DNA of 64,000 nucleotides from Natrinema salaciae (GTDB lineage: Archaea; Halobacteriota; Halobacteria; Halobacteriales; Natrialbaceae): assembly GCF_900110865.1 (NCBI RefSeq), contig NZ_FOFD01000006.1, positions 124,001-188,000 of the forward strand, written 5' to 3'. This document shows, piece by piece, positions 1-64,000 of the stretch (the stretch's first letter is position 1; each line of letters starts with the position of its first letter). The position numbers and the translations under genes are program-made. The notes below the pieces were generated by a model. It saw nothing but the letters and a program-made list of their open reading frames with translations. It was not told where the DNA came from and did not search any database.

Positions 1-1084
1 ACGCCGTACTCGGGGCCGTTGGTCGGATCGATCTCGAAGTTCGAGAGGGTACAGTTTCTGGTCGGCGTCCCGTCGTCCGCGACGAGGCTATCGCCCCGAC
101 CGTCCCACACGCTGTTCCAGGCCGTTCCCGGGCGCTGCACGTCGAACTGCACCGGTGCGTCCGACTCGCCCTCCCCGCCGCGGGTCGCCCAGTAGCCGTT
201 CACCACGACGTTTTTGGACGAGACGACGTCGATGTGGTGATAGTGCACCCGATCGCCGTAGATATTTTCCAGCCGAACGTTTTCCGCGTGTGCGGGCATG
301 ATCCCGGTCGCGTCCGGCGCATCGATGCGGACGTTGCGAACGCCCCAGTTCGATGCGCCGGCGTAGCCCGTCGCGTCGTACCCCCTGTTCGAGAGGAGCG
401 CCCGCCCTTCCTCACCGTCGGGGCGCGGCCCGTCGAAGACGGTCGCGCGCCCCGCGCCCAGCAGCATCGTGTCGTCGCCCACCAGCGGCGTCCGCTCGAG
501 GAGGTATCGGCCGGGAGGGAAGTACACGATCCCGCCGCCGGCCCCGTCGACCGTCTCGAGGAGTTCGTGGACGGCCTGGCCGACTTCGGTTTCCCCGTCG
601 CCCTCGATTCCGTGGGCCTCGACGTTCCACACGGGGGTTTCCTCGGTCCGCGCGTGGACGAGCCGCGCCGCCTCGAAGTGACTCGTTCCCGGCACCGGGT
701 GGTCGGCGCACCCCAGACCGCTGAAGTGCTTCCAATCGCCGCTCGCAGCGTCCCAGCGCCAGGTGAGCCCCTGATCGGTCGCGTGGTACAGTTCGTCGTC
801 GTACTCGCCCTCTGCGGGCCGGTCGGCGATCGGTCCGTGCACGATCGCGCGTTCGTCGACCGCCTCGACCGTGTCGGTGTGGTCCCAGTCGTCGCCCCGC
901 TCGTACGTCCCCAGTCCGAGTCGCGGTGTTCGATCGACCACGATCACTCCGCCCCGTATTCGCGTCCGTACGCCGTCCCGTATCCGGACCGGGTGGTCGT
1001 GCGATCCGAACAGCCGGCGAGCGTAATGCAACCGCCCGACACTGTCGCGAGGAGGTCGCGCCGCCGCAGTTCTGAACTGCTCAT
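1..1084 (-). CDS. Lipobox-signal beta-helix (pectate-lyase-like) protein, partial and frameshifted
   Basis: The gene runs off the left edge, so its C-terminus is missing. The ATG at 1084 opens a signal sequence with twin Arg/Lys-type residues (ELRRRDLL) and a lipobox ending LAGC, typical of haloarchaeal exported lipoproteins. That frame stops after about 47 residues near 942. The rest of the protein continues in another minus-strand frame that is open from 1085 down to the left edge. It has a coherent acidic composition: a DWDHTDTV region, a LTWRWDAASGDW segment, then YFPPGRYLLERTPLVG and repeated VRNVRI/VRLENI strands typical of right-handed beta-helix carbohydrate-active proteins. The two frames meet at a GTGA overlap, so a coupled GTG start near 947 is formally possible. 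A single-base indel, in the organism or in the assembly, is more likely. The substrate is unknown. Confidence 0.7.
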
Positions 1085-1155
1085 ATCACCGGACTGCCCC
1101 GATACCGTATAAAAATACGTATGCGACGAGCGCGAGCGGCCGCCGCGGGCACCGA

Positions 1156-1611
1156 TCAGGCCTCATCCCAGGGCTTCGTCTCGAGGCCGACGAACTCGAA
1201 CACGTCGTCGAACTCGTCGGGGAGTTGCGCTTCGGCGTGGGCCAGCTCGCCGCCGGGGACCCGTTCGCTGACGAGTTCGACGACCGCCTTGATCCGATAG
1301 ACCGCCTCGGCCCGGTCGACGGTCGACGGTCGCCCGTACGACGCGTCGAGGTCGAGGTCGTCGTAGTTCAGTCGCTCGAGCACGCGGTCGACGAACGCGT
1401 CGTAGTCGTAGGTCGCCCCGTGATCGGCGGCCAGCAGGTACCGGTCGATCTCCATCGGCAGCGGACTCGCCATGTCCGTCGCACCGCCCTCGTCGACGCG
1501 TTCGCCGAGCGTCTCGAGGACCGCACGCGTCGTTCTGACGGCCTCGGCCTGCGTCCCGGCCTCGATTCGGTGCTGTACCTCGCCGACGAAGTCCGTGTAA
1601 CTCGTGCTCAT
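1156..1611 (-). CDS. DUF2267 family protein
   Basis: This is a soluble acidic protein of 151 residues. The start is placed at the ATG at 1611 (MSTSYTDFVGEVQ) rather than 17 codons upstream, because DUF2267 proteins begin with this helix. The sequence shows the two internally similar halves of the family: VQHRIEAGTQAEAVRTTRAVLETLGERV, and later a TVDRAEAVYRIKAVVELVSERV copy. Each half is followed by a stretch ending in a D/E-rich LP..F/Y..V motif. The biochemical role of the family is not established. It lies alone between the exported protein and the F420-type oxidoreductase, on the same strand as both. Confidence 0.8.
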   Translation of the reverse strand: MSTSYTDFVGEVQHRIEAGTQAEAVRTTRAVLETLGERVDEGGATDMASPLPMEIDRYLLAADHGATYDYDAFVDRVLERLNYDDLDLDASYGRPSTVDRAEAVYRIKAVVELVSERVPGGELAHAEAQLPDEFDDVFEFVGLETKPWDEA

Positions 1612-1714
1612 TGTCGGTCTCCCCGCGTGCTCGAGATTGTCGGCGGTCGGCTGGAAAAACACCGGCCGCGGATTCGCAAGCCGAGCCGGGCGCGACGGTG
1701 GCTCTTCCCGACCG

Positions 1715-2698
1715 CTACGCGCGCTCGGGTGCCAGCGCCTCGATCGTCGTCTCGGTCACCTCGTTCGAGGCCGGTTCCGGGACGACGACGATCGGGTGGT
1801 CGATCCCCGTCTCGGCGACGAGCGATCGGAGTCGCTCCCGGGCTTCCTCGGGCGTTCCGGCGACGCCGAGATCGGCGAGCATCTCGTCGGTCACCGCGCT
1901 CGCGGCGTCCCGTTTCTCGCCGCTGCGCCACGCGTCGGCGATCCGGTCCGCTTCGTCGGGGTAGCTCGTCGCGACGGCGCGGCGGTACCCCTCACCGCTC
2001 CCGACGTAGTAGGCGACGTGCCGTCGCAGCGTCTCGCGAGCCGCTTCTGGGTCCTCGCTGACCGCCGACGGGACGTACGGCGCGATCGTAATCTCGTCCG
2101 GATCGCGCTCGCGTTCTCGGGCGGCCGCCGCGACCTCTTCGAAGGCCTCTTCGAGCCGCGAAAACGGGATATTGTGCGGAATCCACCCGTCGCAGAGCCG
2201 ACCGACCACGCGACGGTTCGCCGGCCCGAGCCCCGCGTGATAGATCGGGAACGACGCCCCGATCGACGGGAAGTCCCTCGCCTCGAGCAACTCGCCGTCG
2301 TACGCGACCGGCTCGCCGGTTCCCGCGGTGAACTCGCGAACCAGTTCGATCGTCTCGTGGGCGCGTCGCACCGGTCGGTCGAACGCCGTTCCGTGGAGGT
2401 CTTCGACCGCCTTGGCCGTGCTCGTCCCGAGCCCGAGCGTGAACCGGCCATCCGACGCGTCCGCGAGCGAGGCGGCCGTCATCGCGAGGACGGCGGGCGA
2501 CCGGGAGTAGACGTTCAGGATCGCGGTGCCGATTCCGATCTCGTCGGTCCGACAGGCCATTTCGGTCGCCTGCACGACGCCGCTCGCGCCCCAGAGTTCG
2601 CCGACCCAGACCGCGTCGTACCCCTGCTCTTCGGCTCGAGCCGCGACGTCAGCGAGGTCCACGTCGCCGAACGAGGTGACCATGAGTCCAACGTCCAT
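1715..2698 (-). CDS. LLM-class (luciferase-fold) flavin- or F420-dependent oxidoreductase
   Basis: This 327-residue protein matches the usual full length of single-domain luciferase-like monooxygenases. The N-terminus MDVGLMVTSFG is followed by EEQGYDAVWVGELWG, the IGIGTAILNVYSRSP strand, and the GRFTLGLG.S motif that forms the cofactor-binding barrel core. The C-terminal stretch VAGTPEEARERLRSL is typical of F420-dependent members such as methylenetetrahydromethanopterin reductase-like enzymes. Haloarchaea make F420, so F420 is the more likely cofactor, but FMN cannot be excluded. The substrate is unknown. The ATG at 2698 begins exactly at the conserved first strand. Confidence 0.85.
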   Translation of the reverse strand: MDVGLMVTSFGDVDLADVAARAEEQGYDAVWVGELWGASGVVQATEMACRTDEIGIGTAILNVYSRSPAVLAMTAASLADASDGRFTLGLGTSTAKAVEDLHGTAFDRPVRRAHETIELVREFTAGTGEPVAYDGELLEARDFPSIGASFPIYHAGLGPANRRVVGRLCDGWIPHNIPFSRLEEAFEEVAAAARERERDPDEITIAPYVPSAVSEDPEAARETLRRHVAYYVGSGEGYRRAVATSYPDEADRIADAWRSGEKRDAASAVTDEMLADLGVAGTPEEARERLRSLVAETGIDHPIVVVPEPASNEVTETTIEALAPERA

Positions 2699-2852
2699 GG
2701 GCGGTCATCGATTCCCAGGAGCAAAAATCGACGTGCTCGTCGCACGCGCGGTGATAGCTTTATTCTCGAGCGCGCCGGTCACGCCGGCGCGATCGTTCCC
2801 TCACGGTCCCCGAGCCGGCGACCTGACAGCGACTCGAGTCCGCGGCCGAGAC

Positions 2853-3179
2853 CTATTCGATCGTCTCGAGTTCGATCTCGATCTCGTCGCCGTCGGGTTC
2901 GAAGACGAGGACCTGGCCGTCGCCGGTCACGAGCAGCACCCAGTCGGCGATCGGTACCTCGAGGGCGATTCCGGAGCCGGCGGTTCCGGCGTGATCGAAC
3001 AGTCGATCGAGGGCCTCGAGTTCGATCGTCTCGTAGAGCGGTTCGATCTCCAGTGGCGATCGATCCGCGACCGTCGAGATCGCGTCGATAACTGCGGTCG
3101 AGGGTCGTCGCGGGCCGTCCATGTCGAACTGCGTCCGACAGAGGGGGACGGACTCTCGCTGCGCAATGAGGGAACTCAT
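2853..3179 (-). CDS. HalOD1 output-domain protein
   Basis: This is a 108-residue stand-alone HalOD1 domain, a haloarchaeal output module often attached to signalling receptors. The visible signature is VIDAISTVADRSPLEIEPLYETIELEALDRLFDH followed by a beta hairpin (SGIALEVPIADWVLLVTGDGQVLVFE). No sensor domain is present, so it may act as a free response module. It is the downstream neighbour of the HTH_10 regulator gene (3267-3935), 87 bases away on the same strand. It has its own strong TATA box at about 3234-3241, so it need not be co-transcribed. A second HalOD1 gene occurs at 33597-33899. Confidence 0.85.
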   Translation of the reverse strand: MSSLIAQRESVPLCRTQFDMDGPRRPSTAVIDAISTVADRSPLEIEPLYETIELEALDRLFDHAGTAGSGIALEVPIADWVLLVTGDGQVLVFEPDGDEIEIELETIE

Positions 3180-3233
3180 TACCTAGTATACCGGTCTCGG
3201 CTGGTTGAACGAGAAGGCGGCATATTCCCGACT

Positions 3234-3241
3234 TTATATAC
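3234..3241 (-). promoter_or_regulatory. TATA box for the HalOD1 gene
   Basis: On the minus strand this AT-rich octamer (TATATAAA-like) stands out in a GC-rich gap. It lies about 55 bases upstream of the ATG at 3179. The usual 25-base spacing to the start site would leave a short untranslated leader. Confidence 0.5.
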
Positions 3242-3266
3242 ACCCCCGATCCGTGCGGACCGCCGC

Positions 3267-3935
3267 TCAGCGCGCGACCGTGTTCGCGACGAGCGCCTCC
3301 AGTGCGCGTCGGAGCCGACTGCTTACCGCCGACGAGGAGATTCCGAGTTCGGCGGCCAGGTCCTCGACGGACGCGTCCCGCGGCTCCTCGAAGTACCCGC
3401 GCTCGTAGGCCAGGCGTAACGTCTCCCGCTGGACCGGCGTCAGCCCGTACAGCGGACTCGCCTCCTGCTCGCCCTCGTTGGCGTGATAGAGCCTGTCGAC
3501 CGTGAACTCGACGTCCCTGTCGCGGCAGTACGCTCGAAACGCCTGGAGCGTCTCGAGGGCCGGAACCTCGAGCGTCGCGATCCACCCGCCGCGTCCGCTC
3601 GTGGCGTGGAGGATGCGCAGCCCCAGCGCCGCGGCCTCCGGGAGGACGAGCCGTTCGGCGGAGGTCAGCCGCATCCGGTAGACCCTGAACTCGCCGCCGT
3701 CGATGATGACCGTCGGCTCGGACACCGTCGGGTCCGTCGCCAACGCCGCCTCGAACGGATCGAACGAGTCGCCGGTGACCTTGAAGAAGAGGTAGTAGGT
3801 CCCCGGCGCGGCGATCGTCTGGTACTCGAGTTCGCTCTCCATCTCCGGGACGGCCTCGATCGTCGGCGTGAGGACGAGCTCCGGGTGGACGAGCGTAATC
3901 TCCGCGATGGATCGCGAACCCCTCGAGTCGCTCAT
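3267..3935 (-). CDS. Bacterio-opsin-activator-type HTH_10 regulator
   Basis: This 222-residue protein has a C-terminal HTH_10 domain, roughly residues 165-218 (LTPVQRETLRLAYERGYFEEP, then LAAELGISSSAVSSRLRRAL). The domain is diagnostic of Bat-like haloarchaeal transcription regulators. The N-terminal ~150 residues form an alpha/beta ligand- or GAF-like region with LEYQTIAAPGTYYLFFKV and a GWIATLEVPALETLQAFRAYC segment, as in other members of the family. The target genes are unknown. The adjacent HalOD1 gene is a plausible partner because both are haloarchaeal signalling modules, but the sequence does not prove a link. Confidence 0.85.
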   Translation of the reverse strand: MSDSRGSRSIAEITLVHPELVLTPTIEAVPEMESELEYQTIAAPGTYYLFFKVTGDSFDPFEAALATDPTVSEPTVIIDGGEFRVYRMRLTSAERLVLPEAAALGLRILHATSGRGGWIATLEVPALETLQAFRAYCRDRDVEFTVDRLYHANEGEQEASPLYGLTPVQRETLRLAYERGYFEEPRDASVEDLAAELGISSSAVSSRLRRALEALVANTVAR

Positions 3936-4008
3936 ACGCCGTCGTTCGGTCGCGATGGCAATGAAGCTTGAACCGTCCCGGAGGTCGCGGTCCGCCGGTG
4001 CCCGCTGG

Positions 4009-5571
4009 TCACGCCTCGCGGCCGTCGAAGACGACCTCGCCGTCGACGAGCGTCATCGCGACCTCGATCTCCTCGATCCGTTCGGGCCGCTCCCAGGGCG
4101 AGTCCTCGAGGACCACCAGATCGCCCCGCTTGCCCCGCTCGATCGTCCCGAGACGGTCGTCGTCGAAGCCGGCGCGGGCCGCGCCGACGGTGTACGCTCG
4201 TAGCGCCTCGGTGACCGACAGCCGCTGGGCGTCCGTCGGCGCGTTCACCGCGTGGTGGACGCCGAACAGCGGGTCCAGCGGCATACAGTCCGAGCCGAAC
4301 GCGAGCGGGACGCCGGCCTCGAGCACCCGGCGGAACCGGTTCGTCTGCTCGCGTCGTGCCTCGCCGAGCCGCCGGTCGTACAGCCTGTCCGCGTCGGCCC
4401 AGCGGTGGAAGTTCGGCTGCATCGACGCGACGATCCCCGCCGCGGCCATGCGCTCGAGTTGGTCGTCGGTCGCCAGCTCCGCGTGTTCGATCCGGTGGCG
4501 CGACGCGCCCGGATCGGCGGTCGCCTCGAGGGCCGACAGCGTCTCCTCGATCGCTTCGTCGCCGATGGCGTGAACGCAGAGCTGGTACCCCTCGGCGTCG
4601 GCCCGTTCCACGAGGGCGGCGAGGGTGTCGGGATCCACGACCCACTGCCCGCGGTCGTCGGTCGTGTCGCCGTCGATATCCGCGTACGGCTCGCCGAGCC
4701 GCGCCGTCCGGCTGCCGAAACTGCCGTCCGAGAACGACTTGATCGCCCCGGTCCGGACGCGGTCGCTCCCGTGGTTCGTCCCCAGACCGACGTCCGCGAG
4801 CGCATCGAGGTGATCGCTCCAGTAGTCGATCCGCACGCGTAGCGGGAGGTCGCCGGCGGCGGCCAGCTCGCGGTAGACGCGAGGGGCGACCGAGCCGCGG
4901 ACCTTGTCGTGGACGCCGGTGACGCCGCGCTCGACCGCGTCCCTCGCCGCCGCCGCGAGCACCGCCCGCATCTCCTCGCGGTCGGCCGTAATCTCCGTTC
5001 TGACCGCCTCCGCGGCGTCCTCGACGGCGACGCCGGTCGGTTCGCCGCCCTCGCGCCGGAGGTCGGTCTCGGGCAGGTCGTCGGCGAGGCGCTCGAGCGC
5101 GACGGTGTTCAGCGAAGCCGTGTGCAGGTCGACTCGCATCGCGACGACCGGCCGCTCCTCGCTGACCCGATCGAGATCTTCGCGGGTGAGCGGTCCCGAC
5201 TCGGGCCACTCGCTGTCGTCGTAGCCGAACCCGAGAATCCACTCGCGGTCTGGGTCGCGGTCGGCCCGTTCGGCCAGCGACCGGACGCAGGCCGCCGCGC
5301 CGTCCGCGCTCGAGAGGTCGGCGTGGACCAGGTGCTGGCCCAGTTGCTCCATGTGCGTGTGCGCGTCGACGAATCCCGGGAGGACGACGCGCCCCTCGCA
5401 GTCGATCACGTCGGTCTCGACGCCGGCGAGAAACTCGACCGCCGCGGTGTCCCCGAGACGGACGATCTCGCCGTCCCGAATCGCGACTGCCTCGTGGACG
5501 GTGTCGCTGTCGGGATCGGTGAGCGTGTGGACCTCCGCGTCGACGAGCAGGCGGTCGGCGGCCGCGGTCAT
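4009..5571 (-). CDS. Amidohydrolase family protein (YtcJ-like)
   Basis: This 520-residue cytosolic metal-dependent hydrolase belongs to the amidohydrolase_3 group. The start is set at the ATG at 5571 (MTAAADRLLVDAEVHTL) because upstream codons add an unconserved tail. The N-terminal beta-sandwich is followed by the metal motif VVLPGFVDAHTHMEQLG near residues 62-78. Further conserved parts are GVTGVHDKV, GAIKSFSDGSFGSRTA, QLCVHAIGDEAI and RIEHAEL, and the SMQPNFHRWADADRLY, FGSDCMPLDPLFGVH and LGTIERGKRGDLVVLED segments near the C-terminus. The substrates of YtcJ-like enzymes are mostly unknown, so no specific reaction is assigned. Confidence 0.9.
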   Translation of the reverse strand: MTAAADRLLVDAEVHTLTDPDSDTVHEAVAIRDGEIVRLGDTAAVEFLAGVETDVIDCEGRVVLPGFVDAHTHMEQLGQHLVHADLSSADGAAACVRSLAERADRDPDREWILGFGYDDSEWPESGPLTREDLDRVSEERPVVAMRVDLHTASLNTVALERLADDLPETDLRREGGEPTGVAVEDAAEAVRTEITADREEMRAVLAAAARDAVERGVTGVHDKVRGSVAPRVYRELAAAGDLPLRVRIDYWSDHLDALADVGLGTNHGSDRVRTGAIKSFSDGSFGSRTARLGEPYADIDGDTTDDRGQWVVDPDTLAALVERADAEGYQLCVHAIGDEAIEETLSALEATADPGASRHRIEHAELATDDQLERMAAAGIVASMQPNFHRWADADRLYDRRLGEARREQTNRFRRVLEAGVPLAFGSDCMPLDPLFGVHHAVNAPTDAQRLSVTEALRAYTVGAARAGFDDDRLGTIERGKRGDLVVLEDSPWERPERIEEIEVAMTLVDGEVVFDGREA

Positions 5572-5738
5572 GGGGGAGAGGGCACGGCCGAGGGGCAAAA
5601 CAGTTCGGTTCGCGGTCCCAGCGCGGGCTCGAGGCGACGGCTCGACCCTGTAGGCCGGCCCAAACAGAGAAATCTGGCTGTAAGGGCGGGATACGGTCGG
5701 TTTTCGAGCGCAAGGTTGACTTGGCCGTCCGTGGTGGG

Positions 5739-6149
5739 ATGGGTATGTTCGATCGCGAAGGCCGCGTCATCTCTGGGTCGTTTCTGGTGATCGTTCTCGC
5801 CCTCGCCGGCTCGGCCGTCGCCGAGAACCAGCTCGGAATCGGGCTTCACGACCGGCCGTTTCCCTCGTTTCTGCTGTTCGCGGGCGTCGCCGTGGTGGTC
5901 CCGCAGCTGTACCTCGCGTTCACCGGCGACCGCGACGGCGGCAGCGACGGCGACCGATCCCGAACGAGGCTTCGGTTCACCGCGATCGCGACGGCGGTGT
6001 TCGCGGCCGCCTTCGCCGCCGAGGCGGACGGCCTCGCTCACCTGGCGATCGGAACGCTCGGTGCCGGGTCGCTCCTCGGCCTGCTCTGTTACGAGGCGCT
6101 CGAGACCTATCAGACCGCGAGCGAGGGGCGGGTGATCCAGCTCCGGTGA
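5739..6149 (+). CDS. Hypothetical four-helix membrane protein
   Basis: This small protein (about 136 residues) has four predicted hydrophobic segments: SGSFLVIVLALAGSAVAE, FLLFAGVAVVVPQLYLAF, AIATAVFAAAFAAEADGL, and AIGTLGAGSLLGLLCYEAL. A short acidic loop (DRDGGSDGDRSRTR) lies between helices two and three. The ATG at 5739 or the one two codons later (5745) is the likely start, since the earlier in-frame ATG at 5721 lies in the probable promoter. I recognise no family. It stands alone between the divergent amidohydrolase gene and hmgA. Confidence 0.65.
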   Translation: MGMFDREGRVISGSFLVIVLALAGSAVAENQLGIGLHDRPFPSFLLFAGVAVVVPQLYLAFTGDRDGGSDGDRSRTRLRFTAIATAVFAAAFAAEADGLAHLAIGTLGAGSLLGLLCYEALETYQTASEGRVIQLR

Positions 6150-6216
6150 CGGCTGCGGCGGTCGGCCGTCGCGGGAATCAGCAACTGTTAGGGCCTCCCG
6201 CCGTCTCGACCCACCC

Positions 6217-7443
6217 ATGACAGCTCCCGAGGAGCTCGCCGAACGGGTACGCGACGGCGACCTCCGCATTCACGAACTCGAGGACCACGCCGACCACGAC
6301 ACCGCCGCCGAAGCGCGCCGGCTGTTCGTCGAACGCGAGACGGGAACCGACCTCGAGGCGATCGGCGACTACGCCTTCCCCGCCGAGCGAGCGGACCCGA
6401 ACATCGAGAACATGATCGGCGCGGCGCAGGTGCCGATGGGCGTCGTCGGTCCCGTCACAGTCAGCGGCGGCGCGGCCGACGGCGACCACTACTTGCCCCT
6501 CGCCACGACCGAGGGCGCGCTGCTGGCGTCGGTCAACCGCGGCCTCGGCGTGATCCGCGACGCCGGCGGGGCCGACGCGCGCGTCACGAAAAACGGGATG
6601 ACTCGAGCGCCAGTCTTTCGGGTCGCGGGCGTCGCCGAAGCCGCCGAGACCGTCGAGTGGGTCGAGAACAACGTCGAGGCGCTTCGAACGGCCGCCGAAT
6701 CGACGACGAGCCACGGCGAACTGCTCGACGTCGAACCGTACGTCGTCGGCGACTCCGTCTTCCTGCGCTTCGCCTACGACACCAAGGACGCGATGGGCAT
6801 GAACATGGCCACGATCGCGACCGGCGAGGCCTGCGACCTGGTCGAGGCCGAAACGCCCGCCTCGCTCGTCGCGCTGTCGGGCAACCTCTGTTCCGACAAG
6901 AAGCCCGCCGCGATCAACGCCGTCGAGGGACGGGGCCGCTCCGTGACCGCGGACGTCCTGCTCCCCGGCGAACTCGTCGAGGACCGGCTCCACACGACCG
7001 CCGACGCCATCGCCGAGGCCAACACGCGGAAGAATCTGATCGGCAGCGCCAAAGCGGGCAGTCTCGGGTTCAACGCCCACGCCGCCAACGTCGTCGGCGC
7101 GGCCTTCCTCGCGACCGGGCAGGACGAGGCCCAGGTCGTCGAGGCCGCCAACACGATCACCACGATGGACGCCCGCGAGCGCGACGACGGCACCACCGAC
7201 CTCTACGCCAGCGTCTCGCTGGCCTCCCTCGAGGTCGGTACCGTCGGCGGCGGCACGAAACTCCCCACGCAGGCCGAAGCGCTCGACGTGCTCGGCCTCC
7301 GGGGCGGCGGCGATCCCCCTGGATCGAACGCCGACGCGCTCGCCGAGATCATCGCCGTCGGCGCGCTCGCCGGGGAGCTCTCTTTGCTCGGTGCGCTCTC
7401 CTCGCGACACCTCGCGAGCGCCCACGAGGATCTGGGTCGGTAG
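6217..7443 (+). CDS. hmgA: Hydroxymethylglutaryl-CoA reductase
   Basis: This is the class I HMG-CoA reductase, reducing HMG-CoA to mevalonate for archaeal isoprenoid lipid synthesis. Its 408 residues match the soluble archaeal form, which lacks the eukaryotic membrane domain. The signature ENMIGAAQVPMGVVGPV spans about residues 64-80. The catalytic residues are visible: Glu99 in LATTEGALLAS, Lys228/229 in SDKKPAAIN, Asp303 in TGQDEAQ and His398 in SSRHLASAHEDLG. The NADP-binding DAMGMNM motif (191-197) and the GTVGGGTKLP loop (341-350) are intact. It is the target of statins, so mevinolin-resistance markers for haloarchaea are built from this gene family. Confidence 0.97.
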   Translation: MTAPEELAERVRDGDLRIHELEDHADHDTAAEARRLFVERETGTDLEAIGDYAFPAERADPNIENMIGAAQVPMGVVGPVTVSGGAADGDHYLPLATTEGALLASVNRGLGVIRDAGGADARVTKNGMTRAPVFRVAGVAEAAETVEWVENNVEALRTAAESTTSHGELLDVEPYVVGDSVFLRFAYDTKDAMGMNMATIATGEACDLVEAETPASLVALSGNLCSDKKPAAINAVEGRGRSVTADVLLPGELVEDRLHTTADAIAEANTRKNLIGSAKAGSLGFNAHAANVVGAAFLATGQDEAQVVEAANTITTMDARERDDGTTDLYASVSLASLEVGTVGGGTKLPTQAEALDVLGLRGGGDPPGSNADALAEIIAVGALAGELSLLGALSSRHLASAHEDLGR

Positions 7444-7543
7444 GAGCGGTCCGAGTCGGGACTCGTCGCCCGCGGCCGCGCTCGAGTCGAGCCGTGACGG
7501 AATCACCCCCTGCCGTTTTGGGGCCGTACGGGGCAGAGAACGT

Positions 7544-8440
7544 ATGACCGAGACGGTCGCCGTCACCGGGGGCAACGGCCGCGTCGGACGACACGTGATC
7601 GCACACCTGGCCGACGAGGGCTACCGCACCGTCAACCTCTCGCGGGGCAAGCGCGACGAGGACCGGGCAGACGCCTATCTCACGACTGACCTGCTCGACG
7701 CGGGCGAGGTCTACGGCTCGCTCGCGAAAAGCGACGCCGACGCCGTCGTCCACCTCGGGATGATCCCCACGCCCGAGTCGACGCCCGGCTTTCGGACCTA
7801 CGAGAGCAACGCGCTCTCGAGCTACTACGTTCTCGAGGCCGCGGGCGAACTCGGGATCGACACCGTGGCACTGGCCTCGAGTCTCAGCGCGCTGGGTGGC
7901 GGCTACGAGCCCGAGCCGACCACGGTCGACTACCTCCCAGTCGACGAGGCCCACCGGCTCACGCCGTCGACGTCCTACGGGATCGGCAAGCAGACGCTCG
8001 AGATCGCCGCCGACGGAGTCGCACGGCGAACGGACGCCCGACCGCGCACCATCGCCTCGCTCCGGTTCCCCTGGGTCGTCGACGACGACCGAGCCCGCGA
8101 GACGTTCCTCGAGACCGACCGGACGCTGTCGGGGCTGCGACAAACGGGGGACTTCCACGCCCAGCGAAACACGCTGTTCAGCTACGTCCACCTGTCGGAC
8201 GCGGTCGACCTCGTGCGGCGGACCGTCGAGGCGTCGTTCGACGGCCACGAGCGTGTCTGGGTGTCGGCACCCGACACGAGCGCCGAGACGCCCAGCCGCG
8301 AACTCGCCGCGACGGTCTTTCCCGACGCCGAGCGCCGCGACGCCCTCGGCGAGGGCGAGCACGCGGCGCTGATCGACACCGCGAAAGCCGAGGCCCTGTT
8401 CGACTGGACTCCCGAGTGGAGTTGGCGGCAGTTGGCCTGA
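7544..8440 (+). CDS. NAD(P)-dependent epimerase/dehydratase (extended SDR)
   Basis: This 298-residue extended short-chain dehydrogenase starts at the ATG at 7544. The N-terminal Rossmann motif TGGNGRVGRHV (GxxGxxG) follows the first strand. An active-site YxxxK occurs as SYGIGKQTLE near residues 145-155, preceded by SSLSALGGG. The C-terminal substrate region includes SYVHLSDAVDLVRR. Members act on nucleotide sugars or related keto/hydroxy compounds. The exact substrate is not inferable here. It follows hmgA by 100 bases on the same strand, but no functional link to isoprenoid synthesis is visible. Confidence 0.85.
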   Translation: MTETVAVTGGNGRVGRHVIAHLADEGYRTVNLSRGKRDEDRADAYLTTDLLDAGEVYGSLAKSDADAVVHLGMIPTPESTPGFRTYESNALSSYYVLEAAGELGIDTVALASSLSALGGGYEPEPTTVDYLPVDEAHRLTPSTSYGIGKQTLEIAADGVARRTDARPRTIASLRFPWVVDDDRARETFLETDRTLSGLRQTGDFHAQRNTLFSYVHLSDAVDLVRRTVEASFDGHERVWVSAPDTSAETPSRELAATVFPDAERRDALGEGEHAALIDTAKAEALFDWTPEWSWRQLA

Positions 8441-8476
8441 CCGCGCCGTTCGCGACTCCGCAGCGTCGCACCGAGT

Positions 8477-9001
8477 CTAGAGGAGTCGGTACTGTCCACG
8501 GCTCTCGCTCGCGACGCCCCGTCGCGTCAGCTTCTCGAGCGCGTCCCTGACGTACGCCGCCGAGACCCCGCGTTCGCCCGCGTAGTCGACGACCTCGTCT
8601 TCGGTCGGCTCGTCGAGGGCCTCGAGCGCCCCTTTCACGATCTCTTGCTTACTGCCGCTGCGACTCGGGCCGCGCGGATCTCGGTCTCCAGCCGCGTCGA
8701 CCTCGTCGACGTCCAGCCCGGACTCCTCGAGGTACTCCGCGTCGTCGACGACGCCGTCGGCGACCTCGTCCTCGAGAGCGGCGAACGAGTCGAGTTCCGC
8801 GAACGCCTCGCCCTCGCCCTGTCGGTTCGCGAGCATCGAGGCGCGTACGTCGCGGGCGTGGGCCGCGTCGTCGGTCTCGACGAACTTCTTGCGCTTCGCG
8901 TAGGCCGTGCGCGAGCCACAGCGTGGACACTGGCTCGTCTCGGAGCGGCCCTCGATGATCCAGAGGTTCGAACACTCGCTACAGCCGACGACGGCGTACA
9001 T
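8477..9001 (-). CDS. Zinc-finger and winged-helix protein (DUF5817-like)
   Basis: This 174-residue protein begins with a four-cysteine zinc finger (CSECSNLW, then CPRCGSRT; Cys at about 7, 10, 25 and 28) and a basic YAKRKKFVE patch. The middle is acidic. The C-terminal ~60 residues form a winged-helix-like region (KQEIVKGALEALDEPTEDEVVDYAGERGVS... LEKLTRRGVASESRGQYRLL). This layout matches the haloarchaeal family I know as DUF5817, whose role is unknown. A nucleic-acid-binding function is plausible from the zinc finger and winged helix. It is convergent with the epimerase gene. Confidence 0.8.
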   Translation of the reverse strand: MYAVVGCSECSNLWIIEGRSETSQCPRCGSRTAYAKRKKFVETDDAAHARDVRASMLANRQGEGEAFAELDSFAALEDEVADGVVDDAEYLEESGLDVDEVDAAGDRDPRGPSRSGSKQEIVKGALEALDEPTEDEVVDYAGERGVSAAYVRDALEKLTRRGVASESRGQYRLL

Positions 9002-9122
9002 GTCTCGAAGTGGCCCCTCGCGGTAGTTGAAGCTTCGGCACGCGCGGCGAAAGTGGTCATCGTCACCGTCGCCGCCGCCGACCAGGCGTCGGCCCGACGA
9101 CCGCGCCGCCCGCTCGGCCCGG

Positions 9123-9455
9123 TCAGTGCGCGGAGATGTCGGAGACGATGTTCAGGCAGTACACCCCGGCGAGAATGAGCCCGACGCCGGCGACGGCCGC
9201 GCCGTCGAGTCGCTCCCCGAACGCGACGACGCCGATCGACGCGACGCCGACGATGCCGAGGGCGGCCCACGTCGCGTAGACGACGCCGACCGGTAGCTCC
9301 TCGAGCGTCAACGAGAGGAGATAGAAGGCGGCACCGTAGCCGACGACGACGCCGAGGCTCGGCAGCGGCCGCGAGAAGCCGTCGGAAAGCTTGAGCGCCG
9401 TCGTTCCGAGCAGTTCCGACAGGATCGCACCGCCGAGTAGCACGTACGGGTTCAT
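9123..9455 (-). CDS. Small multidrug resistance (SMR) family exporter
   Basis: This 110-residue membrane protein has four predicted helices, the exact size of EmrE/QacE/SugE-type exporters. The essential membrane-embedded Glu14 is present in AILSELLGTTALKLSDGF. The second and third helices carry PVGVVYATWAALGIVG, the family signature, followed by FGERLDGAAVAGVGLILAG. Such proteins export cationic drugs, guanidinium or polyamines by proton antiport as dimers. A single gene suggests a homodimer. Typical haloarchaeal TATA spacing upstream suggests a leaderless transcript. Confidence 0.92.
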   Translation of the reverse strand: MNPYVLLGGAILSELLGTTALKLSDGFSRPLPSLGVVVGYGAAFYLLSLTLEELPVGVVYATWAALGIVGVASIGVVAFGERLDGAAVAGVGLILAGVYCLNIVSDISAH

Positions 9456-9473
9456 ACTGATCGGTATGGTTGG

Positions 9474-9483
9474 AAAATTTATG
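9474..9483 (-). promoter_or_regulatory. TATA box for the SMR exporter gene
   Basis: On the minus strand the AT-rich run CATAAATTTT lies about 20-28 bases upstream of the ATG at 9455. This is the distance expected for a leaderless haloarchaeal transcript. Confidence 0.5.
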
Positions 9484-9588
9484 TTCGTTTCGGAGCGCGC
9501 CGGGTTCCGAAGCGACGGCGTCTTCGATCGCCACCGGCCCCCGTCGGGACCCGCGGAATTATGTGGCCCGTGGTCGTTTCACCCGCCT

Positions 9589-9930
9589 ATGGAACGCGTT
9601 TCCCTCGACGACCTCGAGCCGTCGGAAGCTGCCGACGGCGTCCGACTGGCGCTGATGGCGGGCACCGAATCGATGAACGTGCAGCACTTCGAGATCGAGC
9701 CCGGCGCGGTCGTCGAGGAGCACAGCCACCCCCACGAACAGACCGGATACATCGCCGAGGGGGAACTGGTCTTCCTCACCGACGGGGAGGAGATCGTCTG
9801 CGGCCCCGGCGACTCCTACGCGATTCCCGGCGACCAGGCACACGCGGCCGAGAACCGCGGCGACGAGACCGTCCGCGGCGTCGACATCTTCAGCCCGCCG
9901 CGGGAGAACCCGAGCTGGCAGTCGGAGTAG
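9589..9930 (+). CDS. Single-domain cupin protein
   Basis: This 113-residue cupin starts at the ATG at 9589 (MERVSLDDLEP). Cupin motif 1 is visible as VVEEHSHPHEQTGYIAEGELVF, with the metal-binding histidines HSHPHE. Motif 2 is GDSYAIPGDQAHAAENRG. The intact HxH...E...H set suggests a metal-binding small-molecule enzyme or sensor, but cupin sequence does not predict the substrate. It is convergent with the small membrane-protein gene at 9932-10090, and the two are separated by only one base. Confidence 0.88.
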   Translation: MERVSLDDLEPSEAADGVRLALMAGTESMNVQHFEIEPGAVVEEHSHPHEQTGYIAEGELVFLTDGEEIVCGPGDSYAIPGDQAHAAENRGDETVRGVDIFSPPRENPSWQSE

Positions 9931-9931
9931 G

Positions 9932-10090
9932 TTACAATACGACGGCGGTGACCGCCGCGAAGAAGACGAGCACGCCGCCGCCGGTGATGGCGGCCGCGAT
10001 CGCGAGCGGGAGGATGAGCCGGCCGACTCGCTGTATCGAGGCGACTGTCGACGTGACCGCGTTCACGGGACGACGAATGTTCTGTTCCAT
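9932..10090 (-). CDS. Small two-helix membrane protein, 52 residues
   Basis: Translating the minus strand from the ATG at 10090 gives a 52-residue protein that ends at the TAA at 9932-9934. A basic amphipathic N-terminus (MEQNIRRPVNAVTS) leads into two hydrophobic stretches, LILPLAIAAAITGGGVLVFF and AAVTAVVL. The composition and the clean fit between the cupin stop and the ArsR gene argue that it is real. Haloarchaea carry many such tiny membrane proteins of unknown role. No family is recognised. Confidence 0.65.
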   Translation of the reverse strand: MEQNIRRPVNAVTSTVASIQRVGRLILPLAIAAAITGGGVLVFFAAVTAVVL

Positions 10091-10173
10091 GGCAGCGATG
10101 GCCACGTACTATCCCTTGAAAGTCAGTCAGACGCTCGACAGACGCGCTCGAACGACCCGCGGGCGGTGAGCGA

Positions 10174-10560
10174 TTACTCGCCGTACTCCTCGAGCGCGTC
10201 CCACTCCCGTCGCATCAGTTCGCGGACGCCGTGTTCCAGGATGCCCTCGCCGAGCGACGTCGCCCGGTAGTACGAATAGAGTCCGTCGCTGTCGGGTTCC
10301 GTTCGCTTCCGATTCTCGACGAGGCCGACGTCGACGAGTTCGTCGAGGTGGTAGTGAAGCACGTTCGACTCGATCTCGAGGCGATCGCGCAACTCGCTGG
10401 CGCTCCGTGCGCCCTCCTCGACGAGCGCGTTCAGGACGCGAAAGCGCGTCTCGTTACCGATCGACCGCTGCATCGCGAGGTACTCCTCGAGCGAGAGGAT
10501 ACTGTGCTCGGGCAGCAATTCGTCCCCTCGACGGCGTGTTGCGCGCTCGGATTCGCTCAT
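10174..10560 (-). CDS. ArsR-type winged-helix transcription regulator
   Basis: This 128-residue regulator starts at the ATG at 10560 (MSESERATRRRGDELLP). An ATG nine codons upstream (10587) is an alternative. The winged helix is clear: RSIGNETRFRVLNALVEEGARSASELRDRLEIESNVLHYHLDELVDVGLVENRK. It has no cysteine-rich metal site, so it is not a metal sensor of the ArsR/SmtB kind. It is divergent from the deoxyribosyltransferase-like gene at 10656 and shares the 95-base intergenic region with it, so it may control that gene and itself. Confidence 0.85.
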   Translation of the reverse strand: MSESERATRRRGDELLPEHSILSLEEYLAMQRSIGNETRFRVLNALVEEGARSASELRDRLEIESNVLHYHLDELVDVGLVENRKRTEPDSDGLYSYYRATSLGEGILEHGVRELMRREWDALEEYGE

Positions 10561-10622
10561 ACCGTAGTATCGCGACCCCACTTGCATAAACGTTCCCTGA
10601 GTCAGCGAATACTGAAATAGCG

Positions 10623-10637
10623 TATATTTATATACTA
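10623..10637 (+). promoter_or_regulatory. TATA element in the 10561-10655 divergent promoter
   Basis: The AT-only run TATATTTATATAC lies about 20-33 bases before the ATG at 10656, right for a leaderless transcript of that gene. It is nearly palindromic and could also help the divergent ArsR gene. Confidence 0.6.
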
Positions 10638-10655
10638 CCCGCGAGCAGGCGGCGT

Positions 10656-11276
10656 ATGCGCGACCGCATCGTCGACGAGCTAGGCGACCTCCCTCGCTCT
10701 CGATTCCTGGTGTATCTGATGGGGCCGTACGAGGCGTTCGACGTCGAACGCGCCCTCGCGGACGCCGATCCCGAATCGGTTCCCGAATCGATGGACTTCG
10801 GAACGCTGGTCGGCTCCGATTACGATCTCGATCGTGACGAGGCGACACTGGACCTGCTGTTGGACGTTCGGGACCGGCTGCGAACGACTGCCGGCGTCAA
10901 CGCCTTCCTCGCGATCGATGTCGATATTCCTCTCTCGGAGTTGGATGCCGCGTCGCAGAGTATCGCGTTTGCTCGGGCGAGCAACGCCGTCGTCTACATC
11001 GTTCCCGCCGCCGGCGACAACCTCGGCGTCGGCATCGAAGTGGGTTCCGTCCTCGAGGCGCTGTTCGACGAGGAGACGGCGGCAGATCACCGCGAACGAG
11101 TCGTATTCGCCCACGAGTCGGGTGTTCGAAGCGCGATGATCGCTGCCGTCCGTGACCGCTGGGATGCCCGGATCTACTCGTACGACGACCGCGAGGAACT
11201 GTGCCGCCAGGTTCGGTTGTTCGTTCGTGACCTCGTTCGGAAGGAGCGGACCGGCGACCTGTCGCGACTCGAGTAA
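10656..11276 (+). CDS. Uncharacterised haloarchaeal protein with nucleoside-deoxyribosyltransferase/TIR-like signatures
   Basis: The protein has 206 residues and is probably of the family listed as DUF7509, though I cannot confirm that. Residues 18-25 (LVYLMGPY) resemble the first strand and GP loop of nucleoside 2-deoxyribosyltransferases. ARASNAVVYIVP (107-118) is followed by DNLGVGIEVGSVLEALF (121-137), in which Glu128 sits where those enzymes place the catalytic Glu of a GTxxExG motif. The basic C-terminus contains DWDARIYSYDDREELCRQVRLFVRDLVRKE-like helices. This suggests an N-glycosidase, NAD-processing or nucleotide-binding fold, but it is inference from short motifs only. The gene is divergent from an ArsR regulator and has a strong leaderless promoter. 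Confidence 0.75.
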   Translation: MRDRIVDELGDLPRSRFLVYLMGPYEAFDVERALADADPESVPESMDFGTLVGSDYDLDRDEATLDLLLDVRDRLRTTAGVNAFLAIDVDIPLSELDAASQSIAFARASNAVVYIVPAAGDNLGVGIEVGSVLEALFDEETAADHRERVVFAHESGVRSAMIAAVRDRWDARIYSYDDREELCRQVRLFVRDLVRKERTGDLSRLE

Positions 11277-11300
11277 CGATAGCGAGAGAGTCGACGACGG

Positions 11301-11738
11301 TCAGGCCAGCGACTTTCGCATCTCGACGTGGGGAATGCCGGCCTCCTCGAACTCGTCCCCGCGTCGCTCGTAACCGAGGCGGCGATAGAAGTCGGCGGCC
11401 CGCGTTTGCGAGTGCAGTTTCAGCGTCCCGAAGCCGAGCTCGCCGGCTCGCTCTTCGAGGGTTTCCATCAGCGCACGACCCACGCCGCGCTCGCGTCGCG
11501 ACTCGAGAACTGCGACGCGTTCGACCTTACCGACGCCGTCCTCGTACTCGCGGAGCCGAGCAGCGCCGATCGGTTCGTCGTCGTCGTAGGCGACGAAGTG
11601 CGTCGCGGTCTCGTCGTGCTCGTCGTACTCGATCTCCTCGTCGACGCCCTGTTCCTCGACGAATACCGTCCGCCGGACGGCGAAGGCGTCGTCGCGCGCT
11701 GCGTCGGCCTCGGCGACGCGAACGTCGATTGCGTCCAT
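11301..11738 (-). CDS. GNAT family N-acetyltransferase (ElaA-like)
   Basis: This 145-residue single-domain GNAT enzyme has AVRRTVFVEEQGVDEEIEYDEHDE near its N-terminus, as in the YjcF/ElaA group. The acetyl-CoA-binding P-loop is visible as RVAVLESRRERGVGRALMETLEE (R/QxxGxG/A at about 84-89). The C-terminal AADFYRRLGYERRGDEF and IPHVEM segments complete the fold. It probably acetylates a small amine or protein N-terminus, with the substrate unknown. It lies 193 bases downstream of the isocitrate dehydrogenase gene on the same strand. Confidence 0.88.
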   Translation of the reverse strand: MDAIDVRVAEADAARDDAFAVRRTVFVEEQGVDEEIEYDEHDETATHFVAYDDDEPIGAARLREYEDGVGKVERVAVLESRRERGVGRALMETLEERAGELGFGTLKLHSQTRAADFYRRLGYERRGDEFEEAGIPHVEMRKSLA

Positions 11739-11931
11739 CGACCGTCACTAGTCGAGCGGATCGTCAGAAGGGTATCGGTCGCCGACCGATCGCCGCGGTC
11801 GGTCGCTTCTCGTCTCGAGCGCCGGCGCTCGTCGCCGAGACGGTGCTGGCGCTCGCATCGGTGCGGTCGGGACGGCTCGTCCCGAAAGAAGTGAAAGAAA
11901 TATTGCGGGCTCGCTGTGCGCGAGAAACGCT

Positions 11932-13194
<1,263 letters not shown>

Positions 13195-13799
13195 CTCGTC
13201 TATACGGTTTCCCGATGGGGGTAAAAGGTCTACCATTTCCGTCTCCGCCCGGCAAAAATTGAACGATACCCGTTCGTTCCGAGCACCACCATAACGGCAC
13301 GAACGACGGTCTGAGCCGTCCGAATTTCTAAAATGCGATCGCCAATCCGACATAACATTCCGTCACGCGGCGGGTGCACTCGTCGCAAAATCAGCACGTC
13401 CGTCCGAGAGCAGCGCTCGAGCGCACGAGGCCGCTTCTCGCCGCCCCTCGCGGTCGAAAACTGCCGACGACCGCCGTCGCGAGACGGATGGATCCACCCG
13501 CCGGGTGTCGATCGTGCCCACGTCTCGCGGTGGCGATCGTGGCGCTCGAACCGACGGCTGCGTGCCGGCGACCGTCGGCTCAGTGGCGTCTCTCACGCCG
13601 ACGTACACGAGGCGCGGGACGGGAATAATGCGTGGCGACCGTTTCACCGAACCGGGTGCCGATATCCGTCGTTTCCTCCGCAAACGGTTGGTTCGGGAAG
13701 CGGTTCGTCCGCCTCCGCACTGCAGCCGCCGCCGCTCGCCCCGATATTCGACAATCGTCGTAGGATAGTTTTATTATCGACGTATTCATTGCCTTCCCT
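13195..13799 (+). other. 605-base intergenic region, no gene seen
   Basis: This gap lies between icd (minus) and the zinc-finger microprotein (plus). Open frames here are arginine- and serine-rich with no acidic haloarchaeal character, so I call none. The right end carries an AT-rich promoter for the 13800 gene. Promoter signals for icd should lie in the first ~100 bases. The middle (about 13360-13750) is unexplained. Confidence 0.5.
13768..13777 (+). promoter_or_regulatory. TATA box for the 41-residue zinc-finger protein
   Basis: The run TTTTATTATC lies 23-32 bases before the ATG at 13800, consistent with leaderless transcription. Confidence 0.5.
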
Positions 13800-13925
13800 A
13801 TGCTTCGACCACCGCAGTACGCCTCGAGCCAGTGTCCACGCTGTGCCGCGACGCTATCGAACGTTCAGGGAGTCGCCGTCTGTGCGGCGTGTAACTGGGT
13901 CGACGACGGCTCTCCGGAGCGGTAA
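13800..13925 (+). CDS. Zinc-finger microprotein, 41 residues
   Basis: Translation from the ATG at 13800 to the TAA at 13923 gives a 41-residue protein with two CPxCG-like knuckles: SQCPRCAATL and AVCAACNWVDDG, four cysteines in all. Tiny haloarchaeal proteins with two such knuckles (zinc-finger micro-proteins) are a recognised group with roles in biofilm formation and stress. The role of this one is unknown. A promoter at the right distance and the short gap to the downstream map gene support it as a real gene. Confidence 0.75.
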   Translation: MLRPPQYASSQCPRCAATLSNVQGVAVCAACNWVDDGSPER

Positions 13926-13970
13926 CCGGGAGTGCGGGATCGTACCGTTCGGTCGATGGGGAGACGGAAC

Positions 13971-13980
13971 CTCTTTTTAT
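13971..13980 (+). promoter_or_regulatory. TATA box for map
   Basis: The run CTTTTTATCG lies about 22-30 bases before the ATG of the methionine aminopeptidase gene at 14002. Confidence 0.45.
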
Positions 13981-14001
13981 CGACCTGTCTAACCCCGGGA
14001 C

Positions 14002-14901
14002 ATGGCCGAATCCGAGGTGGACCTCGAGTCCGAGCAGTACGAGAAACACCGCGAAGCGGGGGCGATCCTCGCGCAGGTGCGCGAAGAGACAGCCGAGCGC
14101 GTCGAGGTGGGGGCGAGCCACCTCGAGGTCGCCGAGTGGGCCGAGGATCGTATTCGGGAACTCGGCGGACGACCCGCGTTCCCCGTCAACATCTCCGTCG
14201 ACGAGGAGGCGGCCCACGCGACGCCGTCGATCGACGACGAGACCACCTTCGGCGAGGAGATGATCAACCTGGACATCGGCGTCCACGTCGACGGCTGGCT
14301 GGCCGACACCGCGATCACCGTCGACCTCTCCGGGAACCCCGAACTGGCGGAGGCCTCGGAGCAGGCGCTCGAGGCCGCACTCGACGTCGTCGAGCCCGGC
14401 GTCGAAACGGGCGAAATCGGCGCTGAGATCGAGGATGTCATCGACGGCTACGGCTACAACCCCGTGGTCAACCTCACCGGTCACGGGCTGGGCCACTGGG
14501 AGCAACACACCAGTCCGAACATCCCGAACCGCGCGGTCTCGCAGGGGACGACCCTCGAGGTCGGCGACGTCGTCGCGATCGAACCGTTCGCCACCGACGG
14601 CGGCGGCAAGGTCTCCGAGGGCGCCAGCGAGGAGATCTTCTCGCTCGAGCGCGAGGGAACCGTCCGGAACCGACAGGCTCGCGAGGCGTTAGAACAGATC
14701 TCCGAGGAGTTCCGGACGCTACCGTTCGCGACGCGGTGGCTCGAAACCGATCGGCCCGAGATGGCACTGCGTCGGCTCAAGCGCAACGACATCGTCCACG
14801 GCTATCCGGTACTCAAGGAGGACGACGGCTTCCTCGTCAGTCAGAAAGAGCACACCATCATCGTCACCGAGGACGGCTGCGAAGTGACGACGGAACGGTA
14901 A
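14002..14901 (+). CDS. map: Methionine aminopeptidase, type II
   Basis: This enzyme removes the initiator methionine from nascent proteins. The 299 residues match archaeal type II enzymes, and the C-terminal insert typical of that type lies between the last two glutamates. The pita-bread metal ligands are visible: Asp in NLDIGVHVDGWLADTAI (two aspartates), His in NLTGHGLGHWEQH, Glu in VVAIEPFA and the final Glu near VSQKEHTIIV. The substrate-binding His lies in EEAAHATPS. The gene is single and has its own promoter. Confidence 0.95.
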   Translation: MAESEVDLESEQYEKHREAGAILAQVREETAERVEVGASHLEVAEWAEDRIRELGGRPAFPVNISVDEEAAHATPSIDDETTFGEEMINLDIGVHVDGWLADTAITVDLSGNPELAEASEQALEAALDVVEPGVETGEIGAEIEDVIDGYGYNPVVNLTGHGLGHWEQHTSPNIPNRAVSQGTTLEVGDVVAIEPFATDGGGKVSEGASEEIFSLEREGTVRNRQAREALEQISEEFRTLPFATRWLETDRPEMALRRLKRNDIVHGYPVLKEDDGFLVSQKEHTIIVTEDGCEVTTER

Positions 14902-15039
14902 TTCAATAGTTTCGGAGATTCGAATCGGTAATCCCGTCGTGGGAAAAACGCCCACTCGAAACGTAAACGGTAGCGGGAGACCAGGCAACGAGGGCGGTTT
15001 ATCTGTTCTATCGCGTGTCGGTATCGGTCGGCCGAGCGC

Positions 15040-15240
15040 TCAGGCGTTGTTCATCCGCTGGCTCGAGCGGTTACCACATCGCTGACACTCGCTCACGCGG
15101 TACGGTTCGCGGGAGAACTGTGCGTTCTCTTGCTTGAGGCTCTCGGTTCTGATCTGGACGGAGACTTCGTGGAGGGTTTCTAGGTCGCACTCGGTGCAGT
15201 GTTCGGTCATCCCGTTGAAGGAGTCGTCAGTCGTTGCCAT
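15040..15240 (-). CDS. Small zinc-ribbon protein (DUF7835-like)
   Basis: This 66-residue protein has two cysteine pairs, EHCTECDLETLHEV and SECQRCGNRSSQR, forming a beta-ribbon with a basic C-terminus. It resembles a conserved haloarchaeal family (DUF7835, from memory) predicted to bind zinc. Its function is unknown. A TATA-like run 24-33 bases upstream (15264-15273) suggests a leaderless transcript. Confidence 0.75.
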   Translation of the reverse strand: MATTDDSFNGMTEHCTECDLETLHEVSVQIRTESLKQENAQFSREPYRVSECQRCGNRSSQRMNNA

Positions 15241-15263
15241 TACTGGATTACTTGCAGTAGGCC

Positions 15264-15273
15264 TATCTTAAAC
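15264..15273 (-). promoter_or_regulatory. TATA box for the small zinc-ribbon gene
   Basis: The minus-strand run GTTTAAGATA lies 24-33 bases upstream of the ATG at 15240. Confidence 0.5.
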
Positions 15274-15350
15274 CCACGCTTCATTTTGATCCGTGAGTCG
15301 TCAAAATCGCAAGAGGGCGTCGACCTCGGCACGAAACTCCCTGAAAACGT

Positions 15351-15367
15351 TCTATATCGTTTATAGA
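15351..15367. repeat. Inverted repeat TCTATA-5-TATAGA in the HIT-gene upstream region
   Basis: Two perfect six-base arms are separated by five bases, in the AT-rich part of the 15241-15493 gap. This could be an operator or a second TATA element. The function is unproven. Confidence 0.4.
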
Positions 15368-15493
15368 TTCTTTTGAGGCCACTATATCGAGATTGTGCGC
15401 CGCTTTCGCACGGCTTTAATCACGTATTACCGATGCTATCGGACCACGGTGACGGACTGAAACGCTTTAGGACGGCCTCGCGTGGTATCGGAC

Positions 15494-16033
15494 ATGGACC
15501 AGGTGTTCGCACCGTGGCGAATCGAGTGGATCCGACGCGAGGAGAAAAACCCTGATATCGAGGACTGCGTCTTCTGCGAACTGCCAGCACAGGCCGACGA
15601 TCGGGAGAATCTGATCGTCGCGCGGAGCGAGCACGCGTTCGTCATGCTGAACAACTACCCGTACAACCCCGGTCACACCATGGTAATTCCACGTACTCAC
15701 ACGGGCGAGTACACCGCGCTCGACGACGCCGTCCTGCTCGATCACGCCCGCCTGAAACAGCGCGCGTTCGACGCACTCGACGCTGCCCTCGAGCCGGACG
15801 GCTTCAACGCCGGCTTGAACCTCGGTGACGGGGCCGGTGGTTCGATCAACGACCACTTGCACACCCACGTCGTCCCGCGGTGGCAGGGTGATACCAACTT
15901 CATGCCCGTTCTCAGTGACACTTCGGTGATCGTCGAGGCGCTCGAAGAAACCTACGAGCGCGTCCACGAAGCGTTCGCTTCTCAGGAGGGGGCGAGCGTC
16001 CCCGACGAGCGCAGCGCCGTCTCGTTCCGGTAA
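15494..16033 (+). CDS. HIT family nucleotide hydrolase/transferase
   Basis: This 179-residue protein starts at the ATG at 15494 (MDQVFAPWRIEWIRR) rather than at the GTG four codons earlier. The N-terminal FAPWRIEWI and the zinc-type CVFCELP motif are typical of the Ap4A phosphorylase-like/HIT branch. The catalytic triad motif is NDHLHTHVVPRW (HxHxHxx), preceded by LGDGAGGSINDH. YPYNPGHTMVIPRTH is the nucleotide-binding part. Such proteins act on dinucleoside polyphosphates or AMP-linked compounds. Confidence 0.92.
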   Translation: MDQVFAPWRIEWIRREEKNPDIEDCVFCELPAQADDRENLIVARSEHAFVMLNNYPYNPGHTMVIPRTHTGEYTALDDAVLLDHARLKQRAFDALDAALEPDGFNAGLNLGDGAGGSINDHLHTHVVPRWQGDTNFMPVLSDTSVIVEALEETYERVHEAFASQEGASVPDERSAVSFR

Positions 16034-16123
16034 CGGATCGTCGCCGTCCGGAATCGGCACAGGCGGCAATCCGGAACGGTCGACGGGACACTTTTGGTGA
16101 CTGTTGACGTGGAATGCGGTAGC

Positions 16124-16534
16124 ATGGACTACGAAGTCGTCCAGACCGAGGACGTACCGATCACCGACCTCTCCGACGTCGACGAGGTGCCGCCGGACCT
16201 GCGCATCCGCGCGCTCGACGAGTTCTTCGAGACCGACGCGCTCAACCTCAAACTCTGGTACTTCGAACCCGGCGAGGAGATCCGGTATCACGCCCACGCC
16301 GAACAGGAGGAGCTGTACTACGTCCTCGAGGGCGAGTTCTCGCTGAAACTCGGCCGCTCGGGGGAGGAAGAGTACGTCGACGCCGGGCCGGGAACGTTCT
16401 GGATCGCCAAACCGGAGGTCGGCCACGGCCACCGAAACGTCGGCGACGAGGAGGGGGTCGTGCTCGCGATCGGCGCGCCCGCGATCGAAGACCCCGGGCT
16501 CGATCCCCACAGCCTCGAGGACGACGACGACTAG
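16124..16534 (+). CDS. Cupin domain protein
   Basis: This 136-residue acidic cupin starts at the ATG at 16124. Motif 1 reads IRYHAHAEQEELYYVLEGEF, with HAHAEQEE providing metal ligands. Motif 2 is GPGTFWIAKPEVGHGHRN. The ending DDDD-type tail is a typical halophilic adaptation. It is related in fold to the cupin at 9589 but differs strongly in sequence. The substrate is unknown. It is convergent with the glutaredoxin gene. Confidence 0.87.
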   Translation: MDYEVVQTEDVPITDLSDVDEVPPDLRIRALDEFFETDALNLKLWYFEPGEEIRYHAHAEQEELYYVLEGEFSLKLGRSGEEEYVDAGPGTFWIAKPEVGHGHRNVGDEEGVVLAIGAPAIEDPGLDPHSLEDDDD

Positions 16535-16551
16535 CCGCGACAGCTCCGTCC

Positions 16552-16788
16552 TCAGGCGTAGTTCGACTCGAGGTAGTCGAGGATCCGCTTGGATTCGGCC
16601 ATCGTCACGCCCCGATCGTCGTCGACGATGATCGGAACCTGTCGCTGTCCGGACACCCGCTTGACCTCGTTTCGTTTCGAATGCAACCCCTCGACCCAGA
16701 CGCTCTCGTAGTCGAGGTCGAGTTCCTCGAGGCGGTCGACGACGTGTTCGCAGTACGGGCACCCCTCCAGACGGTAGAGCGTTACCAT
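16552..16788 (-). CDS. Glutaredoxin-like thioredoxin-fold protein
   Basis: This 78-residue protein starts at the ATG at 16788 (MVTLYRLEGCPYC). The CPYC redox motif at residues 10-13 is the classic dithiol glutaredoxin site. QVPIIVDDDRGVTMAESKRILDYLE supplies the cis-Pro (VP) and the glutathione-binding-like end. Haloarchaea use gamma-glutamylcysteine rather than glutathione, so the reductant is probably that thiol or thioredoxin. It is divergent from the redoxin-like gene at 16901. Confidence 0.9.
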   Translation of the reverse strand: MVTLYRLEGCPYCEHVVDRLEELDLDYESVWVEGLHSKRNEVKRVSGQRQVPIIVDDDRGVTMAESKRILDYLESNYA

Positions 16789-16900
16789 GACCCGCGATAC
16801 GGAGCGCTCCGTCAAAAGGGTACGTGTCGTTCCGCGACCACGTCGAGGACCGATCCGCCGGGGAACGGAGTTTTTTGTGGTCACGTGACAGTCGTGGCGT

Positions 16901-17380
16901 ATGCCACCGACAGCGGGTGACACCGTGACCGACTTCGAGGCGCTCCTGTGCGACGGCGAGACGTTCCGATCGACGAGCCTTTCCGCGGCGCTGGGCGATC
17001 GCGGCGGCGTCGTGATCTGTACGGGCTTCGCGTTCAGTGCGATCGCACAGAACTGGTGGAAACAGTTCGTTCGCGCCGGCTGGGACGAGTTCGAGGACGT
17101 TCCGGTACTCGGCGTGAGTAGAGACGGCCCCTACGCGCAAAACGAGTTTCTCAGATGGCTGGACGAGCCGGCGTTTCAGTTCTTCGCGGACGTCGACGGC
17201 GCGGTGAGCGAGTCGCTCGACCTGCTCGCCGACCGGTCACACATGACGAACGTCTCGACGCCCTGGCGATCCGCGTTCGTCCTCGACGCCGACCGGGAGG
17301 TCCGGTACGCCTTCGTCGCCGACGACTGGATCTCGCCGCTCCCGCGCGAGGAGATCGAAGACGCCGTCGCGGCGTTGTAA
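16901..17380 (+). CDS. Peroxiredoxin-like (AhpC/TSA) protein without the peroxidatic cysteine
   Basis: This 159-residue protein has the thioredoxin fold of peroxiredoxins: GDTVTDFEALLCDGETFRST, then GVVICTGFAFSAIAQNWW, VPVLGVSRDGPYAQNEFLRW, ADVDGAVSESLDLL and RSAFVLDADREVRYAFVADDW. In normal enzymes the loop carries PxxxTxxC. Here the equivalent FAFSAIAQ segment (43-50) has no cysteine, and the nearest (Cys40) lies before it. Peroxidase activity by the standard mechanism is therefore unlikely. It may be a chaperone or sensor, or may use Cys40. It is paired divergently with glutaredoxin. Confidence 0.8.
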   Translation: MPPTAGDTVTDFEALLCDGETFRSTSLSAALGDRGGVVICTGFAFSAIAQNWWKQFVRAGWDEFEDVPVLGVSRDGPYAQNEFLRWLDEPAFQFFADVDGAVSESLDLLADRSHMTNVSTPWRSAFVLDADREVRYAFVADDWISPLPREEIEDAVAAL

Positions 17381-17406
17381 CGAGCCGGCTGCGACCCGGG
17401 ACGGCC

Positions 17407-17772
17407 TCAGGGCTCGCAGTATAGCGGTCTCCCGTTGCACGTACACTCGATCCGGAGCGGATCGTCGTAGGTCACCGAAACGTGGTCCATGGCTCGGACG
17501 TAGTGGGCGGGGGTGCCGGTCCGCGAGCGGTCGTTGAGCTGCGAGAGCAGCCCGGCCTCCTGCAGGTTCTCGACCTTTCTGTACGCCGTCGACTGAGGCA
17601 GGCCGACCGCCTCGGCGATCTGGCTGACCGTCGCCGGCTCCTCGGCGTAGAGATACACCGCTCGCGCGTCGTCGTCGTTGAGCAACGTCACGATCCGATG
17701 GGGATCACATCCGAGTTCGCCGTCCCGCTCGATCCGCGGACACCGGGTCGGTTGATCGACCGTGTCGCTCAT
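17407..17772 (-). CDS. Winged-helix transcription regulator
   Basis: This 121-residue regulator has a winged-helix core: HRIVTLLNDDDARAVYLYAEEPATVSQIAEAVGLPQSTAYRKVENLQEAGLLSQL. It is preceded by a cysteine-bearing N-terminus (PTRCPRIERDGELGCDP) and ends with ECTCNGRPLYCEP, a cysteine-rich tail. The two cysteine clusters could bind metal or sense redox state. It is convergent with the redoxin-like gene, which may be a target, but this is inference from position only. Confidence 0.82.
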   Translation of the reverse strand: MSDTVDQPTRCPRIERDGELGCDPHRIVTLLNDDDARAVYLYAEEPATVSQIAEAVGLPQSTAYRKVENLQEAGLLSQLNDRSRTGTPAHYVRAMDHVSVTYDDPLRIECTCNGRPLYCEP

Positions 17773-17862
17773 AGGAGACGATTGGCGGCGCTCACACTTG
17801 AGCGGGTCCCGTCTTCCCGAGAACTGGGCATCGGCCGGTACGCGCGGTGACGCCGCCGCGCG

Positions 17863-19116
17863 CTATACCGGCACACCGAACGCGTACATGGTCTCGTGGG
17901 CCGTCACCTCGAGGTCGACGAAGTCGCCGGGCTCGAGGCCATGCTCGCTCGCGTTTTGCACGATGAGCTGCCGATACGCGGCGTCGCGACACTTCACGGA
18001 GTCGGCGGTCCCCTCCTCGACGACGAGGCAGTCCTCGCGCCGCTGGCCGACCATGTCCGCGTAGGCGTCGGCGACGAGCTCGCGTTTGACCTCGCTCATC
18101 TCCTTCGAGCGTTCCTTCTTGATCGTCCCGCCCAGCCCCTTCATGTCGGCGGCGTCGGTGCCCGGCCGCTTGGAGAACCGGGTGACGTTGATCTTCTCCG
18201 GGCGCGTCTCCCGGAGCAGGGCCATCGACTGCTCGTGGTCGTGGTCGGTCTCGGTGGGGAAGCCGACGATGAAGTCCGTCGACAGCGTCCAGTAGTCCAG
18301 CGTCTCGTCGAACGTCTCGACGACCTCGAGATACTCCGCGACCTGATGTTGCCGGCGCATGTCGCCGAGCACGTCGTCCGAACCGGACTGGACGGGCGCG
18401 TGCAGGAAGTCGTAGAGTTCGTCGTACTCGGCGAAGACCGCGGCGAGTTCCTCGCGGATACCGTGGACGCCCTTCGGGTTGGCCATCCCGACGCGGACCC
18501 GGAACTCGCCGTCGATCTCGCAGATCCGCTCGAGCAGCCGGTGGAGTTTGCGCTCGCCCTCGTCCCAGCCGTAGACACCGGTGTCCTGCCCGGTAATACG
18601 GATCTCCTTCGCGCCGGCGTGGATCAGTGCACGGGCTTTCTCGACGTTCTCCTCGATCGAGGGCGAGTCGATCTTGCCCGTCGCCTGCTTGGTGATGCAG
18701 TACGAGCAGTCGGACATACAGCCCCGCGCGATGGGGAGGATGCCCACGACGCCGTCGAGGATGGGTTTCGCGTCGGGCGTCGTCGTCGGACACTCGCCGT
18801 TGGTGACCGCTTCGGGTACCTCGTCCCAGTGGAGGACCTGGCCGTCGACGTCCGCCCGTGCGAACTCCTCGCCCTGCGCGAGCGCCATACAGCCCGTGAT
18901 GAAGAGGTCCGCCGTCTCGTCGGCCAGTTCCTCGGCCCGTCGGAGCATGTTGCGCTCGGTCTTTTCGACGACGGTACACGTGTTGAGGATGGCGACGTCC
19001 GCCTCGTCCGGGCCGTCGACCCGGTAGTGGCCCGCGTCGCGGAGCCGTCGCTCGATCTCGCGACTCTCTCCGCGATTCGACGTGCAGCCGTACGTTTCGA
19101 TGTGATACCGGGCCAT
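17863..19116 (-). CDS. tRNA (N6-threonylcarbamoyladenosine37-C2) methylthiotransferase
   Basis: This radical-SAM enzyme adds a methylthio group to t6A37 of ANN-decoding tRNAs. The 417-residue protein (start ATG at 19116) has three UPF0004 cluster cysteines at 11 (YGCTSNRGE), 47 (NTCTVV) and 76 (TGCMAL). The radical-SAM CxxxCxxC is at 133-140 (RGCMSDCSYCITK). The TRAM RNA-binding domain fills the C-terminus (residues ~355-417, ending ETMYAFGVPV). The CT(S)N start and the length fit the archaeal/eukaryotic CDKAL1 (e-MtaB) type rather than MiaB. Confidence 0.93.
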   Translation of the reverse strand: MARYHIETYGCTSNRGESREIERRLRDAGHYRVDGPDEADVAILNTCTVVEKTERNMLRRAEELADETADLFITGCMALAQGEEFARADVDGQVLHWDEVPEAVTNGECPTTTPDAKPILDGVVGILPIARGCMSDCSYCITKQATGKIDSPSIEENVEKARALIHAGAKEIRITGQDTGVYGWDEGERKLHRLLERICEIDGEFRVRVGMANPKGVHGIREELAAVFAEYDELYDFLHAPVQSGSDDVLGDMRRQHQVAEYLEVVETFDETLDYWTLSTDFIVGFPTETDHDHEQSMALLRETRPEKINVTRFSKRPGTDAADMKGLGGTIKKERSKEMSEVKRELVADAYADMVGQRREDCLVVEEGTADSVKCRDAAYRQLIVQNASEHGLEPGDFVDLEVTAHETMYAFGVPV

Positions 19117-19217
19117 TCGTCGTTGCACCATCGTCGGGTGCGAGAGGCCAAAAGCCCGACGGATCCCGGCCGCAGCGCGCGTCGTGATCCGTTAGCAGGG
19201 TTCGAGACCCCTCACTC

Positions 19218-19418
19218 TCACTCCGACTCCTCGTCGGCGGGGGTGTCTCCGTCGTAGAGATCGCTCCGGACGCGCACGGTCACGCTACGTTCCGGGCCGG
19301 CTTGAACGCTGTACCCGGAGTGGATCGCCCACGTGTCGCGTCCGCCGGCGGCGAACGTGAATTCGAGGGTGAACGAACGAGGAAAATTTTTGGTGGTGGG
19401 ACCGAGAATTCGGGCCAT
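19218..19418 (-). CDS. Possible small protein or gene remnant
   Basis: This 66-residue open frame has an acidic C-terminus (LYDGDTPADEESE) and a beta-strand-rich middle (SFTLEFTFAAGGRDTWAIHSGYSV, RSVTVRVRSDLY) that looks like haloarchaeal protein. Its 5' part, however, overlaps the AT-rich promoter of the divergent M48 gene at 19427, and the start ATG (19418) lies only eight bases from that gene. It may be a real short gene with a later start, or the decayed end of a longer gene. No family is recognised. Confidence 0.35.
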   Translation of the reverse strand: MARILGPTTKNFPRSFTLEFTFAAGGRDTWAIHSGYSVQAGPERSVTVRVRSDLYDGDTPADEESE

Positions 19419-19426
19419 CACCCTCC

Positions 19427-20512
19427 ATGAAGCTTCGGTTACAGATCTGTGCGGTCCTCGGCGTCTTCGTCGCGGTCAACGCCGTGTTCGTCCTCGTACT
19501 GCTGTGGACGTACGGCGTTTTGTTGCCGGTAATCGTCGGCGGCGCCATCGTCTTCCTCCAGCACGGGACCGTCCCGGTCGATTTCGTCCGCCTGCCGGTG
19601 TCGTGGGCCACGGCGCTGTTGCTGATCGTCGGATTCCTCGCGGCCCAGACCTACTACGGGTACCGACGCGTCCTCGCCGGAACCGGTGGGACGGCCGGTG
19701 ACGGTGACCACGCCGTCGCCCGAACGGTCCGACGGCTGGCGATGATCGCCGACATCCCGGAGCCGGACGTCCGCGTCGTCGACGACGAGACGGCGAGCTG
19801 TTACACCGTCGGCCGGCTCACCGACGCGACGATCGTCGTCACGACCGGGGTCGTCGACCGCCTCGACGCCGACGAACTCGAGGCGGTGCTCGCCCACGAG
19901 ATCGCACACGTCGCCAACCGGGACGTGACGCTGATGACGATCGCGACGCTGTTCCTCGAGATCGCGGATCGAGCGTACCATGCTGCACTGCTCGCCCGCC
20001 GTGCCCTGACCGATCCCGACGAACTGTCCGGCGGCGGCCGGGTCGCGCTGTACTGGTTTCTCCCGCTGGTCGCGCTCACCTACGTGCTCGTCGCGCCGAT
20101 CCTGTGGGTGTTCCCCGCGATCGCCGACTGGGCGACGCGGGCCCTGTCGCACGCACGGGAGTTCAGCGCGGACGCCGCGGCCGCCCGGATCACCGGCAAG
20201 CCGATGGCGCTGGCGAGTGCGCTGGTGACGCTCGCCGAGACGAGCGAGACGCCGGCGACGGACCTCCGAACGGACCGAACCAGCGCGCTCTGTATCGTCC
20301 CGAGCGAACTCGTGACCGGCGACGACACCGCGTCGCTGCCCGCGATCCGCCGACCGCTGGACGCCCCCCAGCGGCGCGAGCGCGTGACGTCGTGGCTCGA
20401 GGGCACCACGCCGCCGGGCCCCGTCGCGTCGCCGTCCGACACCCACCCGTCGGTCGAGCAACGCGTGCGCGAGTTATCCGATATGGCGGTCGAACTGGAG
20501 GGGCAGCCGTGA
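19427..20512 (+). CDS. M48 family membrane zinc metalloprotease (HtpX-like)
   Basis: This 361-residue integral membrane protease has two N-terminal transmembrane segments (about 5-30 and 58-76). The zinc-binding HEIAH is at 157-161, with the third ligand Glu in AREFSAD (243-249). Another hydrophobic pair (ALYWFLPLVALTYVLVAPILWVF) lies just before that ligand. HtpX enzymes cleave misfolded or regulatory membrane proteins on the cytoplasmic side. It is the first gene of a five-gene block, and its stop codon overlaps the GTG of the next gene by four bases. Confidence 0.92.
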   Translation: MKLRLQICAVLGVFVAVNAVFVLVLLWTYGVLLPVIVGGAIVFLQHGTVPVDFVRLPVSWATALLLIVGFLAAQTYYGYRRVLAGTGGTAGDGDHAVARTVRRLAMIADIPEPDVRVVDDETASCYTVGRLTDATIVVTTGVVDRLDADELEAVLAHEIAHVANRDVTLMTIATLFLEIADRAYHAALLARRALTDPDELSGGGRVALYWFLPLVALTYVLVAPILWVFPAIADWATRALSHAREFSADAAAARITGKPMALASALVTLAETSETPATDLRTDRTSALCIVPSELVTGDDTASLPAIRRPLDAPQRRERVTSWLEGTTPPGPVASPSDTHPSVEQRVRELSDMAVELEGQP

Positions 20513-22143
20513 CGGGAGGACGACGACTCCTGTTCGTCGTCGGGTGCCTGTGTTGTCTGTTCGTCGTCGCCAGCGCACTTCCCGCGGCCGATCCGCGACT
20601 CGACGGCCCCGGGCAGTCGGACGGAGAGCCGATCGCGGGCGACTGGGACTCGATCGACGGAACCCCCGAGATCGTCACGGACCCGTCGGATGTCGCGAAC
20701 GAGACGGACGATGTCGACGACGGCGACACCGACACCGAGGAAATCACGATCGACGGCGCGCTCGAACCGGGCAACGTGGTGACGGTCGATATCGGCCTTT
20801 CTGGGATGTACAGCGCCGAGACGATCGCGGTGAACGGCGAGAACGTCACGGAAGCCAGCGTGCTTGGCGAGTCGAACATCACCGTCCCCTACGCCGAGGC
20901 GATGACCGTCTCGGTTCCCGCGGACGGCCGCTCGCGGACGTTCGATATCCGGACCGACGCCACGATCGAGACCCACGGTGAGGTGGCACCGAACCGCGAC
21001 CTCGAGATCGCGGCGGCGGTCGGATCGACGCCGGTGCCCGGCGCGACGGTGACGCTCGACGGCGAGGCGGTCGCGACGACCGACGAGGACGGCGAGGCGA
21101 CGGTGACGATGCCCGAGACCGCCCGGTCGGTGGAACTGCACGTCGAACGCGATCCCGTGACCGGCGAGCGCACCGTCGACGTCGGCGAGCCGACGGTCAC
21201 GTTCGTCTCCCCGCTGTTGTTCCCGGGCGGGCCCGCCCCGGTACAGGTGTCGGCCGACGGCGACCCCGTTCCGAACGCGACGGTGACGCTCGAGGACGGC
21301 GGCACGTCGAGCACCGGCGACGACGGGATGGCGCGGCTCTGGCTGCCGATCGACGACGAGGCGACCGTGACGGTCGAGGTCGGCGCGGAGACGGCGACGG
21401 CGACGGTCGGGAACCTCTATCTCCGACTGACGGCGGTCGTCGTGTTCGTCCCCGGGTTCGCGATCGGCGGCGTGCTGACCTACCTTCGGGTGGCCGCCGC
21501 CCGCGAGCGCCGTCGCGGAATCCAGTGGTCCGGTTCGTTCGTCGCACTGGCGGACTTCGTCGCGGGTCTCGCGGACGCGTTCGAGTGGCTTTTCGGCGCA
21601 CTCGTCGGCTGGGGCGGGCCGTCGCTGTCCATCCCGACGATTCCGCTGCCGACGTTCTCGCTCCCGCGTCCCGCGTTCGACGGCGTCGGTCTCGGGGCTC
21701 CGTCCCTCGGCTCGGCGCTCTCGTTCGGCGGCCTCCCGTCGCTCGGGTCGCGCGATCGGCCATCGACCGGCGGCGGGGGCTCGCTGCTCGAGCGCTTGCT
21801 GGGAACCGACGACGAGCCCGAGACGCCGCCGGCGGAGGAGACGGGGCCCGAACTGGCCGACGAGCCGCTCGCGCCTCGCGGCCCGCACGCGGAGATCCGC
21901 GCCGCGTGGCACGCGTTCCTCGACCGACTCGGGCTCGAGGATCGGGAGACGGCGACCCCCGGAGAGGCGGCCCGGACGGCCCTCGCTGCCGGGCTCCCGG
22001 CCGACCGCGTGACTCGGCTCGTCGCGATCGTTCGCGACGTCGAGTACGGCGGGCGCGAGCCGACGCCGGATCGAGTGGCCGAGGCTCGAGCCACGGTCCG
22101 TGAGCTGCTCGACCGCGATGACGACGAGGAGGGATCGACGTGA
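20509..22143 (+). CDS. DUF4129 membrane protein with carboxypeptidase-regulatory-like repeats
   Basis: This 544-residue protein begins at a GTG inside the previous stop (GTGA overlap). It has a signal or anchor helix (LLFVVGCLCCLFVVASAL), then an extracellular acidic region. That region carries at least two regulatory-like beta domains with PVPGATVTLDGEAVATTDEDG and PVPNATVTLEDGGTSSTGDDG motifs. A transmembrane helix (LYLRLTAVVVFVPGFAIGGVL) and a C-terminal cytoplasmic DUF4129 domain follow: EIRAAWHAFLDRLGL...TPGEAARTALAAGLP...LVAIVRDVEYGG. DUF4129 usually follows a transglutaminase core, but no Cys-His-Asp transglutaminase domain is visible here or nearby. Confidence 0.85.
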   Translation: MTGGRRLLFVVGCLCCLFVVASALPAADPRLDGPGQSDGEPIAGDWDSIDGTPEIVTDPSDVANETDDVDDGDTDTEEITIDGALEPGNVVTVDIGLSGMYSAETIAVNGENVTEASVLGESNITVPYAEAMTVSVPADGRSRTFDIRTDATIETHGEVAPNRDLEIAAAVGSTPVPGATVTLDGEAVATTDEDGEATVTMPETARSVELHVERDPVTGERTVDVGEPTVTFVSPLLFPGGPAPVQVSADGDPVPNATVTLEDGGTSSTGDDGMARLWLPIDDEATVTVEVGAETATATVGNLYLRLTAVVVFVPGFAIGGVLTYLRVAAARERRRGIQWSGSFVALADFVAGLADAFEWLFGALVGWGGPSLSIPTIPLPTFSLPRPAFDGVGLGAPSLGSALSFGGLPSLGSRDRPSTGGGGSLLERLLGTDDEPETPPAEETGPELADEPLAPRGPHAEIRAAWHAFLDRLGLEDRETATPGEAARTALAAGLPADRVTRLVAIVRDVEYGGREPTPDRVAEARATVRELLDRDDDEEGST

Positions 22144-22817
22144 GCCGCAGCTCGTCCGACGGGCTGGGGTCGCGAACGATCGCCCTGCTCGGGTCGGTCG
22201 ACACGGAGCGACTCGCGACTACTGTCGTCGGTGCCGGTGCCCTGCTGGCGGTCGGGACGGTGCTGTTTGGCGGCTTCCTCCCGTCCGCCCGCTTCCTCTC
22301 GTGGCTGCTGTATCCGCTCGCGGTGCTGTTCCCGGTGTTCGGCGTGGTGATCGCCGCGGGCGCATGCTGGTGGGTTTGGACCGTCGAGCGACCGAGCGAC
22401 GCGCCGCTGGTCGCGGAGCCGCCGCCCGAGACGGCGCTCACCGGAACGGAGTACACGGTCGGTCGCACGGCGGATCGAACCCTCTCCACAGCCGCGCAGG
22501 GGTGGTACCGTTGCCGACCGAACGAGTCGACTGCGGACGTTCGTCGTCGGCTCTTCGCCGGCGCGGTTCGCGTCGTCACCACGAAACGCGGGCTCGCGAC
22601 CGACACAGCCCGCGACGCCGTTCGATCGGGAACGTGGACCGACGACCCGGTCGCTGCTGCGTTCCTCGCCGACAAGCTGCGCCAGCCGCGTCGCGAACGG
22701 CTGCGGGCCGCGGTCGATCCCGGAGCAGCCTATCGTCGCCGCGTTCGGCGCACCCTCGCGGCGATCGAAGCGATCGATGACGGCACGGACCGGACCGCTG
22801 GAGAGGTGGACCGATGA
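22140..22817 (+). CDS. Membrane protein of the MoxR/DUF58 cluster (DUF7269-like)
   Basis: This 225-residue protein starts at a GTG overlapping the previous stop by four bases. It has two transmembrane segments (TTVVGAGALLAVGTVLFGGF and FLSWLLYPLAVLFPVFGVVI). The cytoplasmic tail contains VRRRLFAGAVRVVTTKRGLATDTARDAVRSGTWTDDPVAAAFLAD and then an arginine-rich end. This matches the haloarchaeal family I know as DUF7269, always found beside DUF58 and MoxR genes. The function is unknown. Confidence 0.8.
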   Translation: MSRSSSDGLGSRTIALLGSVDTERLATTVVGAGALLAVGTVLFGGFLPSARFLSWLLYPLAVLFPVFGVVIAAGACWWVWTVERPSDAPLVAEPPPETALTGTEYTVGRTADRTLSTAAQGWYRCRPNESTADVRRRLFAGAVRVVTTKRGLATDTARDAVRSGTWTDDPVAAAFLADKLRQPRRERLRAAVDPGAAYRRRVRRTLAAIEAIDDGTDRTAGEVDR

Positions 22818-24169
22818 CCGGCCGAACCGTCGACCGGCTCGACGGCGGCGAGTGGGCCATCGCCGCGACGCTCGTGTTCGCGGGATTCGGCCTCGTCGTC
22901 GGCAGCCAACTCCTCGTCGTCGCCGCCACGCTCCCGCTGTGGTACGTCGCTGCAGCCGTTTTCGGGACCGAACCGGATACGATGCTCGACGTTCGGCGAC
23001 GAATCACGGTCTCCGACGGCTCGAGCCGCGGATCGACGACGGACGACGGCGAGCCCGCTCGGTCCGACTCCGGGGTGGTCGCCGGCGATCCCGGCGAGAC
23101 AGTCACCGTCCGGACGACCGTCCGGAACGCCGGGTCGGACACGATCGTCGATCTGCGCGTCGTCGACGGCGTGCCGGACGCGGTCCCGGTCGTTTCAGGC
23201 TCCCCGCGGACGTCGGCCACCCTCGAGCCGCTCGCGGAGACGACCCTCGAGTACGAGGTCGAACTCCGGCGCGGCGAGTACGCGTTCGACGACCCGACGG
23301 TTCGAGCGCGCGACCTCACGGGGACGATGGCCGAGACGTGGCGGCCGAGCACGGACGGCGACGACGCGATCCGCTGTTCGTCGGTCGTCGAGTCGGTGCC
23401 GCTGGGCGACGGAACGAACGACTACGCGGGCGAGGTACCGACCGACGAGGGCGGGAGCGGAGTCGAGTTCTACTCCGTCCGGGACTACGAGCCGGGCGAT
23501 CCGGTCGGCTCGATCGACTGGCGGCGATACGCCGGGACGCGGGAGCTGGCGACCGTCGAGTATCGCGCCGAGCGAGCGACGCGGATCGTCTGCGTCGTCG
23601 ACGCCCGCTCGAGCCAGTTTCGCGCGGCGACGACCGCACACCTTCCTGCGATCGAGCGCTCGGTCGCCGCGGCCGAGCGGACGTTCGAGGCGCTGGTGGA
23701 CGCGGGCCATCCGACCGGCATCGTCGGCATCTACGCCGATCAGCTGCCGTCGGTCGCCCCGGGGACCGATCCCGCCACGCGACGGGAGGCGTCTCGCGTA
23801 CTGGACGCGCTCCGGGACTCCGAACGAGTCGGGTACTGGCCCGTTGCCCAACCGGACACCGACGATTTCGTCACGGACCTCCCCCGCAGGCTTCCCGGCG
23901 AGGCGCAGGTGTACCTGTTCTCCTCGTTCGTCGACGACGACCCGGTCGAACTCGTCGCGGCGCTTCGGGCCCGCGGGTACGCCGTTCGCGTCGTTTCGCC
24001 CGCCGTCACCGCCGGCGAGACCGACATCGCGACCCGGCTCGAGGCCCTCGATCGGGGGACGCGACTCGCTCGAGCCCGTTCGACGGGGGCCCGCGTGATC
24101 GACTGGGAGCGCGAGCGATCGCTCGGCGTCCTCCTCCGCGACGCGATCGGCGAGGTGAGGACCCGATGA
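22814..24169 (+). CDS. DUF58 domain protein
   Basis: This 451-residue protein has two N-terminal membrane segments (residues ~15-52) and an immunoglobulin-like region (VVAGDPGETVTVRTTVRNAG). The DUF58 core with its signature RDYEPGDPVGSIDWRRYA lies at about 220-237, followed by a VWA-like fold (IVCVVDARSSQF, VYLFSSFVDDDPVEL). DUF58 proteins work with MoxR AAA+ ATPases, which act as metal-insertion or complex-assembly chaperones. It overlaps its neighbours on both sides by four bases (ATGA), so it is translationally coupled. Confidence 0.92.
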   Translation: MTGRTVDRLDGGEWAIAATLVFAGFGLVVGSQLLVVAATLPLWYVAAAVFGTEPDTMLDVRRRITVSDGSSRGSTTDDGEPARSDSGVVAGDPGETVTVRTTVRNAGSDTIVDLRVVDGVPDAVPVVSGSPRTSATLEPLAETTLEYEVELRRGEYAFDDPTVRARDLTGTMAETWRPSTDGDDAIRCSSVVESVPLGDGTNDYAGEVPTDEGGSGVEFYSVRDYEPGDPVGSIDWRRYAGTRELATVEYRAERATRIVCVVDARSSQFRAATTAHLPAIERSVAAAERTFEALVDAGHPTGIVGIYADQLPSVAPGTDPATRREASRVLDALRDSERVGYWPVAQPDTDDFVTDLPRRLPGEAQVYLFSSFVDDDPVELVAALRARGYAVRVVSPAVTAGETDIATRLEALDRGTRLARARSTGARVIDWERERSLGVLLRDAIGEVRTR

Positions 24170-25536
24170 GCCGCGACGATCGGCTCCCAGCGACGACGGG
24201 ACGAGCGATCGTGGTCGCAGCCGCCGTCGGGACGATCGCGCTCGCCGTGTTCGAACCGACGGTGGTCGCCGGCGCGCTCCTCGGAATCGGGTTCGCGGCG
24301 ACGGTCGAACTGTTCGACGGCTCGTACTGGCGTGTAGCGGTCGCCGCAGCACTGCTCCCGCCCCTCTCGCTCGCGGGGGTCGCCGTCGTCGGTCTCTCTG
24401 GGACACCGGTTCCGGCCCTCCTGGTGATCGTGGGCGCGCTCACCGCCGGAACCGCCAGCGGTGGCGTCGTCGGTCATCCGACGCCGTCCGTCCTCCTGCG
24501 AACGGGTGCGGCCGCGCTATGTGGGGCGGTCGCCGCCGGCGGCGCGGCGCTGTTGGCGATCGGTTCCGGTTCCGCGGGCGGCCTGCGGCCGCTACTCGCG
24601 TCGGCGATGTGGATCGCCGGCGACGGTGCGATCGGACTGGCCGTCGCGATCGGTGCCGCCTGCGTCGCGGTCGTGGGCGCGCTCTTCCTCGTTCCCCCCG
24701 CGGCCGTCACCGTCCCCACGGGACGCAGCTCCTACCGCACGAACCGAATCGCGATCGCGACGGGTATCGCGGTTCTGACCGTGCTCGCGCTCGTCGTCCT
24801 GTCGGCGCTAACGGTCCTCTCCTGGTACGTGCCGGCGCTCGAGTCGATCGTCGACAGCGCCGTCGTTCGGGGACCGATCGCGGCCGTGACGATCGCGGCG
24901 GTCGCCGTCGCCGGGTTCGCGGCGGTCGTTCGCGGATCGTGGGTCCAGAGCGAGGGCCGGCGCAACGCCGTCGTCGCGTTCGTCGTCGGATCGATACTGG
25001 GCGTGGGGCTCTCGTTTGCGGGGACGGTCGCTGCCGGCGTCGAAACGTCGCTCGCGGTCCTCGGCTTCGGCGCGACGGCGGTCGTTCTCGGTGGCGTCTG
25101 GCTGGGTGCCTGGCTGTACGAGGGCAGACTGCTGGCAGACGACACGATGGTCCCGCACCCCGTGACCGCGCTCGCTGCCGTGCTCGGGGTCGGCGCCGTC
25201 GTCGTCGGGACGAGCGCCGATGTCGCGACCCTCGACCTCGAGACGGTCCGGGCCGGAACGGCGACGCTCGTCGCAACCGCGGCCGCCCTGTTCGCGTACG
25301 ATGTCGGCCGCTACGGACGGACGCTCACACGAGAGGTCGGACTCGAGGCCGACCGGCGGGCACAGCTCGTGCGACTCGGGTGGAGCGGGGCGGTCGCGGC
25401 CGTCGGCGTTCCCGTCGCGGCCGTCGGTCTGGTGGGGGCGACGGTCCTGGCGCCGACGCTGTCGATTCCGGCGACGGCGGGCGTGGTCGCGGCCGTGATC
25501 GCGGTCGTCGGCGGCGCGTGGTTACTGGTCGGCTGA
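24166..25536 (+). CDS. Polytopic membrane protein of the MoxR/DUF58 cluster (DUF7519-like)
   Basis: This 456-residue highly hydrophobic protein has about 12 predicted transmembrane helices, is rich in Ala/Val/Gly and has short loops. The start ATG at 24166 overlaps the DUF58 stop by four bases. It resembles the haloarchaeal DUF7519 family that sits at this place in MoxR clusters. No catalytic motif is visible. Its stop overlaps the 3' end of the convergent MoxR gene by 15 bases (25522-25536). Confidence 0.8.
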   Translation: MSRDDRLPATTGRAIVVAAAVGTIALAVFEPTVVAGALLGIGFAATVELFDGSYWRVAVAAALLPPLSLAGVAVVGLSGTPVPALLVIVGALTAGTASGGVVGHPTPSVLLRTGAAALCGAVAAGGAALLAIGSGSAGGLRPLLASAMWIAGDGAIGLAVAIGAACVAVVGALFLVPPAAVTVPTGRSSYRTNRIAIATGIAVLTVLALVVLSALTVLSWYVPALESIVDSAVVRGPIAAVTIAAVAVAGFAAVVRGSWVQSEGRRNAVVAFVVGSILGVGLSFAGTVAAGVETSLAVLGFGATAVVLGGVWLGAWLYEGRLLADDTMVPHPVTALAAVLGVGAVVVGTSADVATLDLETVRAGTATLVATAAALFAYDVGRYGRTLTREVGLEADRRAQLVRLGWSGAVAAVGVPVAAVGLVGATVLAPTLSIPATAGVVAAVIAVVGGAWLLVG

Positions 25537-26496
25537 CGGGGACGTCATCGCCGGCACGTCACACTCCTCGAGGACGGAGTCGATGACCGCACGCCGAGAG
25601 ACGCCGTCGACGCTGGCTTCCGGCGTCAACACGAGCCGGTGGGCGAGCGCTGGCCCGGCGATCCGCTTGACGTCCTCCGGGACGACGTACTCGCGACCCT
25701 CGAGGGCGGCGCGGGCACGGCTCACCTCGAACAGCCGCTGGACGCCCCGCGGCGAGACGCCGACGTCGACGCGGCCGTCGGTCCGCGTCGTTCGGCAGAC
25801 GTCGCCGATGTAGTCGCGTACGGGTCCCTCGACGGCGATCGTCTCTGGGACGTCCTGGAGTTCCAGCACGGCCGCACGGTCGATGACCGGCTCGACGGTC
25901 GGGTCCGGACGGTCGCGGTCGGCCCGACGGTCGATCAGTTCGCGGGTCCCGTCGGCGTCGGGGTACCCCAGCGAGGTCTTGATCATGAAGCGGTCGCGTT
26001 GGGCTTCCGGGAGTTCGAACGTCCCCTCCTGCTCGACGGGATTCTGCGTCGCGATGACGACGAACGGCTCCGGAAGCGCGTGGGTGTCGCCGTCGACGGT
26101 CACCTGCCCTTCCGCCATCGCCTCCAGTAGGGCGGACTGGGTCTTCGGCGGCGCGCGGTTGATCTCGTCCGCGAGCACGACGTTCGCGAACACCGGGCCG
26201 GGTGTGAAGTGAAACTCGCCGGTCTCCTCCTCGAACACGTACGAGCCGGTGATATCGGAGGGCATGAGATCCGGCGTGAACTGAATCCGGGCAAACTCGA
26301 GCCCGAGCGCGGTCGCGAACGACTGCGCGGTGAGCGTCTTGCCCGTTCCGGGCACGTCCTCGAGCAGGACGTGCCCGCGGGCGAGCAACCCGGCCGTGAC
26401 TTCCTCGAGGACGGTTCGATCGGCGACGACCGCGGAGAGGATCTCGTCGACGACGGCCTCCGCCGTCGCCGCAGCGTCGGGGACTGACATACCCAT
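25522..26496 (-). CDS. MoxR-family AAA+ ATPase
   Basis: This 324-residue AAA+ ATPase has Walker A (EDVPGTGKTLTAQ, Lys53) and Walker B (FANVVLADEINRAPPKTQ, 103-120). It also has sensor/arginine-finger parts FVVIATQNPVEQEGTFELPEAQRDRFM and a C-terminal lid (SVDGVSRRAVIDSVL). MoxR proteins power maturation or assembly of metal- or VWA-containing complexes with DUF58 partners. It is convergent with the DUF58 operon rather than co-transcribed with it. Starts at 26496 or 26490 (MSVPDA) are both possible, with a TATA box just upstream. Confidence 0.95.
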   Translation of the reverse strand: MGMSVPDAAATAEAVVDEILSAVVADRTVLEEVTAGLLARGHVLLEDVPGTGKTLTAQSFATALGLEFARIQFTPDLMPSDITGSYVFEEETGEFHFTPGPVFANVVLADEINRAPPKTQSALLEAMAEGQVTVDGDTHALPEPFVVIATQNPVEQEGTFELPEAQRDRFMIKTSLGYPDADGTRELIDRRADRDRPDPTVEPVIDRAAVLELQDVPETIAVEGPVRDYIGDVCRTTRTDGRVDVGVSPRGVQRLFEVSRARAALEGREYVVPEDVKRIAGPALAHRLVLTPEASVDGVSRRAVIDSVLEECDVPAMTSPSADQ

Positions 26497-26512
26497 ACCG
26501 GTTCCGCGGTCG

Positions 26513-26522
26513 ACTTATAACT
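26513..26522 (-). promoter_or_regulatory. TATA box for the MoxR gene
   Basis: The minus-strand run GAGTTATAAG lies about 17-32 bases upstream of the two possible MoxR starts, so the transcript would be leaderless or nearly so. Confidence 0.5.
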
Positions 26523-26765
26523 CACGACAGCCGACACGAACGGGCCCGGGTCGGGGGGATAGCCGTTCGCGGGCGACCGGCAGTGCGAGCGGCATCGATC
26601 GATACCCGTACTCGGCCGGCCGGTCTCCGATTCGCTTCGGCGTCTCCCGGCCGAAGTCGGGTTGTTCGGCCGAACGGCCGGTGAGAACCGTCGATTCGTG
26701 TTTTCCCGACAGGTGCAGGCACTGTCGTTTTGCCCGGACCGCAGCTATCGTGTTTCGAGGAACAC

Positions 26766-27206
26766 ATGAGTGATACCCCGAACACCGAGGCCGGCCGCGA
26801 CACCCGCACCGACTACACCTCACTGAACACGGACGCGATGCAGTGGGTGAGTGCCCTCATCGCGCTGATCGGGCTCTACCTCGTCGCGTCGCCGTTCATC
26901 TTCGAGTCGACGGACGCGGCGATCTGGAACGACACGCTCGTCGGAACGGCAATCTTCCTGACCGCCGGCTACAACTTCTACCGGCTGTCGAGGAATCGGT
27001 TGGCGAGCGTCGGCGTCGCCTCGTTGGCCGCCCTGCTCGGCCTCTGGGCGCTCGTCTCGCCGTCGGTCATCGAGATGGGGAGCGGCCAACTGGCGACCGG
27101 AACCGCGATCTCCGGCGCGGTCGTCGCCGCCCTCGCGGCGTACAACGCCTACGCGAACAACAAGGCCGACACGCCCGAGCAGGCCCGCGCTCGAGCCCGA
27201 ACGTGA
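26766..27206 (+). CDS. SPW-repeat membrane protein
   Basis: This 146-residue protein starts at the ATG at 26766. It has two related two-helix units, each carrying an S-P-F/S type motif: WVSALIALIGLYLVASPFIFE and VASLAALLGLWALVSPSVIEMG. Each is followed by W/T..A..V..A..A repeats, the signature of the SPW family. The N-terminus is acidic and soluble (SDTPNTEAGRDTRTDY). The function is unknown. A role in the membrane is implied by four helices. Confidence 0.88.
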   Translation: MSDTPNTEAGRDTRTDYTSLNTDAMQWVSALIALIGLYLVASPFIFESTDAAIWNDTLVGTAIFLTAGYNFYRLSRNRLASVGVASLAALLGLWALVSPSVIEMGSGQLATGTAISGAVVAALAAYNAYANNKADTPEQARARART

Positions 27207-27332
27207 ACGGCCACGTGTTTCGACCGCAGTCGGCGTTCCGATTTCGAACGGGGCGAGGAGCGCGACGCGAGCGAACCCGCTGTATGTCAGCCGGCGGTCG
27301 AAGGTCGCAGTCGCTCGGTGTCGCCCGCCGAC

Positions 27333-28358
27333 TCACTGCATGCCTGACGCGTCCTCGAGCCGCTCGTAGTGGTCGTTCACGACGTCCAGCGTCGCGAGCA
27401 GCGCGCCGAGGACGACGGGGCCGTAGAACAGCCCCATGACGCCGAAGGCGTAGACGCCGCCGAGGACGCCGAGGATGATGACGGCGGGGTTGAGTTCGGC
27501 GTACCGATCGACGAGAACCGGTCGGAGGTAGTCGTCCGAGAGGCCGACGACGACCGTGCTGTAGGCGAACAGCCCCACCCCGAGCAGCGGCTCCCCGGTC
27601 AGGAACAGGAAGATCACGGCCGGCCCCCACACCATGAACGAGCCGATCAGCGGGATCAACGAGAGGATGATCATGATGAACGTCCAGAACGCCGCGTTCG
27701 GGACCCCGGTCGCGAGCAGTCCCAGCCCGGCGATCGTCCCCTGAATGATCGCGATCAGCACGTGCCCCGCGAGGACGGCCCACATGACCTCGTCGAGCTC
27801 CCGGTAGAAATCGTCCTGTACGTCGTCCGGCAGCGGCGTCAGCTCTCGCATCCACGCCAGCAGATCGGTGCCGTCCTTGAGCAGGTAGTAGAGCAGGAAG
27901 ACCGCGAGGCCCAGCCCGATCAGCACGTGCGTGATCGTGCTGAACCACTCGGTCGATCGCTCGAGTGCGACCGTTCCGACGTTCTGTGCGGCGTCGGCGA
28001 GCGCCGACGGCAGATCGACGTTGCGACCGGTCTCCGCCTCGATCGCCCGCTCGAGCTCCGCCATCTCCAGCGAGTCGGTGTTGACGTTCTCGAGGAGCCG
28101 CCGGGCGTCGCTGGCGACCGCCGCGACGACGGCGACCAGCGGGACGACGAAGCCAGCGATCGCGAGGGCGACGAGTGCGAGCGCCGCGATCGCCGGCGGG
28201 ACTCGCCGTTCGAGCCGCTCCTGCGCCGGATAGAGGACGTACGCCACGAGGATGGCACCGAGAACGTACTGGAAAAAGGGCAGCACGAGCAACAGCGAGA
28301 GGTACGCGAAGAGTGCGACGAGTACGAGGAGGAACCCCTTGCTGAGATTCACGACCAT
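27333..28358 (-). CDS. AI-2E family transporter
   Basis: This 341-residue membrane protein (start ATG at 28358) has the AI-2E permease pattern of eight helices. Two N-terminal hairpins are followed by a long soluble coiled region (residues ~90-160), then LIGLGLAVFLLYYLLKDG, IIQGTIAGLGLLATGVPNA, IPLIGSFMVWGPAVIFLFLTG and NPAVIILGVLGGVYAFGVMGLFYGPV. Some haloarchaeal members export unknown small molecules or sodium, so the AI-2 name should not be taken literally. It is divergent from DUF547. Confidence 0.92.
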   Translation of the reverse strand: MVVNLSKGFLLVLVALFAYLSLLLVLPFFQYVLGAILVAYVLYPAQERLERRVPPAIAALALVALAIAGFVVPLVAVVAAVASDARRLLENVNTDSLEMAELERAIEAETGRNVDLPSALADAAQNVGTVALERSTEWFSTITHVLIGLGLAVFLLYYLLKDGTDLLAWMRELTPLPDDVQDDFYRELDEVMWAVLAGHVLIAIIQGTIAGLGLLATGVPNAAFWTFIMIILSLIPLIGSFMVWGPAVIFLFLTGEPLLGVGLFAYSTVVVGLSDDYLRPVLVDRYAELNPAVIILGVLGGVYAFGVMGLFYGPVVLGALLATLDVVNDHYERLEDASGMQ

Positions 28359-28469
28359 TATTTCCGGCCTCGGGGAGATAAAACCACAGCTTGAACTTAT
28401 TCTCAGTCCGGACTGTCGTGTGTAGCCGTCACACGGCTTCAAGGGGCTGGTTCGCTAATTCCTATCCGA

Positions 28470-29207
28470 ATGTCGACTCAGCTCGATCCCCTCTCGCTCT
28501 CGGCCGATCTCCTCTATACGGTCAAGACCGAAGGCGACGCTGACCCGCTGCGAGAGCATCTGGCAGCGCTCGAGCGATCGCAACTGGATCGAGCGCTGGC
28601 CAGTCGCGAGGGGAAGCTTTCCTTCTGGCTCAACTGTTACAACGCCTACGCGCAGCTGCTGCTGGAGGAGGAAGACCCCGACCTGCTCGAGGGGGGCCTC
28701 CTCGACCAGTGGAAGTTCTTCGCGCGGGATCAGATCCCCATCAGCGGAGTCTGGCTGAGTCTCAACGACATCGAACACGGGTTGCTCCGCAGTTCGAAAC
28801 AGCCGTGGGGGCTCGGCTACGTGCCTCGCGTGTTCCCCTCGTCGTTCGAGCGCCAGTTTCGTCTCGCGGAGTGCGATCCGCGGGTTCACTTCGCGCTGAC
28901 CCACGCGGCCGGCCACTGCCCGCCGATCGCCGTCTACTCGCCGCGGGATGTCGACGAGGAACTGGACATCGCGATCGAGTGGTTCCTGGAGGAGAACGTC
29001 ACGTACGATTCCGGGGCGAACACTGCGACGGTCCCGCGGCTCTTCCGACAGTACCGCGGGGATTTCGGCGGGAAACGCGGCATCGTCTCGTTTCTCCGGC
29101 AGTACAACGCCGTCCCGGACGACACCACGCCGTCGCTCGAGTACGAACAGGTCGACCACTCCGCGGAGCTCGACGTGAATCTCGAGGGCGACGACGTCAA
29201 GCCGTAG
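28470..29207 (+). CDS. DUF547 domain protein
   Basis: This 245-residue protein contains KLSFWLNCYNAYAQLLLEE, FFARDQIPISGVWLSLNDIEHGLLR and DPRVHFALTHAAGHCPPIAVY, the conserved pattern of DUF547. Conserved Asn/Cys and His-Cys residues (NCYNAY, GHCPPI) resemble a peptidase-like or ligand site of papain/transglutaminase type. The role of the family is unknown. It is divergent from the AI-2E-type permease with about 110 bases between them. Confidence 0.85.
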   Translation: MSTQLDPLSLSADLLYTVKTEGDADPLREHLAALERSQLDRALASREGKLSFWLNCYNAYAQLLLEEEDPDLLEGGLLDQWKFFARDQIPISGVWLSLNDIEHGLLRSSKQPWGLGYVPRVFPSSFERQFRLAECDPRVHFALTHAAGHCPPIAVYSPRDVDEELDIAIEWFLEENVTYDSGANTATVPRLFRQYRGDFGGKRGIVSFLRQYNAVPDDTTPSLEYEQVDHSAELDVNLEGDDVKP

Positions 29208-29235
29208 GCCGCGCTCGTTCCGGACCGTCGTCGGC

Positions 29236-29946
29236 TCACTCCCGTCGTTCGACGGTCGCGGTCGGCGCGCTGCGCATCACGCTCCGCGCGGCTCGTTCGG
29301 CGTTCGACCGCGAGGCGTACCCTTCGCCGCTGTCGGCGACGATGTTCCCGTTCCAGTGGACGAGCCGCCAGCGCCACTGTCCGGCCCTGTCCTCGTAGAC
29401 CTCGAAGCGGCTGGTGCGGCCGGTCTCGCCGTCCGCCGCCCCGTCGGCGTCCTCGGCCGCGTCGGCCTCGTCTTCGCGTCCGCCGCGATCGGTGACTCCC
29501 TCGAGCGGCATCACCGCCGCCGCGGGATCGACGTCTGCTGCGTCCGTCCTGACGCGGTCATCGTCGGCATCAGCATCGGCGTCGGCACCGGCATCAGCAT
29601 CGCCGTCGGCGTCGGCGTCGCTGGCAGCGTCCCGCTCGGCGATCCGCACGCTCGAGTCGTCCGGGTCGTCCCACTCGAGTTCGACCTCCAGTTCGGCGAC
29701 CGGCGGCTCCGCGACGGCATCGTGCCCAGCCTCGAACTCGGCGACGACCCGCTCCGGGACCGCGACCCCGACGCTCCGGTCGTCGCCGTTCAGCCGGACC
29801 GGTTGCCCGGTTTCGAAGGCCGTCGCGAACTCGCGGAAGACGGTGGCGAGGGCCGCGCGGTCGTACGCTCGCTCGAGTTTGAATTCGTCCTCGTCGGCCG
29901 CGTCCGAGTCGTCCGGTCGGTTCGCATCGTCCGGCGAATCGTTCAT
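29236..29946 (-). CDS. Amphi-Trp and DUF1508/HVO_2922-type fusion protein
   Basis: This 236-residue protein has an N-terminal amphi-Trp-type domain (FKLERAYDRAALATVFREFATAFETGQPVRLNGDDRSVGVAVPE...LEVELEWDD). A central ~60-residue Asp/Ala-rich linker follows, and then a C-terminal ~55-residue domain (RFEVYEDRAGQWRWRLVHWNGNIVADSGEGYASRSNAERA) of the DUF1508 type. Both end domains are common as small stand-alone halophilic proteins, so the fusion and the hypervariable acidic linker are unusual. The start is the ATG at 29946. The function is unknown. Confidence 0.82.
   Translation of the reverse strand: MNDSPDDANRPDDSDAADEDEFKLERAYDRAALATVFREFATAFETGQPVRLNGDDRSVGVAVPERVVAEFEAGHDAVAEPPVAELEVELEWDDPDDSSVRIAERDAASDADADGDADAGADADADADDDRVRTDAADVDPAAAVMPLEGVTDRGGREDEADAAEDADGAADGETGRTSRFEVYEDRAGQWRWRLVHWNGNIVADSGEGYASRSNAERAARSVMRSAPTATVERRE
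29540..29620. repeat. Asp/Ala-coding microsatellite-like tract
   Basis: A (GCATCG/GCGTCG)-like hexanucleotide run codes the Asp-Ala linker of the amphi-Trp/DUF1508 gene on the minus strand. Such tracts are prone to length changes by slippage. Confidence 0.6.
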
Positions 29947-30057
29947 ACGGGATCGTACCACGGACTGCGGGATAGTGTTTCGTCCGCTCCGCTCACCTTG
30001 CGCTCCCGATCGCGCCCTGCCGGAGCGTTTTTGTCGTCTCGCTGTCTTCGCTCGCCC

Positions 30058-30861
30058 GTGACTTCACGCGACTGGACTGCCGACTCGGATGCCGTCTTCG
30101 ACCGCGACGCGTTCACGTGTCGCCACTGCGGGGCCGTCGGCGACGACGAACCGACGACGCACCGACCGTTCCCCGTCGGCGACGTCCCGCTCGAGGGCGA
30201 CGTCCACGAGAGCGCGCTCGTCACCGTCTGTGACGAGTGTTTCGAGACGCTCGACGCCCCGGCCCCGACGGAAGCCATCGCCGGCGACGAACTGTTTCGG
30301 CTCGTTCGCGACACAACTCGCGTTCAGGGGGCGACCATCTCGGACGTCGCCGGGTTCGCGTCGCTCGCGACGTCGCTTCCCGCGACGCTCGAGACCGCCC
30401 TCGAGCCCGGCACCGACGCGGACGTCGACGAATCGGTCTCGGAGTTCCGCCGGACGAGACGCGACGTCCTGCTCGCGATCGCCGTCGTCGACGCCCGCCT
30501 CGAGCGACTCGCCGCGCTCGAGGACGAGGGGTACGACGCCGAGACGCGGACCGCGCTACGGGCGTTCGCCGACACCGCGGTCGAACTGCAGTCGGCACTC
30601 CGCGAGGTCGTCGCGCTCGGCGAAACGGTCGCGACCGGACTCGATCGCTGTCACGGCTGCTTCGAGCCGCACGAGGGCGAGGTGTGTCCGACCTGCGGGC
30701 TCGAGACGCGCGAAACGGACGACTGGCGTCAGGACGACGGGACTCTCGCGTTCGACCGGCTGTTCACGACGATCAACGAGCGGCTGCAGGGGGCCGCCGA
30801 GACGACCGAGACGCTGACCGACCGAACGACGGCGCTGGCGGAGCAACTCACGGCGCAGTAA
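30058..30861 (+). CDS. Zinc-finger/HNH-like haloarchaeal protein
   Basis: This 267-residue protein is read from the GTG at 30058. The N-terminal part (DAFTCRHCGAVGDDEPTTHRPFPVGDVPLEGDVHESALVTVCDECFETLD) resembles an HNH endonuclease metal-binding region with CxxC pairs. The catalytic His-Asn-His set is not clearly complete, so activity is doubtful. A long helical middle (residues ~80-195) is followed by a second zinc ribbon (CHGCFEPHEGEVCPTCGLE) and a helical C-terminus. It probably binds nucleic acid or protein. No precise function is assigned. Confidence 0.72.
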   Translation: MTSRDWTADSDAVFDRDAFTCRHCGAVGDDEPTTHRPFPVGDVPLEGDVHESALVTVCDECFETLDAPAPTEAIAGDELFRLVRDTTRVQGATISDVAGFASLATSLPATLETALEPGTDADVDESVSEFRRTRRDVLLAIAVVDARLERLAALEDEGYDAETRTALRAFADTAVELQSALREVVALGETVATGLDRCHGCFEPHEGEVCPTCGLETRETDDWRQDDGTLAFDRLFTTINERLQGAAETTETLTDRTTALAEQLTAQ

Positions 30862-30897
30862 TCGGGACGGCAACCGCTCTCGTCGGCCACGCCGGGG

Positions 30898-31656
30898 TCA
30901 GGAGTCGGCGACCTCGCTTGAGCGGAAGCTCGTGATCGTCTCGTCGGTCACCCCGTTGCGGGAGAAGACCGTGACGATGTCGTCCGGGCGAATTTTCGTG
31001 TCACCGTGGGGCGTCACGACGGTGTCGTCCCGTTCGATCGCGATCACGAGCGTATCGTCGGTGAACGTTTCGCGACGAGCGGCTTCCTGTAAACTCATGC
31101 CGGCGACGGGAGCGTCGCGATCGACCGTCACCTCGGCGACCTCGGCGTCGCCCGAGAGGCTGATGAAGTCCGTGAGCATGGCCTCGCGGGTCTCGTTCCC
31201 GGGGCCGAACGGCGAGTACGCCTGCGTCGTCTCGCTCTGGACGAGGACCTCGTCTTCGATCTCGAGGCCGAGATCCGAGAGCGAGCGGGCGATCCGGCGC
31301 AGATCTTCGGTATCGGCCCCGACCGCGAGCACGTGCAGATTCCGGCGGCCGGTCAGCAGCTCCCGAATGTTGATCACGCCGGGGATGATCCGCGCCTGTT
31401 GCGCGATCGCTTCGCGCTCGGAGACGGGCGCGTTGCACATGAAGAGGTTCGTGAGGTGTCCCTCCGCCTGCTCGAAGTCGATGCTCGCGTGATAGCCGGT
31501 GATCACGCCCCTGTCCTCGAGCTGTGCGATCCGGTTTCTGATCGTCCCGGGCGAGACGTTCACTTCCTCCGCGATCGTCGGTGCCGAGATCGTCCGCGCA
31601 TCGTCCATCAGCGCGTGAACGATTCGACGATCGATCTCGTCGAGCCGCGTGTCCAT
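30898..31656 (-). CDS. Lrp/AsnC-type regulator with TrkA_C (RCK-C) domain
   Basis: This 252-residue protein has an N-terminal Lrp/AsnC helix-turn-helix (DEIDRRIVHALMDDARTISAPTIAEEVNVSPGTIRNRIAQLEDRGVI) and an AsnC-like ligand region (RIIPGVINIRELLTGRRNLHVLAVG). It also has a C-terminal TrkA_C fold (VAEVTVDRDAPVAGMSLQEAARRETFTDDTLVIAIERDDTVVTPHGDTKIRPDDIVTVFSR). TrkA_C domains bind cyclic di-AMP or similar ligands, so a potassium or osmotic signal is plausible. It is divergent from the tandem-USP gene at 31817, which it may control. Confidence 0.9.
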   Translation of the reverse strand: MDTRLDEIDRRIVHALMDDARTISAPTIAEEVNVSPGTIRNRIAQLEDRGVITGYHASIDFEQAEGHLTNLFMCNAPVSEREAIAQQARIIPGVINIRELLTGRRNLHVLAVGADTEDLRRIARSLSDLGLEIEDEVLVQSETTQAYSPFGPGNETREAMLTDFISLSGDAEVAEVTVDRDAPVAGMSLQEAARRETFTDDTLVIAIERDDTVVTPHGDTKIRPDDIVTVFSRNGVTDETITSFRSSEVADS

Positions 31657-31678
31657 ACTCTCCCTGTATTCGGTCGAC

Positions 31679-31687
31679 TACTATATG
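31679..31687 (-). promoter_or_regulatory. TATA box for the Lrp/TrkA_C regulator
   Basis: The minus-strand run CATATAGTA lies about 23-31 bases before the ATG at 31656. Confidence 0.5.
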
Positions 31688-31780
31688 CTATGTTACTCGA
31701 CGCCGGTGTCGGTACCCGTTCGCAGCGAGCCGAAGATCGCCGCTCGCGGATCGACGAACGCGGGCCGGTCACTCGCACCG

Positions 31781-31790
31781 AGCGCTTTAT
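31781..31790 (+). promoter_or_regulatory. TATA box for the tandem-USP gene
   Basis: The run GCTTTATGCA lies about 27-36 bases before the ATG at 31817, a usual leaderless arrangement. The 160-base divergent gap can hold a shared operator. Confidence 0.5.
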
Positions 31791-31816
31791 GCACTCGTCG
31801 TCGAACGATCACGCGA

Positions 31817-32695
31817 ATGATCGAGGACGCGGACGGGCCCGCTGATTCGGGCGAGTATCGCGTACTGGTACCGCTGTCAAATCCCCACACGGAGCAGCAC
31901 CTGATCGAGCTGGCCAGCACGCTCGCCGCCGAACGCGACGGCGTCGTCGACGCGGTACACATCGTGCAGGTCCCCGATCAGACGCCGCTGGAGCGCGCCG
32001 GCGAACATCTCGACCGGATCGACGAGGAATCCGCGAACCTACTCGAGCAGGCCCGCGAACACGCCACGGCGTACGATGTGCCGATCGAAACGACGACGAT
32101 CGTCTCCCACCGCTCGTTCGAGGAGGTGTTCGACGCCGCTCGTGAACACGACGCCGATCAGGTCGTGATCGGCTGGGGAGAGAACCGACCGTGGGCAGCG
32201 GGCCGTGCCGAGCAACCGCTCGACGAACTCGCCCACGACCTTCCGTGTGATTTCCTCGTCCTGAAAGATCGGGGCTACGACCCCGGACGGATCCTCCTGT
32301 CGACCGCCGGCGGCCCGGACTCCGAGCTTGGGGCGGAGGTCGCGAAAACGCTGCACTCGCAGACCGGCGCGTCGGTCCAGCTGCTCCACGTCGTCGACGA
32401 GGACGAGCGGGAGGCCGGCGAGCAGTTCCTCGCGGACTGGGCGGCCGAGCACGGCTTCGGAGACGCCGTGCTGACGGTCGACACCTTGGGCGACGTCGAG
32501 GGCGCGATCGCCCGCGAGGCCGCCGACGAGACGCTCGTGATCATCGGTGCGACGGAACGCGGGCTCCTCTCCCGACTCGTCCGCGGCTCGCTCGTGTTCG
32601 ACGTCGTCGACGACCTGGACAGCTCCGTGCTGCTCGCCGAGCGGCCGACGAAACGGTCGCTCCGCGAACGGCTCTTCGGTCGCTCGAAAGAGTAG
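31817..32695 (+). CDS. Tandem universal stress protein (UspA) domains
   Basis: This 292-residue protein starts at the ATG at 31817 and has two USP domains. The first, about 14-145, has YRVLVPLSNPHTEQHLIELAS and ADQVVIGWGENRPW. The second, about 150-280, has PGRILLSTAGGPDSELGAEVAK and the ATP-loop GATERGLLSRLVRGSLVFDVV. The second keeps the G-2x-G-9x-GS ATP-binding pattern, while the first lacks it. USPs bind ATP or AMP and act in stress signalling. The divergent Lrp/TrkA_C gene suggests ligand-dependent control. Confidence 0.9.
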   Translation: MIEDADGPADSGEYRVLVPLSNPHTEQHLIELASTLAAERDGVVDAVHIVQVPDQTPLERAGEHLDRIDEESANLLEQAREHATAYDVPIETTTIVSHRSFEEVFDAAREHDADQVVIGWGENRPWAAGRAEQPLDELAHDLPCDFLVLKDRGYDPGRILLSTAGGPDSELGAEVAKTLHSQTGASVQLLHVVDEDEREAGEQFLADWAAEHGFGDAVLTVDTLGDVEGAIAREAADETLVIIGATERGLLSRLVRGSLVFDVVDDLDSSVLLAERPTKRSLRERLFGRSKE

Positions 32696-32719
32696 GTGCG
32701 GGCGTTCGGTTCCGAGCCG

Positions 32720-33448
32720 TTACAGTTCGGTCGCGGCCTCGAGCGCGATGTCGATCGCGCGGCCGACGTTGTTCTTGGCCTTGTCGGGGAGTTCGTCGTC
32801 CTCGGTGTCGGTCCCCTTCTGGGTGCCGTCGACGAGGTTGCCGTCGACGGTACAGATCGCGCCGGCGCGCAGACCCTTGCGGCGGGTCAGCGAGAAGACG
32901 GCGGCGGCCTCCATCTCGACGGAGAGCATCCCGGCGGCCTCCCAGTCGTCGACGGCGTCGTCGGTCTCGGCGTAGTAGGCGTCGTCGGAGGCGATCGGTC
33001 CCACGTGAACGTCCTCGCCGTTCGCTTCCGCCGAATCGACGAGCGCCGACAGGACGTCGTAGTCCGGCACGGCGGGGTACTCGGCGGCCTCGTAGCGCTT
33101 GCTCGTCCCCTCGTTTTTCGCCGCGCCCGTCGCGACGATCATGTCGCCGATCTCGATGCCCGACTGGAGCGCCCCGGTCGTTCCGACGCGGACGAACGTC
33201 TCGACGCCGACGTTGGCCAGTTCTTCGACGGCGATCGCGGCGGAGGGACAGCCGATCCCCGTCGAGCAGATGGTCAGCTCTCGTCCCTCGTAGGTGGCGT
33301 TGACCACCTTGTACTCGCGGTTTTGCGCGATCGTTTCGGACTCGTCGCAGTGGTCGGCGATCCGGTCGACCCGCCCGGGATCGCCGGGAATGAGCGCGAT
33401 GTCGGTCAGCTCTCCGTCGTCGACCAGCAGGTGTGGCTGCGTCGCCAT
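32720..33448 (-). CDS. udp: Nucleoside phosphorylase (uridine-phosphorylase type)
   Basis: This 242-residue phosphorylase (start ATG at 33448) splits nucleosides with phosphate into base and ribose 1-phosphate. It has the NP-I fold motifs IALIPGDPGRVDRIADH (phosphate-binding), CSTGIGCPSAAIAVEELA, VRVGTTGALQSGIEIGDMIVATGAAKNEG and the ribose-binding SVEMEAAAVFSL. The pattern fits uridine phosphorylase/PNP-I proteins and cannot distinguish uridine from guanosine preference. Its neighbours (PfkB kinase, ribose-1,5-bisphosphate isomerase, deoC) suggest nucleoside catabolism. Confidence 0.93.
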   Translation of the reverse strand: MATQPHLLVDDGELTDIALIPGDPGRVDRIADHCDESETIAQNREYKVVNATYEGRELTICSTGIGCPSAAIAVEELANVGVETFVRVGTTGALQSGIEIGDMIVATGAAKNEGTSKRYEAAEYPAVPDYDVLSALVDSAEANGEDVHVGPIASDDAYYAETDDAVDDWEAAGMLSVEMEAAAVFSLTRRKGLRAGAICTVDGNLVDGTQKGTDTEDDELPDKAKNNVGRAIDIALEAATEL

Positions 33449-33596
33449 ACCGTCGGATTCCGCGGGTGGCACAAAAAAAGTTCGAGGAAGGGCCGAGGAG
33501 CGTCCCACTCGTCGGGCGATCCTCGACGCCACCCCCTTTCTGTACCCGACCGGTGGTCGCCGCGGTGAATCGGTGTCGCCGGGTGTCGTCGGGCGA

Positions 33597-33899
33597 TCAC
33601 TCGGTCGGGCACACGTCGACGCGCTCGGATCGGATCGTGACCACCGCGTCGTCTATCTCGAACTCGACGACCCCCTTCGAGCGGGCGGTACCGCTGTTCG
33701 TCTCGGCGAAGAGGCTGTCGAGTGCGTCCGGATCGATGTAGTCGTACAGCTGCGTGCTGGCCGCGGTGACGTCGTCACCGAAATACCGGGCCAGTGCCAT
33801 CGCAGCGGCGATACTCGGCGGCTCGTCCGCACGTCGGTCGTATTGGATGCGCCGTCGAAGGCCACATCCGTGGGACTCGGTTACCCTTCCTTCCGTCAT
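33597..33899 (-). CDS. HalOD1 output-domain protein
   Basis: This 100-residue stand-alone HalOD1 domain has PPSIAAAMALARYFGDDVTAASTQLYDYIDPDALDSLFAE, then the strand pair KGVVEFEIDDAVVTIRSERVDVCP. It is about the same length as the HalOD1 protein at 2853 but only weakly alike outside the motif. It lies between udp and the PfkB kinase gene on the same strand. A role in regulating the nucleoside genes is possible but unproven. Confidence 0.82.
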   Translation of the reverse strand: MTEGRVTESHGCGLRRRIQYDRRADEPPSIAAAMALARYFGDDVTAASTQLYDYIDPDALDSLFAETNSGTARSKGVVEFEIDDAVVTIRSERVDVCPTE

Positions 33900-34039
33900 G
33901 TCTCTCAGTCACAGGATCGTGACTGTTCACTCGAGTGGGCAACGTCCCCGCCCATATAACTACCGTCAGACAACATCGGGTGAGAACCGCACGACGGCGG
34001 CGGCTCCGGGGGAACACGGGGGTGGGATGAAAGCCCCGG

Positions 34040-34924
34040 TCAGGATCGGCGCGTGAGAACGTCTTCGACCGCCCCCGCCGTCGGCGCGCTCCGCGCCCCG
34101 TCGCGGCTCGCGGTCAGCGCACCGCAGGCGTTGCCGTAGGCCAGTGCGCGGTCGATATCGCGCTCCTCGAGCCACGTCGCGAGGAATCCCGCGGCGAACG
34201 CGTCGCCCGCGCCGGCCGTGTCCACGGGGTCGACGTCGAACCCGGCGTGGACGAACTCGCCGTCGGGCGCGTACGCCTCCGCGCCGTCGGCACCGCAGGT
34301 GACGACGACGATTCGATCGCTCCCCGCGTCGATCGACTCGCCGTCGAACAGCGCCGCGGCCTCCCGGTCGGTCAGGAAGAGGACGTCGGCGAGCGCGAGC
34401 GCGTCGCCGTAGTCCCGGTCCCCGAGCCGGCGACCGGGATCGAAGCTGACGGGGATTCCGGCCTCGTCCGCGATCCGCGCGATCGCGGCGGCGGTGTCGG
34501 GTCGCTGCCCCGTGAGGTGGACGTGATCGGCCGCCCGGATGCGATCCGGCTCGAGGTCGGCCGGCGCGACCGCCTCGTTGACGCCGTCGTTGCCGAGTAT
34601 CGCGACCTCGCCCGCCTCGTCGACCAGCAGGTACTTGACCGCGGTTTCGGCCCCCTCGACCACGCGAACGCCGCCGAGAGAGACGCCCGCGGCCTCGAGT
34701 TCCCGGCGCGCGAGCAGCCCGTTGTCGTCGTCGCCGACGCTGCCGACCAGCCCGGTCTCGACGCCGAGACCGCCCAGCGCGGCGGCGACGTTGGCGGCGC
34801 TGCCGCCGCCGGACTGGCGCTGCGAGCGGATCGACGCCTCGCCGTCGGGTTCGGGCAGTCTGTCGACGCGAAGCGTCACGTCCCAGTTGACGTGGCCGGC
34901 CGTGAGTACCGTGACCGAATCCAT
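34040..34924 (-). CDS. PfkB-family carbohydrate kinase, candidate ribose-1-phosphate kinase
   Basis: This 294-residue kinase (start ATG at 34924, MDSVTVLTAGHVNWD) has PfkB signature 1 GGGSAANVAAALGGLGVETGL and signature 2 DTAGAGDAFAAGFLATW. The catalytic base is Asp241 in the GAGD. The ribokinase family is specific for many sugars and nucleosides, so the reaction is not proved by sequence. Its neighbourhood with a nucleoside phosphorylase and ribose-1,5-bisphosphate isomerase makes ATP-dependent ribose-1-phosphate kinase the best guess. Cytidine or other sugar kinase activity is an alternative. Confidence 0.88.
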   Translation of the reverse strand: MDSVTVLTAGHVNWDVTLRVDRLPEPDGEASIRSQRQSGGGSAANVAAALGGLGVETGLVGSVGDDDNGLLARRELEAAGVSLGGVRVVEGAETAVKYLLVDEAGEVAILGNDGVNEAVAPADLEPDRIRAADHVHLTGQRPDTAAAIARIADEAGIPVSFDPGRRLGDRDYGDALALADVLFLTDREAAALFDGESIDAGSDRIVVVTCGADGAEAYAPDGEFVHAGFDVDPVDTAGAGDAFAAGFLATWLEERDIDRALAYGNACGALTASRDGARSAPTAGAVEDVLTRRS

Positions 34925-35009
34925 TCGATGCGTGGAGGAAATGGTCCCGTGCGGCAAAAATCTAGGTGGCGGCGCGAGGGGGTCGCGATGCCGACGGCGC
35001 TCGCCGCGC

Positions 35010-35831
35010 TCAGGCCACGGTGAACAACAGCACGTTGTGAACGGCCGGGCCGAGGCCGACCGCGGCGACCAGCGCGAGGAGCGTCCGGGCCTGCCGCGGC
35101 GCTTCCTCGACGTACTCCCGGAACAGTCCGAGGATGCCCATCGCGAGCGCGACCTTGACGAGGACGAACAGCCAGCCGGCACCGATGTAGTCGGCGGTCG
35201 GCAGCGCCTCGCCCGCCTCGAGGATCAGCAGGGAGAGCGGGACGTCCTCGCCGGCCGCGAGGACGTCGTAGCCGATCGCGGTCGTGACGCCGTCCAAGGT
35301 GTGGCCGAAGACGACGAGCGCGCCGGTCGCGCCCGTGGTCGCCGCGACGTCGGTGAACCAGAGGCTCAGTGCGATCCAGGCGATCGCGGTGACGATACCG
35401 GCGATGACGACGCTGATGACCGGCCAGAACGGCTCGAAGGTCCCCAGATCGAGGCTCTGAAAGAGCGCGAACATCGTGAAGACGGCGAAAAACGCCGTCC
35501 CGGCGATGCCGACGAATCGGGGAATCGTCGACTGGAGCCCGCCGACGTGGAGGAACACGCCGACGATCCAGACGATTCCGGCGAGGATCGCGGTCACCGC
35601 GTAGACCATCGGCGCGGTGAACAGTGGTTCGATACTCGCCGGAAACGCGTCTATCTTGTAGAGTACGTGGAGGGTCGCACCGAACATCATCCACGGCGCG
35701 AACGCCAGCACGGTCCGATCAGTTACCGGCGGCTCGATCGCCCACAGCAGCGCGATGACGCTCCCCAGGATCACGACCACCGGAACCAGCAGGTACCACG
35801 GCGGGACGACGAACCCCTCGGGTAATACCAT
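35010..35831 (-). CDS. DUF63 family membrane protein
   Basis: This 273-residue integral membrane protein (start ATG at 35831, MVLPEGFVVPPWYLLVP) has seven to eight predicted helices. Conserved DUF63 features include WMMFGATLHVLYKIDAFP, VFGHTLDGVTTAIGYDVLAAGE and VKVALAMGILGLFREYVEE, ending with GPAVHNVLLFTVA. The His and Asp residues in membrane segments (GHTLDGVTT) are characteristic. The archaeal family has no known function. It sits between the PfkB kinase and the ribose-1,5-bisphosphate isomerase on the same strand. Confidence 0.9.
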   Translation of the reverse strand: MVLPEGFVVPPWYLLVPVVVILGSVIALLWAIEPPVTDRTVLAFAPWMMFGATLHVLYKIDAFPASIEPLFTAPMVYAVTAILAGIVWIVGVFLHVGGLQSTIPRFVGIAGTAFFAVFTMFALFQSLDLGTFEPFWPVISVVIAGIVTAIAWIALSLWFTDVAATTGATGALVVFGHTLDGVTTAIGYDVLAAGEDVPLSLLILEAGEALPTADYIGAGWLFVLVKVALAMGILGLFREYVEEAPRQARTLLALVAAVGLGPAVHNVLLFTVA

Positions 35832-35949
35832 AGGGAATACTGGGACACACCAGCAACTAACAGTTTCCGATTGTGAACCGTTCACAGCTGTGACGGATTC
35901 CGCGGTGACGGACGGCGGCCGTCGCCCGTCAGACCGGGAATCCGTCGGC

Positions 35950-36969
35950 TCACGTCTCCCAGGGTTCGTCCGTCGTCTCGCCGAATAACTCCCGCATGAG
36001 TGTCACGATGCTCTCCGGCGGGAACTGGCCGCGTTCGGTGACGATCGCGTCGACGTACCGCGGCGGGGTGACGTCGAAGGCCGGGTTCTCGACGCGCAGT
36101 CCGTCGTCGGTCGCGACCGCGTCGGGTCCGTCGCCATCCGCCCCGTCGGCGTCGGCAGCGCCGGTGATCGACGCTCGCTCCTCGTCCGAGAGCAGCTCCC
36201 GCTCGTCGCGCATCTCGATCTCGACGGTGTGGCCCGTCATCGTGTCCGGATGGAGCTTGATCGTCTGGGCCGCCACCATCACCGGCACGCCCCGCTCGCG
36301 GGCGTTCACCGCCAGCCCGCTCGTCCCGATTTTGTTGACGACGCTGCCGTCCGCCGCGATGCTGTCGGCGCCGACCAGCACGTGGTCCGCCCGATCCAGG
36401 TATCGGCGAGCCGCGTTGTCCGCGATCAGCGTCACCGGCACGTCCCACTCGCGCAACTGCCGCGCCGTGATGTGGCCCTGCTTGCGGGGCCGGGTCTCCT
36501 TGACGATCGCCTCGAGTTCCGTGCCCGACTCGAGGGCGGCCTCGAGACACGAGAGGGCGTCCGTCGAGTGGCAGTGGGTCATCACGACGTCGCCGTCGCG
36601 GAGGCGGTTGGCGCCGATCTCGCCGAGCGTGTCCTGGGCGGCTGCGAGGTCGCGCTGGAAGGACTCGGCGCGCTCGATCGTCGACGTCCGGAGGGCGGCG
36701 ACGGTGTCGCCGTCGACGCCGCGGAGGACGTACCGGAGGGCGTTCGGGAGGCTGACGGCGGTCGGTCGGGTCTCGTAGAGCGTTCTGGCGGCGGTTCGCA
36801 GCTCTCGTCGGAACGCGGCCGGGGTGTCGGCCGCGGAGCGGTCGGCCTGGGTCGCAAGCGCCGCGGCGGCGGCGTCGGCGATGGTCGCCGCGCCGCGAAT
36901 CCGCATCTCGGAGATGTCCTCGGCGGTGGATTCGACGGCTGGAACGACGCTGGGTTCGCCAGTGACCAT
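35950..36969 (-). CDS. Ribose-1,5-bisphosphate isomerase (eIF2B-related)
   Basis: This 339-residue protein belongs to the eIF2B/MtnA isomerase superfamily. RIRGAATIADAAAAAL (24-38), the Cys133 site VVMTHCHSTDALSC, KETRPRKQGHITARQL (157-172) and Asp202 in VLVGADSIAADGSVVNKIGT match the archaeal ribose-1,5-bisphosphate isomerase. In that enzyme Cys133 and Asp202 are the catalytic pair, giving ribulose 1,5-bisphosphate. An insert of acidic residues (GAADADGADGDGPDAV) near 275 is halophile-specific. It is near udp and the PfkB kinase, as expected for the pentose bisphosphate pathway. Confidence 0.9.
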   Translation of the reverse strand: MVTGEPSVVPAVESTAEDISEMRIRGAATIADAAAAALATQADRSAADTPAAFRRELRTAARTLYETRPTAVSLPNALRYVLRGVDGDTVAALRTSTIERAESFQRDLAAAQDTLGEIGANRLRDGDVVMTHCHSTDALSCLEAALESGTELEAIVKETRPRKQGHITARQLREWDVPVTLIADNAARRYLDRADHVLVGADSIAADGSVVNKIGTSGLAVNARERGVPVMVAAQTIKLHPDTMTGHTVEIEMRDERELLSDEERASITGAADADGADGDGPDAVATDDGLRVENPAFDVTPPRYVDAIVTERGQFPPESIVTLMRELFGETTDEPWET

Positions 36970-37179
36970 GGAGTCTCCTTACACCGCACCGCTGAAAAGC
37001 GTGCTGTCGGGTGGCTGGCCGAGAGCGCCGTCGGTGTCGCCACTCGAGCCCGACCGACATTCGGTAGTCGCCACGGCGCATAGAACTCAGCAGCAGTCTT
37101 CAGACGGAACGGCGACAATCCGGTGGACGGATCGCCGACGCCCACCGGATAGCCGGCCGCGCCGACGGCGACAGTCGCG

Positions 37180-38064
37180 TTACATCCAGGGGATGTACTT
37201 CCTGCGCTCCGTCTCGTACCCGTTGTCGATCACGGAGACGGCACTCGAGACGGCCTCGGTCTCGTTCTGGCCGATCCCGACACTCGTCAGCCACGTGAGA
37301 TTGTCGACGTCACCGGCGTAGAGACCGACGCCGACGTCGATACGGCCCTGATTGTGTTCGTTGCTGTCGATCCACCCGTCGTTCTCGGTGTAGATGTCTT
37401 CCCGTGCCGTCTTTCCGTCTGGAGTCCCGATTCGTTGCCCGTCGAACTCTTTCTTCCAGTCCTGCCGCTGGGCGAAGGCCACGTACTGCCCGTCGTGAGT
37501 AGCGACGACGACGTCGTATCCATCCCGACTGGTCAGCCATGCTTCGTTGTCCGTCCCGTCGTCGGACCCGATCGTGGGCGTCGCGATCGTATAGAACGTG
37601 TAGTCACCGTTCGCGGAGAGCGTAGCTTCACTGCGAAGAAGGATCGCGGGCGTGTCCTTGGATATGAGGGCCAGCTGGTAGAGATCGACGGTTCCGTTCG
37701 TTACGGGTAGCAAAGTCGACATATACGCTTCCATAACAAGTGCATTCGTCACGTTCACCTCGCTTGACGACGCGTCCGTCCGGGCGTTCCGTGTTACGGA
37801 TCCGTCGTAGACGATCGTATCCACCCCATCAACGAGGATATTCGACCGATTCTGGCTGTAAACCTCCTCGAGGCGTGCGCCTCGCTGATCCGCCGTGTCG
37901 TATTGCTCGGCCGAGGCACCGATCTCCCAGCCGTCCCCGCTCGAAGAGAGCGGGATATCGACGTCCTCGGCGGCCACGGGTTTCGCCGCTCCCAATACGC
38001 CGAGACTCGGTATCGCTGTCGCTGCACTCTTCAGGACCGTCCGACGAGTACTCTGGTCAACCAT
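37180..38064 (-). CDS. Tat-exported protein resembling the N-domain of GH15 glucodextranase
   Basis: This 294-residue protein begins with a Tat signal (STRRTVLKSAATAIPSLGVL, then AKPVAA). The mature part has VTRNARTDASSSEVNVTNALVMEAYMSTLLPVTNGTVDLYQLALISKDTPAILLRSEATL, AWLTSRDGYDVVVATHDGQYVAFAQRQDW and VGVGLYAGDVDNLTWLTSVGIGQNETEAV. I recognise this as the N-terminal beta-sandwich of glucodextranase-like GH15 proteins. No (alpha/alpha)6 catalytic barrel follows, so it is either a stand-alone binding protein or a truncated gene. GC content is lower than in its neighbours, suggesting recent arrival. Confidence 0.6.
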   Translation of the reverse strand: MVDQSTRRTVLKSAATAIPSLGVLGAAKPVAAEDVDIPLSSSGDGWEIGASAEQYDTADQRGARLEEVYSQNRSNILVDGVDTIVYDGSVTRNARTDASSSEVNVTNALVMEAYMSTLLPVTNGTVDLYQLALISKDTPAILLRSEATLSANGDYTFYTIATPTIGSDDGTDNEAWLTSRDGYDVVVATHDGQYVAFAQRQDWKKEFDGQRIGTPDGKTAREDIYTENDGWIDSNEHNQGRIDVGVGLYAGDVDNLTWLTSVGIGQNETEAVSSAVSVIDNGYETERRKYIPWM

Positions 38065-38474
38065 TGCATCTAACGTTATGTGGCAGTGGAAATTAAATTC
38101 TCCTATGCTTATACAATCATTTTATTTATTTTGTATTAAGAACAGCTCTGGGGGTTCGAGAGCGGTTTACTCGCAGTGTGTAATTCTCTCAGACGGCGTG
38201 GCGACGGGTATGCGCTCGTCTCGACGGATGGTACCGACCGCGATGCGTTTCGAGAACCTGCCGCCTCAGCCTCCGATGGGAACGGTTCCAGATCGACGAT
38301 CCCGTCTCCGGATCGAGTTGCACGTGCTCGTCGCGGACGGTGCAGAGAGGGGGAGAGCGATCTGCGATCGTGTACTGGCGGTGCAGCTGAATCGCGGGTC
38401 GATGCCCGAGGTCCGGACAGCGCAGTCGCGGGTAATCGGGCGACTTTTTGCCCGTCCGGAAATTCGAGGGAGGT
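38065..38474 (+). other. 410-base gap with an AT-rich island, no gene seen
   Basis: The first ~90 bases (38080-38150) include runs such as AAATTAAATTC and TTTTATTTATTTTG, unusual in this GC-rich DNA. They probably hold the promoter of the minus-strand Tat protein. Open frames in the remainder lack haloarchaeal protein character. The right end holds the deoC leader with a GGGAGG ribosome-binding site six to twelve bases before its ATG. Confidence 0.5.
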
Positions 38475-39131
38475 ATGAACCGGAACGAACTCGCCCCCCT
38501 GATCGATCACACCGTTCTCGGTCCGGAGACGACCCCTGACGACGTCCGGACCGTCCTCGATGCGGCCGCCGAATACGGAATGAACGCCTGCATCCCGCCG
38601 TACGCGGTCGAGATGGCCGCCGAGTACGCTCCCGACGTGACCCTCGCGACGGTGGTCGGCTTCCCGCACGGCCAGCACGCTCCCGCGGTGAAGCGACGCG
38701 AAGGGGTGATGGCCTGGAAGGCCGGCGCGGACGAACTCGACGTCGTCATCAACGTCGGCCGCCTGAAAGCCGGCGAGACCGACGCCGTCAGGGACGAACT
38801 CGCGGAGCTGGTCGCCGCCGTCCCGATCCCGGTCAAGGTGATCATCGAAACCGCGCTGCTGACCGACGCGGAGAAGCGGCTGGCCTGCGAAGCCGCCGAC
38901 GCGGCCGACGCCGCGATGGTGAAAACGTCGACCGGCTTTGCGGACGGCGGCGCGACCGTCGCCGACGTCGAACTCATGCGCGAGTACCTCCCCGTCAAAG
39001 CCAGCGGCGGCGTCGGCAGCTACGAGGACGCCCTCGCCATGCTCGAGGCCGGAGCCGAACGGATCGGGGCCTCGAGCGGCGTCGAAATCCTCGCGGGCGC
39101 GCCCGAGTCGGAAATGGATCGCGGACGATAG
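38475..39131 (+). CDS. deoC: Deoxyribose-phosphate aldolase
   Basis: This aldolase splits 2-deoxyribose 5-phosphate into acetaldehyde and glyceraldehyde 3-phosphate. The 218 residues match the class I DeoC fold. The Schiff-base Lys150 sits in [15 protein letters not shown], Asp89 in ELDVVINVG and Lys175 in [13 protein letters not shown]. The start ATG at 38475 follows a GGGAGG ribosome-binding site. It completes the nucleoside degradation set with udp, the PfkB kinase and the ribose-1,5-bisphosphate isomerase. The 3' end is tandemly duplicated (see the repeat at 39114). Confidence 0.95.
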
Positions 39132-39173
39132 GACGCGGACGATAATGGATCGCGGACGATAGGACGCGGACGA
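39114..39173 (+). repeat. Tandem duplication of the deoC 3' end, about 31 bases
   Basis: Bases 39114-39144 are repeated almost perfectly at 39145-39173. The first copy contains the last codons and the stop of deoC; the second copy lies after the stop. This looks like a recent local duplication or slippage event, not a mobile element. Confidence 0.85.
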
Positions 39174-39259
39174 CCGGGGACGAACCGGTCGGCGCGGGCC
39201 GCCCCAATCGTCCGAGCGAAGCCAAACAGTTTTGACCGATCCCCGAACTACGAACCCCT

Positions 39260-40681
39260 ATGCTCGAGCAGGTGCGAGCGCGATTGGTCGCGCTCGCGAG
39301 GCGGCTCCGACGACTCGAGCGACGCGAACTCGACTCCTTCGTTCGGTGGCTCGAGCACACGGGGAACCTGTTGCACCTCTCGGTGCTGGTGTTCGTGCCG
39401 CTGCTGATCGCGGCGGTGACGTGGCTCGCGAATATGTCGGCGGCGATCTCGTTCCTGCTGTTTCCGCCGCTGGCGTCCGGGACGTACACGCTCTTTGCCG
39501 ACCCCGAGGGAAAGTACGCGACGCCGTCGAAGTTCGTCGGCGGGATGACCGTTGGGGCGCTCTGTGGCTGGCTCGCACTCGCGCTCGCGGCCACGGCCGG
39601 CTTCGACGACGGTGGCGTCAGCGCGTCCGGTGCCGCTCTCGGCGTCTTCTTCACCGGCGTCTGTACCTGGGCGCTCGACCTGGAGGAGCCGACGGCGTTC
39701 TCGACCGCGCTCCTCGTGCTCGTCACCGGCAACGCGCAGTTGGCCTACGTCCTCGGGATCGTCGTCTCGAGTTCGTTCGTCGCGGCCGCGTTCGTCGTCT
39801 GGCGGAACCACTTCTACGAGCAGCGCGCGCGATATCTCTACCAGACGACCAACGGAGACGACCACGTCCTCGTCCCGATGGCCGATACCGGGGAGTCGGT
39901 CGCCCGTTTCGCCGCGTCGATCGCCGGCGCACACGATGCGGGGAAGGTGGTCCTCTTCGACGTCGTCGACGAGGAAGACGTCGAGCAACGAGGCTCCGCG
40001 GACGACGCGGGAGACGAGACGACGGCGGCCGAACGCGCGGCCAGCGACGCCGGTCGCCGCCTCGAGTCGCTCGCAACGTCCCTCGAGCGCGCGTACGACG
40101 TCCCCTGCGAAGTCGTCGTCGCGGCCGACGGGCGGCAGTCGGCCGGCCTCGTCCTCCGCACCGCGCGCCAGCAGAACTGCGATCTCATCGTCACGCCCTA
40201 CGCGGAGAGCGATCGCGGCGGCCTCTCGACGTTCATCAGCGGCCTGTTCGACAGCGAAATCGACGTGATCGCCTTCCGGTCGAACGGGGACGGTGACCGA
40301 CGGCAGTGGCGAGATAGTCTCGTCGCGGTCCGGGGTGCCGGCGACACCGCTCGCGCGATGCTCGACTTCGCGATCCGGGTGACCGAGGCCGGCCGGACGA
40401 TCAGCGTGTGTACCTGTATCGACACCGAATCGCGTCGCAGGATGGCAGAGAGTTCGCTCGCGGACCTGATCGACGCGTTCTCCGGCCGGTTCGAGACCCA
40501 CGTCGCGACCGAATCGGTCGAGTCCTACCTCTCGCGGGTCGCCCCGCGGTACGACGTCTGTGTCATCGGCTCGAGCACGGACCGGTCGGCCGCCTCGCGG
40601 TTCGTCTCCCCGCCGACGTTCCGGAAGCTCAGCGACCTCGAGACCGACGTGGCGATCGTCCACCGCGGGCGGCACCGATAG
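39260..40681 (+). CDS. HPP-family membrane protein with USP domains
   Basis: This 473-residue protein has four transmembrane helices in the HPP style (VLVFVPLLIAAVTWLANMS, SFLLFPPLASGTYTLFADPEGKYATPSKFVGGMTVG, LGVFFTGVCTWALDLEEPTA, SSSFVAAAFVVW). Two USP-like cytoplasmic domains follow (about 200-325 and 348-468), for example DDHVLVPMADTGESVARFAASIAG and ISGLFDSEIDVIAF. HPP proteins act in transport of nitrite or unknown ligands, and the USP tail suggests ATP- or AMP-dependent control. It is convergent with the K+ channel gene. Confidence 0.87.
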   Translation: MLEQVRARLVALARRLRRLERRELDSFVRWLEHTGNLLHLSVLVFVPLLIAAVTWLANMSAAISFLLFPPLASGTYTLFADPEGKYATPSKFVGGMTVGALCGWLALALAATAGFDDGGVSASGAALGVFFTGVCTWALDLEEPTAFSTALLVLVTGNAQLAYVLGIVVSSSFVAAAFVVWRNHFYEQRARYLYQTTNGDDHVLVPMADTGESVARFAASIAGAHDAGKVVLFDVVDEEDVEQRGSADDAGDETTAAERAASDAGRRLESLATSLERAYDVPCEVVVAADGRQSAGLVLRTARQQNCDLIVTPYAESDRGGLSTFISGLFDSEIDVIAFRSNGDGDRRQWRDSLVAVRGAGDTARAMLDFAIRVTEAGRTISVCTCIDTESRRRMAESSLADLIDAFSGRFETHVATESVESYLSRVAPRYDVCVIGSSTDRSAASRFVSPPTFRKLSDLETDVAIVHRGRHR

Positions 40682-40691
40682 CGATGGCGCG

Positions 40692-41873
40692 CTAGCGCTC
40701 GAGAATGCGATCGATCAGCCCGCTCTCGTCGCTGCCGAGCGCCGACCGCACGAGCAGGTGGCCGCCGAGCATCGAGGGGCTGATCACGGCGTTCGCGCCG
40801 GCGCGCTCGAGTTTCTTCGTGTTTTCGCGGTCGGTCGCGGCGGCGACGATGCGGGTGTTCGGTGCGAGTTCGCGGGCGGTGAGGACGGTCAGCGCGTCCT
40901 CGGCGTCGTGGTTCGTGGCGACGAGGATGGCGGCCGCGCGGTCGATCTTCGCGCGACGGAGCGGTTCCTCGTCGCTGGGGTCCCCGGTGACGACCGAGAT
41001 CCCCCGTTGGGAGAGGTTCGCCGCGACCTCGCGGTCGCTGGTGACGACGACGAACCCCCGACCGGTGTCCGCGAGTTCGTCGACGATCGGTTCCGTCAGT
41101 TCGCCGTAACCGAGCACGAGGATGTGCTCGTCCAAGAGTTGGAGCTGTGATTCGGTCATCTTTCCGAGTGTCTTCGAGATACGGTCCTGAATGAGCGGGC
41201 CGACCAGGGCCCCGATAGCGATACCGAAACTGGCCACGCCGAGGACGAGGACGGACATGGTAAACAGCATTCCCTCGAGCGACTCCTGGTTCGGGGTCAC
41301 GTCGCCGTAGCCGACCGTACTCGAGGTGATCAGCGTGAAGTAGAAGGCGTCGAGGATGTTGTTGATACCCTCGAAGTGGTCCCGCAGGGCGTAGCCACCG
41401 ATGGTACCGTACAGTTGGACGCCGACCAGTGCCGCCCCGGCCGCGATCTGTGTCGTCGTTAGCGAGAGCGGTTTGTCGAATCGGCTGCGGGTCAACAGGA
41501 GGGCCGGAATCGACACGATGGAGAGGACGACGAGCGGAAACGAGTACTGACTCGACTGGAGGAATCCCTGTGCCGCAGTCATCGGCAGCAACAGCAGCGT
41601 CGCCCACCACCCGGCCCGGAGCCCGCGTCGGAGGGCGAGGGCACTGCCGACCATCATGAATCCGGTAAGTGCTCCGGTGAACGCGGCGGCGCTTTGAATC
41701 GCTTCGGGAACGTACCCGTGGAGCGGTCCTGGATTCGGGGTCCAGATGTTGATGACTGCAGTGGCGACCGAGAGCAGCGCGACGAGCAGGACGAGGACCA
41801 CGGTTGCGCGCGTTGTCAGCACTCGCCGCCAGTTGTCCGGGAGTCGCGCTCGAACCGACCGGTCGCCGACCAT
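40692..41873 (-). CDS. Potassium channel with RCK/TrkA-N domain
   Basis: This 393-residue ion channel starts at the ATG at 41873 (MVGDRSVRAR). It has about six transmembrane helices, with the last two enclosing the pore loop SSTVGYGDVTPN (filter TVGYGD at 186-191). The cytoplasmic RCK/TrkA_N domain is HILVLGYGELTEPIVDELADTGRGFVVVT (from about 250) with Rossmann GYGELT, followed by a second strand set (SVVTGDPSDEEPLRRAKIDRAAAILVAT). It forms a tetrameric K+ channel gated by a nucleotide or ion. It lies beside HPP-USP and TrkA_C genes. Confidence 0.94.
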   Translation of the reverse strand: MVGDRSVRARLPDNWRRVLTTRATVVLVLLVALLSVATAVINIWTPNPGPLHGYVPEAIQSAAAFTGALTGFMMVGSALALRRGLRAGWWATLLLLPMTAAQGFLQSSQYSFPLVVLSIVSIPALLLTRSRFDKPLSLTTTQIAAGAALVGVQLYGTIGGYALRDHFEGINNILDAFYFTLITSSTVGYGDVTPNQESLEGMLFTMSVLVLGVASFGIAIGALVGPLIQDRISKTLGKMTESQLQLLDEHILVLGYGELTEPIVDELADTGRGFVVVTSDREVAANLSQRGISVVTGDPSDEEPLRRAKIDRAAAILVATNHDAEDALTVLTARELAPNTRIVAAATDRENTKKLERAGANAVISPSMLGGHLLVRSALGSDESGLIDRILER

Positions 41874-42032
41874 ACACACCGCTCGGCGGCGGTGTTAGTT
41901 AAACGTCTCCGTCTCCCGTCGAGCCGGCGCGACGCACTCACACCGCATCGGCCGCCGCCTCGAGGACGACCGACCACCACCCTCGTCGATCGTGTCGGTG
42001 CTAATTTAACGGTTCCAGCCCACCGACACACA

Positions 42033-43307
42033 ATGCAATCGCTTCCGGTCGACCTGCTGGTCGAAGTGCTGCTCGGCCTGTATCTCGGCCTCCTGACCGG
42101 CATCGTCCCCGCGTTCGTCGCCGGCTCGCTGGGCTTTCTCGTCCGGTATTTCACCGGCGTCACGCTGCCCGGGTTCGGTGTGGTCGTCCTCGCGCTGTCG
42201 ATCGCCAGCGTCCAGGGCGGGTTGCTCGGGCTCGTCGAACCGACCATCACCCAGTCGCCGCGACTGTTGGTCGCCGTGCTGGTCGTCCTCATGCTCGCAC
42301 TTTACGCCCACAACCAGGGCGACAAGCTCGGGTCCGAACTCCCGCGCCGGCTCTCGTTGACCCGCCTCCGCCAGCGCACGCTCTCGGCCGACGTCGTCGA
42401 ACTCGTCGGCTCGGTCGGGCAGGTCTCCGTCCGTCCGACCGGCGAGATCCGTGACATGGAGGGCTACCCGCCGCTGTCGGCCGATCTCAGGCGGGATCTC
42501 AAGGCCGGATCCTGGCGGCTCCCCGCGGACATCCCGCTCTCGGAACTCGAGTCCCGACTCGAGGAGCGCCTCCGAACGGACCACGACCTCGCGGACGTCG
42601 ACGTCGCGATCGACCAGCGGGGGCGGGCGACGATCGTCGCGGCACCGCCGTCCGGCGCGCTCTCGCGACGGGTGCCGACGGGCCAGCGCGCCGTCTCGGT
42701 GACGACGCTCGTCCCGACGGGGCTCGCTCGCGGAGACGACGTGACGGTTCGGGACGGCGACCGGTCGATCGCCGGAACGGTGCTGAGCGCCCGGACGGCG
42801 GTCGACGACGAACACACCGCGAGCGCCGTCCCCGACGAATCGGCCGCCGACGTCGCGACTGACGGCGGCGACGCCGCATCCGCGATGGCCGACGCGAAAC
42901 CGAGCGCGGCGACCGCCGGCGGACAGGGTCGCGTCACCATCGCCGTCGCCCGACGAGACGTGAGCGCCGTCCTCGAGGCCGAGTCGCCGCGGCTCGTCGT
43001 TCGATCCCGCGGGACGAGCCGCGAGTTCGAGGCGTTCGCGCTGGTCAAACGCGAGGGGTACGCCATCCACCGGTTCACGGTCGGCGCGACCGGGCCGGAC
43101 GACGAGACGAGCGAACTCGACGACCCCGCTTCGGCGGCGGACGTGACGATCCTCGCGGTGCGACGGCAGGGCAGCGAGACGGGGGGCCGCCGCCACGGCT
43201 GGGTGTTCGGTCCCGGCATCGAACGGCGGCTCGAGCCCGGCGACGAGGCGTTCGTGGCCGGCCCGGAGCGTGTGACCGAGGCGTTCGTGGAGGAGATCGC
43301 GCGATGA
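42033..43307 (+). CDS. Membrane protein with TrkA_C-type regulatory domains (first of a pair)
   Basis: This 424-residue protein (start ATG at 42033, MQSLPVDLLVEVLLGLYLG) has about three N-terminal membrane helices: the first two residues 5-50, and ALSIASVQGGLLGL and LVAVLVVLMLALYAH further on. A soluble region then repeats TrkA_C-like beta folds (SVGQVSVRPTGEIRDMEGYPPLS; RAVSVTTLVPTGLARGDDVTV; LEPGDEAFVAGPERVTEAF). A variable acidic Ala-rich insert lies near 270. It may be an RCK-like regulatory partner for the adjacent K+ channel. The function is inferred. Its stop overlaps the next ATG by four bases. Confidence 0.8.
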   Translation: MQSLPVDLLVEVLLGLYLGLLTGIVPAFVAGSLGFLVRYFTGVTLPGFGVVVLALSIASVQGGLLGLVEPTITQSPRLLVAVLVVLMLALYAHNQGDKLGSELPRRLSLTRLRQRTLSADVVELVGSVGQVSVRPTGEIRDMEGYPPLSADLRRDLKAGSWRLPADIPLSELESRLEERLRTDHDLADVDVAIDQRGRATIVAAPPSGALSRRVPTGQRAVSVTTLVPTGLARGDDVTVRDGDRSIAGTVLSARTAVDDEHTASAVPDESAADVATDGGDAASAMADAKPSAATAGGQGRVTIAVARRDVSAVLEAESPRLVVRSRGTSREFEAFALVKREGYAIHRFTVGATGPDDETSELDDPASAADVTILAVRRQGSETGGRRHGWVFGPGIERRLEPGDEAFVAGPERVTEAFVEEIAR

Positions 43308-44575
43308 CCGCGTCGGTGGTCGTCGCCCAGCTGATCTCGTCCGAGACCCTGCTGAACGCGCTCGTTGGGATCCTCGGCTTCGCGCTGCTCGCTGGCGGGG
43401 CCGGAGCCGGCGTCGCGTTCGTCTACCGGTGGTACAGCGCCGACGAAATCCCCGAGGGCGTCGCGGTCCTGTTCGGCGTCGCGATGGTCGCGCTCTGGCT
43501 GAACACCCAGACGGCGTTGCAGCAGGCGATCAGCGACGAGACGACGCTGACCGATCCGGCTACCGCGGTCTCTACCGTCGGGACGTTCGCCGCCAGTGCG
43601 ATCGCTGCCGACGCCGGGCGGCGGCTGGGCGACTTCCTCGCTCGGGACGTGTTCATGGTCGCGACGCCGCGGACGATCACCGAGGTCACGCAGCTCGTGC
43701 GCGCGGCCGGCCGCGTCGTCACGGTCGAACTACCCGACGAGATCGGCGACGTCGACGGCTACGACGCCGTCGACGAGTCGGTGAAAGCCGAACTCGCGGG
43801 GCAGACGTTGCTCTTCCCGCGGCGGCTCACCGTCGACGAACTGCGCGAGCGACTGGTCGCCCGCCTCGAGCGCGATTTCGGGATCGGCCACGTCGACGTC
43901 GACCTCGAGGCGGACGGAACGGTCGCGTACATCGCGGTCGGGAGCCGGCAGGCGGGCATCGGGCCGACGCTCGCGCCGGGGACCGTCGCCGTCGCGTTCT
44001 CGGGCGATCCCGCGGCCGACGCCAGTCCGGGCGACGCGGTCCGGATCTGGACGCGCGACGAGGGGGCGACCGTCCGGATCGCCGGCGGCGAACTCCGCGC
44101 GACCGCCGACGACGTCGTGACCGTCGCCCTCGACGCCGACGACGCGCGCGACCTCGAACCCGATCGCGACTACCGACTGGTGACGCTCCCGGGCAGTCCA
44201 GACTCCGAGCGAGAGCTCGTTTCCCTGCTCCGGGCGGCCGACGAGACGGTGACCTCCGTCTCCGTCGGGCCGGACGATCCGCTCGCGGACGTCCGGATCG
44301 ACGCGCTGCCGGTCCTGGTCGTGGCGCTCAAGCGCGCGGCCGACGCCGAAGACCACCTGCCGCTCCCGGCGGGCGACGTTCGACTCGCGGCCGGCGACGT
44401 CGCCTACGTCCTCGGGCGGCCGGCGGCGCTGCGGCGAGTCACCGAGCGGACGCTGGATCGGCGGGCGGACCCGAGTCGAGCGGGAGACCGAGCGCCGGCC
44501 GAGGGCGGACCCGAGGGTCCCGAGGGACCGGAGTCGGACCGCGACCCCGAGCCCGAACGGCCACGGGAGCGGTAG
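43304..44575 (+). CDS. Membrane protein with TrkA_C-type regulatory domains (second of a pair)
   Basis: This 423-residue protein overlaps its upstream partner by four bases (ATGA), so the two are coupled. It has two to three membrane helices (LVGILGFALLAGGAGAGVAFVY, AVLFGVAMVALWLNTQTA). The cytoplasmic region has TEVTQLVRAAGRVVTVELPDEIGDVDGYDAVDESVKAELAG, LAPGTVAVAFSGDPAADASPGDAVRIW and LPAGDVRLAAGDVAYVLGRPAAL, in a TrkA_C-like pattern. The C-terminus is Arg/Glu/Pro-rich (APAEGGPEGPEGPE). Similarity with the upstream protein in layout suggests an old duplication. Confidence 0.78.
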   Translation: MTASVVVAQLISSETLLNALVGILGFALLAGGAGAGVAFVYRWYSADEIPEGVAVLFGVAMVALWLNTQTALQQAISDETTLTDPATAVSTVGTFAASAIAADAGRRLGDFLARDVFMVATPRTITEVTQLVRAAGRVVTVELPDEIGDVDGYDAVDESVKAELAGQTLLFPRRLTVDELRERLVARLERDFGIGHVDVDLEADGTVAYIAVGSRQAGIGPTLAPGTVAVAFSGDPAADASPGDAVRIWTRDEGATVRIAGGELRATADDVVTVALDADDARDLEPDRDYRLVTLPGSPDSERELVSLLRAADETVTSVSVGPDDPLADVRIDALPVLVVALKRAADAEDHLPLPAGDVRLAAGDVAYVLGRPAALRRVTERTLDRRADPSRAGDRAPAEGGPEGPEGPESDRDPEPERPRER

Positions 44576-44606
44576 CTACTTGCCGCCGGCACCGATAGCG
44601 CCACGT

Positions 44607-44891
44607 ATGGCCACGGAGTGGAAACTGTTCGCGGACCTCGCCGAACGCGCTGGCGACAAACACGTGACCGTCGACGCCGCCGCCGGCGACACCGTCGGCG
44701 ACGCTCTCGAGGAACTCGTCGCGGACCGTCCCGACCTCGAGGGTCGCGTGCTCGAGGGCGACGGCGACCTTCGATCGCAGATCAACGTGTTGCGCAACGG
44801 AACGAACGTGCTGGTCGAAGAGGAGGGGCTGGAGACGGAACTCGAGGAAGGCGACGAGTTGGCGCTGTTCCCGCCGGTTAGCGGCGGATAG
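44607..44891 (+). CDS. samp1: Ubiquitin-like modifier SAMP1 (MoaD-type)
   Basis: This 94-residue ubiquitin-fold protein starts at the ATG at 44607. It begins MATEWKLFADLAERAGDK and ends with the diglycine tail LFPPVSGG needed for isopeptide conjugation. INVLRNGTNVLVEEEGLET is the strand region typical of SAMP1 rather than SAMP2. SAMP1 is activated by the E1-like UbaA, tags proteins for the proteasome and also donates sulfur for molybdopterin. UbaA is not in this window. Its neighbour is the second M48 protease. Confidence 0.93.
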   Translation: MATEWKLFADLAERAGDKHVTVDAAAGDTVGDALEELVADRPDLEGRVLEGDGDLRSQINVLRNGTNVLVEEEGLETELEEGDELALFPPVSGG

Positions 44892-44987
44892 CGACGGAAA
44901 TGTGAACGCGCCGCGCGATGGCTGAAGTCGGTCGGCCGGCGCTATCCTATCGGAATTGTTAACTCTTTTCGGCCGAACCGTGACCTC

Positions 44988-45923
44988 GTGCGGCTCCGAT
45001 CTACTATCGGGCTCGCGGGACGCGCAGTCGGTGCCGGTGTAATCGGTCTCGGGACGCTCGTCGGGCTCGGACTGGCGCTCGCGGCGATCGGCGGCGTCTG
45101 TTTCGCCGCGTTCGGGGTCATCGTGGCCGACCAGGTGATCGATCCCGGTTTCGGGACGCTCGCCGTCGGATTCGCTGCGGGGACGATCCTCTCGTTCGGC
45201 GTGTGGATGGCCGGCGTTCGAAAAGCGATCCGCAGCAGCCGACGGGAACTCCTTCGGAACACCGAGCCGATCGACCTGGACGAAAACGGCCGCATCGGGG
45301 CCGCGACCCGCAGAACCGCGGCCACGTTCGGTCTGCCGATGCCGAAACTGCGACACCACCCCGCGAGCACGCCGATCGCGTGCACCACGTCGTACGACGG
45401 CGAGCCGATCGTCGTCGTCTCCGACGGACTCCTCGAGACGCTCTCCGACGCGGAACTCGAGGCCGTCGTCGCCCACGAGCTCGCTCACCTCTCGAACGGC
45501 GACCACCGGTTGATGACGTGGATGCTCGTCCCACTGGTCGCGTCGGAGGAGTTCTACGAGATGATGCACGAGGAAGACGAGTTCGATCCGCGCGTCCTCC
45601 CCTGGCTGGCGATCGGCCGGCTGCTGATCGGCAGTTCGGCACTCGGCGTCGGGCTGTTTTCCCGGGGCCGAGAGTTTGCAGCCGACCGCGCTGCCGTCGC
45701 CGCCACCGGCGACCCCGCCGCGCTCGCGGCGGCCCTCGAGCGACTCGATTCCTCGGCGGGCGGCCGACCGCCCGAAGACCTCCGGAAACACGCCCGTTCC
45801 CTCGACGCGATGTCCGTGCTCCCGACGCTGGACCCGGAGTGTGACGGCGGCGGCGGCCTCTTCGCGACCCATCCCGCCACGGAGCGGCGACTCGAGCGGT
45901 TGCGACGGCTGGCGGCGGCGTAG
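44988..45923 (+). CDS. M48 family membrane zinc metalloprotease (second)
   Basis: This 311-residue HtpX-like protease is read from a GTG at 44988. Two N-terminal membrane helices (about 10-45 and 57-75) precede the soluble catalytic part. HELAH is at 163-167, with the third ligand in the GREFAAD motif. It is shorter than the M48 gene at 19427 and differs from it strongly outside the catalytic region, so the two are not recent duplicates. It lies 96 bases after SAMP1 on the same strand. Its target is unknown, but a link with proteolysis is plausible. Confidence 0.9.
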   Translation: MRLRSTIGLAGRAVGAGVIGLGTLVGLGLALAAIGGVCFAAFGVIVADQVIDPGFGTLAVGFAAGTILSFGVWMAGVRKAIRSSRRELLRNTEPIDLDENGRIGAATRRTAATFGLPMPKLRHHPASTPIACTTSYDGEPIVVVSDGLLETLSDAELEAVVAHELAHLSNGDHRLMTWMLVPLVASEEFYEMMHEEDEFDPRVLPWLAIGRLLIGSSALGVGLFSRGREFAADRAAVAATGDPAALAAALERLDSSAGGRPPEDLRKHARSLDAMSVLPTLDPECDGGGGLFATHPATERRLERLRRLAAA

Positions 45924-45929
45924 GATCGG

Positions 45930-46880
45930 TCAGTGTCCCGTCAGATCGATCCCCAGCACGAAGTCCGGCTCCTCGGAAATGTCGACGCCGGCGTAGGGGG
46001 CGTCGGTGACGTGTCGGGGTGTTTCGGGAATCAGGACGCGCGTCTCGTCGGCACCGCAGTCGGCGGCGTCTCGAGCGATCGCGGCGAACAGCGACCGCGC
46101 GGCGTCGACGTCCGCCCACGCGCCGATGCCGTACTCGGCCCACGTCTCGGTCGTCGCGTCGTCGGCCGCGGCGTCGGCACCGTCGGGATCGTCGACTGCC
46201 CTGTCGTACGTTCGCGATCGATAGGCCGTCCCCGCGAGTCCGTCGTCGCGCTCGACGGCGAACACGGCCGTTTCGTCGGCCAGCCGCTCGAAATCGCTTC
46301 TCGTGAGTTCCCTGGCTGCCCACGACTCCTCGGGTGCGAGCCCAAGTCCGCTCAGCCGGTCGCGAGCGTCGCTGTGGGTCCAGTACCGCCACGCGGTCGC
46401 CGGATCGCTCGAGACCCGAGACGGTCCCTCGGCGTCCGGATCGGGCTCCGGATGGGCGAACCGAAACTCGGTGATCGGTTCGTAGCCGCTGGCTCGTGCG
46501 GCGCCGAACGAGGCCGCGTTCCACGAGAAGATCATCACGCGACCGATCGTCGCCCCCTGTTCGCGGGCCCACTCGAACGTGGCCTCGTTCAGCCGATGGC
46601 TCACGCCCCGCCGCCGGTAGTCGGCCGCGACGCGCATCCCCTGGAACCAGGCCTCGTCCGGCGAGAGCATGACGCCCTGCACGATCCCCGCGGCCTCGCC
46701 GTCGACGTCCGCGAGGAAGGTTTTCTTCCCCTGACCGGGCTCGTCCTCGAGCCAGTCGTGGTAGATCCGGGGGATGTAGTCGCCGCCTCGGTCGGGCCAG
46801 ATGCCGCCCGTGAACTCGGTGACGGCGTCGTAATCGTCGTGGGTTGCGCGGCGGATCTCGAGGTCGGAATCGGATGACAT
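45930..46880 (-). CDS. GNAT family N-acetyltransferase (two GNAT-like halves)
   Basis: This 316-residue protein has a clear N-terminal GNAT domain with the acetyl-CoA loop GMRVAADYRRRGVSHRLNEA (about 81-100) and NAASFGAARASGYEPITEFRF. The C-terminal half (residues 165-316; DFERLADETAVFAVERDDGLAGTAYRSRTYD, YGIGAWADVDAARSLFAAIARDAADCGADETRVLIPE) is GNAT-like but lacks a clear acetyl-CoA loop. The substrate is unknown. It is convergent with the second M48 gene. Confidence 0.86.
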   Translation of the reverse strand: MSSDSDLEIRRATHDDYDAVTEFTGGIWPDRGGDYIPRIYHDWLEDEPGQGKKTFLADVDGEAAGIVQGVMLSPDEAWFQGMRVAADYRRRGVSHRLNEATFEWAREQGATIGRVMIFSWNAASFGAARASGYEPITEFRFAHPEPDPDAEGPSRVSSDPATAWRYWTHSDARDRLSGLGLAPEESWAARELTRSDFERLADETAVFAVERDDGLAGTAYRSRTYDRAVDDPDGADAAADDATTETWAEYGIGAWADVDAARSLFAAIARDAADCGADETRVLIPETPRHVTDAPYAGVDISEEPDFVLGIDLTGH

Positions 46881-47028
46881 CGTCTTCGGACGACCTCACA
46901 TACTCGGCCCGGTGGAAAAGGACTACCCCTTCACGAGCGGACCGAACCGCCGCTCGCGGAGCGACCGCCGTTCACGGCTGGAAGACCGACGGCGGTACCA
47001 ACGCGGCGATGTGGCGACGCACCGACGG

Positions 47029-47433
47029 TTACTCGAGGAGTCGGCTCTCGCCCGCCGTGGACCGATCCTCCTCGTCGCTCTCGAGCAGTCGATCGAGGCG
47101 GTGGTGGAACTCCTCGTCACCGATCTCGCCCTCCGCGTACCGCCGTTGGAGCGTCTCGACCGGGTCTTCGACGGACACGTCGTCGGTCCGCTCTCCGGTC
47201 GGACTGGCCCGGGAGGCGGCGGTTGCCTGTCGAACGACTCCGCGTGTGAGCTGTCCGGCCACGGTGAGCGTCGCGATACCGATCGCGGAGAGGAGGATCC
47301 CCGCGGCAGCGTTCCCGGATAGCCCGACGAGTCCAAGCACCAGCGTCGGAACGCCGATCAGCGAGGCGACGATCGCAACGGCGGTCCGCCCGGCGGGATG
47401 CTCCGGCGCGTATCGGTGAACCAATTCGTCCAT
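47029..47433 (-). CDS. SHOCT-domain membrane protein
   Basis: This 134-residue protein is read from the ATG at 47433 (MDELVHRYAPEHPAG). It has two transmembrane helices (TAVAIVASLIGVPTLVLGLVG, AAGILLSAIGIATLTVAGQL). The C-terminal SHOCT domain is PVETLQRRYAEGEIGDEEFHHRLDRLLES, a small helical oligomerisation element, followed by an acidic tail. The function is unknown, and the helix-plus-SHOCT layout is frequent in haloarchaea. Confidence 0.85.
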   Translation of the reverse strand: MDELVHRYAPEHPAGRTAVAIVASLIGVPTLVLGLVGLSGNAAAGILLSAIGIATLTVAGQLTRGVVRQATAASRASPTGERTDDVSVEDPVETLQRRYAEGEIGDEEFHHRLDRLLESDEEDRSTAGESRLLE

Positions 47434-47550
47434 CGGTCGTGTAGTCTCACTGTCAATCAAAAAAAGTCCGGGACGCCGTTCGTCCGTCGCGGGATCTCCC
47501 GAGGGCGTGTCCTCTCGACCCGTCGTTCCGACAGCCGAACCGGTCGTCGC

Positions 47551-48804
47551 TCACTCCCAGGGAACCGACCGCTCCTGAATCTCGCCGGCCAGCGAGGTCT
47601 CCATCGCCTCCTCGACGTCGTCCGCGTTCTCGAGCGCCCACATCAACTTGACCGTCGCCGTCCCCGGCAGCGTGTCGCCGCCCTCGATAACGCCGGCCTC
47701 GAGCAGGTCGCGACCGGTGTCGTAGACCCGGTCGCAGACCCGTCCCTCGAGACACTGGCTCGTCATGACGACCGTCGTGCCGCCGTCGATCAACTCCTCG
47801 AGCCGCGGGATGAGGTCGGTGTGGACGTGGCCGAGACCGGTGCCCTCGATGACGAGCCCTGCAGCGCCTTCGACGACGTCGAGGAACGCGGGGTCCATTC
47901 CGGGCGTGAACTTGAGGAGTTCGACGCCGCTCTCGAGGGCGGGTTCGATGGCGAGGTCGACGGCACCGCGCTCCCGATACTCGCGGCGGAACTCGACGGC
48001 TTCGGTCTCGTAGTCGACTTCGCCGAGCGGCTTCGCGCCGACGGTCTCGAACGCGTCCCGGCGCGAAGTGTGGTTCTTCCGCACGCGCGTGCCGCGGTGG
48101 AGCGCGCAGACGTCGTCCGACTCGGAGGCGTGCATACAGACCAGAACCTCAGCGCAGTCGCTCTTCGCGGCCTCGACGGCAGAGACGGCGTTCATCACGT
48201 TGTCCGACGACGGCCGGTCGGCCGAGCGCTGCGAGCCGGTGAAGACGACCGGGACCGGCGTCTCGAGCATGAACGAGAGCGCCGAGGCGGAGTACTGCAT
48301 CGTGTCGGTGCCGTGCATGACGACGACGCCGTCGGCACCGGCTTCGATCTCCTCCCGGACTGCCTCGGCGAGGTCCTGCCAGATCGGCGGCTCCATGTTC
48401 TCCGACAGGATGTTCGCGACGACGCGACCGCGGTAGTTTGCGCGGCCCGCGAGGTCGGGAACGGCGCGCAGGACGTCCTCGGCGTCGAACTGCGCCGTCA
48501 CCGCGCCGGTGCGGTAGTCGACCGTCGAGGCGATGGTCCCGCCGGTCGAGATCAGCGAAACCGTCGGCAGGTCGTCGTCGAACTCGATCTCCGAGCCCGC
48601 GTCGTCGGCCCCCGTCGAATCGGTGCCGTCGATCTCGTAGACGTCCTCGGCGAGGACCGACACGGCGGCTTCCTCGCGGTCGACGCCGACGTTGTAGCCG
48701 CCCTCGAGTTTTACCACGAGCTGGTCGTCGGTGCTCGAGGGGAGCAACACGCCTTCGTACGTGCGGTCCGCGCGCTCGACGCGGACGCGGTCGCCTGGGT
48801 TCAT
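47551..48804 (-). CDS. gatD: Glutamyl-tRNA(Gln) amidotransferase subunit D
   Basis: GatD is the asparaginase-like subunit of archaeal GatDE, which releases ammonia from glutamine so that GatE can convert Glu-tRNA(Gln) to Gln-tRNA(Gln). The 417 residues match full length. The N-terminal barrel (NPGDRVRVERADRTYEGVLLPSS) is followed by an acidic linker. The asparaginase core has nucleophile Thr90 in VSLISTGGTIASTVDYRTG, VVVMHGTDTMQYSASALSFML, FTGSQRSADRPSSDN and LVIEGTGLGHVHTDLIP. GatE is not adjacent here. Confidence 0.95.
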   Translation of the reverse strand: MNPGDRVRVERADRTYEGVLLPSSTDDQLVVKLEGGYNVGVDREEAAVSVLAEDVYEIDGTDSTGADDAGSEIEFDDDLPTVSLISTGGTIASTVDYRTGAVTAQFDAEDVLRAVPDLAGRANYRGRVVANILSENMEPPIWQDLAEAVREEIEAGADGVVVMHGTDTMQYSASALSFMLETPVPVVFTGSQRSADRPSSDNVMNAVSAVEAAKSDCAEVLVCMHASESDDVCALHRGTRVRKNHTSRRDAFETVGAKPLGEVDYETEAVEFRREYRERGAVDLAIEPALESGVELLKFTPGMDPAFLDVVEGAAGLVIEGTGLGHVHTDLIPRLEELIDGGTTVVMTSQCLEGRVCDRVYDTGRDLLEAGVIEGGDTLPGTATVKLMWALENADDVEEAMETSLAGEIQERSVPWE

Positions 48805-49159
48805 GCGTGGGCGTTGCGCGGCGGCGGACTTGAAGGCACGCTTTCCGCGATGGGGTCGCGGGGTCCGGCGTCGGAACGCCGCCGAGACGGCTGTCGGTCG
48901 ATCGGTGCCGGCGAGCGGTCCGATACCGACCTGCTCGAGGGTCGACCCGCCGTCGGGACCAGGCTGCTCGACCCGAGGCCGGAACTCGTCTCGGGAGGGC
49001 CGTGGTCGAGCAGGACGACCGTGACCCGCCAGCTCGTCCGGCCTGTGTCGCCTCTATCGGCCGTTTCGCGGCCGCTCGAGGCTGCTCACGGATCGAGGGG
49101 TGGGACCGGAAGCGTCAATAAACACAACTCATAAATCGACGACGCGTTACATACGTGAT
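48805..49159 (+). other. 355-base gap between gatD and mfnA, no gene seen
   Basis: Long open frames across it have no conserved protein character. The right end carries the AT-rich mfnA promoter, with ATAAATC at 49131-49137 about 23-29 bases upstream of its ATG. The gatD promoter must be in the left end. Nothing else is recognised. Confidence 0.5.
49131..49137 (+). promoter_or_regulatory. TATA box for mfnA
   Basis: ATAAATC lies 23-29 bases before the ATG at 49160, with further AT-rich sequence just upstream, suggesting a leaderless transcript. Confidence 0.5.
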
Positions 49160-50245
49160 ATGCAATCGGAGCCGCAAGCGTTCGATCGGGTTCTCTCGTC
49201 GATGTGTACGGACCCTCACCCGGCGGCGCGCGACGCGGCGGAGCGGTTTCTCGCGACGAACCCCGGTGACCCCGGCACGTATCCGACCGTCGCGACGCTC
49301 GAGGACGACGCCATCGAGCAGTTGGGCGAGATCGCGGGCCTCGACGATCCGGCGGGGTACATCACCAGCGGCGGCACGGAGGCGAACATCCAGGCCGTCC
49401 GGATCGCCCGCGAGCGGGCGGGGACCCGAACGCCGAACGTCGTCATGCCCGAGTCCGGCCACTTCAGTTTCCGGAAGGCCGCCGACCTGCTCGGCGTCGA
49501 ACTCCGGGTCGTTCCGACCGACGACGACCACCGCACGGCGCTCGAGGCCGTCCGCGCGTCCGTCGACGACGACACCGCCGCGGTGATCGGCGTCGCGGGA
49601 ACGACCGAATACGGCCGCGTCGACCCGATCCCCGAACTCGGCGAGATCGCTCGATCCGTCGATGCGCTGCTCCACGTCGACGCCGCGTGGGGCGGCTTCG
49701 TCCTCCCGTTTACCGACTACGACTGGCAGTTCGCCCACGCGCCCGTCGACACGATGACGATCGACCCCCACAAGATGGGGCAGGCCGCGGTTCCATCCGG
49801 CGGGCTCCTCGTCCGGTCGCCCGACCTGCTCGACGCGCTCGCCGTCGATACGCCCTACCTCGAGTCGACCGCCCAGGCGACCCTGACCGGAACCCGATCG
49901 GGTGCGGGCGTCGCCAGCGCCGTCGCCGCGATGGACGAACTGTGGCCGGACGGGTACCGCCGGCAGTACGTCCGCTCGCAGAACAACGCCGACTGGCTGG
50001 CCGACGCCCTCGAGAAACGCGGGTACGAGGTCGCCGACCCCACGCTGCCGCTGGTCGCGGCCGACGTCCCGCGGTCGACGTTCGACGCGCTGCGGGCGAA
50101 GGGGTGGCGGATCTCGCGGACCGGGACCGGCGAGTTGCGGATCGTCTGTATGCCCCACGTCACCCGCGAGATGCTGGCCTCCTTCGTCGGCGATTTAGAT
50201 CGGCTCGAGGTGCGCGCGAGCGTGCCGGTCGCGAGCGACGATTGA
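49160..50245 (+). CDS. mfnA: L-aspartate/L-tyrosine decarboxylase MfnA
   Basis: This 361-residue PLP enzyme starts at the ATG at 49160 ([12 protein letters not shown]). It has [19 protein letters not shown] (phosphate loop), [30 protein letters not shown] (Asp stacking on the cofactor) and the PLP lysine Lys205 in [16 protein letters not shown]. In haloarchaea, which do not make methanofuran, it decarboxylates aspartate to beta-alanine for coenzyme A synthesis. The tyrosine activity of methanogen MfnA is less likely here. Confidence 0.95.
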
Positions 50246-50272
50246 GCGCGTCACTCGAGCGGTTCGAGCGAG

Positions 50273-50470
50273 GTGTCCGTCACCGCGGACGGAAACGACG
50301 GCCGAACGTTCGTCGAAACGTACCGCCGTATCGAAACCGATGCCGAGGACGAGCGCCGCCTCGAACTGACGAAAGCCGACGAGCGTGTCGAGCGCTTCGA
50401 TCCGGCGCTCCGAGAGCGGTTCGATCAAGCGGTCGAACTCGCCCTGCGAAACGACGGATACGCGGTCTGA
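50273..50470 (+). CDS. Small acidic hypothetical protein
   Basis: This 65-residue protein, read from a GTG 28 bases after mfnA, is acidic with a long helical pattern (TYRRIETDAEDERRLELTKADERVERFDPALRERFDQAVELALR). The composition is typical of haloarchaeal proteins. Opposite-strand frames lack such character. No family is recognised. It could be co-transcribed with mfnA, though no link is known. Confidence 0.55.
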   Translation: MSVTADGNDGRTFVETYRRIETDAEDERRLELTKADERVERFDPALRERFDQAVELALRNDGYAV

Positions 50471-50644
50471 TCGCCGTTTCGTTCCCCTCGAGAGCGTCGT
50501 GGCCGTCGGCGGTGGGTTTCGCGTCGAGAATCGGCGCGAGCGACGACCAACCCGTGGCCGGTCGATCGAACCGCACCGTTTCCGCCGGCGGGTCCGGCGA
50601 TCGAAACCGGCGGGTTTTACGCCCGTGAGCGCAACGTGACGAGC

Positions 50645-52762
50645 ATGAGCCACGACGACTTCCCGACGGAGAATCCCGCCGTCGTGACCTGCGGGTTGCC
50701 GTACGCGAACGGGGACCTGCACATCGGTCACCTGCGGGGATACATCGGTGCAGACGCGTTCAACCGCGCGCTCCAGACGCTGGGCCAGGAGTCGGTCTAC
50801 GTCTGCGGTTCGGACATGCACGGCACGCCGGTCGCCGTCAACGCCGAGCAGGAGGGTGTCGATCCCGAAGACTTCGCCCTCGAGTGGCACGAACAGTACG
50901 AGGAGACGTTCCCGCAGTTCAACGTCGACTTCGACAACTACGGCCACACCCACGACGAGACCAACACCGAACTGACCCAGGAGATCGTCCGGACGCTGGA
51001 CGACGAGGGGTACATCTACGAGAAGGAGATCCAGGTCGCCTACGATCCCGAGGCCGACCAGTACCTCCCTGACCGCTACGTCGAGGGGACCTGCCCGTAC
51101 TGCGGCGCGAAGGCCCGCGGCGACGAGTGCGACGAGGGCTGCCAGCGCCACCTCGAGCCGGGCGAGGTCGAGGACCCGACGAGCACGATCACGGGCAACC
51201 CCGCCGAGTACCGCGAGCGGACCCACAAGTTCTTCGAGGTCTCCGAGTTCGCCGACTTCCTCACCGACTTTTTGGACGGGCTCGAGGGGACTTCGAACGC
51301 GCGCAACCAGCCCCGGCAGTGGATCGAGGACGGCCTGCAGGACTGGTGTATCACGCGGGACATGGACTGGGGGATCGACTACCCCGACGGCGGAGACGCC
51401 GACGGTGACGACCTCGTCCTCTACGTCTGGGTCGACGCGCCGATCGAGTACATCGCGAGCTCGAAGCAGTACTCCGAGCGCGTCGGTACCGACGAGTTCG
51501 ACTGGGAGCAGGTCTGGAAGGGCGACGGCGAAATTATGCACGTCATCGGCCGGGACATCATCCAGCACCACACGATCTTCTGGCCGGCGATGCTCGAGGG
51601 CGCGGGCTACAACAAACCGCGCGGGATCGCCGCGACCGGCTTCATCACGATCAACGGCAAGGGGCTCTCGACCAGCCGGAACCGCGCGATCTGGGCGAAG
51701 GAGTACCTCGAAGAAGGGTTCCACCCCGACCTGCTGCGATACTACCTGACGACGACCGGCGGCCTGCAACAGGACGTCGACTTCTCCTGGGACGCCTTCC
51801 AGGAGAAGGTCAACGGCGAACTCGTCGGCACCGTCGGCAACTTCTGGTACCGCTCGCTGCTGTTCGCCTACCGCAACTACGAGGGGACGCCGGACGCCGA
51901 CGTCTCCGAAGCGGTCCGCGAGCGCATCGAGGGTGCCATCGGCGACGTCCGCGAGAGCGTCAACGACTACTCCATGCGCGGGGTCGGCCAGGCCGCCACG
52001 CAACTGGCCCAGTTCGGCAACGAGTACATCCAGCGCAACGAACCCTGGAAGCTCACCGACGACGACCCCGAGGCGGCCGCACAGGTCATCCGGGACTGCG
52101 TCCAGATCGCCAAGGCCGTCGGCGTCCTGCTCGAGCCGATCGCCCCCGACAAGGCCCAGGCGCTGTGGGAGCAACTCGGCGAGGACGGCGCGGTCGCGGA
52201 CGCACACCTCGAGGACGCGCTCGAGGCTCCGCCCCGGGACTTCGAGGAACCGGGCGAACTCTTCGAGAAGATCGAAGACGAGCGGGTCGACGAACTCACG
52301 GCGAAGCTCGAAGACCGCGTCGCGTCGGCCGCGGACGACGGCGATGGAGACACAGCGGAGGCGAACGAAACCGAAACCCACGACACCGACGCGGGCGAAT
52401 CCGAGGGTATGGTAGACACGGACGACCTCGAGCCGCTGACCGAGGACCGGATCGGCTTCGACGACTTCCAGGACCTGGACATTCGCGTCGGCCGGATCGA
52501 GACGGCCGACGGGATCGAGGGCGCGGACGACCTCGCGCGCCTCGAGGTCGACATCGGCTTCGAGACGCGCCAGATCGTCGCGGGGATCAAACAGCTGCAC
52601 GACCTCGACGAACTGCCGGGGACGAAGTGCGTCCTGCTCGCGAACATGGAGCCTGCGGAGTTGTTCGGCGTCGAATCCAACGGGATGATCCTCGCCGCGG
52701 GCGAGGAGGCCGACCTGCTGACGACCCACGGCGACGCGGCCCTCGGCGAGAAGATCAAGTAG
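50645..52762 (+). CDS. metG: Methionyl-tRNA synthetase
   Basis: This 705-residue synthetase (start ATG at 50645) charges methionine onto tRNA. It has HIGH-type GLPYANGDLHIGHLRG (HIGH at 26-29) and a four-cysteine zinc finger CPYCGAKARGDECDEGC. The KMSKS loop appears as GKGLSTSRNRAIW. A C-terminal EMAP/ARC1-type tRNA-binding domain (IGFDDFQDLDIRVGRIETADGIEG to LGEKIK) follows an acidic linker rich in Asp/Glu/Thr, about residues 560-595. Such C-terminal domains are common in this family. No overlap with neighbours is seen. Confidence 0.97.
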   Translation: MSHDDFPTENPAVVTCGLPYANGDLHIGHLRGYIGADAFNRALQTLGQESVYVCGSDMHGTPVAVNAEQEGVDPEDFALEWHEQYEETFPQFNVDFDNYGHTHDETNTELTQEIVRTLDDEGYIYEKEIQVAYDPEADQYLPDRYVEGTCPYCGAKARGDECDEGCQRHLEPGEVEDPTSTITGNPAEYRERTHKFFEVSEFADFLTDFLDGLEGTSNARNQPRQWIEDGLQDWCITRDMDWGIDYPDGGDADGDDLVLYVWVDAPIEYIASSKQYSERVGTDEFDWEQVWKGDGEIMHVIGRDIIQHHTIFWPAMLEGAGYNKPRGIAATGFITINGKGLSTSRNRAIWAKEYLEEGFHPDLLRYYLTTTGGLQQDVDFSWDAFQEKVNGELVGTVGNFWYRSLLFAYRNYEGTPDADVSEAVRERIEGAIGDVRESVNDYSMRGVGQAATQLAQFGNEYIQRNEPWKLTDDDPEAAAQVIRDCVQIAKAVGVLLEPIAPDKAQALWEQLGEDGAVADAHLEDALEAPPRDFEEPGELFEKIEDERVDELTAKLEDRVASAADDGDGDTAEANETETHDTDAGESEGMVDTDDLEPLTEDRIGFDDFQDLDIRVGRIETADGIEGADDLARLEVDIGFETRQIVAGIKQLHDLDELPGTKCVLLANMEPAELFGVESNGMILAAGEEADLLTTHGDAALGEKIK

Positions 52763-52842
52763 GCGTCCCGTAACGAGCCGGGAGCGGGACCAACTTCTTT
52801 AACACGAACGTTTGTTTCTATTGGCTGTAAGTGGGCTATCGG

Positions 52843-52867
52843 GGACTGGAACTGCGTATACCAGTCC
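52843..52867. repeat. Inverted repeat GGACTGG-11-CCAGTCC after metG
   Basis: Perfect seven-base arms are separated by 11 bases, followed by an A/T-rich stretch. It lies 59 bases before the GTG of the channel-like gene and 81 bases after metG, so it may be an operator or a metG terminator. The function is unproven. Confidence 0.5.
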
Positions 52868-52927
52868 AAATATGCATTAAAAATCCTCTCAAATAGATAT
52901 TTGTAACTCCTCTACGAACCGCCTCGT

Positions 52928-53692
52928 GTGTTCCCCGATACCACCCCACACCTCGATGATCGGCCTGTTCTGCGCCGGACGCTGGCACCGATCGGCGTCT
53001 TCGTCGCGATCGTCGTCGCGGGAATTGCGGGCTTTGCGGCGCTCGGGAACGTCGGCCTCGTGGAGGCGGCGTTCTGGCTGGTCGATCTCACGAGCGTCGA
53101 TCTCCACTTTCAGGAGCACGCCGGTCCCGAGCGGGCGACCAAGGCCTACGCTATTCTGGTGACGGCCGGGCTCGTTCTGTCGGGACTGTGGATCGGTGAG
53201 ACGGTCGTCACCGAGGTGTTCGGGGGGCGGATTCCGACGGCGGTCTCACGAGCAACAATGCAACGACAAATCGACACCACTGACGGGCACGTCATCGTTT
53301 GCGGCTACGGAATGTTCGGACGAACGGTCGCCAACCGGCTCGCGGAGGCGGGTCGGACGGTCGTCGTCGTCGAAATAAACGGCGATAACGCAACGCGCGC
53401 TCGAGAGGACGGGCACCTGCTCGTCGAGGGCGACGCCAGACGGGAGCAGGTGTTGCGGACCGCCGGGGTCGACCGGGCGACGAAACTCGTCGCCGCGATC
53501 GACGACTCGAACGTCAACATCCAGATCGCGATCGTCAGCGGGACGGCCGCGTCGACGACCGAAATTCTCGTTCGGGTCGGCGACGAGATGTACGAATCGG
53601 TCGCGAAGGAGGCCGGCGCCGACGAGGTCGTCATTCCCGAAGTCGTCAGCGGCGAACGCGTCACCCGGCTGCTCGAGCGGCCGGCGGACTGA
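52928..53692 (+). CDS. RCK/TrkA-N protein with a two-helix channel-like module lacking the selectivity filter
   Basis: This 254-residue protein starts at a GTG (52928). It has two membrane helices (about 21-40 and 73-98), with a linker where a K+ channel would carry the pore loop and TVGYGD. Here the corresponding segment is LTSVDLHFQEHAGPE (54-68), so the filter is missing. A Rossmann RCK domain follows (VIVCGYGMFGRTVANRLAEAG, GYGMFG at 126-131), then the second strand set (LVEGDARREQVLRTAGVDRATKLVAAIDD). It may be a regulator of another channel or a degenerate channel. AT-rich sequence lies upstream. Confidence 0.82.
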   Translation: MFPDTTPHLDDRPVLRRTLAPIGVFVAIVVAGIAGFAALGNVGLVEAAFWLVDLTSVDLHFQEHAGPERATKAYAILVTAGLVLSGLWIGETVVTEVFGGRIPTAVSRATMQRQIDTTDGHVIVCGYGMFGRTVANRLAEAGRTVVVVEINGDNATRAREDGHLLVEGDARREQVLRTAGVDRATKLVAAIDDSNVNIQIAIVSGTAASTTEILVRVGDEMYESVAKEAGADEVVIPEVVSGERVTRLLERPAD

Positions 53693-53716
53693 CTCGACCC
53701 GACGACCGCGTGCCGT

Positions 53717-54004
53717 TCAGATTTCGTCGACGACGTTCGAGAAGTCGTTCGTGTCGACGATCTCCATGGTCTTGCCCTCGAGACCGTGTCGGTGGAGGGT
53801 CAGCGCCGACTTGAACGCCGCCTCGTTGTCCGCGGTCTCGAAGATGACGAGGAAGTCGTGCTCGCCGAGGGCGGCGTAGGAGTCGTGGAGATCCGCGCCG
53901 TGTTCCTCGAACTCCGTTCGGATGTCGCCCCAGATCGACGCGAGTTCCTGTGCGTTCTGGATGTCCTGATCGGCGAAGTCGACGAGCGTGGCGTAAGTGG
54001 GCAT
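53717..54004 (-). CDS. GYD-domain protein
   Basis: This 95-residue protein (start ATG at 54004, MPTYATLVDFADQDIQNAQE) has the compact alpha/beta pattern of the GYD family: TEFEEHGADLHDSYAALGEHDFLVIFETADNEAAFKSAL. The typical GYD triplet is read here as GEHD. The family is often a small dimeric domain of unknown function. It is convergent with the channel-like gene. Confidence 0.85.
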   Translation of the reverse strand: MPTYATLVDFADQDIQNAQELASIWGDIRTEFEEHGADLHDSYAALGEHDFLVIFETADNEAAFKSALTLHRHGLEGKTMEIVDTNDFSNVVDEI

Positions 54005-54142
54005 GTCGGAGCGGAGGGCCGATCCGCGGAAAACGGTTGGCGTGGCAAGCGACGGGACCGCGGCCGACGAGCCGAAACGCGGGGGAAACACGCCGATCCG
54101 TCCCCTCTAGGTATATGTGACTCACCTATTGAGTAGCAATTA

Positions 54143-54307
54143 ATGTCCGAGACACTCGGTCTCAAACTGATCGCGTTCGGCTTTCAGCTCACCGTTATCG
54201 GCGGCATCCTCGAGATTCCGATACCGTTCATCGTGGTCGGCGTACTGCTTTCGCTGCTCGGATTCCTCCGTGATCGACTCCGTCAACTGGAGACCACGAC
54301 GGCATAA
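54143..54307 (+). CDS. Small two-helix membrane protein, 54 residues
   Basis: Translation from the ATG at 54143 to the TAA at 54305 gives 54 residues. GLKLIAFGFQLTVIGGIL and EIPIPFIVVGVLLSLLGFL form two hydrophobic segments, and the C-terminus is basic (RDRLRQLETTTA). The upstream TATTGAGTAGCAATTA region is AT-rich and could hold the promoter. No family is recognised. The pattern resembles many short haloarchaeal membrane proteins. Confidence 0.7.
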   Translation: MSETLGLKLIAFGFQLTVIGGILEIPIPFIVVGVLLSLLGFLRDRLRQLETTTA

Positions 54308-54491
54308 CTCGATCGGAAACGACCCGGGCGGATTCGACGGATCGTCTCCGGAGCGAGACGCTGCGTCGGTCGATTCGTCCGCAGAAACGGCCCTCGTAGC
54401 GCGTGTGGCGCTGGTGTGTTCCGGGTAGCAAGAAGTACTCGGACGCGAGTAAGTGACCATCTTTTAGGCAGTGCTACTGTTAGTTCGTGCC

Positions 54492-56249
54492 ATGAGAAAC
54501 GCGAAAATCGTCTGTACGCTGGGGCCGGCCTCGAGCGATCGGGAGACGATCCGGGAGCTCGCAGACGCCGGAATGTCCGTCGCGCGGTTGAACGCGAGCC
54601 ACGGCACCCGCGAGGACCGCGCGGCGCTGATCGACCGGGTCCGAGCGATCGACGAGGAGCGAACGGCACCCGTCGCCGTCATGCTCGACACGAAGGGGCC
54701 GGAGATCCGGACCGCGCCGCTGCCCGACGGCGAGACGGTATCCCTCGAGACCGGCTCCGAGGTCCGGTTCGTCGAGGGTGAGGAGGCGACGCCGGAGACG
54801 GTCGGGCTCTCGGTATCGATCGACGCCGCCGAGCCGGGCGACCGCATCCTGCTCGACGACGGGCTGATCGAAACGACCGTCCTCGGCCACGAGGACGACG
54901 CGGTTCGGGCGCGAGTCGACACCGGCGGCGAACTGAGCGGTCGCAAGGGGGTCAACGTCCCCGGCGTCGAACTCGGGCTCGACGTCGTCACCGAGAAGGA
55001 CCGCCTCGACCTCGAACTGGCCGCGGAGAAGGGGGTCGATTTCGTCGCGGCGAGTTTCGTCCGGGACGCCGCGGACGTCTACGAAGTGAGCGAGGTGCTC
55101 GAGGAAGCGGGCGCGGACATCCCGATCGTCGCGAAGATCGAACGCGCCGGCGCGGTGGAGAACATGGACGAGATCATCGACGCCGCCTACGGCGTGATGG
55201 TCGCGCGCGGCGACCTCGGCGTGGAGTGTCCGATGGAGGACGTCCCGATGATTCAAAAGCGGATCATCCGCAACTGTCGCGATGCGGGTCGCCCGGTCAT
55301 CACGGCGACGGAGATGCTCGACTCGATGGTCCACGCCCGTCGACCGACGCGCGCGGAGGCCTCGGACGTCGCCAACGCGGTCCTCGACGGCACCGACGCG
55401 GTCATGCTATCGGCCGAGACCGCCGTCGGCGATCACCCCATCGAGGTCGTCGACGCGATGGACAGCATCGTCCGCGAGGTCGAAGGCTCGGCGGAGCACG
55501 CCGAGGTGCTCGAGCAGCGCGTCCCCGCCTCTGGTGAGGCGCGGACGGACGCGCTGGCCCGGTCGGCGCGGTTTCTGGCGCGGGACATCGGTGCGGATGC
55601 GGTCGTCGCGGCGACCGAATCCGGGTACACGGCGCTGAAGACGGCGAAGTACCGCCCCGGCGTGCCCGTCGTCGCCTCGACCCCGAGCCGGGCGGTTCGC
55701 CGCCAGCTTGCGCTGACGTGGGGTGTGACGCCGCTGTACGCCTCCGTGTCGGACCAGGGCGCGGACGCCGTCGTCGAGAAGGCGGTTCAGGCGGCCCTGA
55801 ACGCCGGCGTCGCCGAGAGCGGGGACACCGTCGTCGTCCTCTGTGGCATGATGACCGATCTCGAGGGGGCGAACACGACGAATATGCTGAAGGTCCACGT
55901 CGCGGCCGACGCGCTGACGACGGGTCAGGTCGTCGTCGAGGGCCGGGCGACCGGTCCCGTCGTCCACGTTCCGGACGGCAACCTCTCGGACGTGCCCGAC
56001 GGAGCCGTCGTCGCCTTGCCCGCCGACTTCGACGAGGAGTTCGCCGGCGACACGACTCGGATCGGCGGCATCGTCAACGCCGAACGCGGGATGACCGGCT
56101 ATCCGGCGATGGTCGCGCGCGAACTGGGCGTTCCGATGATCAGCGATGCGGACATCTCGGGCCTCGTCGAGGGGGACATCGTTACCATCGACGCCGAACG
56201 CGGCGTCGTCTACGGCGGCGATATCGGGGACCGGACCGACCGGCTCTGA
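54492..56249 (+). CDS. pyk: Pyruvate kinase
   Basis: This 585-residue glycolytic enzyme makes pyruvate and ATP from phosphoenolpyruvate and ADP. The start at 54492 (MRNAKIVCTLGPASSDRE) begins at the usual N-terminus. Features include MSVARLNASHGTREDR, VMLDTKGPEIRTAPL, the barrel active site VAKIERAGAVENMDEIIDAAYGVMVARGDLGVECPMEDVPMIQKRI and VITATEMLDSM. The extra C-terminal ~110 residues form a PEP-utilising/PPDK-like mobile domain (residues ~475-585, GRATGPVVHVPDG, GYPAMVARELGVPMI), as in many haloarchaeal and bacillar enzymes. Confidence 0.96.
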   Translation: MRNAKIVCTLGPASSDRETIRELADAGMSVARLNASHGTREDRAALIDRVRAIDEERTAPVAVMLDTKGPEIRTAPLPDGETVSLETGSEVRFVEGEEATPETVGLSVSIDAAEPGDRILLDDGLIETTVLGHEDDAVRARVDTGGELSGRKGVNVPGVELGLDVVTEKDRLDLELAAEKGVDFVAASFVRDAADVYEVSEVLEEAGADIPIVAKIERAGAVENMDEIIDAAYGVMVARGDLGVECPMEDVPMIQKRIIRNCRDAGRPVITATEMLDSMVHARRPTRAEASDVANAVLDGTDAVMLSAETAVGDHPIEVVDAMDSIVREVEGSAEHAEVLEQRVPASGEARTDALARSARFLARDIGADAVVAATESGYTALKTAKYRPGVPVVASTPSRAVRRQLALTWGVTPLYASVSDQGADAVVEKAVQAALNAGVAESGDTVVVLCGMMTDLEGANTTNMLKVHVAADALTTGQVVVEGRATGPVVHVPDGNLSDVPDGAVVALPADFDEEFAGDTTRIGGIVNAERGMTGYPAMVARELGVPMISDADISGLVEGDIVTIDAERGVVYGGDIGDRTDRL

Positions 56250-56313
56250 CCGGCCGCGAACGCGACGGCGATCGGACCGCGGGTTTTTGACGACGGACGC
56301 ATTACATGAGCGT

Positions 56314-56676
56314 ATGGCAGACGATCCGTCCGGGAACGACGACGCCACCGACGATCGATGGGGCGACCCGTCGGCGGAACCGGACGTCGGAACGGCGGCC
56401 GACTCGAACGAGGGGCCGGACATCGCCGATCGGACCGACCGACCGAGCGGCGACGGGCGTTCGGACGGCGACGAGCACGCTCGCATTCCGCTCGATCTCT
56501 CCGGCTCGAGCGACGAATCCGACGAGGACGCGGCCGCGGACGAGTACGGCCCCGAGGCCAGCTCGACGCCGATCGAGCCCGGCGATCCGGACCTCGAGAA
56601 CGCGCTGTTCGTGATCCTGGGTGCGCTCGCGATGGTGTTCGTGATCGCCAGACTCGTGATGATTCCGCTGGGATGA
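56314..56676 (+). CDS. Acidic protein with one C-terminal membrane helix (DUF7312-like)
   Basis: This 120-residue protein starts at the ATG at 56314. The first ~85 residues are very acidic and low complexity (GNDDATDDRWGDPSAEPD, SGSSDESDEDAAADEYG). It ends with a single transmembrane helix (NALFVILGALAMVFVIARLVMIPLG). It resembles haloarchaeal tail-anchored proteins called DUF7312 (memory-based). The function is unknown. It sits between pyk and nfeD on the same strand. Confidence 0.7.
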   Translation: MADDPSGNDDATDDRWGDPSAEPDVGTAADSNEGPDIADRTDRPSGDGRSDGDEHARIPLDLSGSSDESDEDAAADEYGPEASSTPIEPGDPDLENALFVILGALAMVFVIARLVMIPLG

Positions 56677-56779
56677 GCCACCCCGACGACCGACGGTATC
56701 GCGAGGAATCGATCGGCTCGATAAAACCACTCCACCACCGCGGTAAACATTTAATCGGGCTGAGACCCAACCATCACAT

Positions 56780-57385
56780 ATGGTCGAATCCCTCGTGGGG
56801 AACGTGCCGCTTTTGCTGTTAGTCGTGGGACTCGTGTTGATGGTTCTCGAAGCGATCTCACCCGGGGCCCACCTCATCGTCATCGGGATCGCACTGGTCG
56901 GTGCGGGTCTCGTCGGCGTCCTGTTTCCGCCCGCGGCGGGCCCCTTCGTGCTGGCTGCGCTGACGTTACTCATCGGACTCGCCGCCGCGTACGTCTACCA
57001 CGAGTTCGACTTCTACGGCGGGAAAGGGACGGCTCAGACGACAGATTCCGACTCGCTGTCCGGTGCGACGGGCTACGTCACCGAGACCGTCACGACCCGT
57101 AGCGGCGAGGTCAAACTCGACGAGGGCGGGTTCGCTCCCTACTACAGCGCGCGGACGACCGACGGAACGATTGAAGAGGGTGAAGAGATCATCGTCATCG
57201 ACCCCGGCGGCGGGAACGTGCTCACGGTCGAATCCCTCGGTGCGATCGGCGAGGACGAAATCGATCGCGCGCTCGCACGCGACGACGCGGCGTCCGATCG
57301 GACCGAGCGGGAAGCCGCCGACGGCACCGGTGACGGGTCGATCACCGGGACCGATCCCGAGACGGAAACCGAGACGTCGGGCTAG
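56780..57385 (+). CDS. NfeD-like membrane protein
   Basis: This 201-residue protein has four N-terminal helices (VPLLLLVVGLVLMVLEAISPGAHL, GIALVGAGLVGVLF, GPFVLAALTLLIGLAAAYV) and a C-terminal OB-like beta domain (LSGATGYVTETVTTRSGEVKLDEGGFAPYYSARTTDGTIEEGEEIIVID). An acidic Thr/Glu tail follows. NfeD proteins pair with SPFH/stomatin proteins, and the SPFH gene begins 70 bases downstream. The pair is likely to organise membrane proteases or domains. Confidence 0.9.
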   Translation: MVESLVGNVPLLLLVVGLVLMVLEAISPGAHLIVIGIALVGAGLVGVLFPPAAGPFVLAALTLLIGLAAAYVYHEFDFYGGKGTAQTTDSDSLSGATGYVTETVTTRSGEVKLDEGGFAPYYSARTTDGTIEEGEEIIVIDPGGGNVLTVESLGAIGEDEIDRALARDDAASDRTEREAADGTGDGSITGTDPETETETSG

Positions 57386-57455
57386 ACAGTGTCTCCCATA
57401 AAAGTGTTGGCGAAATAAGGGAACGCTTTTCTCCCCGCCGCCGTAAGGCCGAAAT

Positions 57456-58643
57456 ATGGTGCTCGAACTGTTCCCAATGCAAACCGTCGGTAGTGCCTTG
57501 CTGATCGTCGGTGCGCTCGCCCTCGTCGTCGTCATCGCCGCGCTGCTCAGCGCGATCGAGATCGTCGACGCCTACGAGAAACGCGCCCTGACCGTCTTCG
57601 GGGAGTACCGCAAACTCCTCGAGCCGGGGATCAACTTCGTCCCGCCGTTCGTTTCGAACACGTACGCGTTCGACATGCGAACCCAGACGCTGGACGTTCC
57701 CCGACAGGAAGCGATCACCCGCGACAACTCGCCGGTGACCGCCGACGCCGTCGTCTACATCAAGGTGATGGACGCCAAGAAGGCGTTCCTGCAGGTCGAC
57801 GACTACAAGCGGGCCGTCTCGAACCTCGCACAGACCACGCTACGTGCCGTCCTGGGTGACATGGAACTCGACGACACGTTGAACAAACGCCAGGAGATCA
57901 ACGCCCGCATCCGCACCGAACTCGACGAACCCACCGACGAGTGGGGAATTCGCGTCGAGAGCGTCGAGGTCCGCGAGGTCAACCCCTCGAAAGACGTCCA
58001 GCGCGCGATGGAGCAACAGACCTCCGCCGAGCGGAAACGCCGCGCCATGATCCTCGAGGCGCAGGGTGAACGCCGCAGCGCCGTCGAGAAGGCGGAAGGT
58101 GACAAGCAGAGCGAGATCATCCGCGCACAGGGTGAAAAGCAGAGCCAGATCCTGGAAGCGCAGGGTGACGCGATCTCGACCGTCCTGCGTGCGCGCTCCG
58201 CCGAGTCGATGGGCGAACGCGCCGTCATCGACAAGGGGATGGAGACGCTGGCCGACATCGGACAGGGCGAGTCGACGACGTTCGTCCTTCCGCAGGAGCT
58301 CTCCTCGCTGGTCGGTCGCTACGGCAAGCACCTCTCGGGCAGCGACGTCAAGGAGAACGGCCACGAACTCGAGAGCCGCGAGTTCGACGACGAGACGCGC
58401 GAACTGATCGGCCTCGACGACATCGCCGAGATCATCGGCGAGATCGATCAGGAGGCGGATATGGACGTCGAAGCGATGGAGCAGGAAGCGCAGGCTATCA
58501 AGGAAGGGAAGGACCCGGCGAACATCTCCGACCCGGACGAGGTCATCGAAGAGATGGATCAGGACTTCCAGGGCCAGACCGACGGCGGAACGGACGCCCC
58601 GGCCGACGAGCCGTCGACCGACGAGCCGTCGACCGACGACTGA
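57456..58643 (+). CDS. SPFH/Band-7 (stomatin/prohibitin-like) membrane protein
   Basis: This 395-residue protein has one N-terminal membrane helix (ALLIVGALALVVVIAALLS) and an SPFH domain (IVDAYEKRALTVFGEYRKLLEPGINFVPPFVSNTYAFDMRTQTLDVPRQEAITRDNSPVTADAVVYIKV). A long coiled-coil region follows, with repeated ILEAQGE/ SEIIRAQGE heptads (about residues 180-255). The C-terminus is acidic and ends in DEPST repeats. It is partner to the NfeD gene just upstream. It forms large oligomeric cages in the membrane. Confidence 0.93.
   Translation: MVLELFPMQTVGSALLIVGALALVVVIAALLSAIEIVDAYEKRALTVFGEYRKLLEPGINFVPPFVSNTYAFDMRTQTLDVPRQEAITRDNSPVTADAVVYIKVMDAKKAFLQVDDYKRAVSNLAQTTLRAVLGDMELDDTLNKRQEINARIRTELDEPTDEWGIRVESVEVREVNPSKDVQRAMEQQTSAERKRRAMILEAQGERRSAVEKAEGDKQSEIIRAQGEKQSQILEAQGDAISTVLRARSAESMGERAVIDKGMETLADIGQGESTTFVLPQELSSLVGRYGKHLSGSDVKENGHELESREFDDETRELIGLDDIAEIIGEIDQEADMDVEAMEQEAQAIKEGKDPANISDPDEVIEEMDQDFQGQTDGGTDAPADEPSTDEPSTDD
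58604..58639 (+). repeat. 15-base tandem repeat at the 3' end of the SPFH gene
   Basis: The unit CGACGAGCCGTCGAC occurs twice, with a partial third copy, and encodes the C-terminal DEPST DEPST DD tail. Likely slippage-prone. Confidence 0.7.
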
Positions 58644-58873
58644 CGACTGCCGACTGATGGACCGCAGGTAGCCGACGATCCGGTCGGACCGGCTCGACCT
58701 CGTTTTTCCGGTCGGCTGCGTCGTCGCCGTCGGTCGAAGGCGCTGGATACGCTGACTCGCCCGGTTTCCCGCCATCTACCGCCACGTATCGGATACCTAC
58801 CCGGTAATCTTCGATGAACAAAGTGGAGCGAAACCTGTTTTACGGGTCGCACCCTTGGATACGGTAGGTAGAA

Positions 58874-59491
58874 ATGACATCACCCGATGGGGTCGACGAC
58901 GAAAAGCGAGCGACCCTGCGCCGATTCGCCGCCCTCGGTGCCGCTTCCCCGCTGGTCGGACGCTCGGATTCAGCGGCGGCTGACACGGGTGAAAGCGACG
59001 CACGCGACGCGATCGCGGGCTATCTCTCGACGACCCCCGGCGCGCACTTCTCCAAGATCCGCGACGACCTGCAACTCGGGACCGGCGAGACCCAACATCA
59101 CCTGCGCCGGCTCGAGGAACTCGACGCCATCGAGCGCTATCGTGACGGCGATTACAAGCGGTTCGTCACGGCCGGCCGGTTCGACGAGTTCGAGAAACGA
59201 GCCCTCGGATACCTCCGGCGCGAGACGCCACGCGGCATGCTGATCGAACTCCTCCTGAATGCGGACGCCACCGCCGGCGATCTCGCGACCGCGCTCGACG
59301 TCTCCCCGCCGACGGTGAGCAAGTACGCCGGCGAACTCGAGGAGGCCGGACTGCTCTCCCGAGACGACGGCTACGCGGTCGAACGCCCGGAGACGGTGCT
59401 GGTCCTGGTCGTCCGCCACGCGGACTCGTTCGGCGACCGGGCGCGGACGCTCGCCCGCGACGCGGACCAATTCCTCGAGTACCAGGGCTAA
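58874..59491 (+). CDS. Winged-helix regulator (two helix-turn-helix halves)
   Basis: This 205-residue protein contains two winged-helix-like segments: ARDAIAGYLSTTPGAHFSKIRDDLQLGTGETQHHLRRLEELDAIERYRDG, and RGMLIELLLNADATAGDLATALDVSPPTVSKYAGELEEAGLLSRDD. The N-terminus (ATLRRFAALGAASPLVGRSDSAAADTGES) resembles a truncated signal or helix and may be a mis-set start. Its 3' end overlaps the antisense, frameshift-extended reading of the convergent HAD gene. Confidence 0.82.
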   Translation: MTSPDGVDDEKRATLRRFAALGAASPLVGRSDSAAADTGESDARDAIAGYLSTTPGAHFSKIRDDLQLGTGETQHHLRRLEELDAIERYRDGDYKRFVTAGRFDEFEKRALGYLRRETPRGMLIELLLNADATAGDLATALDVSPPTVSKYAGELEEAGLLSRDDGYAVERPETVLVLVVRHADSFGDRARTLARDADQFLEYQG

Positions 59492-59547
59492 CGGCTAACA
59501 GCTGCTTACCTGGCGAGCAAAACCGGTAAGAACTGATTACGACGCGG

Positions 59548-60218
59548 TTACGTGCGCTTCGGTTCTCCCGAATCGGCCGACTCGAGCAGCGACGGCAACT
59601 CGGACAGCGACTCGATTTCGGCGGTCGCTCGCGGTCGCGGTTGTGCGGGCGGCGGAGGAAGGCGGTCTCGAGGCCGGCTGCGCGGCCGGCCGTCACGTCC
59701 GTGACCGAATCGCCGACGTAGAGTCCACTCGTGACGCCGAGTTCGTCGAGCGCGTCCTCGATGTAGTAGGGGTCGGGCTTGCGCCGCTCGTACCCCTCGA
59801 ACGTCGGGTCTCGCCCGCGGACGACGTCGAAGTCGAGTTCGTAGTAGTCGGCGACGAACGCGGCAGTCTCGTGGCGGTTGTTCGTGACGAGTCCGATCGT
59901 CGTCCGCTCGCCGAGGTCACGAATCGCGTCGATATCGTCGTAGGTCCCGCGCTCGCCCGACCGAAGGCGATCGTGGGTCCTTCTCGAGGCGTCCGTCTCT
60001 TTGCGCTCCCAGAACCGCGCGGGATCGATGCCGAGGTCCCGGCAGTGTTCCCTGATCCGTTCGCGGTCGTGCGTCCTGAACTCGCGACGCTGCGACGGCG
60101 AGGGGGCCGCTCCCAGGTCGGCGAGGGCGGCGTCGGCGGCGTCGGCGTACACCTGCGGATCGGTCCGGGGACCCTCGAGGACGACTCCGTCCATATCGAA
60201 CAGCACTGGCGGCGTCAT
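59548..60218 (-). CDS. HAD-family phosphatase with a frameshift near its 3' end
   Basis: This HAD hydrolase starts at the ATG at 60218 (MTPPVLFDMDGVVLEGPRTD) with the nucleophile pair Asp8/Asp10. VTNNRHETAAFV, then RKPDPYYIEDALDELG and YVGDSVTDVTAGRAAG, are intact, so the active core is present and the enzyme type is phosphoglycolate-phosphatase-like. After FLRRPHNRDRER (near 59630) the reading frame becomes Arg-rich and continues to 59166. One base shifted, the frame gives an acidic ending TAEIESLSELPSLLESADSG and a stop at 59548-59550. A single-base indel at about 59620-59645 is the simplest explanation. Confidence 0.85.
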
Positions 60219-60332
60219 TCGTCGGGAGTAGGGACGGACGGGTAAAGAGGATTCGTCGCGCCCGTCGCTCGTCGGCCGTGCGTGACGATCGGTAAAACGG
60301 CGAGACGCAACGGCGCTGTCGACGCGCTGGTA

Positions 60333-60566
60333 CTAGACGTCCACTTTCCAGGTGGTACTCGAGGAGTAACCCCATTTTTCGATGTCGATGTCGTAGTCGC
60401 CCTCCTGAAGCGCGGTGATGTTCGAGCCGACCTCTTTGGCCGTCATGCCGAGCTCTTTGCCGATGAGCCGGGATTTGAAGTACGTCTTCGTCGCCGCGTT
60501 GTTCCGGAGGTACTCCAGAATCCGCTGTTGTTTGCTCGTGAGGTCGGGGGCCATTGCAGTGCTCAT
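60333..60566 (-). CDS. Helix-turn-helix protein (DUF7123-like)
   Basis: This 77-residue protein (start ATG at 60566, or 60554) has an HTH-like fold: DLTSKQQRILEYLRNNAATKTYFKSRLIGKELGMTAKEVGSNITALQEGDYDIDIEKWGYSSSTTWKV. It resembles the conserved haloarchaeal DUF7123 family, thought to bind DNA. Its upstream region carries a direct repeat (60601 and 60681) that may be its operator. Confidence 0.85.
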   Translation of the reverse strand: MSTAMAPDLTSKQQRILEYLRNNAATKTYFKSRLIGKELGMTAKEVGSNITALQEGDYDIDIEKWGYSSSTTWKVDV

Positions 60567-60600
60567 ACACGACCGGATGACAGGAACGCCCTTAGGGGGT

Positions 60601-60697
60601 TTGGTACGCGCGGTTAACCCGCCGCCTTCCGCCGATTTCGTCTGCGGGTAATCGATGAATAATCGGCTGGAAACGTTTCGTTGGTACGTCCGGTTAA
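60601..60697. repeat. Two direct repeats TTGGTACGnnCGGTTAA, 80 bases apart
   Basis: Copies at 60601-60617 and 60681-60697 match at 15 of 17 positions. Both lie in the 240-base gap upstream of the DUF7123-like gene (start 60566), and may be operator half-sites or targets of that regulator. Unproven. Confidence 0.6.
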
Positions 60698-60806
60698 TAC
60701 ATCCTCCGTTTGGACTGTCGTTTGTTCGTGATGGTTTCCGGCCGACGGGCCAGGCCGCGGACTCGAGCGGAGCCGATCGGGGTCGGTCGATCGGCGCGAC
60801 TACCAG

Positions 60807-61331
60807 CTACGCGTCGACGTCGTAATACGCTGTTACGAACGGGCCGAACGAACAGGCAACCGCCTCGCCGAGCGCTCGCGTTCGATCCGTCAACCCGTCC
60901 GTGAGCACGCCCGCAGCGCCCTCGGCTTCGGCGATATTCTCGGTCCCCAGCAGGTCGTCCATTACCGGGCCGAGTTCCGCCCCGTCCGCGACGCGCTCGG
61001 CGACGCGGTCGGGGAGCCGAATCGTCGGTCCGCTCCCTCGTTCCGTCCGCTCGCCGTCCGTGACCGCGCCCCACATGATCAAGGACAGTCCCGGGGACTG
61101 GTCGAGTCGCGCGACGCCGCCCTCGAGGCCGACGCCGTAGTCGGCGTCGGTCGCCGCGAGCGCTCGCTCGGCGCGGTTCTTCGCACCGGTGACGGTCTCC
61201 CCGACCGACCGCGGCTGTTCGCTCACGCCGGACTCGACGTCGACGGCGGTCACCGTCGGCTCGTATCGCTCGAGCGTTCGCTCGACGGCGTCGATCTTCA
61301 CCGGATTCGTGCTGCCGATTGCGAGTTTCAT
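60807..61331 (-). CDS. NTPase (YjjX/DUF84-type inosine/xanthosine triphosphatase)
   Basis: This 174-residue enzyme starts at the ATG at 61331 (MKLAIGSTNPVKIDAVERTL). SVGETVTGAKNRAERALAATDADYGVGLEGGVAR and GSGPTIRLPDRVAERVADG fit the DUF84/YjjX group, which hydrolyses non-canonical purine nucleoside triphosphates (ITP, XTP). The ~165-180-residue length and the GSTNPVK start are diagnostic. It is a housecleaning enzyme of the cytosol. It is divergent from TFB. Confidence 0.9.
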   Translation of the reverse strand: MKLAIGSTNPVKIDAVERTLERYEPTVTAVDVESGVSEQPRSVGETVTGAKNRAERALAATDADYGVGLEGGVARLDQSPGLSLIMWGAVTDGERTERGSGPTIRLPDRVAERVADGAELGPVMDDLLGTENIAEAEGAAGVLTDGLTDRTRALGEAVACSFGPFVTAYYDVDA

Positions 61332-61480
61332 ACCGGGCGTTCGAACGGGCCGCAGTTGGAGCCTCCGTTTCGGCCGCGTCCCGGCCGGCGCTCGACGCCT
61401 TCTCCTCAGCTTCAATGTTTCTATCTATCATGCTCTTTCTCCCGAATTACCCGTTTTCGCGGGATGTAGGACCGAGATTC

Positions 61481-61493
61481 CGAAACCCTTATG
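61481..61493 (+). promoter_or_regulatory. BRE/TATA promoter for tfb
   Basis: CGAAACCCTTATG is the classic haloarchaeal purine-rich BRE plus TATA arrangement. It is about 80 bases before the ATG at 61574, so this promoter would give a leader of about 50 bases. Confidence 0.6.
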
Positions 61494-61573
61494 CCTCGAG
61501 TCTCTGAACGTGGGAGGTAACGGATCCGTCCGGGCTTTTGCGATCGGTTCGGCCGGGCAGCAATCGCCATCGT

Positions 61574-62554
61574 ATGACTAACGCACCATCGAACACGAGA
61601 GTACGGCGTAGCGAAGAAGAAACGAACGAGCGGGAGACCGAAAGCGAGGAACAGGACCTGCTCTGTCCCGAGTGTACCGGCCAACTCGTCGTCGACGACG
61701 AACACGGCGAGACCGTCTGCGAGGACTGCGGGCTCGTCGTCGAGGAGGACTCCGTCGACCGCGGCCCCGAGTGGCGCGCGTTCGACGCCGCCGAGAAGAA
61801 CGAGAAGTCCCGCGTGGGCGCGCCCACGACGAACACGATGCACGACAAGGGACTCTCGACGAACATCGACTGGCGCAACAAGGACGCCTACGGGAACTCC
61901 CTCGGTTCCCGACAGCGCGAGAAGATGCAGCGCCTGCGCAAGTGGAACGAGCGCTTCCGCACCCGCGACTCCAAGGAGCGCAACCTGAAACAGGCGCTGG
62001 GCGAGATCGACCGGATGGCCTCCGCGCTGGGTCTGCCGACGAACGTCCGCGAGACGGCCAGCGTCATCTACCGCCGTGCGCTCGACGAGGATCTCCTGCC
62101 GGGCCGCTCGATCGAAGGCGTCTCGACGGCCTGCGTCTACGCCGCCGCCCGCCAGGCCGGCGTCCCGCGGAGTCTCGACGAGATCGCCGACGTCTCCCGC
62201 GTCGAGAAAAACGAGATCGCCCGCACCTACCGCTACGTGGTCCGCGAACTCGGACTCGAGGTCCAGCCGGCCGACCCCGAGAGCTACGTCCCCCGCTTCG
62301 CTTCGGGTCTCGAGCTCTCCGACGAGGCCGAGCACCGCGCGCGCTCGCTCCTCCAGAACGCCAAGGAGAAGGGCGTGCACAGCGGCAAGTCGCCGGTCGG
62401 CCTCGCCGCGGCAGCGGTGTACGCCGCCGCCCTGCTGACCAACGAGAAGACCACGCAGGCCGCCGTCTCCGACGTCGCCGACATCTCCGAAGTGACGATC
62501 CGGAACCGCTACCACGAGCTCCTCGAGGCCGAGGAGACCATCGGGATGGCGTAA
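61574..62554 (+). CDS. tfb: Transcription initiation factor TFB
   Basis: TFB recruits RNA polymerase to TATA-binding-protein-bound promoters. The 326-residue protein (start ATG at 61574) has the zinc ribbon CPECTGQLVVDDEHGETVCEDCG (Cys 31, 34, 49, 52), a B-reader/linker region (RGPEWRAFDAAEKNEKSRVGAP) and two cyclin repeats. The first has LKQALGEIDRMASALGLP and RSIEGVSTACVYAAARQAGVPRSLDEIADVSRVEK. The second starts SYVPRFASGLELS. Haloarchaea have several TFBs, so the number in this genome cannot be set from the window. Confidence 0.96.
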   Translation: MTNAPSNTRVRRSEEETNERETESEEQDLLCPECTGQLVVDDEHGETVCEDCGLVVEEDSVDRGPEWRAFDAAEKNEKSRVGAPTTNTMHDKGLSTNIDWRNKDAYGNSLGSRQREKMQRLRKWNERFRTRDSKERNLKQALGEIDRMASALGLPTNVRETASVIYRRALDEDLLPGRSIEGVSTACVYAAARQAGVPRSLDEIADVSRVEKNEIARTYRYVVRELGLEVQPADPESYVPRFASGLELSDEAEHRARSLLQNAKEKGVHSGKSPVGLAAAAVYAAALLTNEKTTQAAVSDVADISEVTIRNRYHELLEAEETIGMA

Positions 62555-62611
62555 CGCCGGAACTCGCCGGAACGATACCGTTTTTGCCGTTCTCGTTCGC
62601 ATTGACTAGCG

Positions 62612-63286
62612 ATGGGACTACGTTTCGACTCGTTCGTGCTCGCAGCGGCGACCGCCGATCTCTCGGACGAACCCGCGGCCCGCGAACACGCCGACGCGAT
62701 CGAATTTCGAATGGACCTGGCCGACGAGCCGCTGGCAGCGCTCGAGGCGTACGACGGCGACCTGCCGATTCTCGCGACGAATCGAGCCGACTGGGAGGGC
62801 GGTGACGCGGACGACGACGGCCGGCTCGAGGCGTTGTCCGCGGCGACCGCCGTCGAGAGCGTCGACGCGATCGATATCGAACTCGAGTCGATTCTGGACG
62901 GTGCGGCCGCGGGGCTGCTCGAGACGGCCCGCGACCGCGGCGTCTCGATCGTCGCGTCGACACACGACTTCGAGGGGACGCCGCCCCGGAAAGAGATGGT
63001 GCGGACGCTGACGGAAGCAGGGAAGTACGCGGACGTGGCGAAGCTGGCAGTGACAGCGGAATCGAAGGCGGACACGCTCGCGTTGCTGTCCGCGACGGAG
63101 CAGCTGACGGCCCACGGCGATTCCGTCGCGACGATGGCGATGGGCGAAGTCGGGAGTCACACCCGAGCGGTGGCTCCCGTGTACGGGTCGAAAATCGGGT
63201 ACGCTCCCGTGGATCCCGACGAGGCGACTGCGCCGGGGCAGTACGACCTCGAGACGCTCGCGAAACTCGTGGCCCGTCTCACGTGA
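62612..63286 (+). CDS. aroD: Type I 3-dehydroquinate dehydratase
   Basis: This enzyme dehydrates 3-dehydroquinate to 3-dehydroshikimate in the shikimate pathway. The 224-residue TIM-barrel protein has DAIEFRMDLA (start region), SIVASTHDFEGTPP with catalytic His118 and Schiff-base Lys144 in YADVAKLAVTAES. GEVGSHTRAVAPVYGSKIGYAPVD is the C-terminal phosphate-like loop. It is downstream of tfb and upstream of the zinc-ribbon protein, all on the plus strand. Confidence 0.95.
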   Translation: MGLRFDSFVLAAATADLSDEPAAREHADAIEFRMDLADEPLAALEAYDGDLPILATNRADWEGGDADDDGRLEALSAATAVESVDAIDIELESILDGAAAGLLETARDRGVSIVASTHDFEGTPPRKEMVRTLTEAGKYADVAKLAVTAESKADTLALLSATEQLTAHGDSVATMAMGEVGSHTRAVAPVYGSKIGYAPVDPDEATAPGQYDLETLAKLVARLT

Positions 63287-63307
63287 CCTGAAAACAATCG
63301 AAATCGG

Positions 63308-63317
63308 AATGTTAAGG
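63308..63317 (+). promoter_or_regulatory. TATA-like box for the zinc-ribbon membrane protein
   Basis: The run AATGTTAAGG lies about 30-39 bases before the ATG at 63347. Confidence 0.4.
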
Positions 63318-63346
63318 GCAGGGGTCCCCTACCATCCACATAGACA

Positions 63347-63784
63347 ATGACATGGCTCCGTGCGCTTCTCGCCGCCGGCCTGTCGGTGATCATGCCCGGT
63401 GCGGGACACGTTCTCGTCCGTGACTGGCTCCGGGCCGTCCTGTTCGCCGGTCTCTTCCTCTCGGCGAGTGCCCTCTTTCTCCCGTTGGACCAGCTCGCGG
63501 CCGCCGGTGCGATAACCAGCTACGACGAGGTCCGCGAGCAGGCGACGATCATGGCGGAGGGAACCGACGCGGTGGCGCAGTTCTTCCTCTCGTTTATCGC
63601 CCTGTTCGCCGCGATCGACGCGACGTTCCGCGCGCTCGGCTACCCGTCCGGCGGAACCGACGACGCGGCGGGGGCGACCTGTCCCGAGTGCGGGAAGGAA
63701 ATCGACGAGGACCTCGCGTTCTGTCACTGGTGTACGACGCGGCTCGAGCCCGAGGGGGCCGACGAAGAACCGATACACTCCTAG
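63347..63784 (+). CDS. Membrane protein with C-terminal zinc ribbon (DUF7575-like)
   Basis: This 145-residue protein has two to three transmembrane helices (LRALLAAGLSVIMPGAGHVLV, WLRAVLFAGLFLSASALFLPL, FFLSFIALFAAIDATFRAL) and a C-terminal four-cysteine ribbon CPECGKEIDEDLAFCHWCTTRLEPEG (cysteines in two CxxC pairs). The PGAGHVLVRDWLRAV segment recalls TM2/GYF-associated short membrane proteins. The haloarchaeal family is known to me as DUF7575-like. The function is unknown. Confidence 0.8.
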   Translation: MTWLRALLAAGLSVIMPGAGHVLVRDWLRAVLFAGLFLSASALFLPLDQLAAAGAITSYDEVREQATIMAEGTDAVAQFFLSFIALFAAIDATFRALGYPSGGTDDAAGATCPECGKEIDEDLAFCHWCTTRLEPEGADEEPIHS

Positions 63785-63863
63785 ACGCGCGACGGGCGAC
63801 CACCGCTATGGTTCGTTCCCGTTGCCGCTCGGTGCCGTCGAGTGTCGCGGGATCGTCGTCGGA

Positions 63864-63883
63864 ATATAACCACACTAGTAGTG
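63864..63883 (+). promoter_or_regulatory. Probable promoter or operator at the right edge
   Basis: AATATAAC is an AT-rich TATA-like element, followed by an inverted repeat CACTA-G-TAGTG at 63873-63883. The gene it serves would lie beyond the window; the rest up to 64000 shows no convincing coding region. Confidence 0.4.
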
Positions 63884-64000
63884 ATTCAACGGTGCCCTTA
63901 TCCCCGTTCGTCGGATACCGAGGCCACCCTCGTCGGTCGCGGATGCGGTCGGCGGAAGTGATTCGAATGCGAACGGACAGAATTCAACGCGACGAACGGA

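Follow-up and report, generated by a model that had tools for sequence, protein, structure and literature searches.

A conserved haloarchaeal family of two-helix RCK proteins carrying a different loop at the position of the K+ channel filter

A family of haloarchaeal proteins retains the MthK-type order of an outer helix (M1), a pore loop, an inner helix (M2) and the N-lobe of an RCK domain, is homologous to TTVGYGD channels, forms one clade and keeps its altered loop under purifying selection. On the best reading of the sequences, a single replacement in a common ancestor of the family put the conserved motif [L/P]-T-S-I-[E/D]-L-H-F in the place of the K+ filter TTVGYGD. The product is probably functional, either conducting another ion or acting as a sensor, rather than a K+ channel that has broken down. 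Its most likely function appears to be that of a pore for cations other than K+, gated by nucleotides that bind the RCK N-lobes (rough probability 0.45). The member from which the analysis started lies in a window of 64,000 nucleotides from Natrinema salaciae, the whole stretch of DNA that was analysed.

The features of the gene are collected in Table 1. The two helices flanking the loop show up as maxima of hydropathy, one near residues 13-47 and the other near 75-94, and arginines preceding M1 suggest a cytoplasmic N-terminus. Residues 54-68, between the two hydrophobic helices, read LTSVDLHFQEHAGPE, confirming the loop that a first-pass annotation of this DNA had quoted at the expected site of TVGYGD; within it, LTSVDLHFQEH occupies the place of the MthK-type TTVGYGD. 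That annotation was right that a channel-type two-transmembrane (2TM) part is joined to RCK here and that the K+ filter is missing. It had also called the RCK domain and layout complete, and here only part of the claim stood: full-length profile and fold matches support the order of 2TM, loop and RCK, whereas the RCK portion comprises the N-terminal Rossmann lobe only. Neither Ion_trans_2 nor TrkA_C, the RCK C-lobe, occurs among the 17 Pfam families listed for the protein at E <= 1, the chain stops at residue 254, and Pfam places a single TrkA_N stretch in the 254 aa, with no tandem RCK domains. The N-lobe carries the Rossmann motif GYGMFG, and acidic E149 ends its second strand, which we take to be typical of an NAD(H)-type site. 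Since one annotated record names the family only 'NAD(P)-binding protein', the channel ancestry is invisible in that record.

Table 1. Features of the replaced-filter gene and its product (nucleotide positions are those of the window)
Feature	Position	Strand	Basis
Entire gene, encoding the 254-aa replaced-filter 2TM-RCK protein	52928..53692, including stop codon	+	GTG start, ORF
M1 outer helix	52967..53047, residues about 14-40	+	Hydropathy and AlphaFold2 helix 9-40
Pore helix with W50	53057..53083, residues 44-52	+	AlphaFold2 helix and conservation (W50 in 114/115)
Replaced filter core TSVDLHF	53090..53110, residues 55-61	+	Conservation, dN/dS, alignment to TTVGYGD channels
M2 inner helix with W88 and E91	53129..53218, residues 68-97	+	AlphaFold2 and conservation
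RCK N-lobe (TrkA_N)	53291..53638, residues 122-237	+	Pfam E 2.4e-25 and MthK RCK structural alignment

The descent from K+ channels was traced with sequence profiles and a tree. The full profile matched solved MthK (13-235 against 26-240) with E 1.2e-12, while the transmembrane-part profile alone gave only a chance match (E 1.4) against solved chains by sequence; profile A2 was built from 41 of 113 N-terminal pieces. Across the phylum, 43 of 294 genomes matched the transmembrane-part profile at E <= 0.1, comprising 14 with family members, one with a short, weak match in the same family, and another 28 from beyond the class. All 16 out-of-class loci inspected, a set that leaves aside the 12 weakest genomes and G021, carry TVGYG[D/E], and 12 of these 16 are 2TM-RCK channels that reach E <= 5.6e-26 against the full-length profile. 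In the alignment, TTVGYGD lies opposite residues 57-63, which read VDLHFQE in the window, and the family has one additional residue upstream. The filter tyrosine is thereby paired with F/Y61, the first glycine with H60 and the second filter threonine with E/D58, subject to a possible register shift of one residue. A tree of 35 of the 115 family rows with 13 canonical rows placed the replaced-filter rows in one clade with support of 100/99. This topology is consistent with a single filter replacement, but long branches meet at the split, about which the tool issued a warning.

The family is broadly yet patchily distributed. Matches at E <= 1e-20 were found in 34 of 125 genomes of the taxonomic family, and a search with residues 1-110 alone hit 99 of 391 genomes of the class, or 97 after the removal of two chance matches. 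The two rejected genomes, G237 and G298, have loci that did not match the full protein; the G237 locus is presumably a glucose-6-phosphate-isomerase-like ORF. The 97 positive genomes span 34 of 86 genera and nine family labels of the class, and the gene is present in 20 of 29 genomes of the genus; bacteria were covered through plasmid records only. Altogether, 153 loci with a tblastn hit gave 115 distinct sequences, compared apart from open-frame lengths and C-terminal extensions, which run past stops or upstream of starts. Two genomes, G108 and G328, each hold two family copies.

The replaced loop is itself conserved, as the first-pass annotation had proposed to check among orthologues. The core at residues 55-61 reads TSIELHF in 53 of the 115 distinct homologues, TSIDLHF in 12, TSIELHY in eight, TSIELYF in six and TSVELHF in five, the window's own TSVDLHF occurring once. 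TxGYG, sought as the mark of orthologues with an intact filter, was found in none of the 115, nor was any GxG within residues 51-66. Conserved positions in and around the loop include W50 (114 of 115), D53 (107), S56 (105), I57 (101), E/D58 (103), H60 (99, with Y in 13), F/Y61 (110), H64 (94), G66 (110) and P67 (102), and further along K72 (111), W88 (115) and E91 (109, with Q in six). An acid is kept somewhere in residues 53-60 by 114 of the 115, and neither the E/D58 nor the H60 ring is absolute, these being absent in 12 and 16 homologues, respectively. From 297 homologue pairs of 75-99% identity, dN/dS was 0.053 for loop residues 53-61, the lowest of the gene segments, compared with 0.145 for the pore segment, 0.321 for M1, 0.169 for M2, 0.178 for RCK and 0.202 overall, indicating that the altered loop is more strongly constrained than the rest of the gene. 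Conservation across the 115 sequences together with this constraint makes the loop pattern more than chance.

These data leave almost no room for a decayed pseudochannel: loss does occur, as a copy in G061 illustrates, and the distribution is patchy (97/391), but decay, whether of the single copy or of the family as a whole, was rejected by the loop dN/dS and by conservation across nine families of the class. The G061 copy (L173, G061:C1:2051572-2051823) has an open frame of 122 aa in which W50 is changed to Q and the match ends at residue 92; judged from its sequence it is a truncated pseudogene, in one genome of the genus, and is counted among the 97.

Some members deviate in the loop. A subclade carries G at position 58, and the six Q91 homologues (L049, L147, L156, L157, L160 and L164) belong there or share its loop, all having G58 and lacking D53. 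Five of the six are in the tree and form one clade, indicating that the pore-loop and inner-helix acids were lost together in one event. L105 and L170 have a loop shortened after the histidine (PASISIHGEG and PTSMELHGVG, respectively), and L170 is the deepest branch in the tree as drawn.

AlphaFold2, given 28 homologues, produced a model of mean pLDDT 82 with helices at 9-40, 44-52, 55-63 and 68-97 followed by a Rossmann fold; all models are monomers, with pLDDT values between 82 and 69 across the five that cover the full length. MthK 6oly was the best Foldseek match of the whole model (E 2.1e-12), and the RCK lobe aligned with the MthK RCK domain over 120 residues at 1.4 A (VIA-align Z 19.8). 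The transmembrane part modelled alone also reached pLDDT 82. Its lowest Foldseek E value was 0.074, with none at or below 0.001, and the best 50 rows listed were all NaK or MthK structures. Structural alignments of this part tie at Z about 8 among MthK, NaK, TRPV, NavAb and KcsA; the NavAb pore 7pgg (104 residues, 2.6 A, Z 8.2) is tied with MthK and NaK, although for helical models this may reflect a common arrangement only. With helices at 44-52 and 55-63, the model contains no extended filter, and the short helix at the filter position recalls two-pore-helix channels, though it could equally be a plug.

Having lost the filter glycines together with their order, the pore can no longer assemble a K+ filter. 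The favoured proposal treats the family as a haloarchaeal branch of the MthK-type 2TM-RCK fold, in which four subunits would form a P-loop pore and a ring of RCK N-lobes would bind an adenine dinucleotide or nucleotide and gate it. Such a pore would most likely pass another cation, either divalent or without selectivity, with putative rings of D53, E/D58 and H60 at its outer mouth and E91 near its inner mouth. MthK E92 and the inner acidic ring of BK are probable parallels to E91, in part going by the title of structure 3r65. This cation pore is favoured because the loop is the most constrained segment, acids recur at D53, E/D58 and E91, and CASTOR provides a precedent. Against it, a sensor loop would also be expected to be conserved, and the lack of an extended filter in the model fits a plug as well as another pore. 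If the protein conducts, it would be a natural K+ channel scaffold that lost its filter and kept RCK gating, and would show filter chemistry evolving from TVGYGD in cells that hold molar K+ inside.

Nearly as likely as a cation pore is a non-conducting role, in which the 2TM part serves as a transmembrane anchor or as an outside-facing sensor, whose acids and histidines might capture a metal or a proton, while the RCK lobe either relays a signal to another K+ channel or transporter or joins one in a ring. The protein would then be a channel turned sensor or partner subunit. In Trk and Ktr systems, RCK N-lobes work as subunits in their own right, and such proteins were matched in the profile and structure searches; the short helix that fills the filter in the model also favours this alternative. 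Partner channels exist too, PF07885 matches being present in 96 of the 97 gene-bearing genomes, but the sole exception, G262 (93% complete), has the gene without such a match. As PF07885 K+ channels occur in 387 of 391 class genomes, co-occurrence with them is uninformative, and the replaced-filter protein adds to ordinary K+ channels and does not substitute for them. A plain anchor, moreover, would leave the loop's top constraint unexplained.

The genomic neighbourhood bears on the same alternative. A canonical TVGYGD channel of 395 aa lies about 11 kb away on the opposite strand of the window (40692-41879, minus strand), and the two genes are 10-16 kb apart in 14 of the 20 genus genomes with the replaced-filter gene, though not in one operon. 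All 29 genomes of the genus have this channel, nine of them without the replaced-filter gene, so the channel does not need that gene. The first-pass suggestion of a partner subunit for the nearby channel accordingly found no specific support, and its other proposal, a pore of different selectivity, is the likelier of the two. Nor is there a conserved neighbour: the 28 loci compared run from Natrinema to Halobellus, Haladaptatus, Halosimplex, Haloglomus and Halorutilus, and only 10 of them, all of close relatives, have metG and pyk beside the gene, while the 18 distant loci have no neighbour common to more than four and no wider synteny. One four-locus neighbour cluster (L090, L091, L102 and L106) has nearby what we take to be a thymidylate-synthase-like ORF.

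That K+ is still conducted, through a different kind of filter, is improbable. The nearest relatives are K+ channels and the aromatic F/Y61 aligns with the filter tyrosine, but neither filter glycine is kept in any homologue, and an acid and a histidine at filter positions do not fit known K+ filter geometry.

Among characterized systems, MthK and the archaeal single-RCK 2TM K+ channels share with the family the order of M1, pore loop, M2 and RCK N-lobe; they carry TTVGYGD, whereas the family has a TSIELHF-type motif with one extra upstream residue and no RCK C-lobe seen. CASTOR is an RCK-gated Ca2+ channel without TVGYG in which a filter aspartate is essential, the filter of CASTOR/POLLUX/DMI1 being AD-S/A-GNHA (PMC6697748). 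These plant channels resemble the family in being linked to RCK, in lacking TVGYG and in having an acidic filter residue with a histidine nearby (PMC6697748). Compared by Pfam and description, they differ in their two tandem RCK domains, four-helix membrane part and other filter, and the motif AD(S/A)GNHA (PMC6697748) is not among the homologue loops listed. A bolder form of the cation-pore proposal, with a Glu/Asp-x-His filter between two pore helices in an NAD- or nucleotide-gated divalent-cation or proton pore that would be the first prokaryotic counterpart of CASTOR, independently reached, seems rather unlikely.

NaKTs of Tsukamurella paurometabola is described as a 2TM tetrameric non-selective channel whose filter LPMGNGPLSP is specific to it (PMC5052707). 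It is like the family in being a 2TM channel with an unusual filter, and unlike it in that its filter is described as unique to one channel, whereas the haloarchaeal motif runs through a broad RCK-linked family. GsuK, a 2TM channel that ADP and NAD+ activate, shares the order of pore and RCK lobe and matched the fold with E 2.7e-11; in contrast to the family, it is a K+ channel and has two RCK domains (PMC3510474). Plant RCK channels without TVGYG and bacterial 2TM channels with odd filters are thus already known, the latter from PMC5052707. No haloarchaeal RCK channel without a K+ filter was found in the literature searched, which was mostly open-access, and a conserved haloarchaeal family with a TSIELHF-type motif, not met in the open-access literature, is apparently new.

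Two further loci of the window's own genome, L002 (G000:C4 near 160986) and L006 (G000:C2 near 706772), have two RCK-like stretches each; the filter of the former, a frame of 547 aa, reads TTGYGE, and the latter, a frame of 638 aa, has TAGFG.
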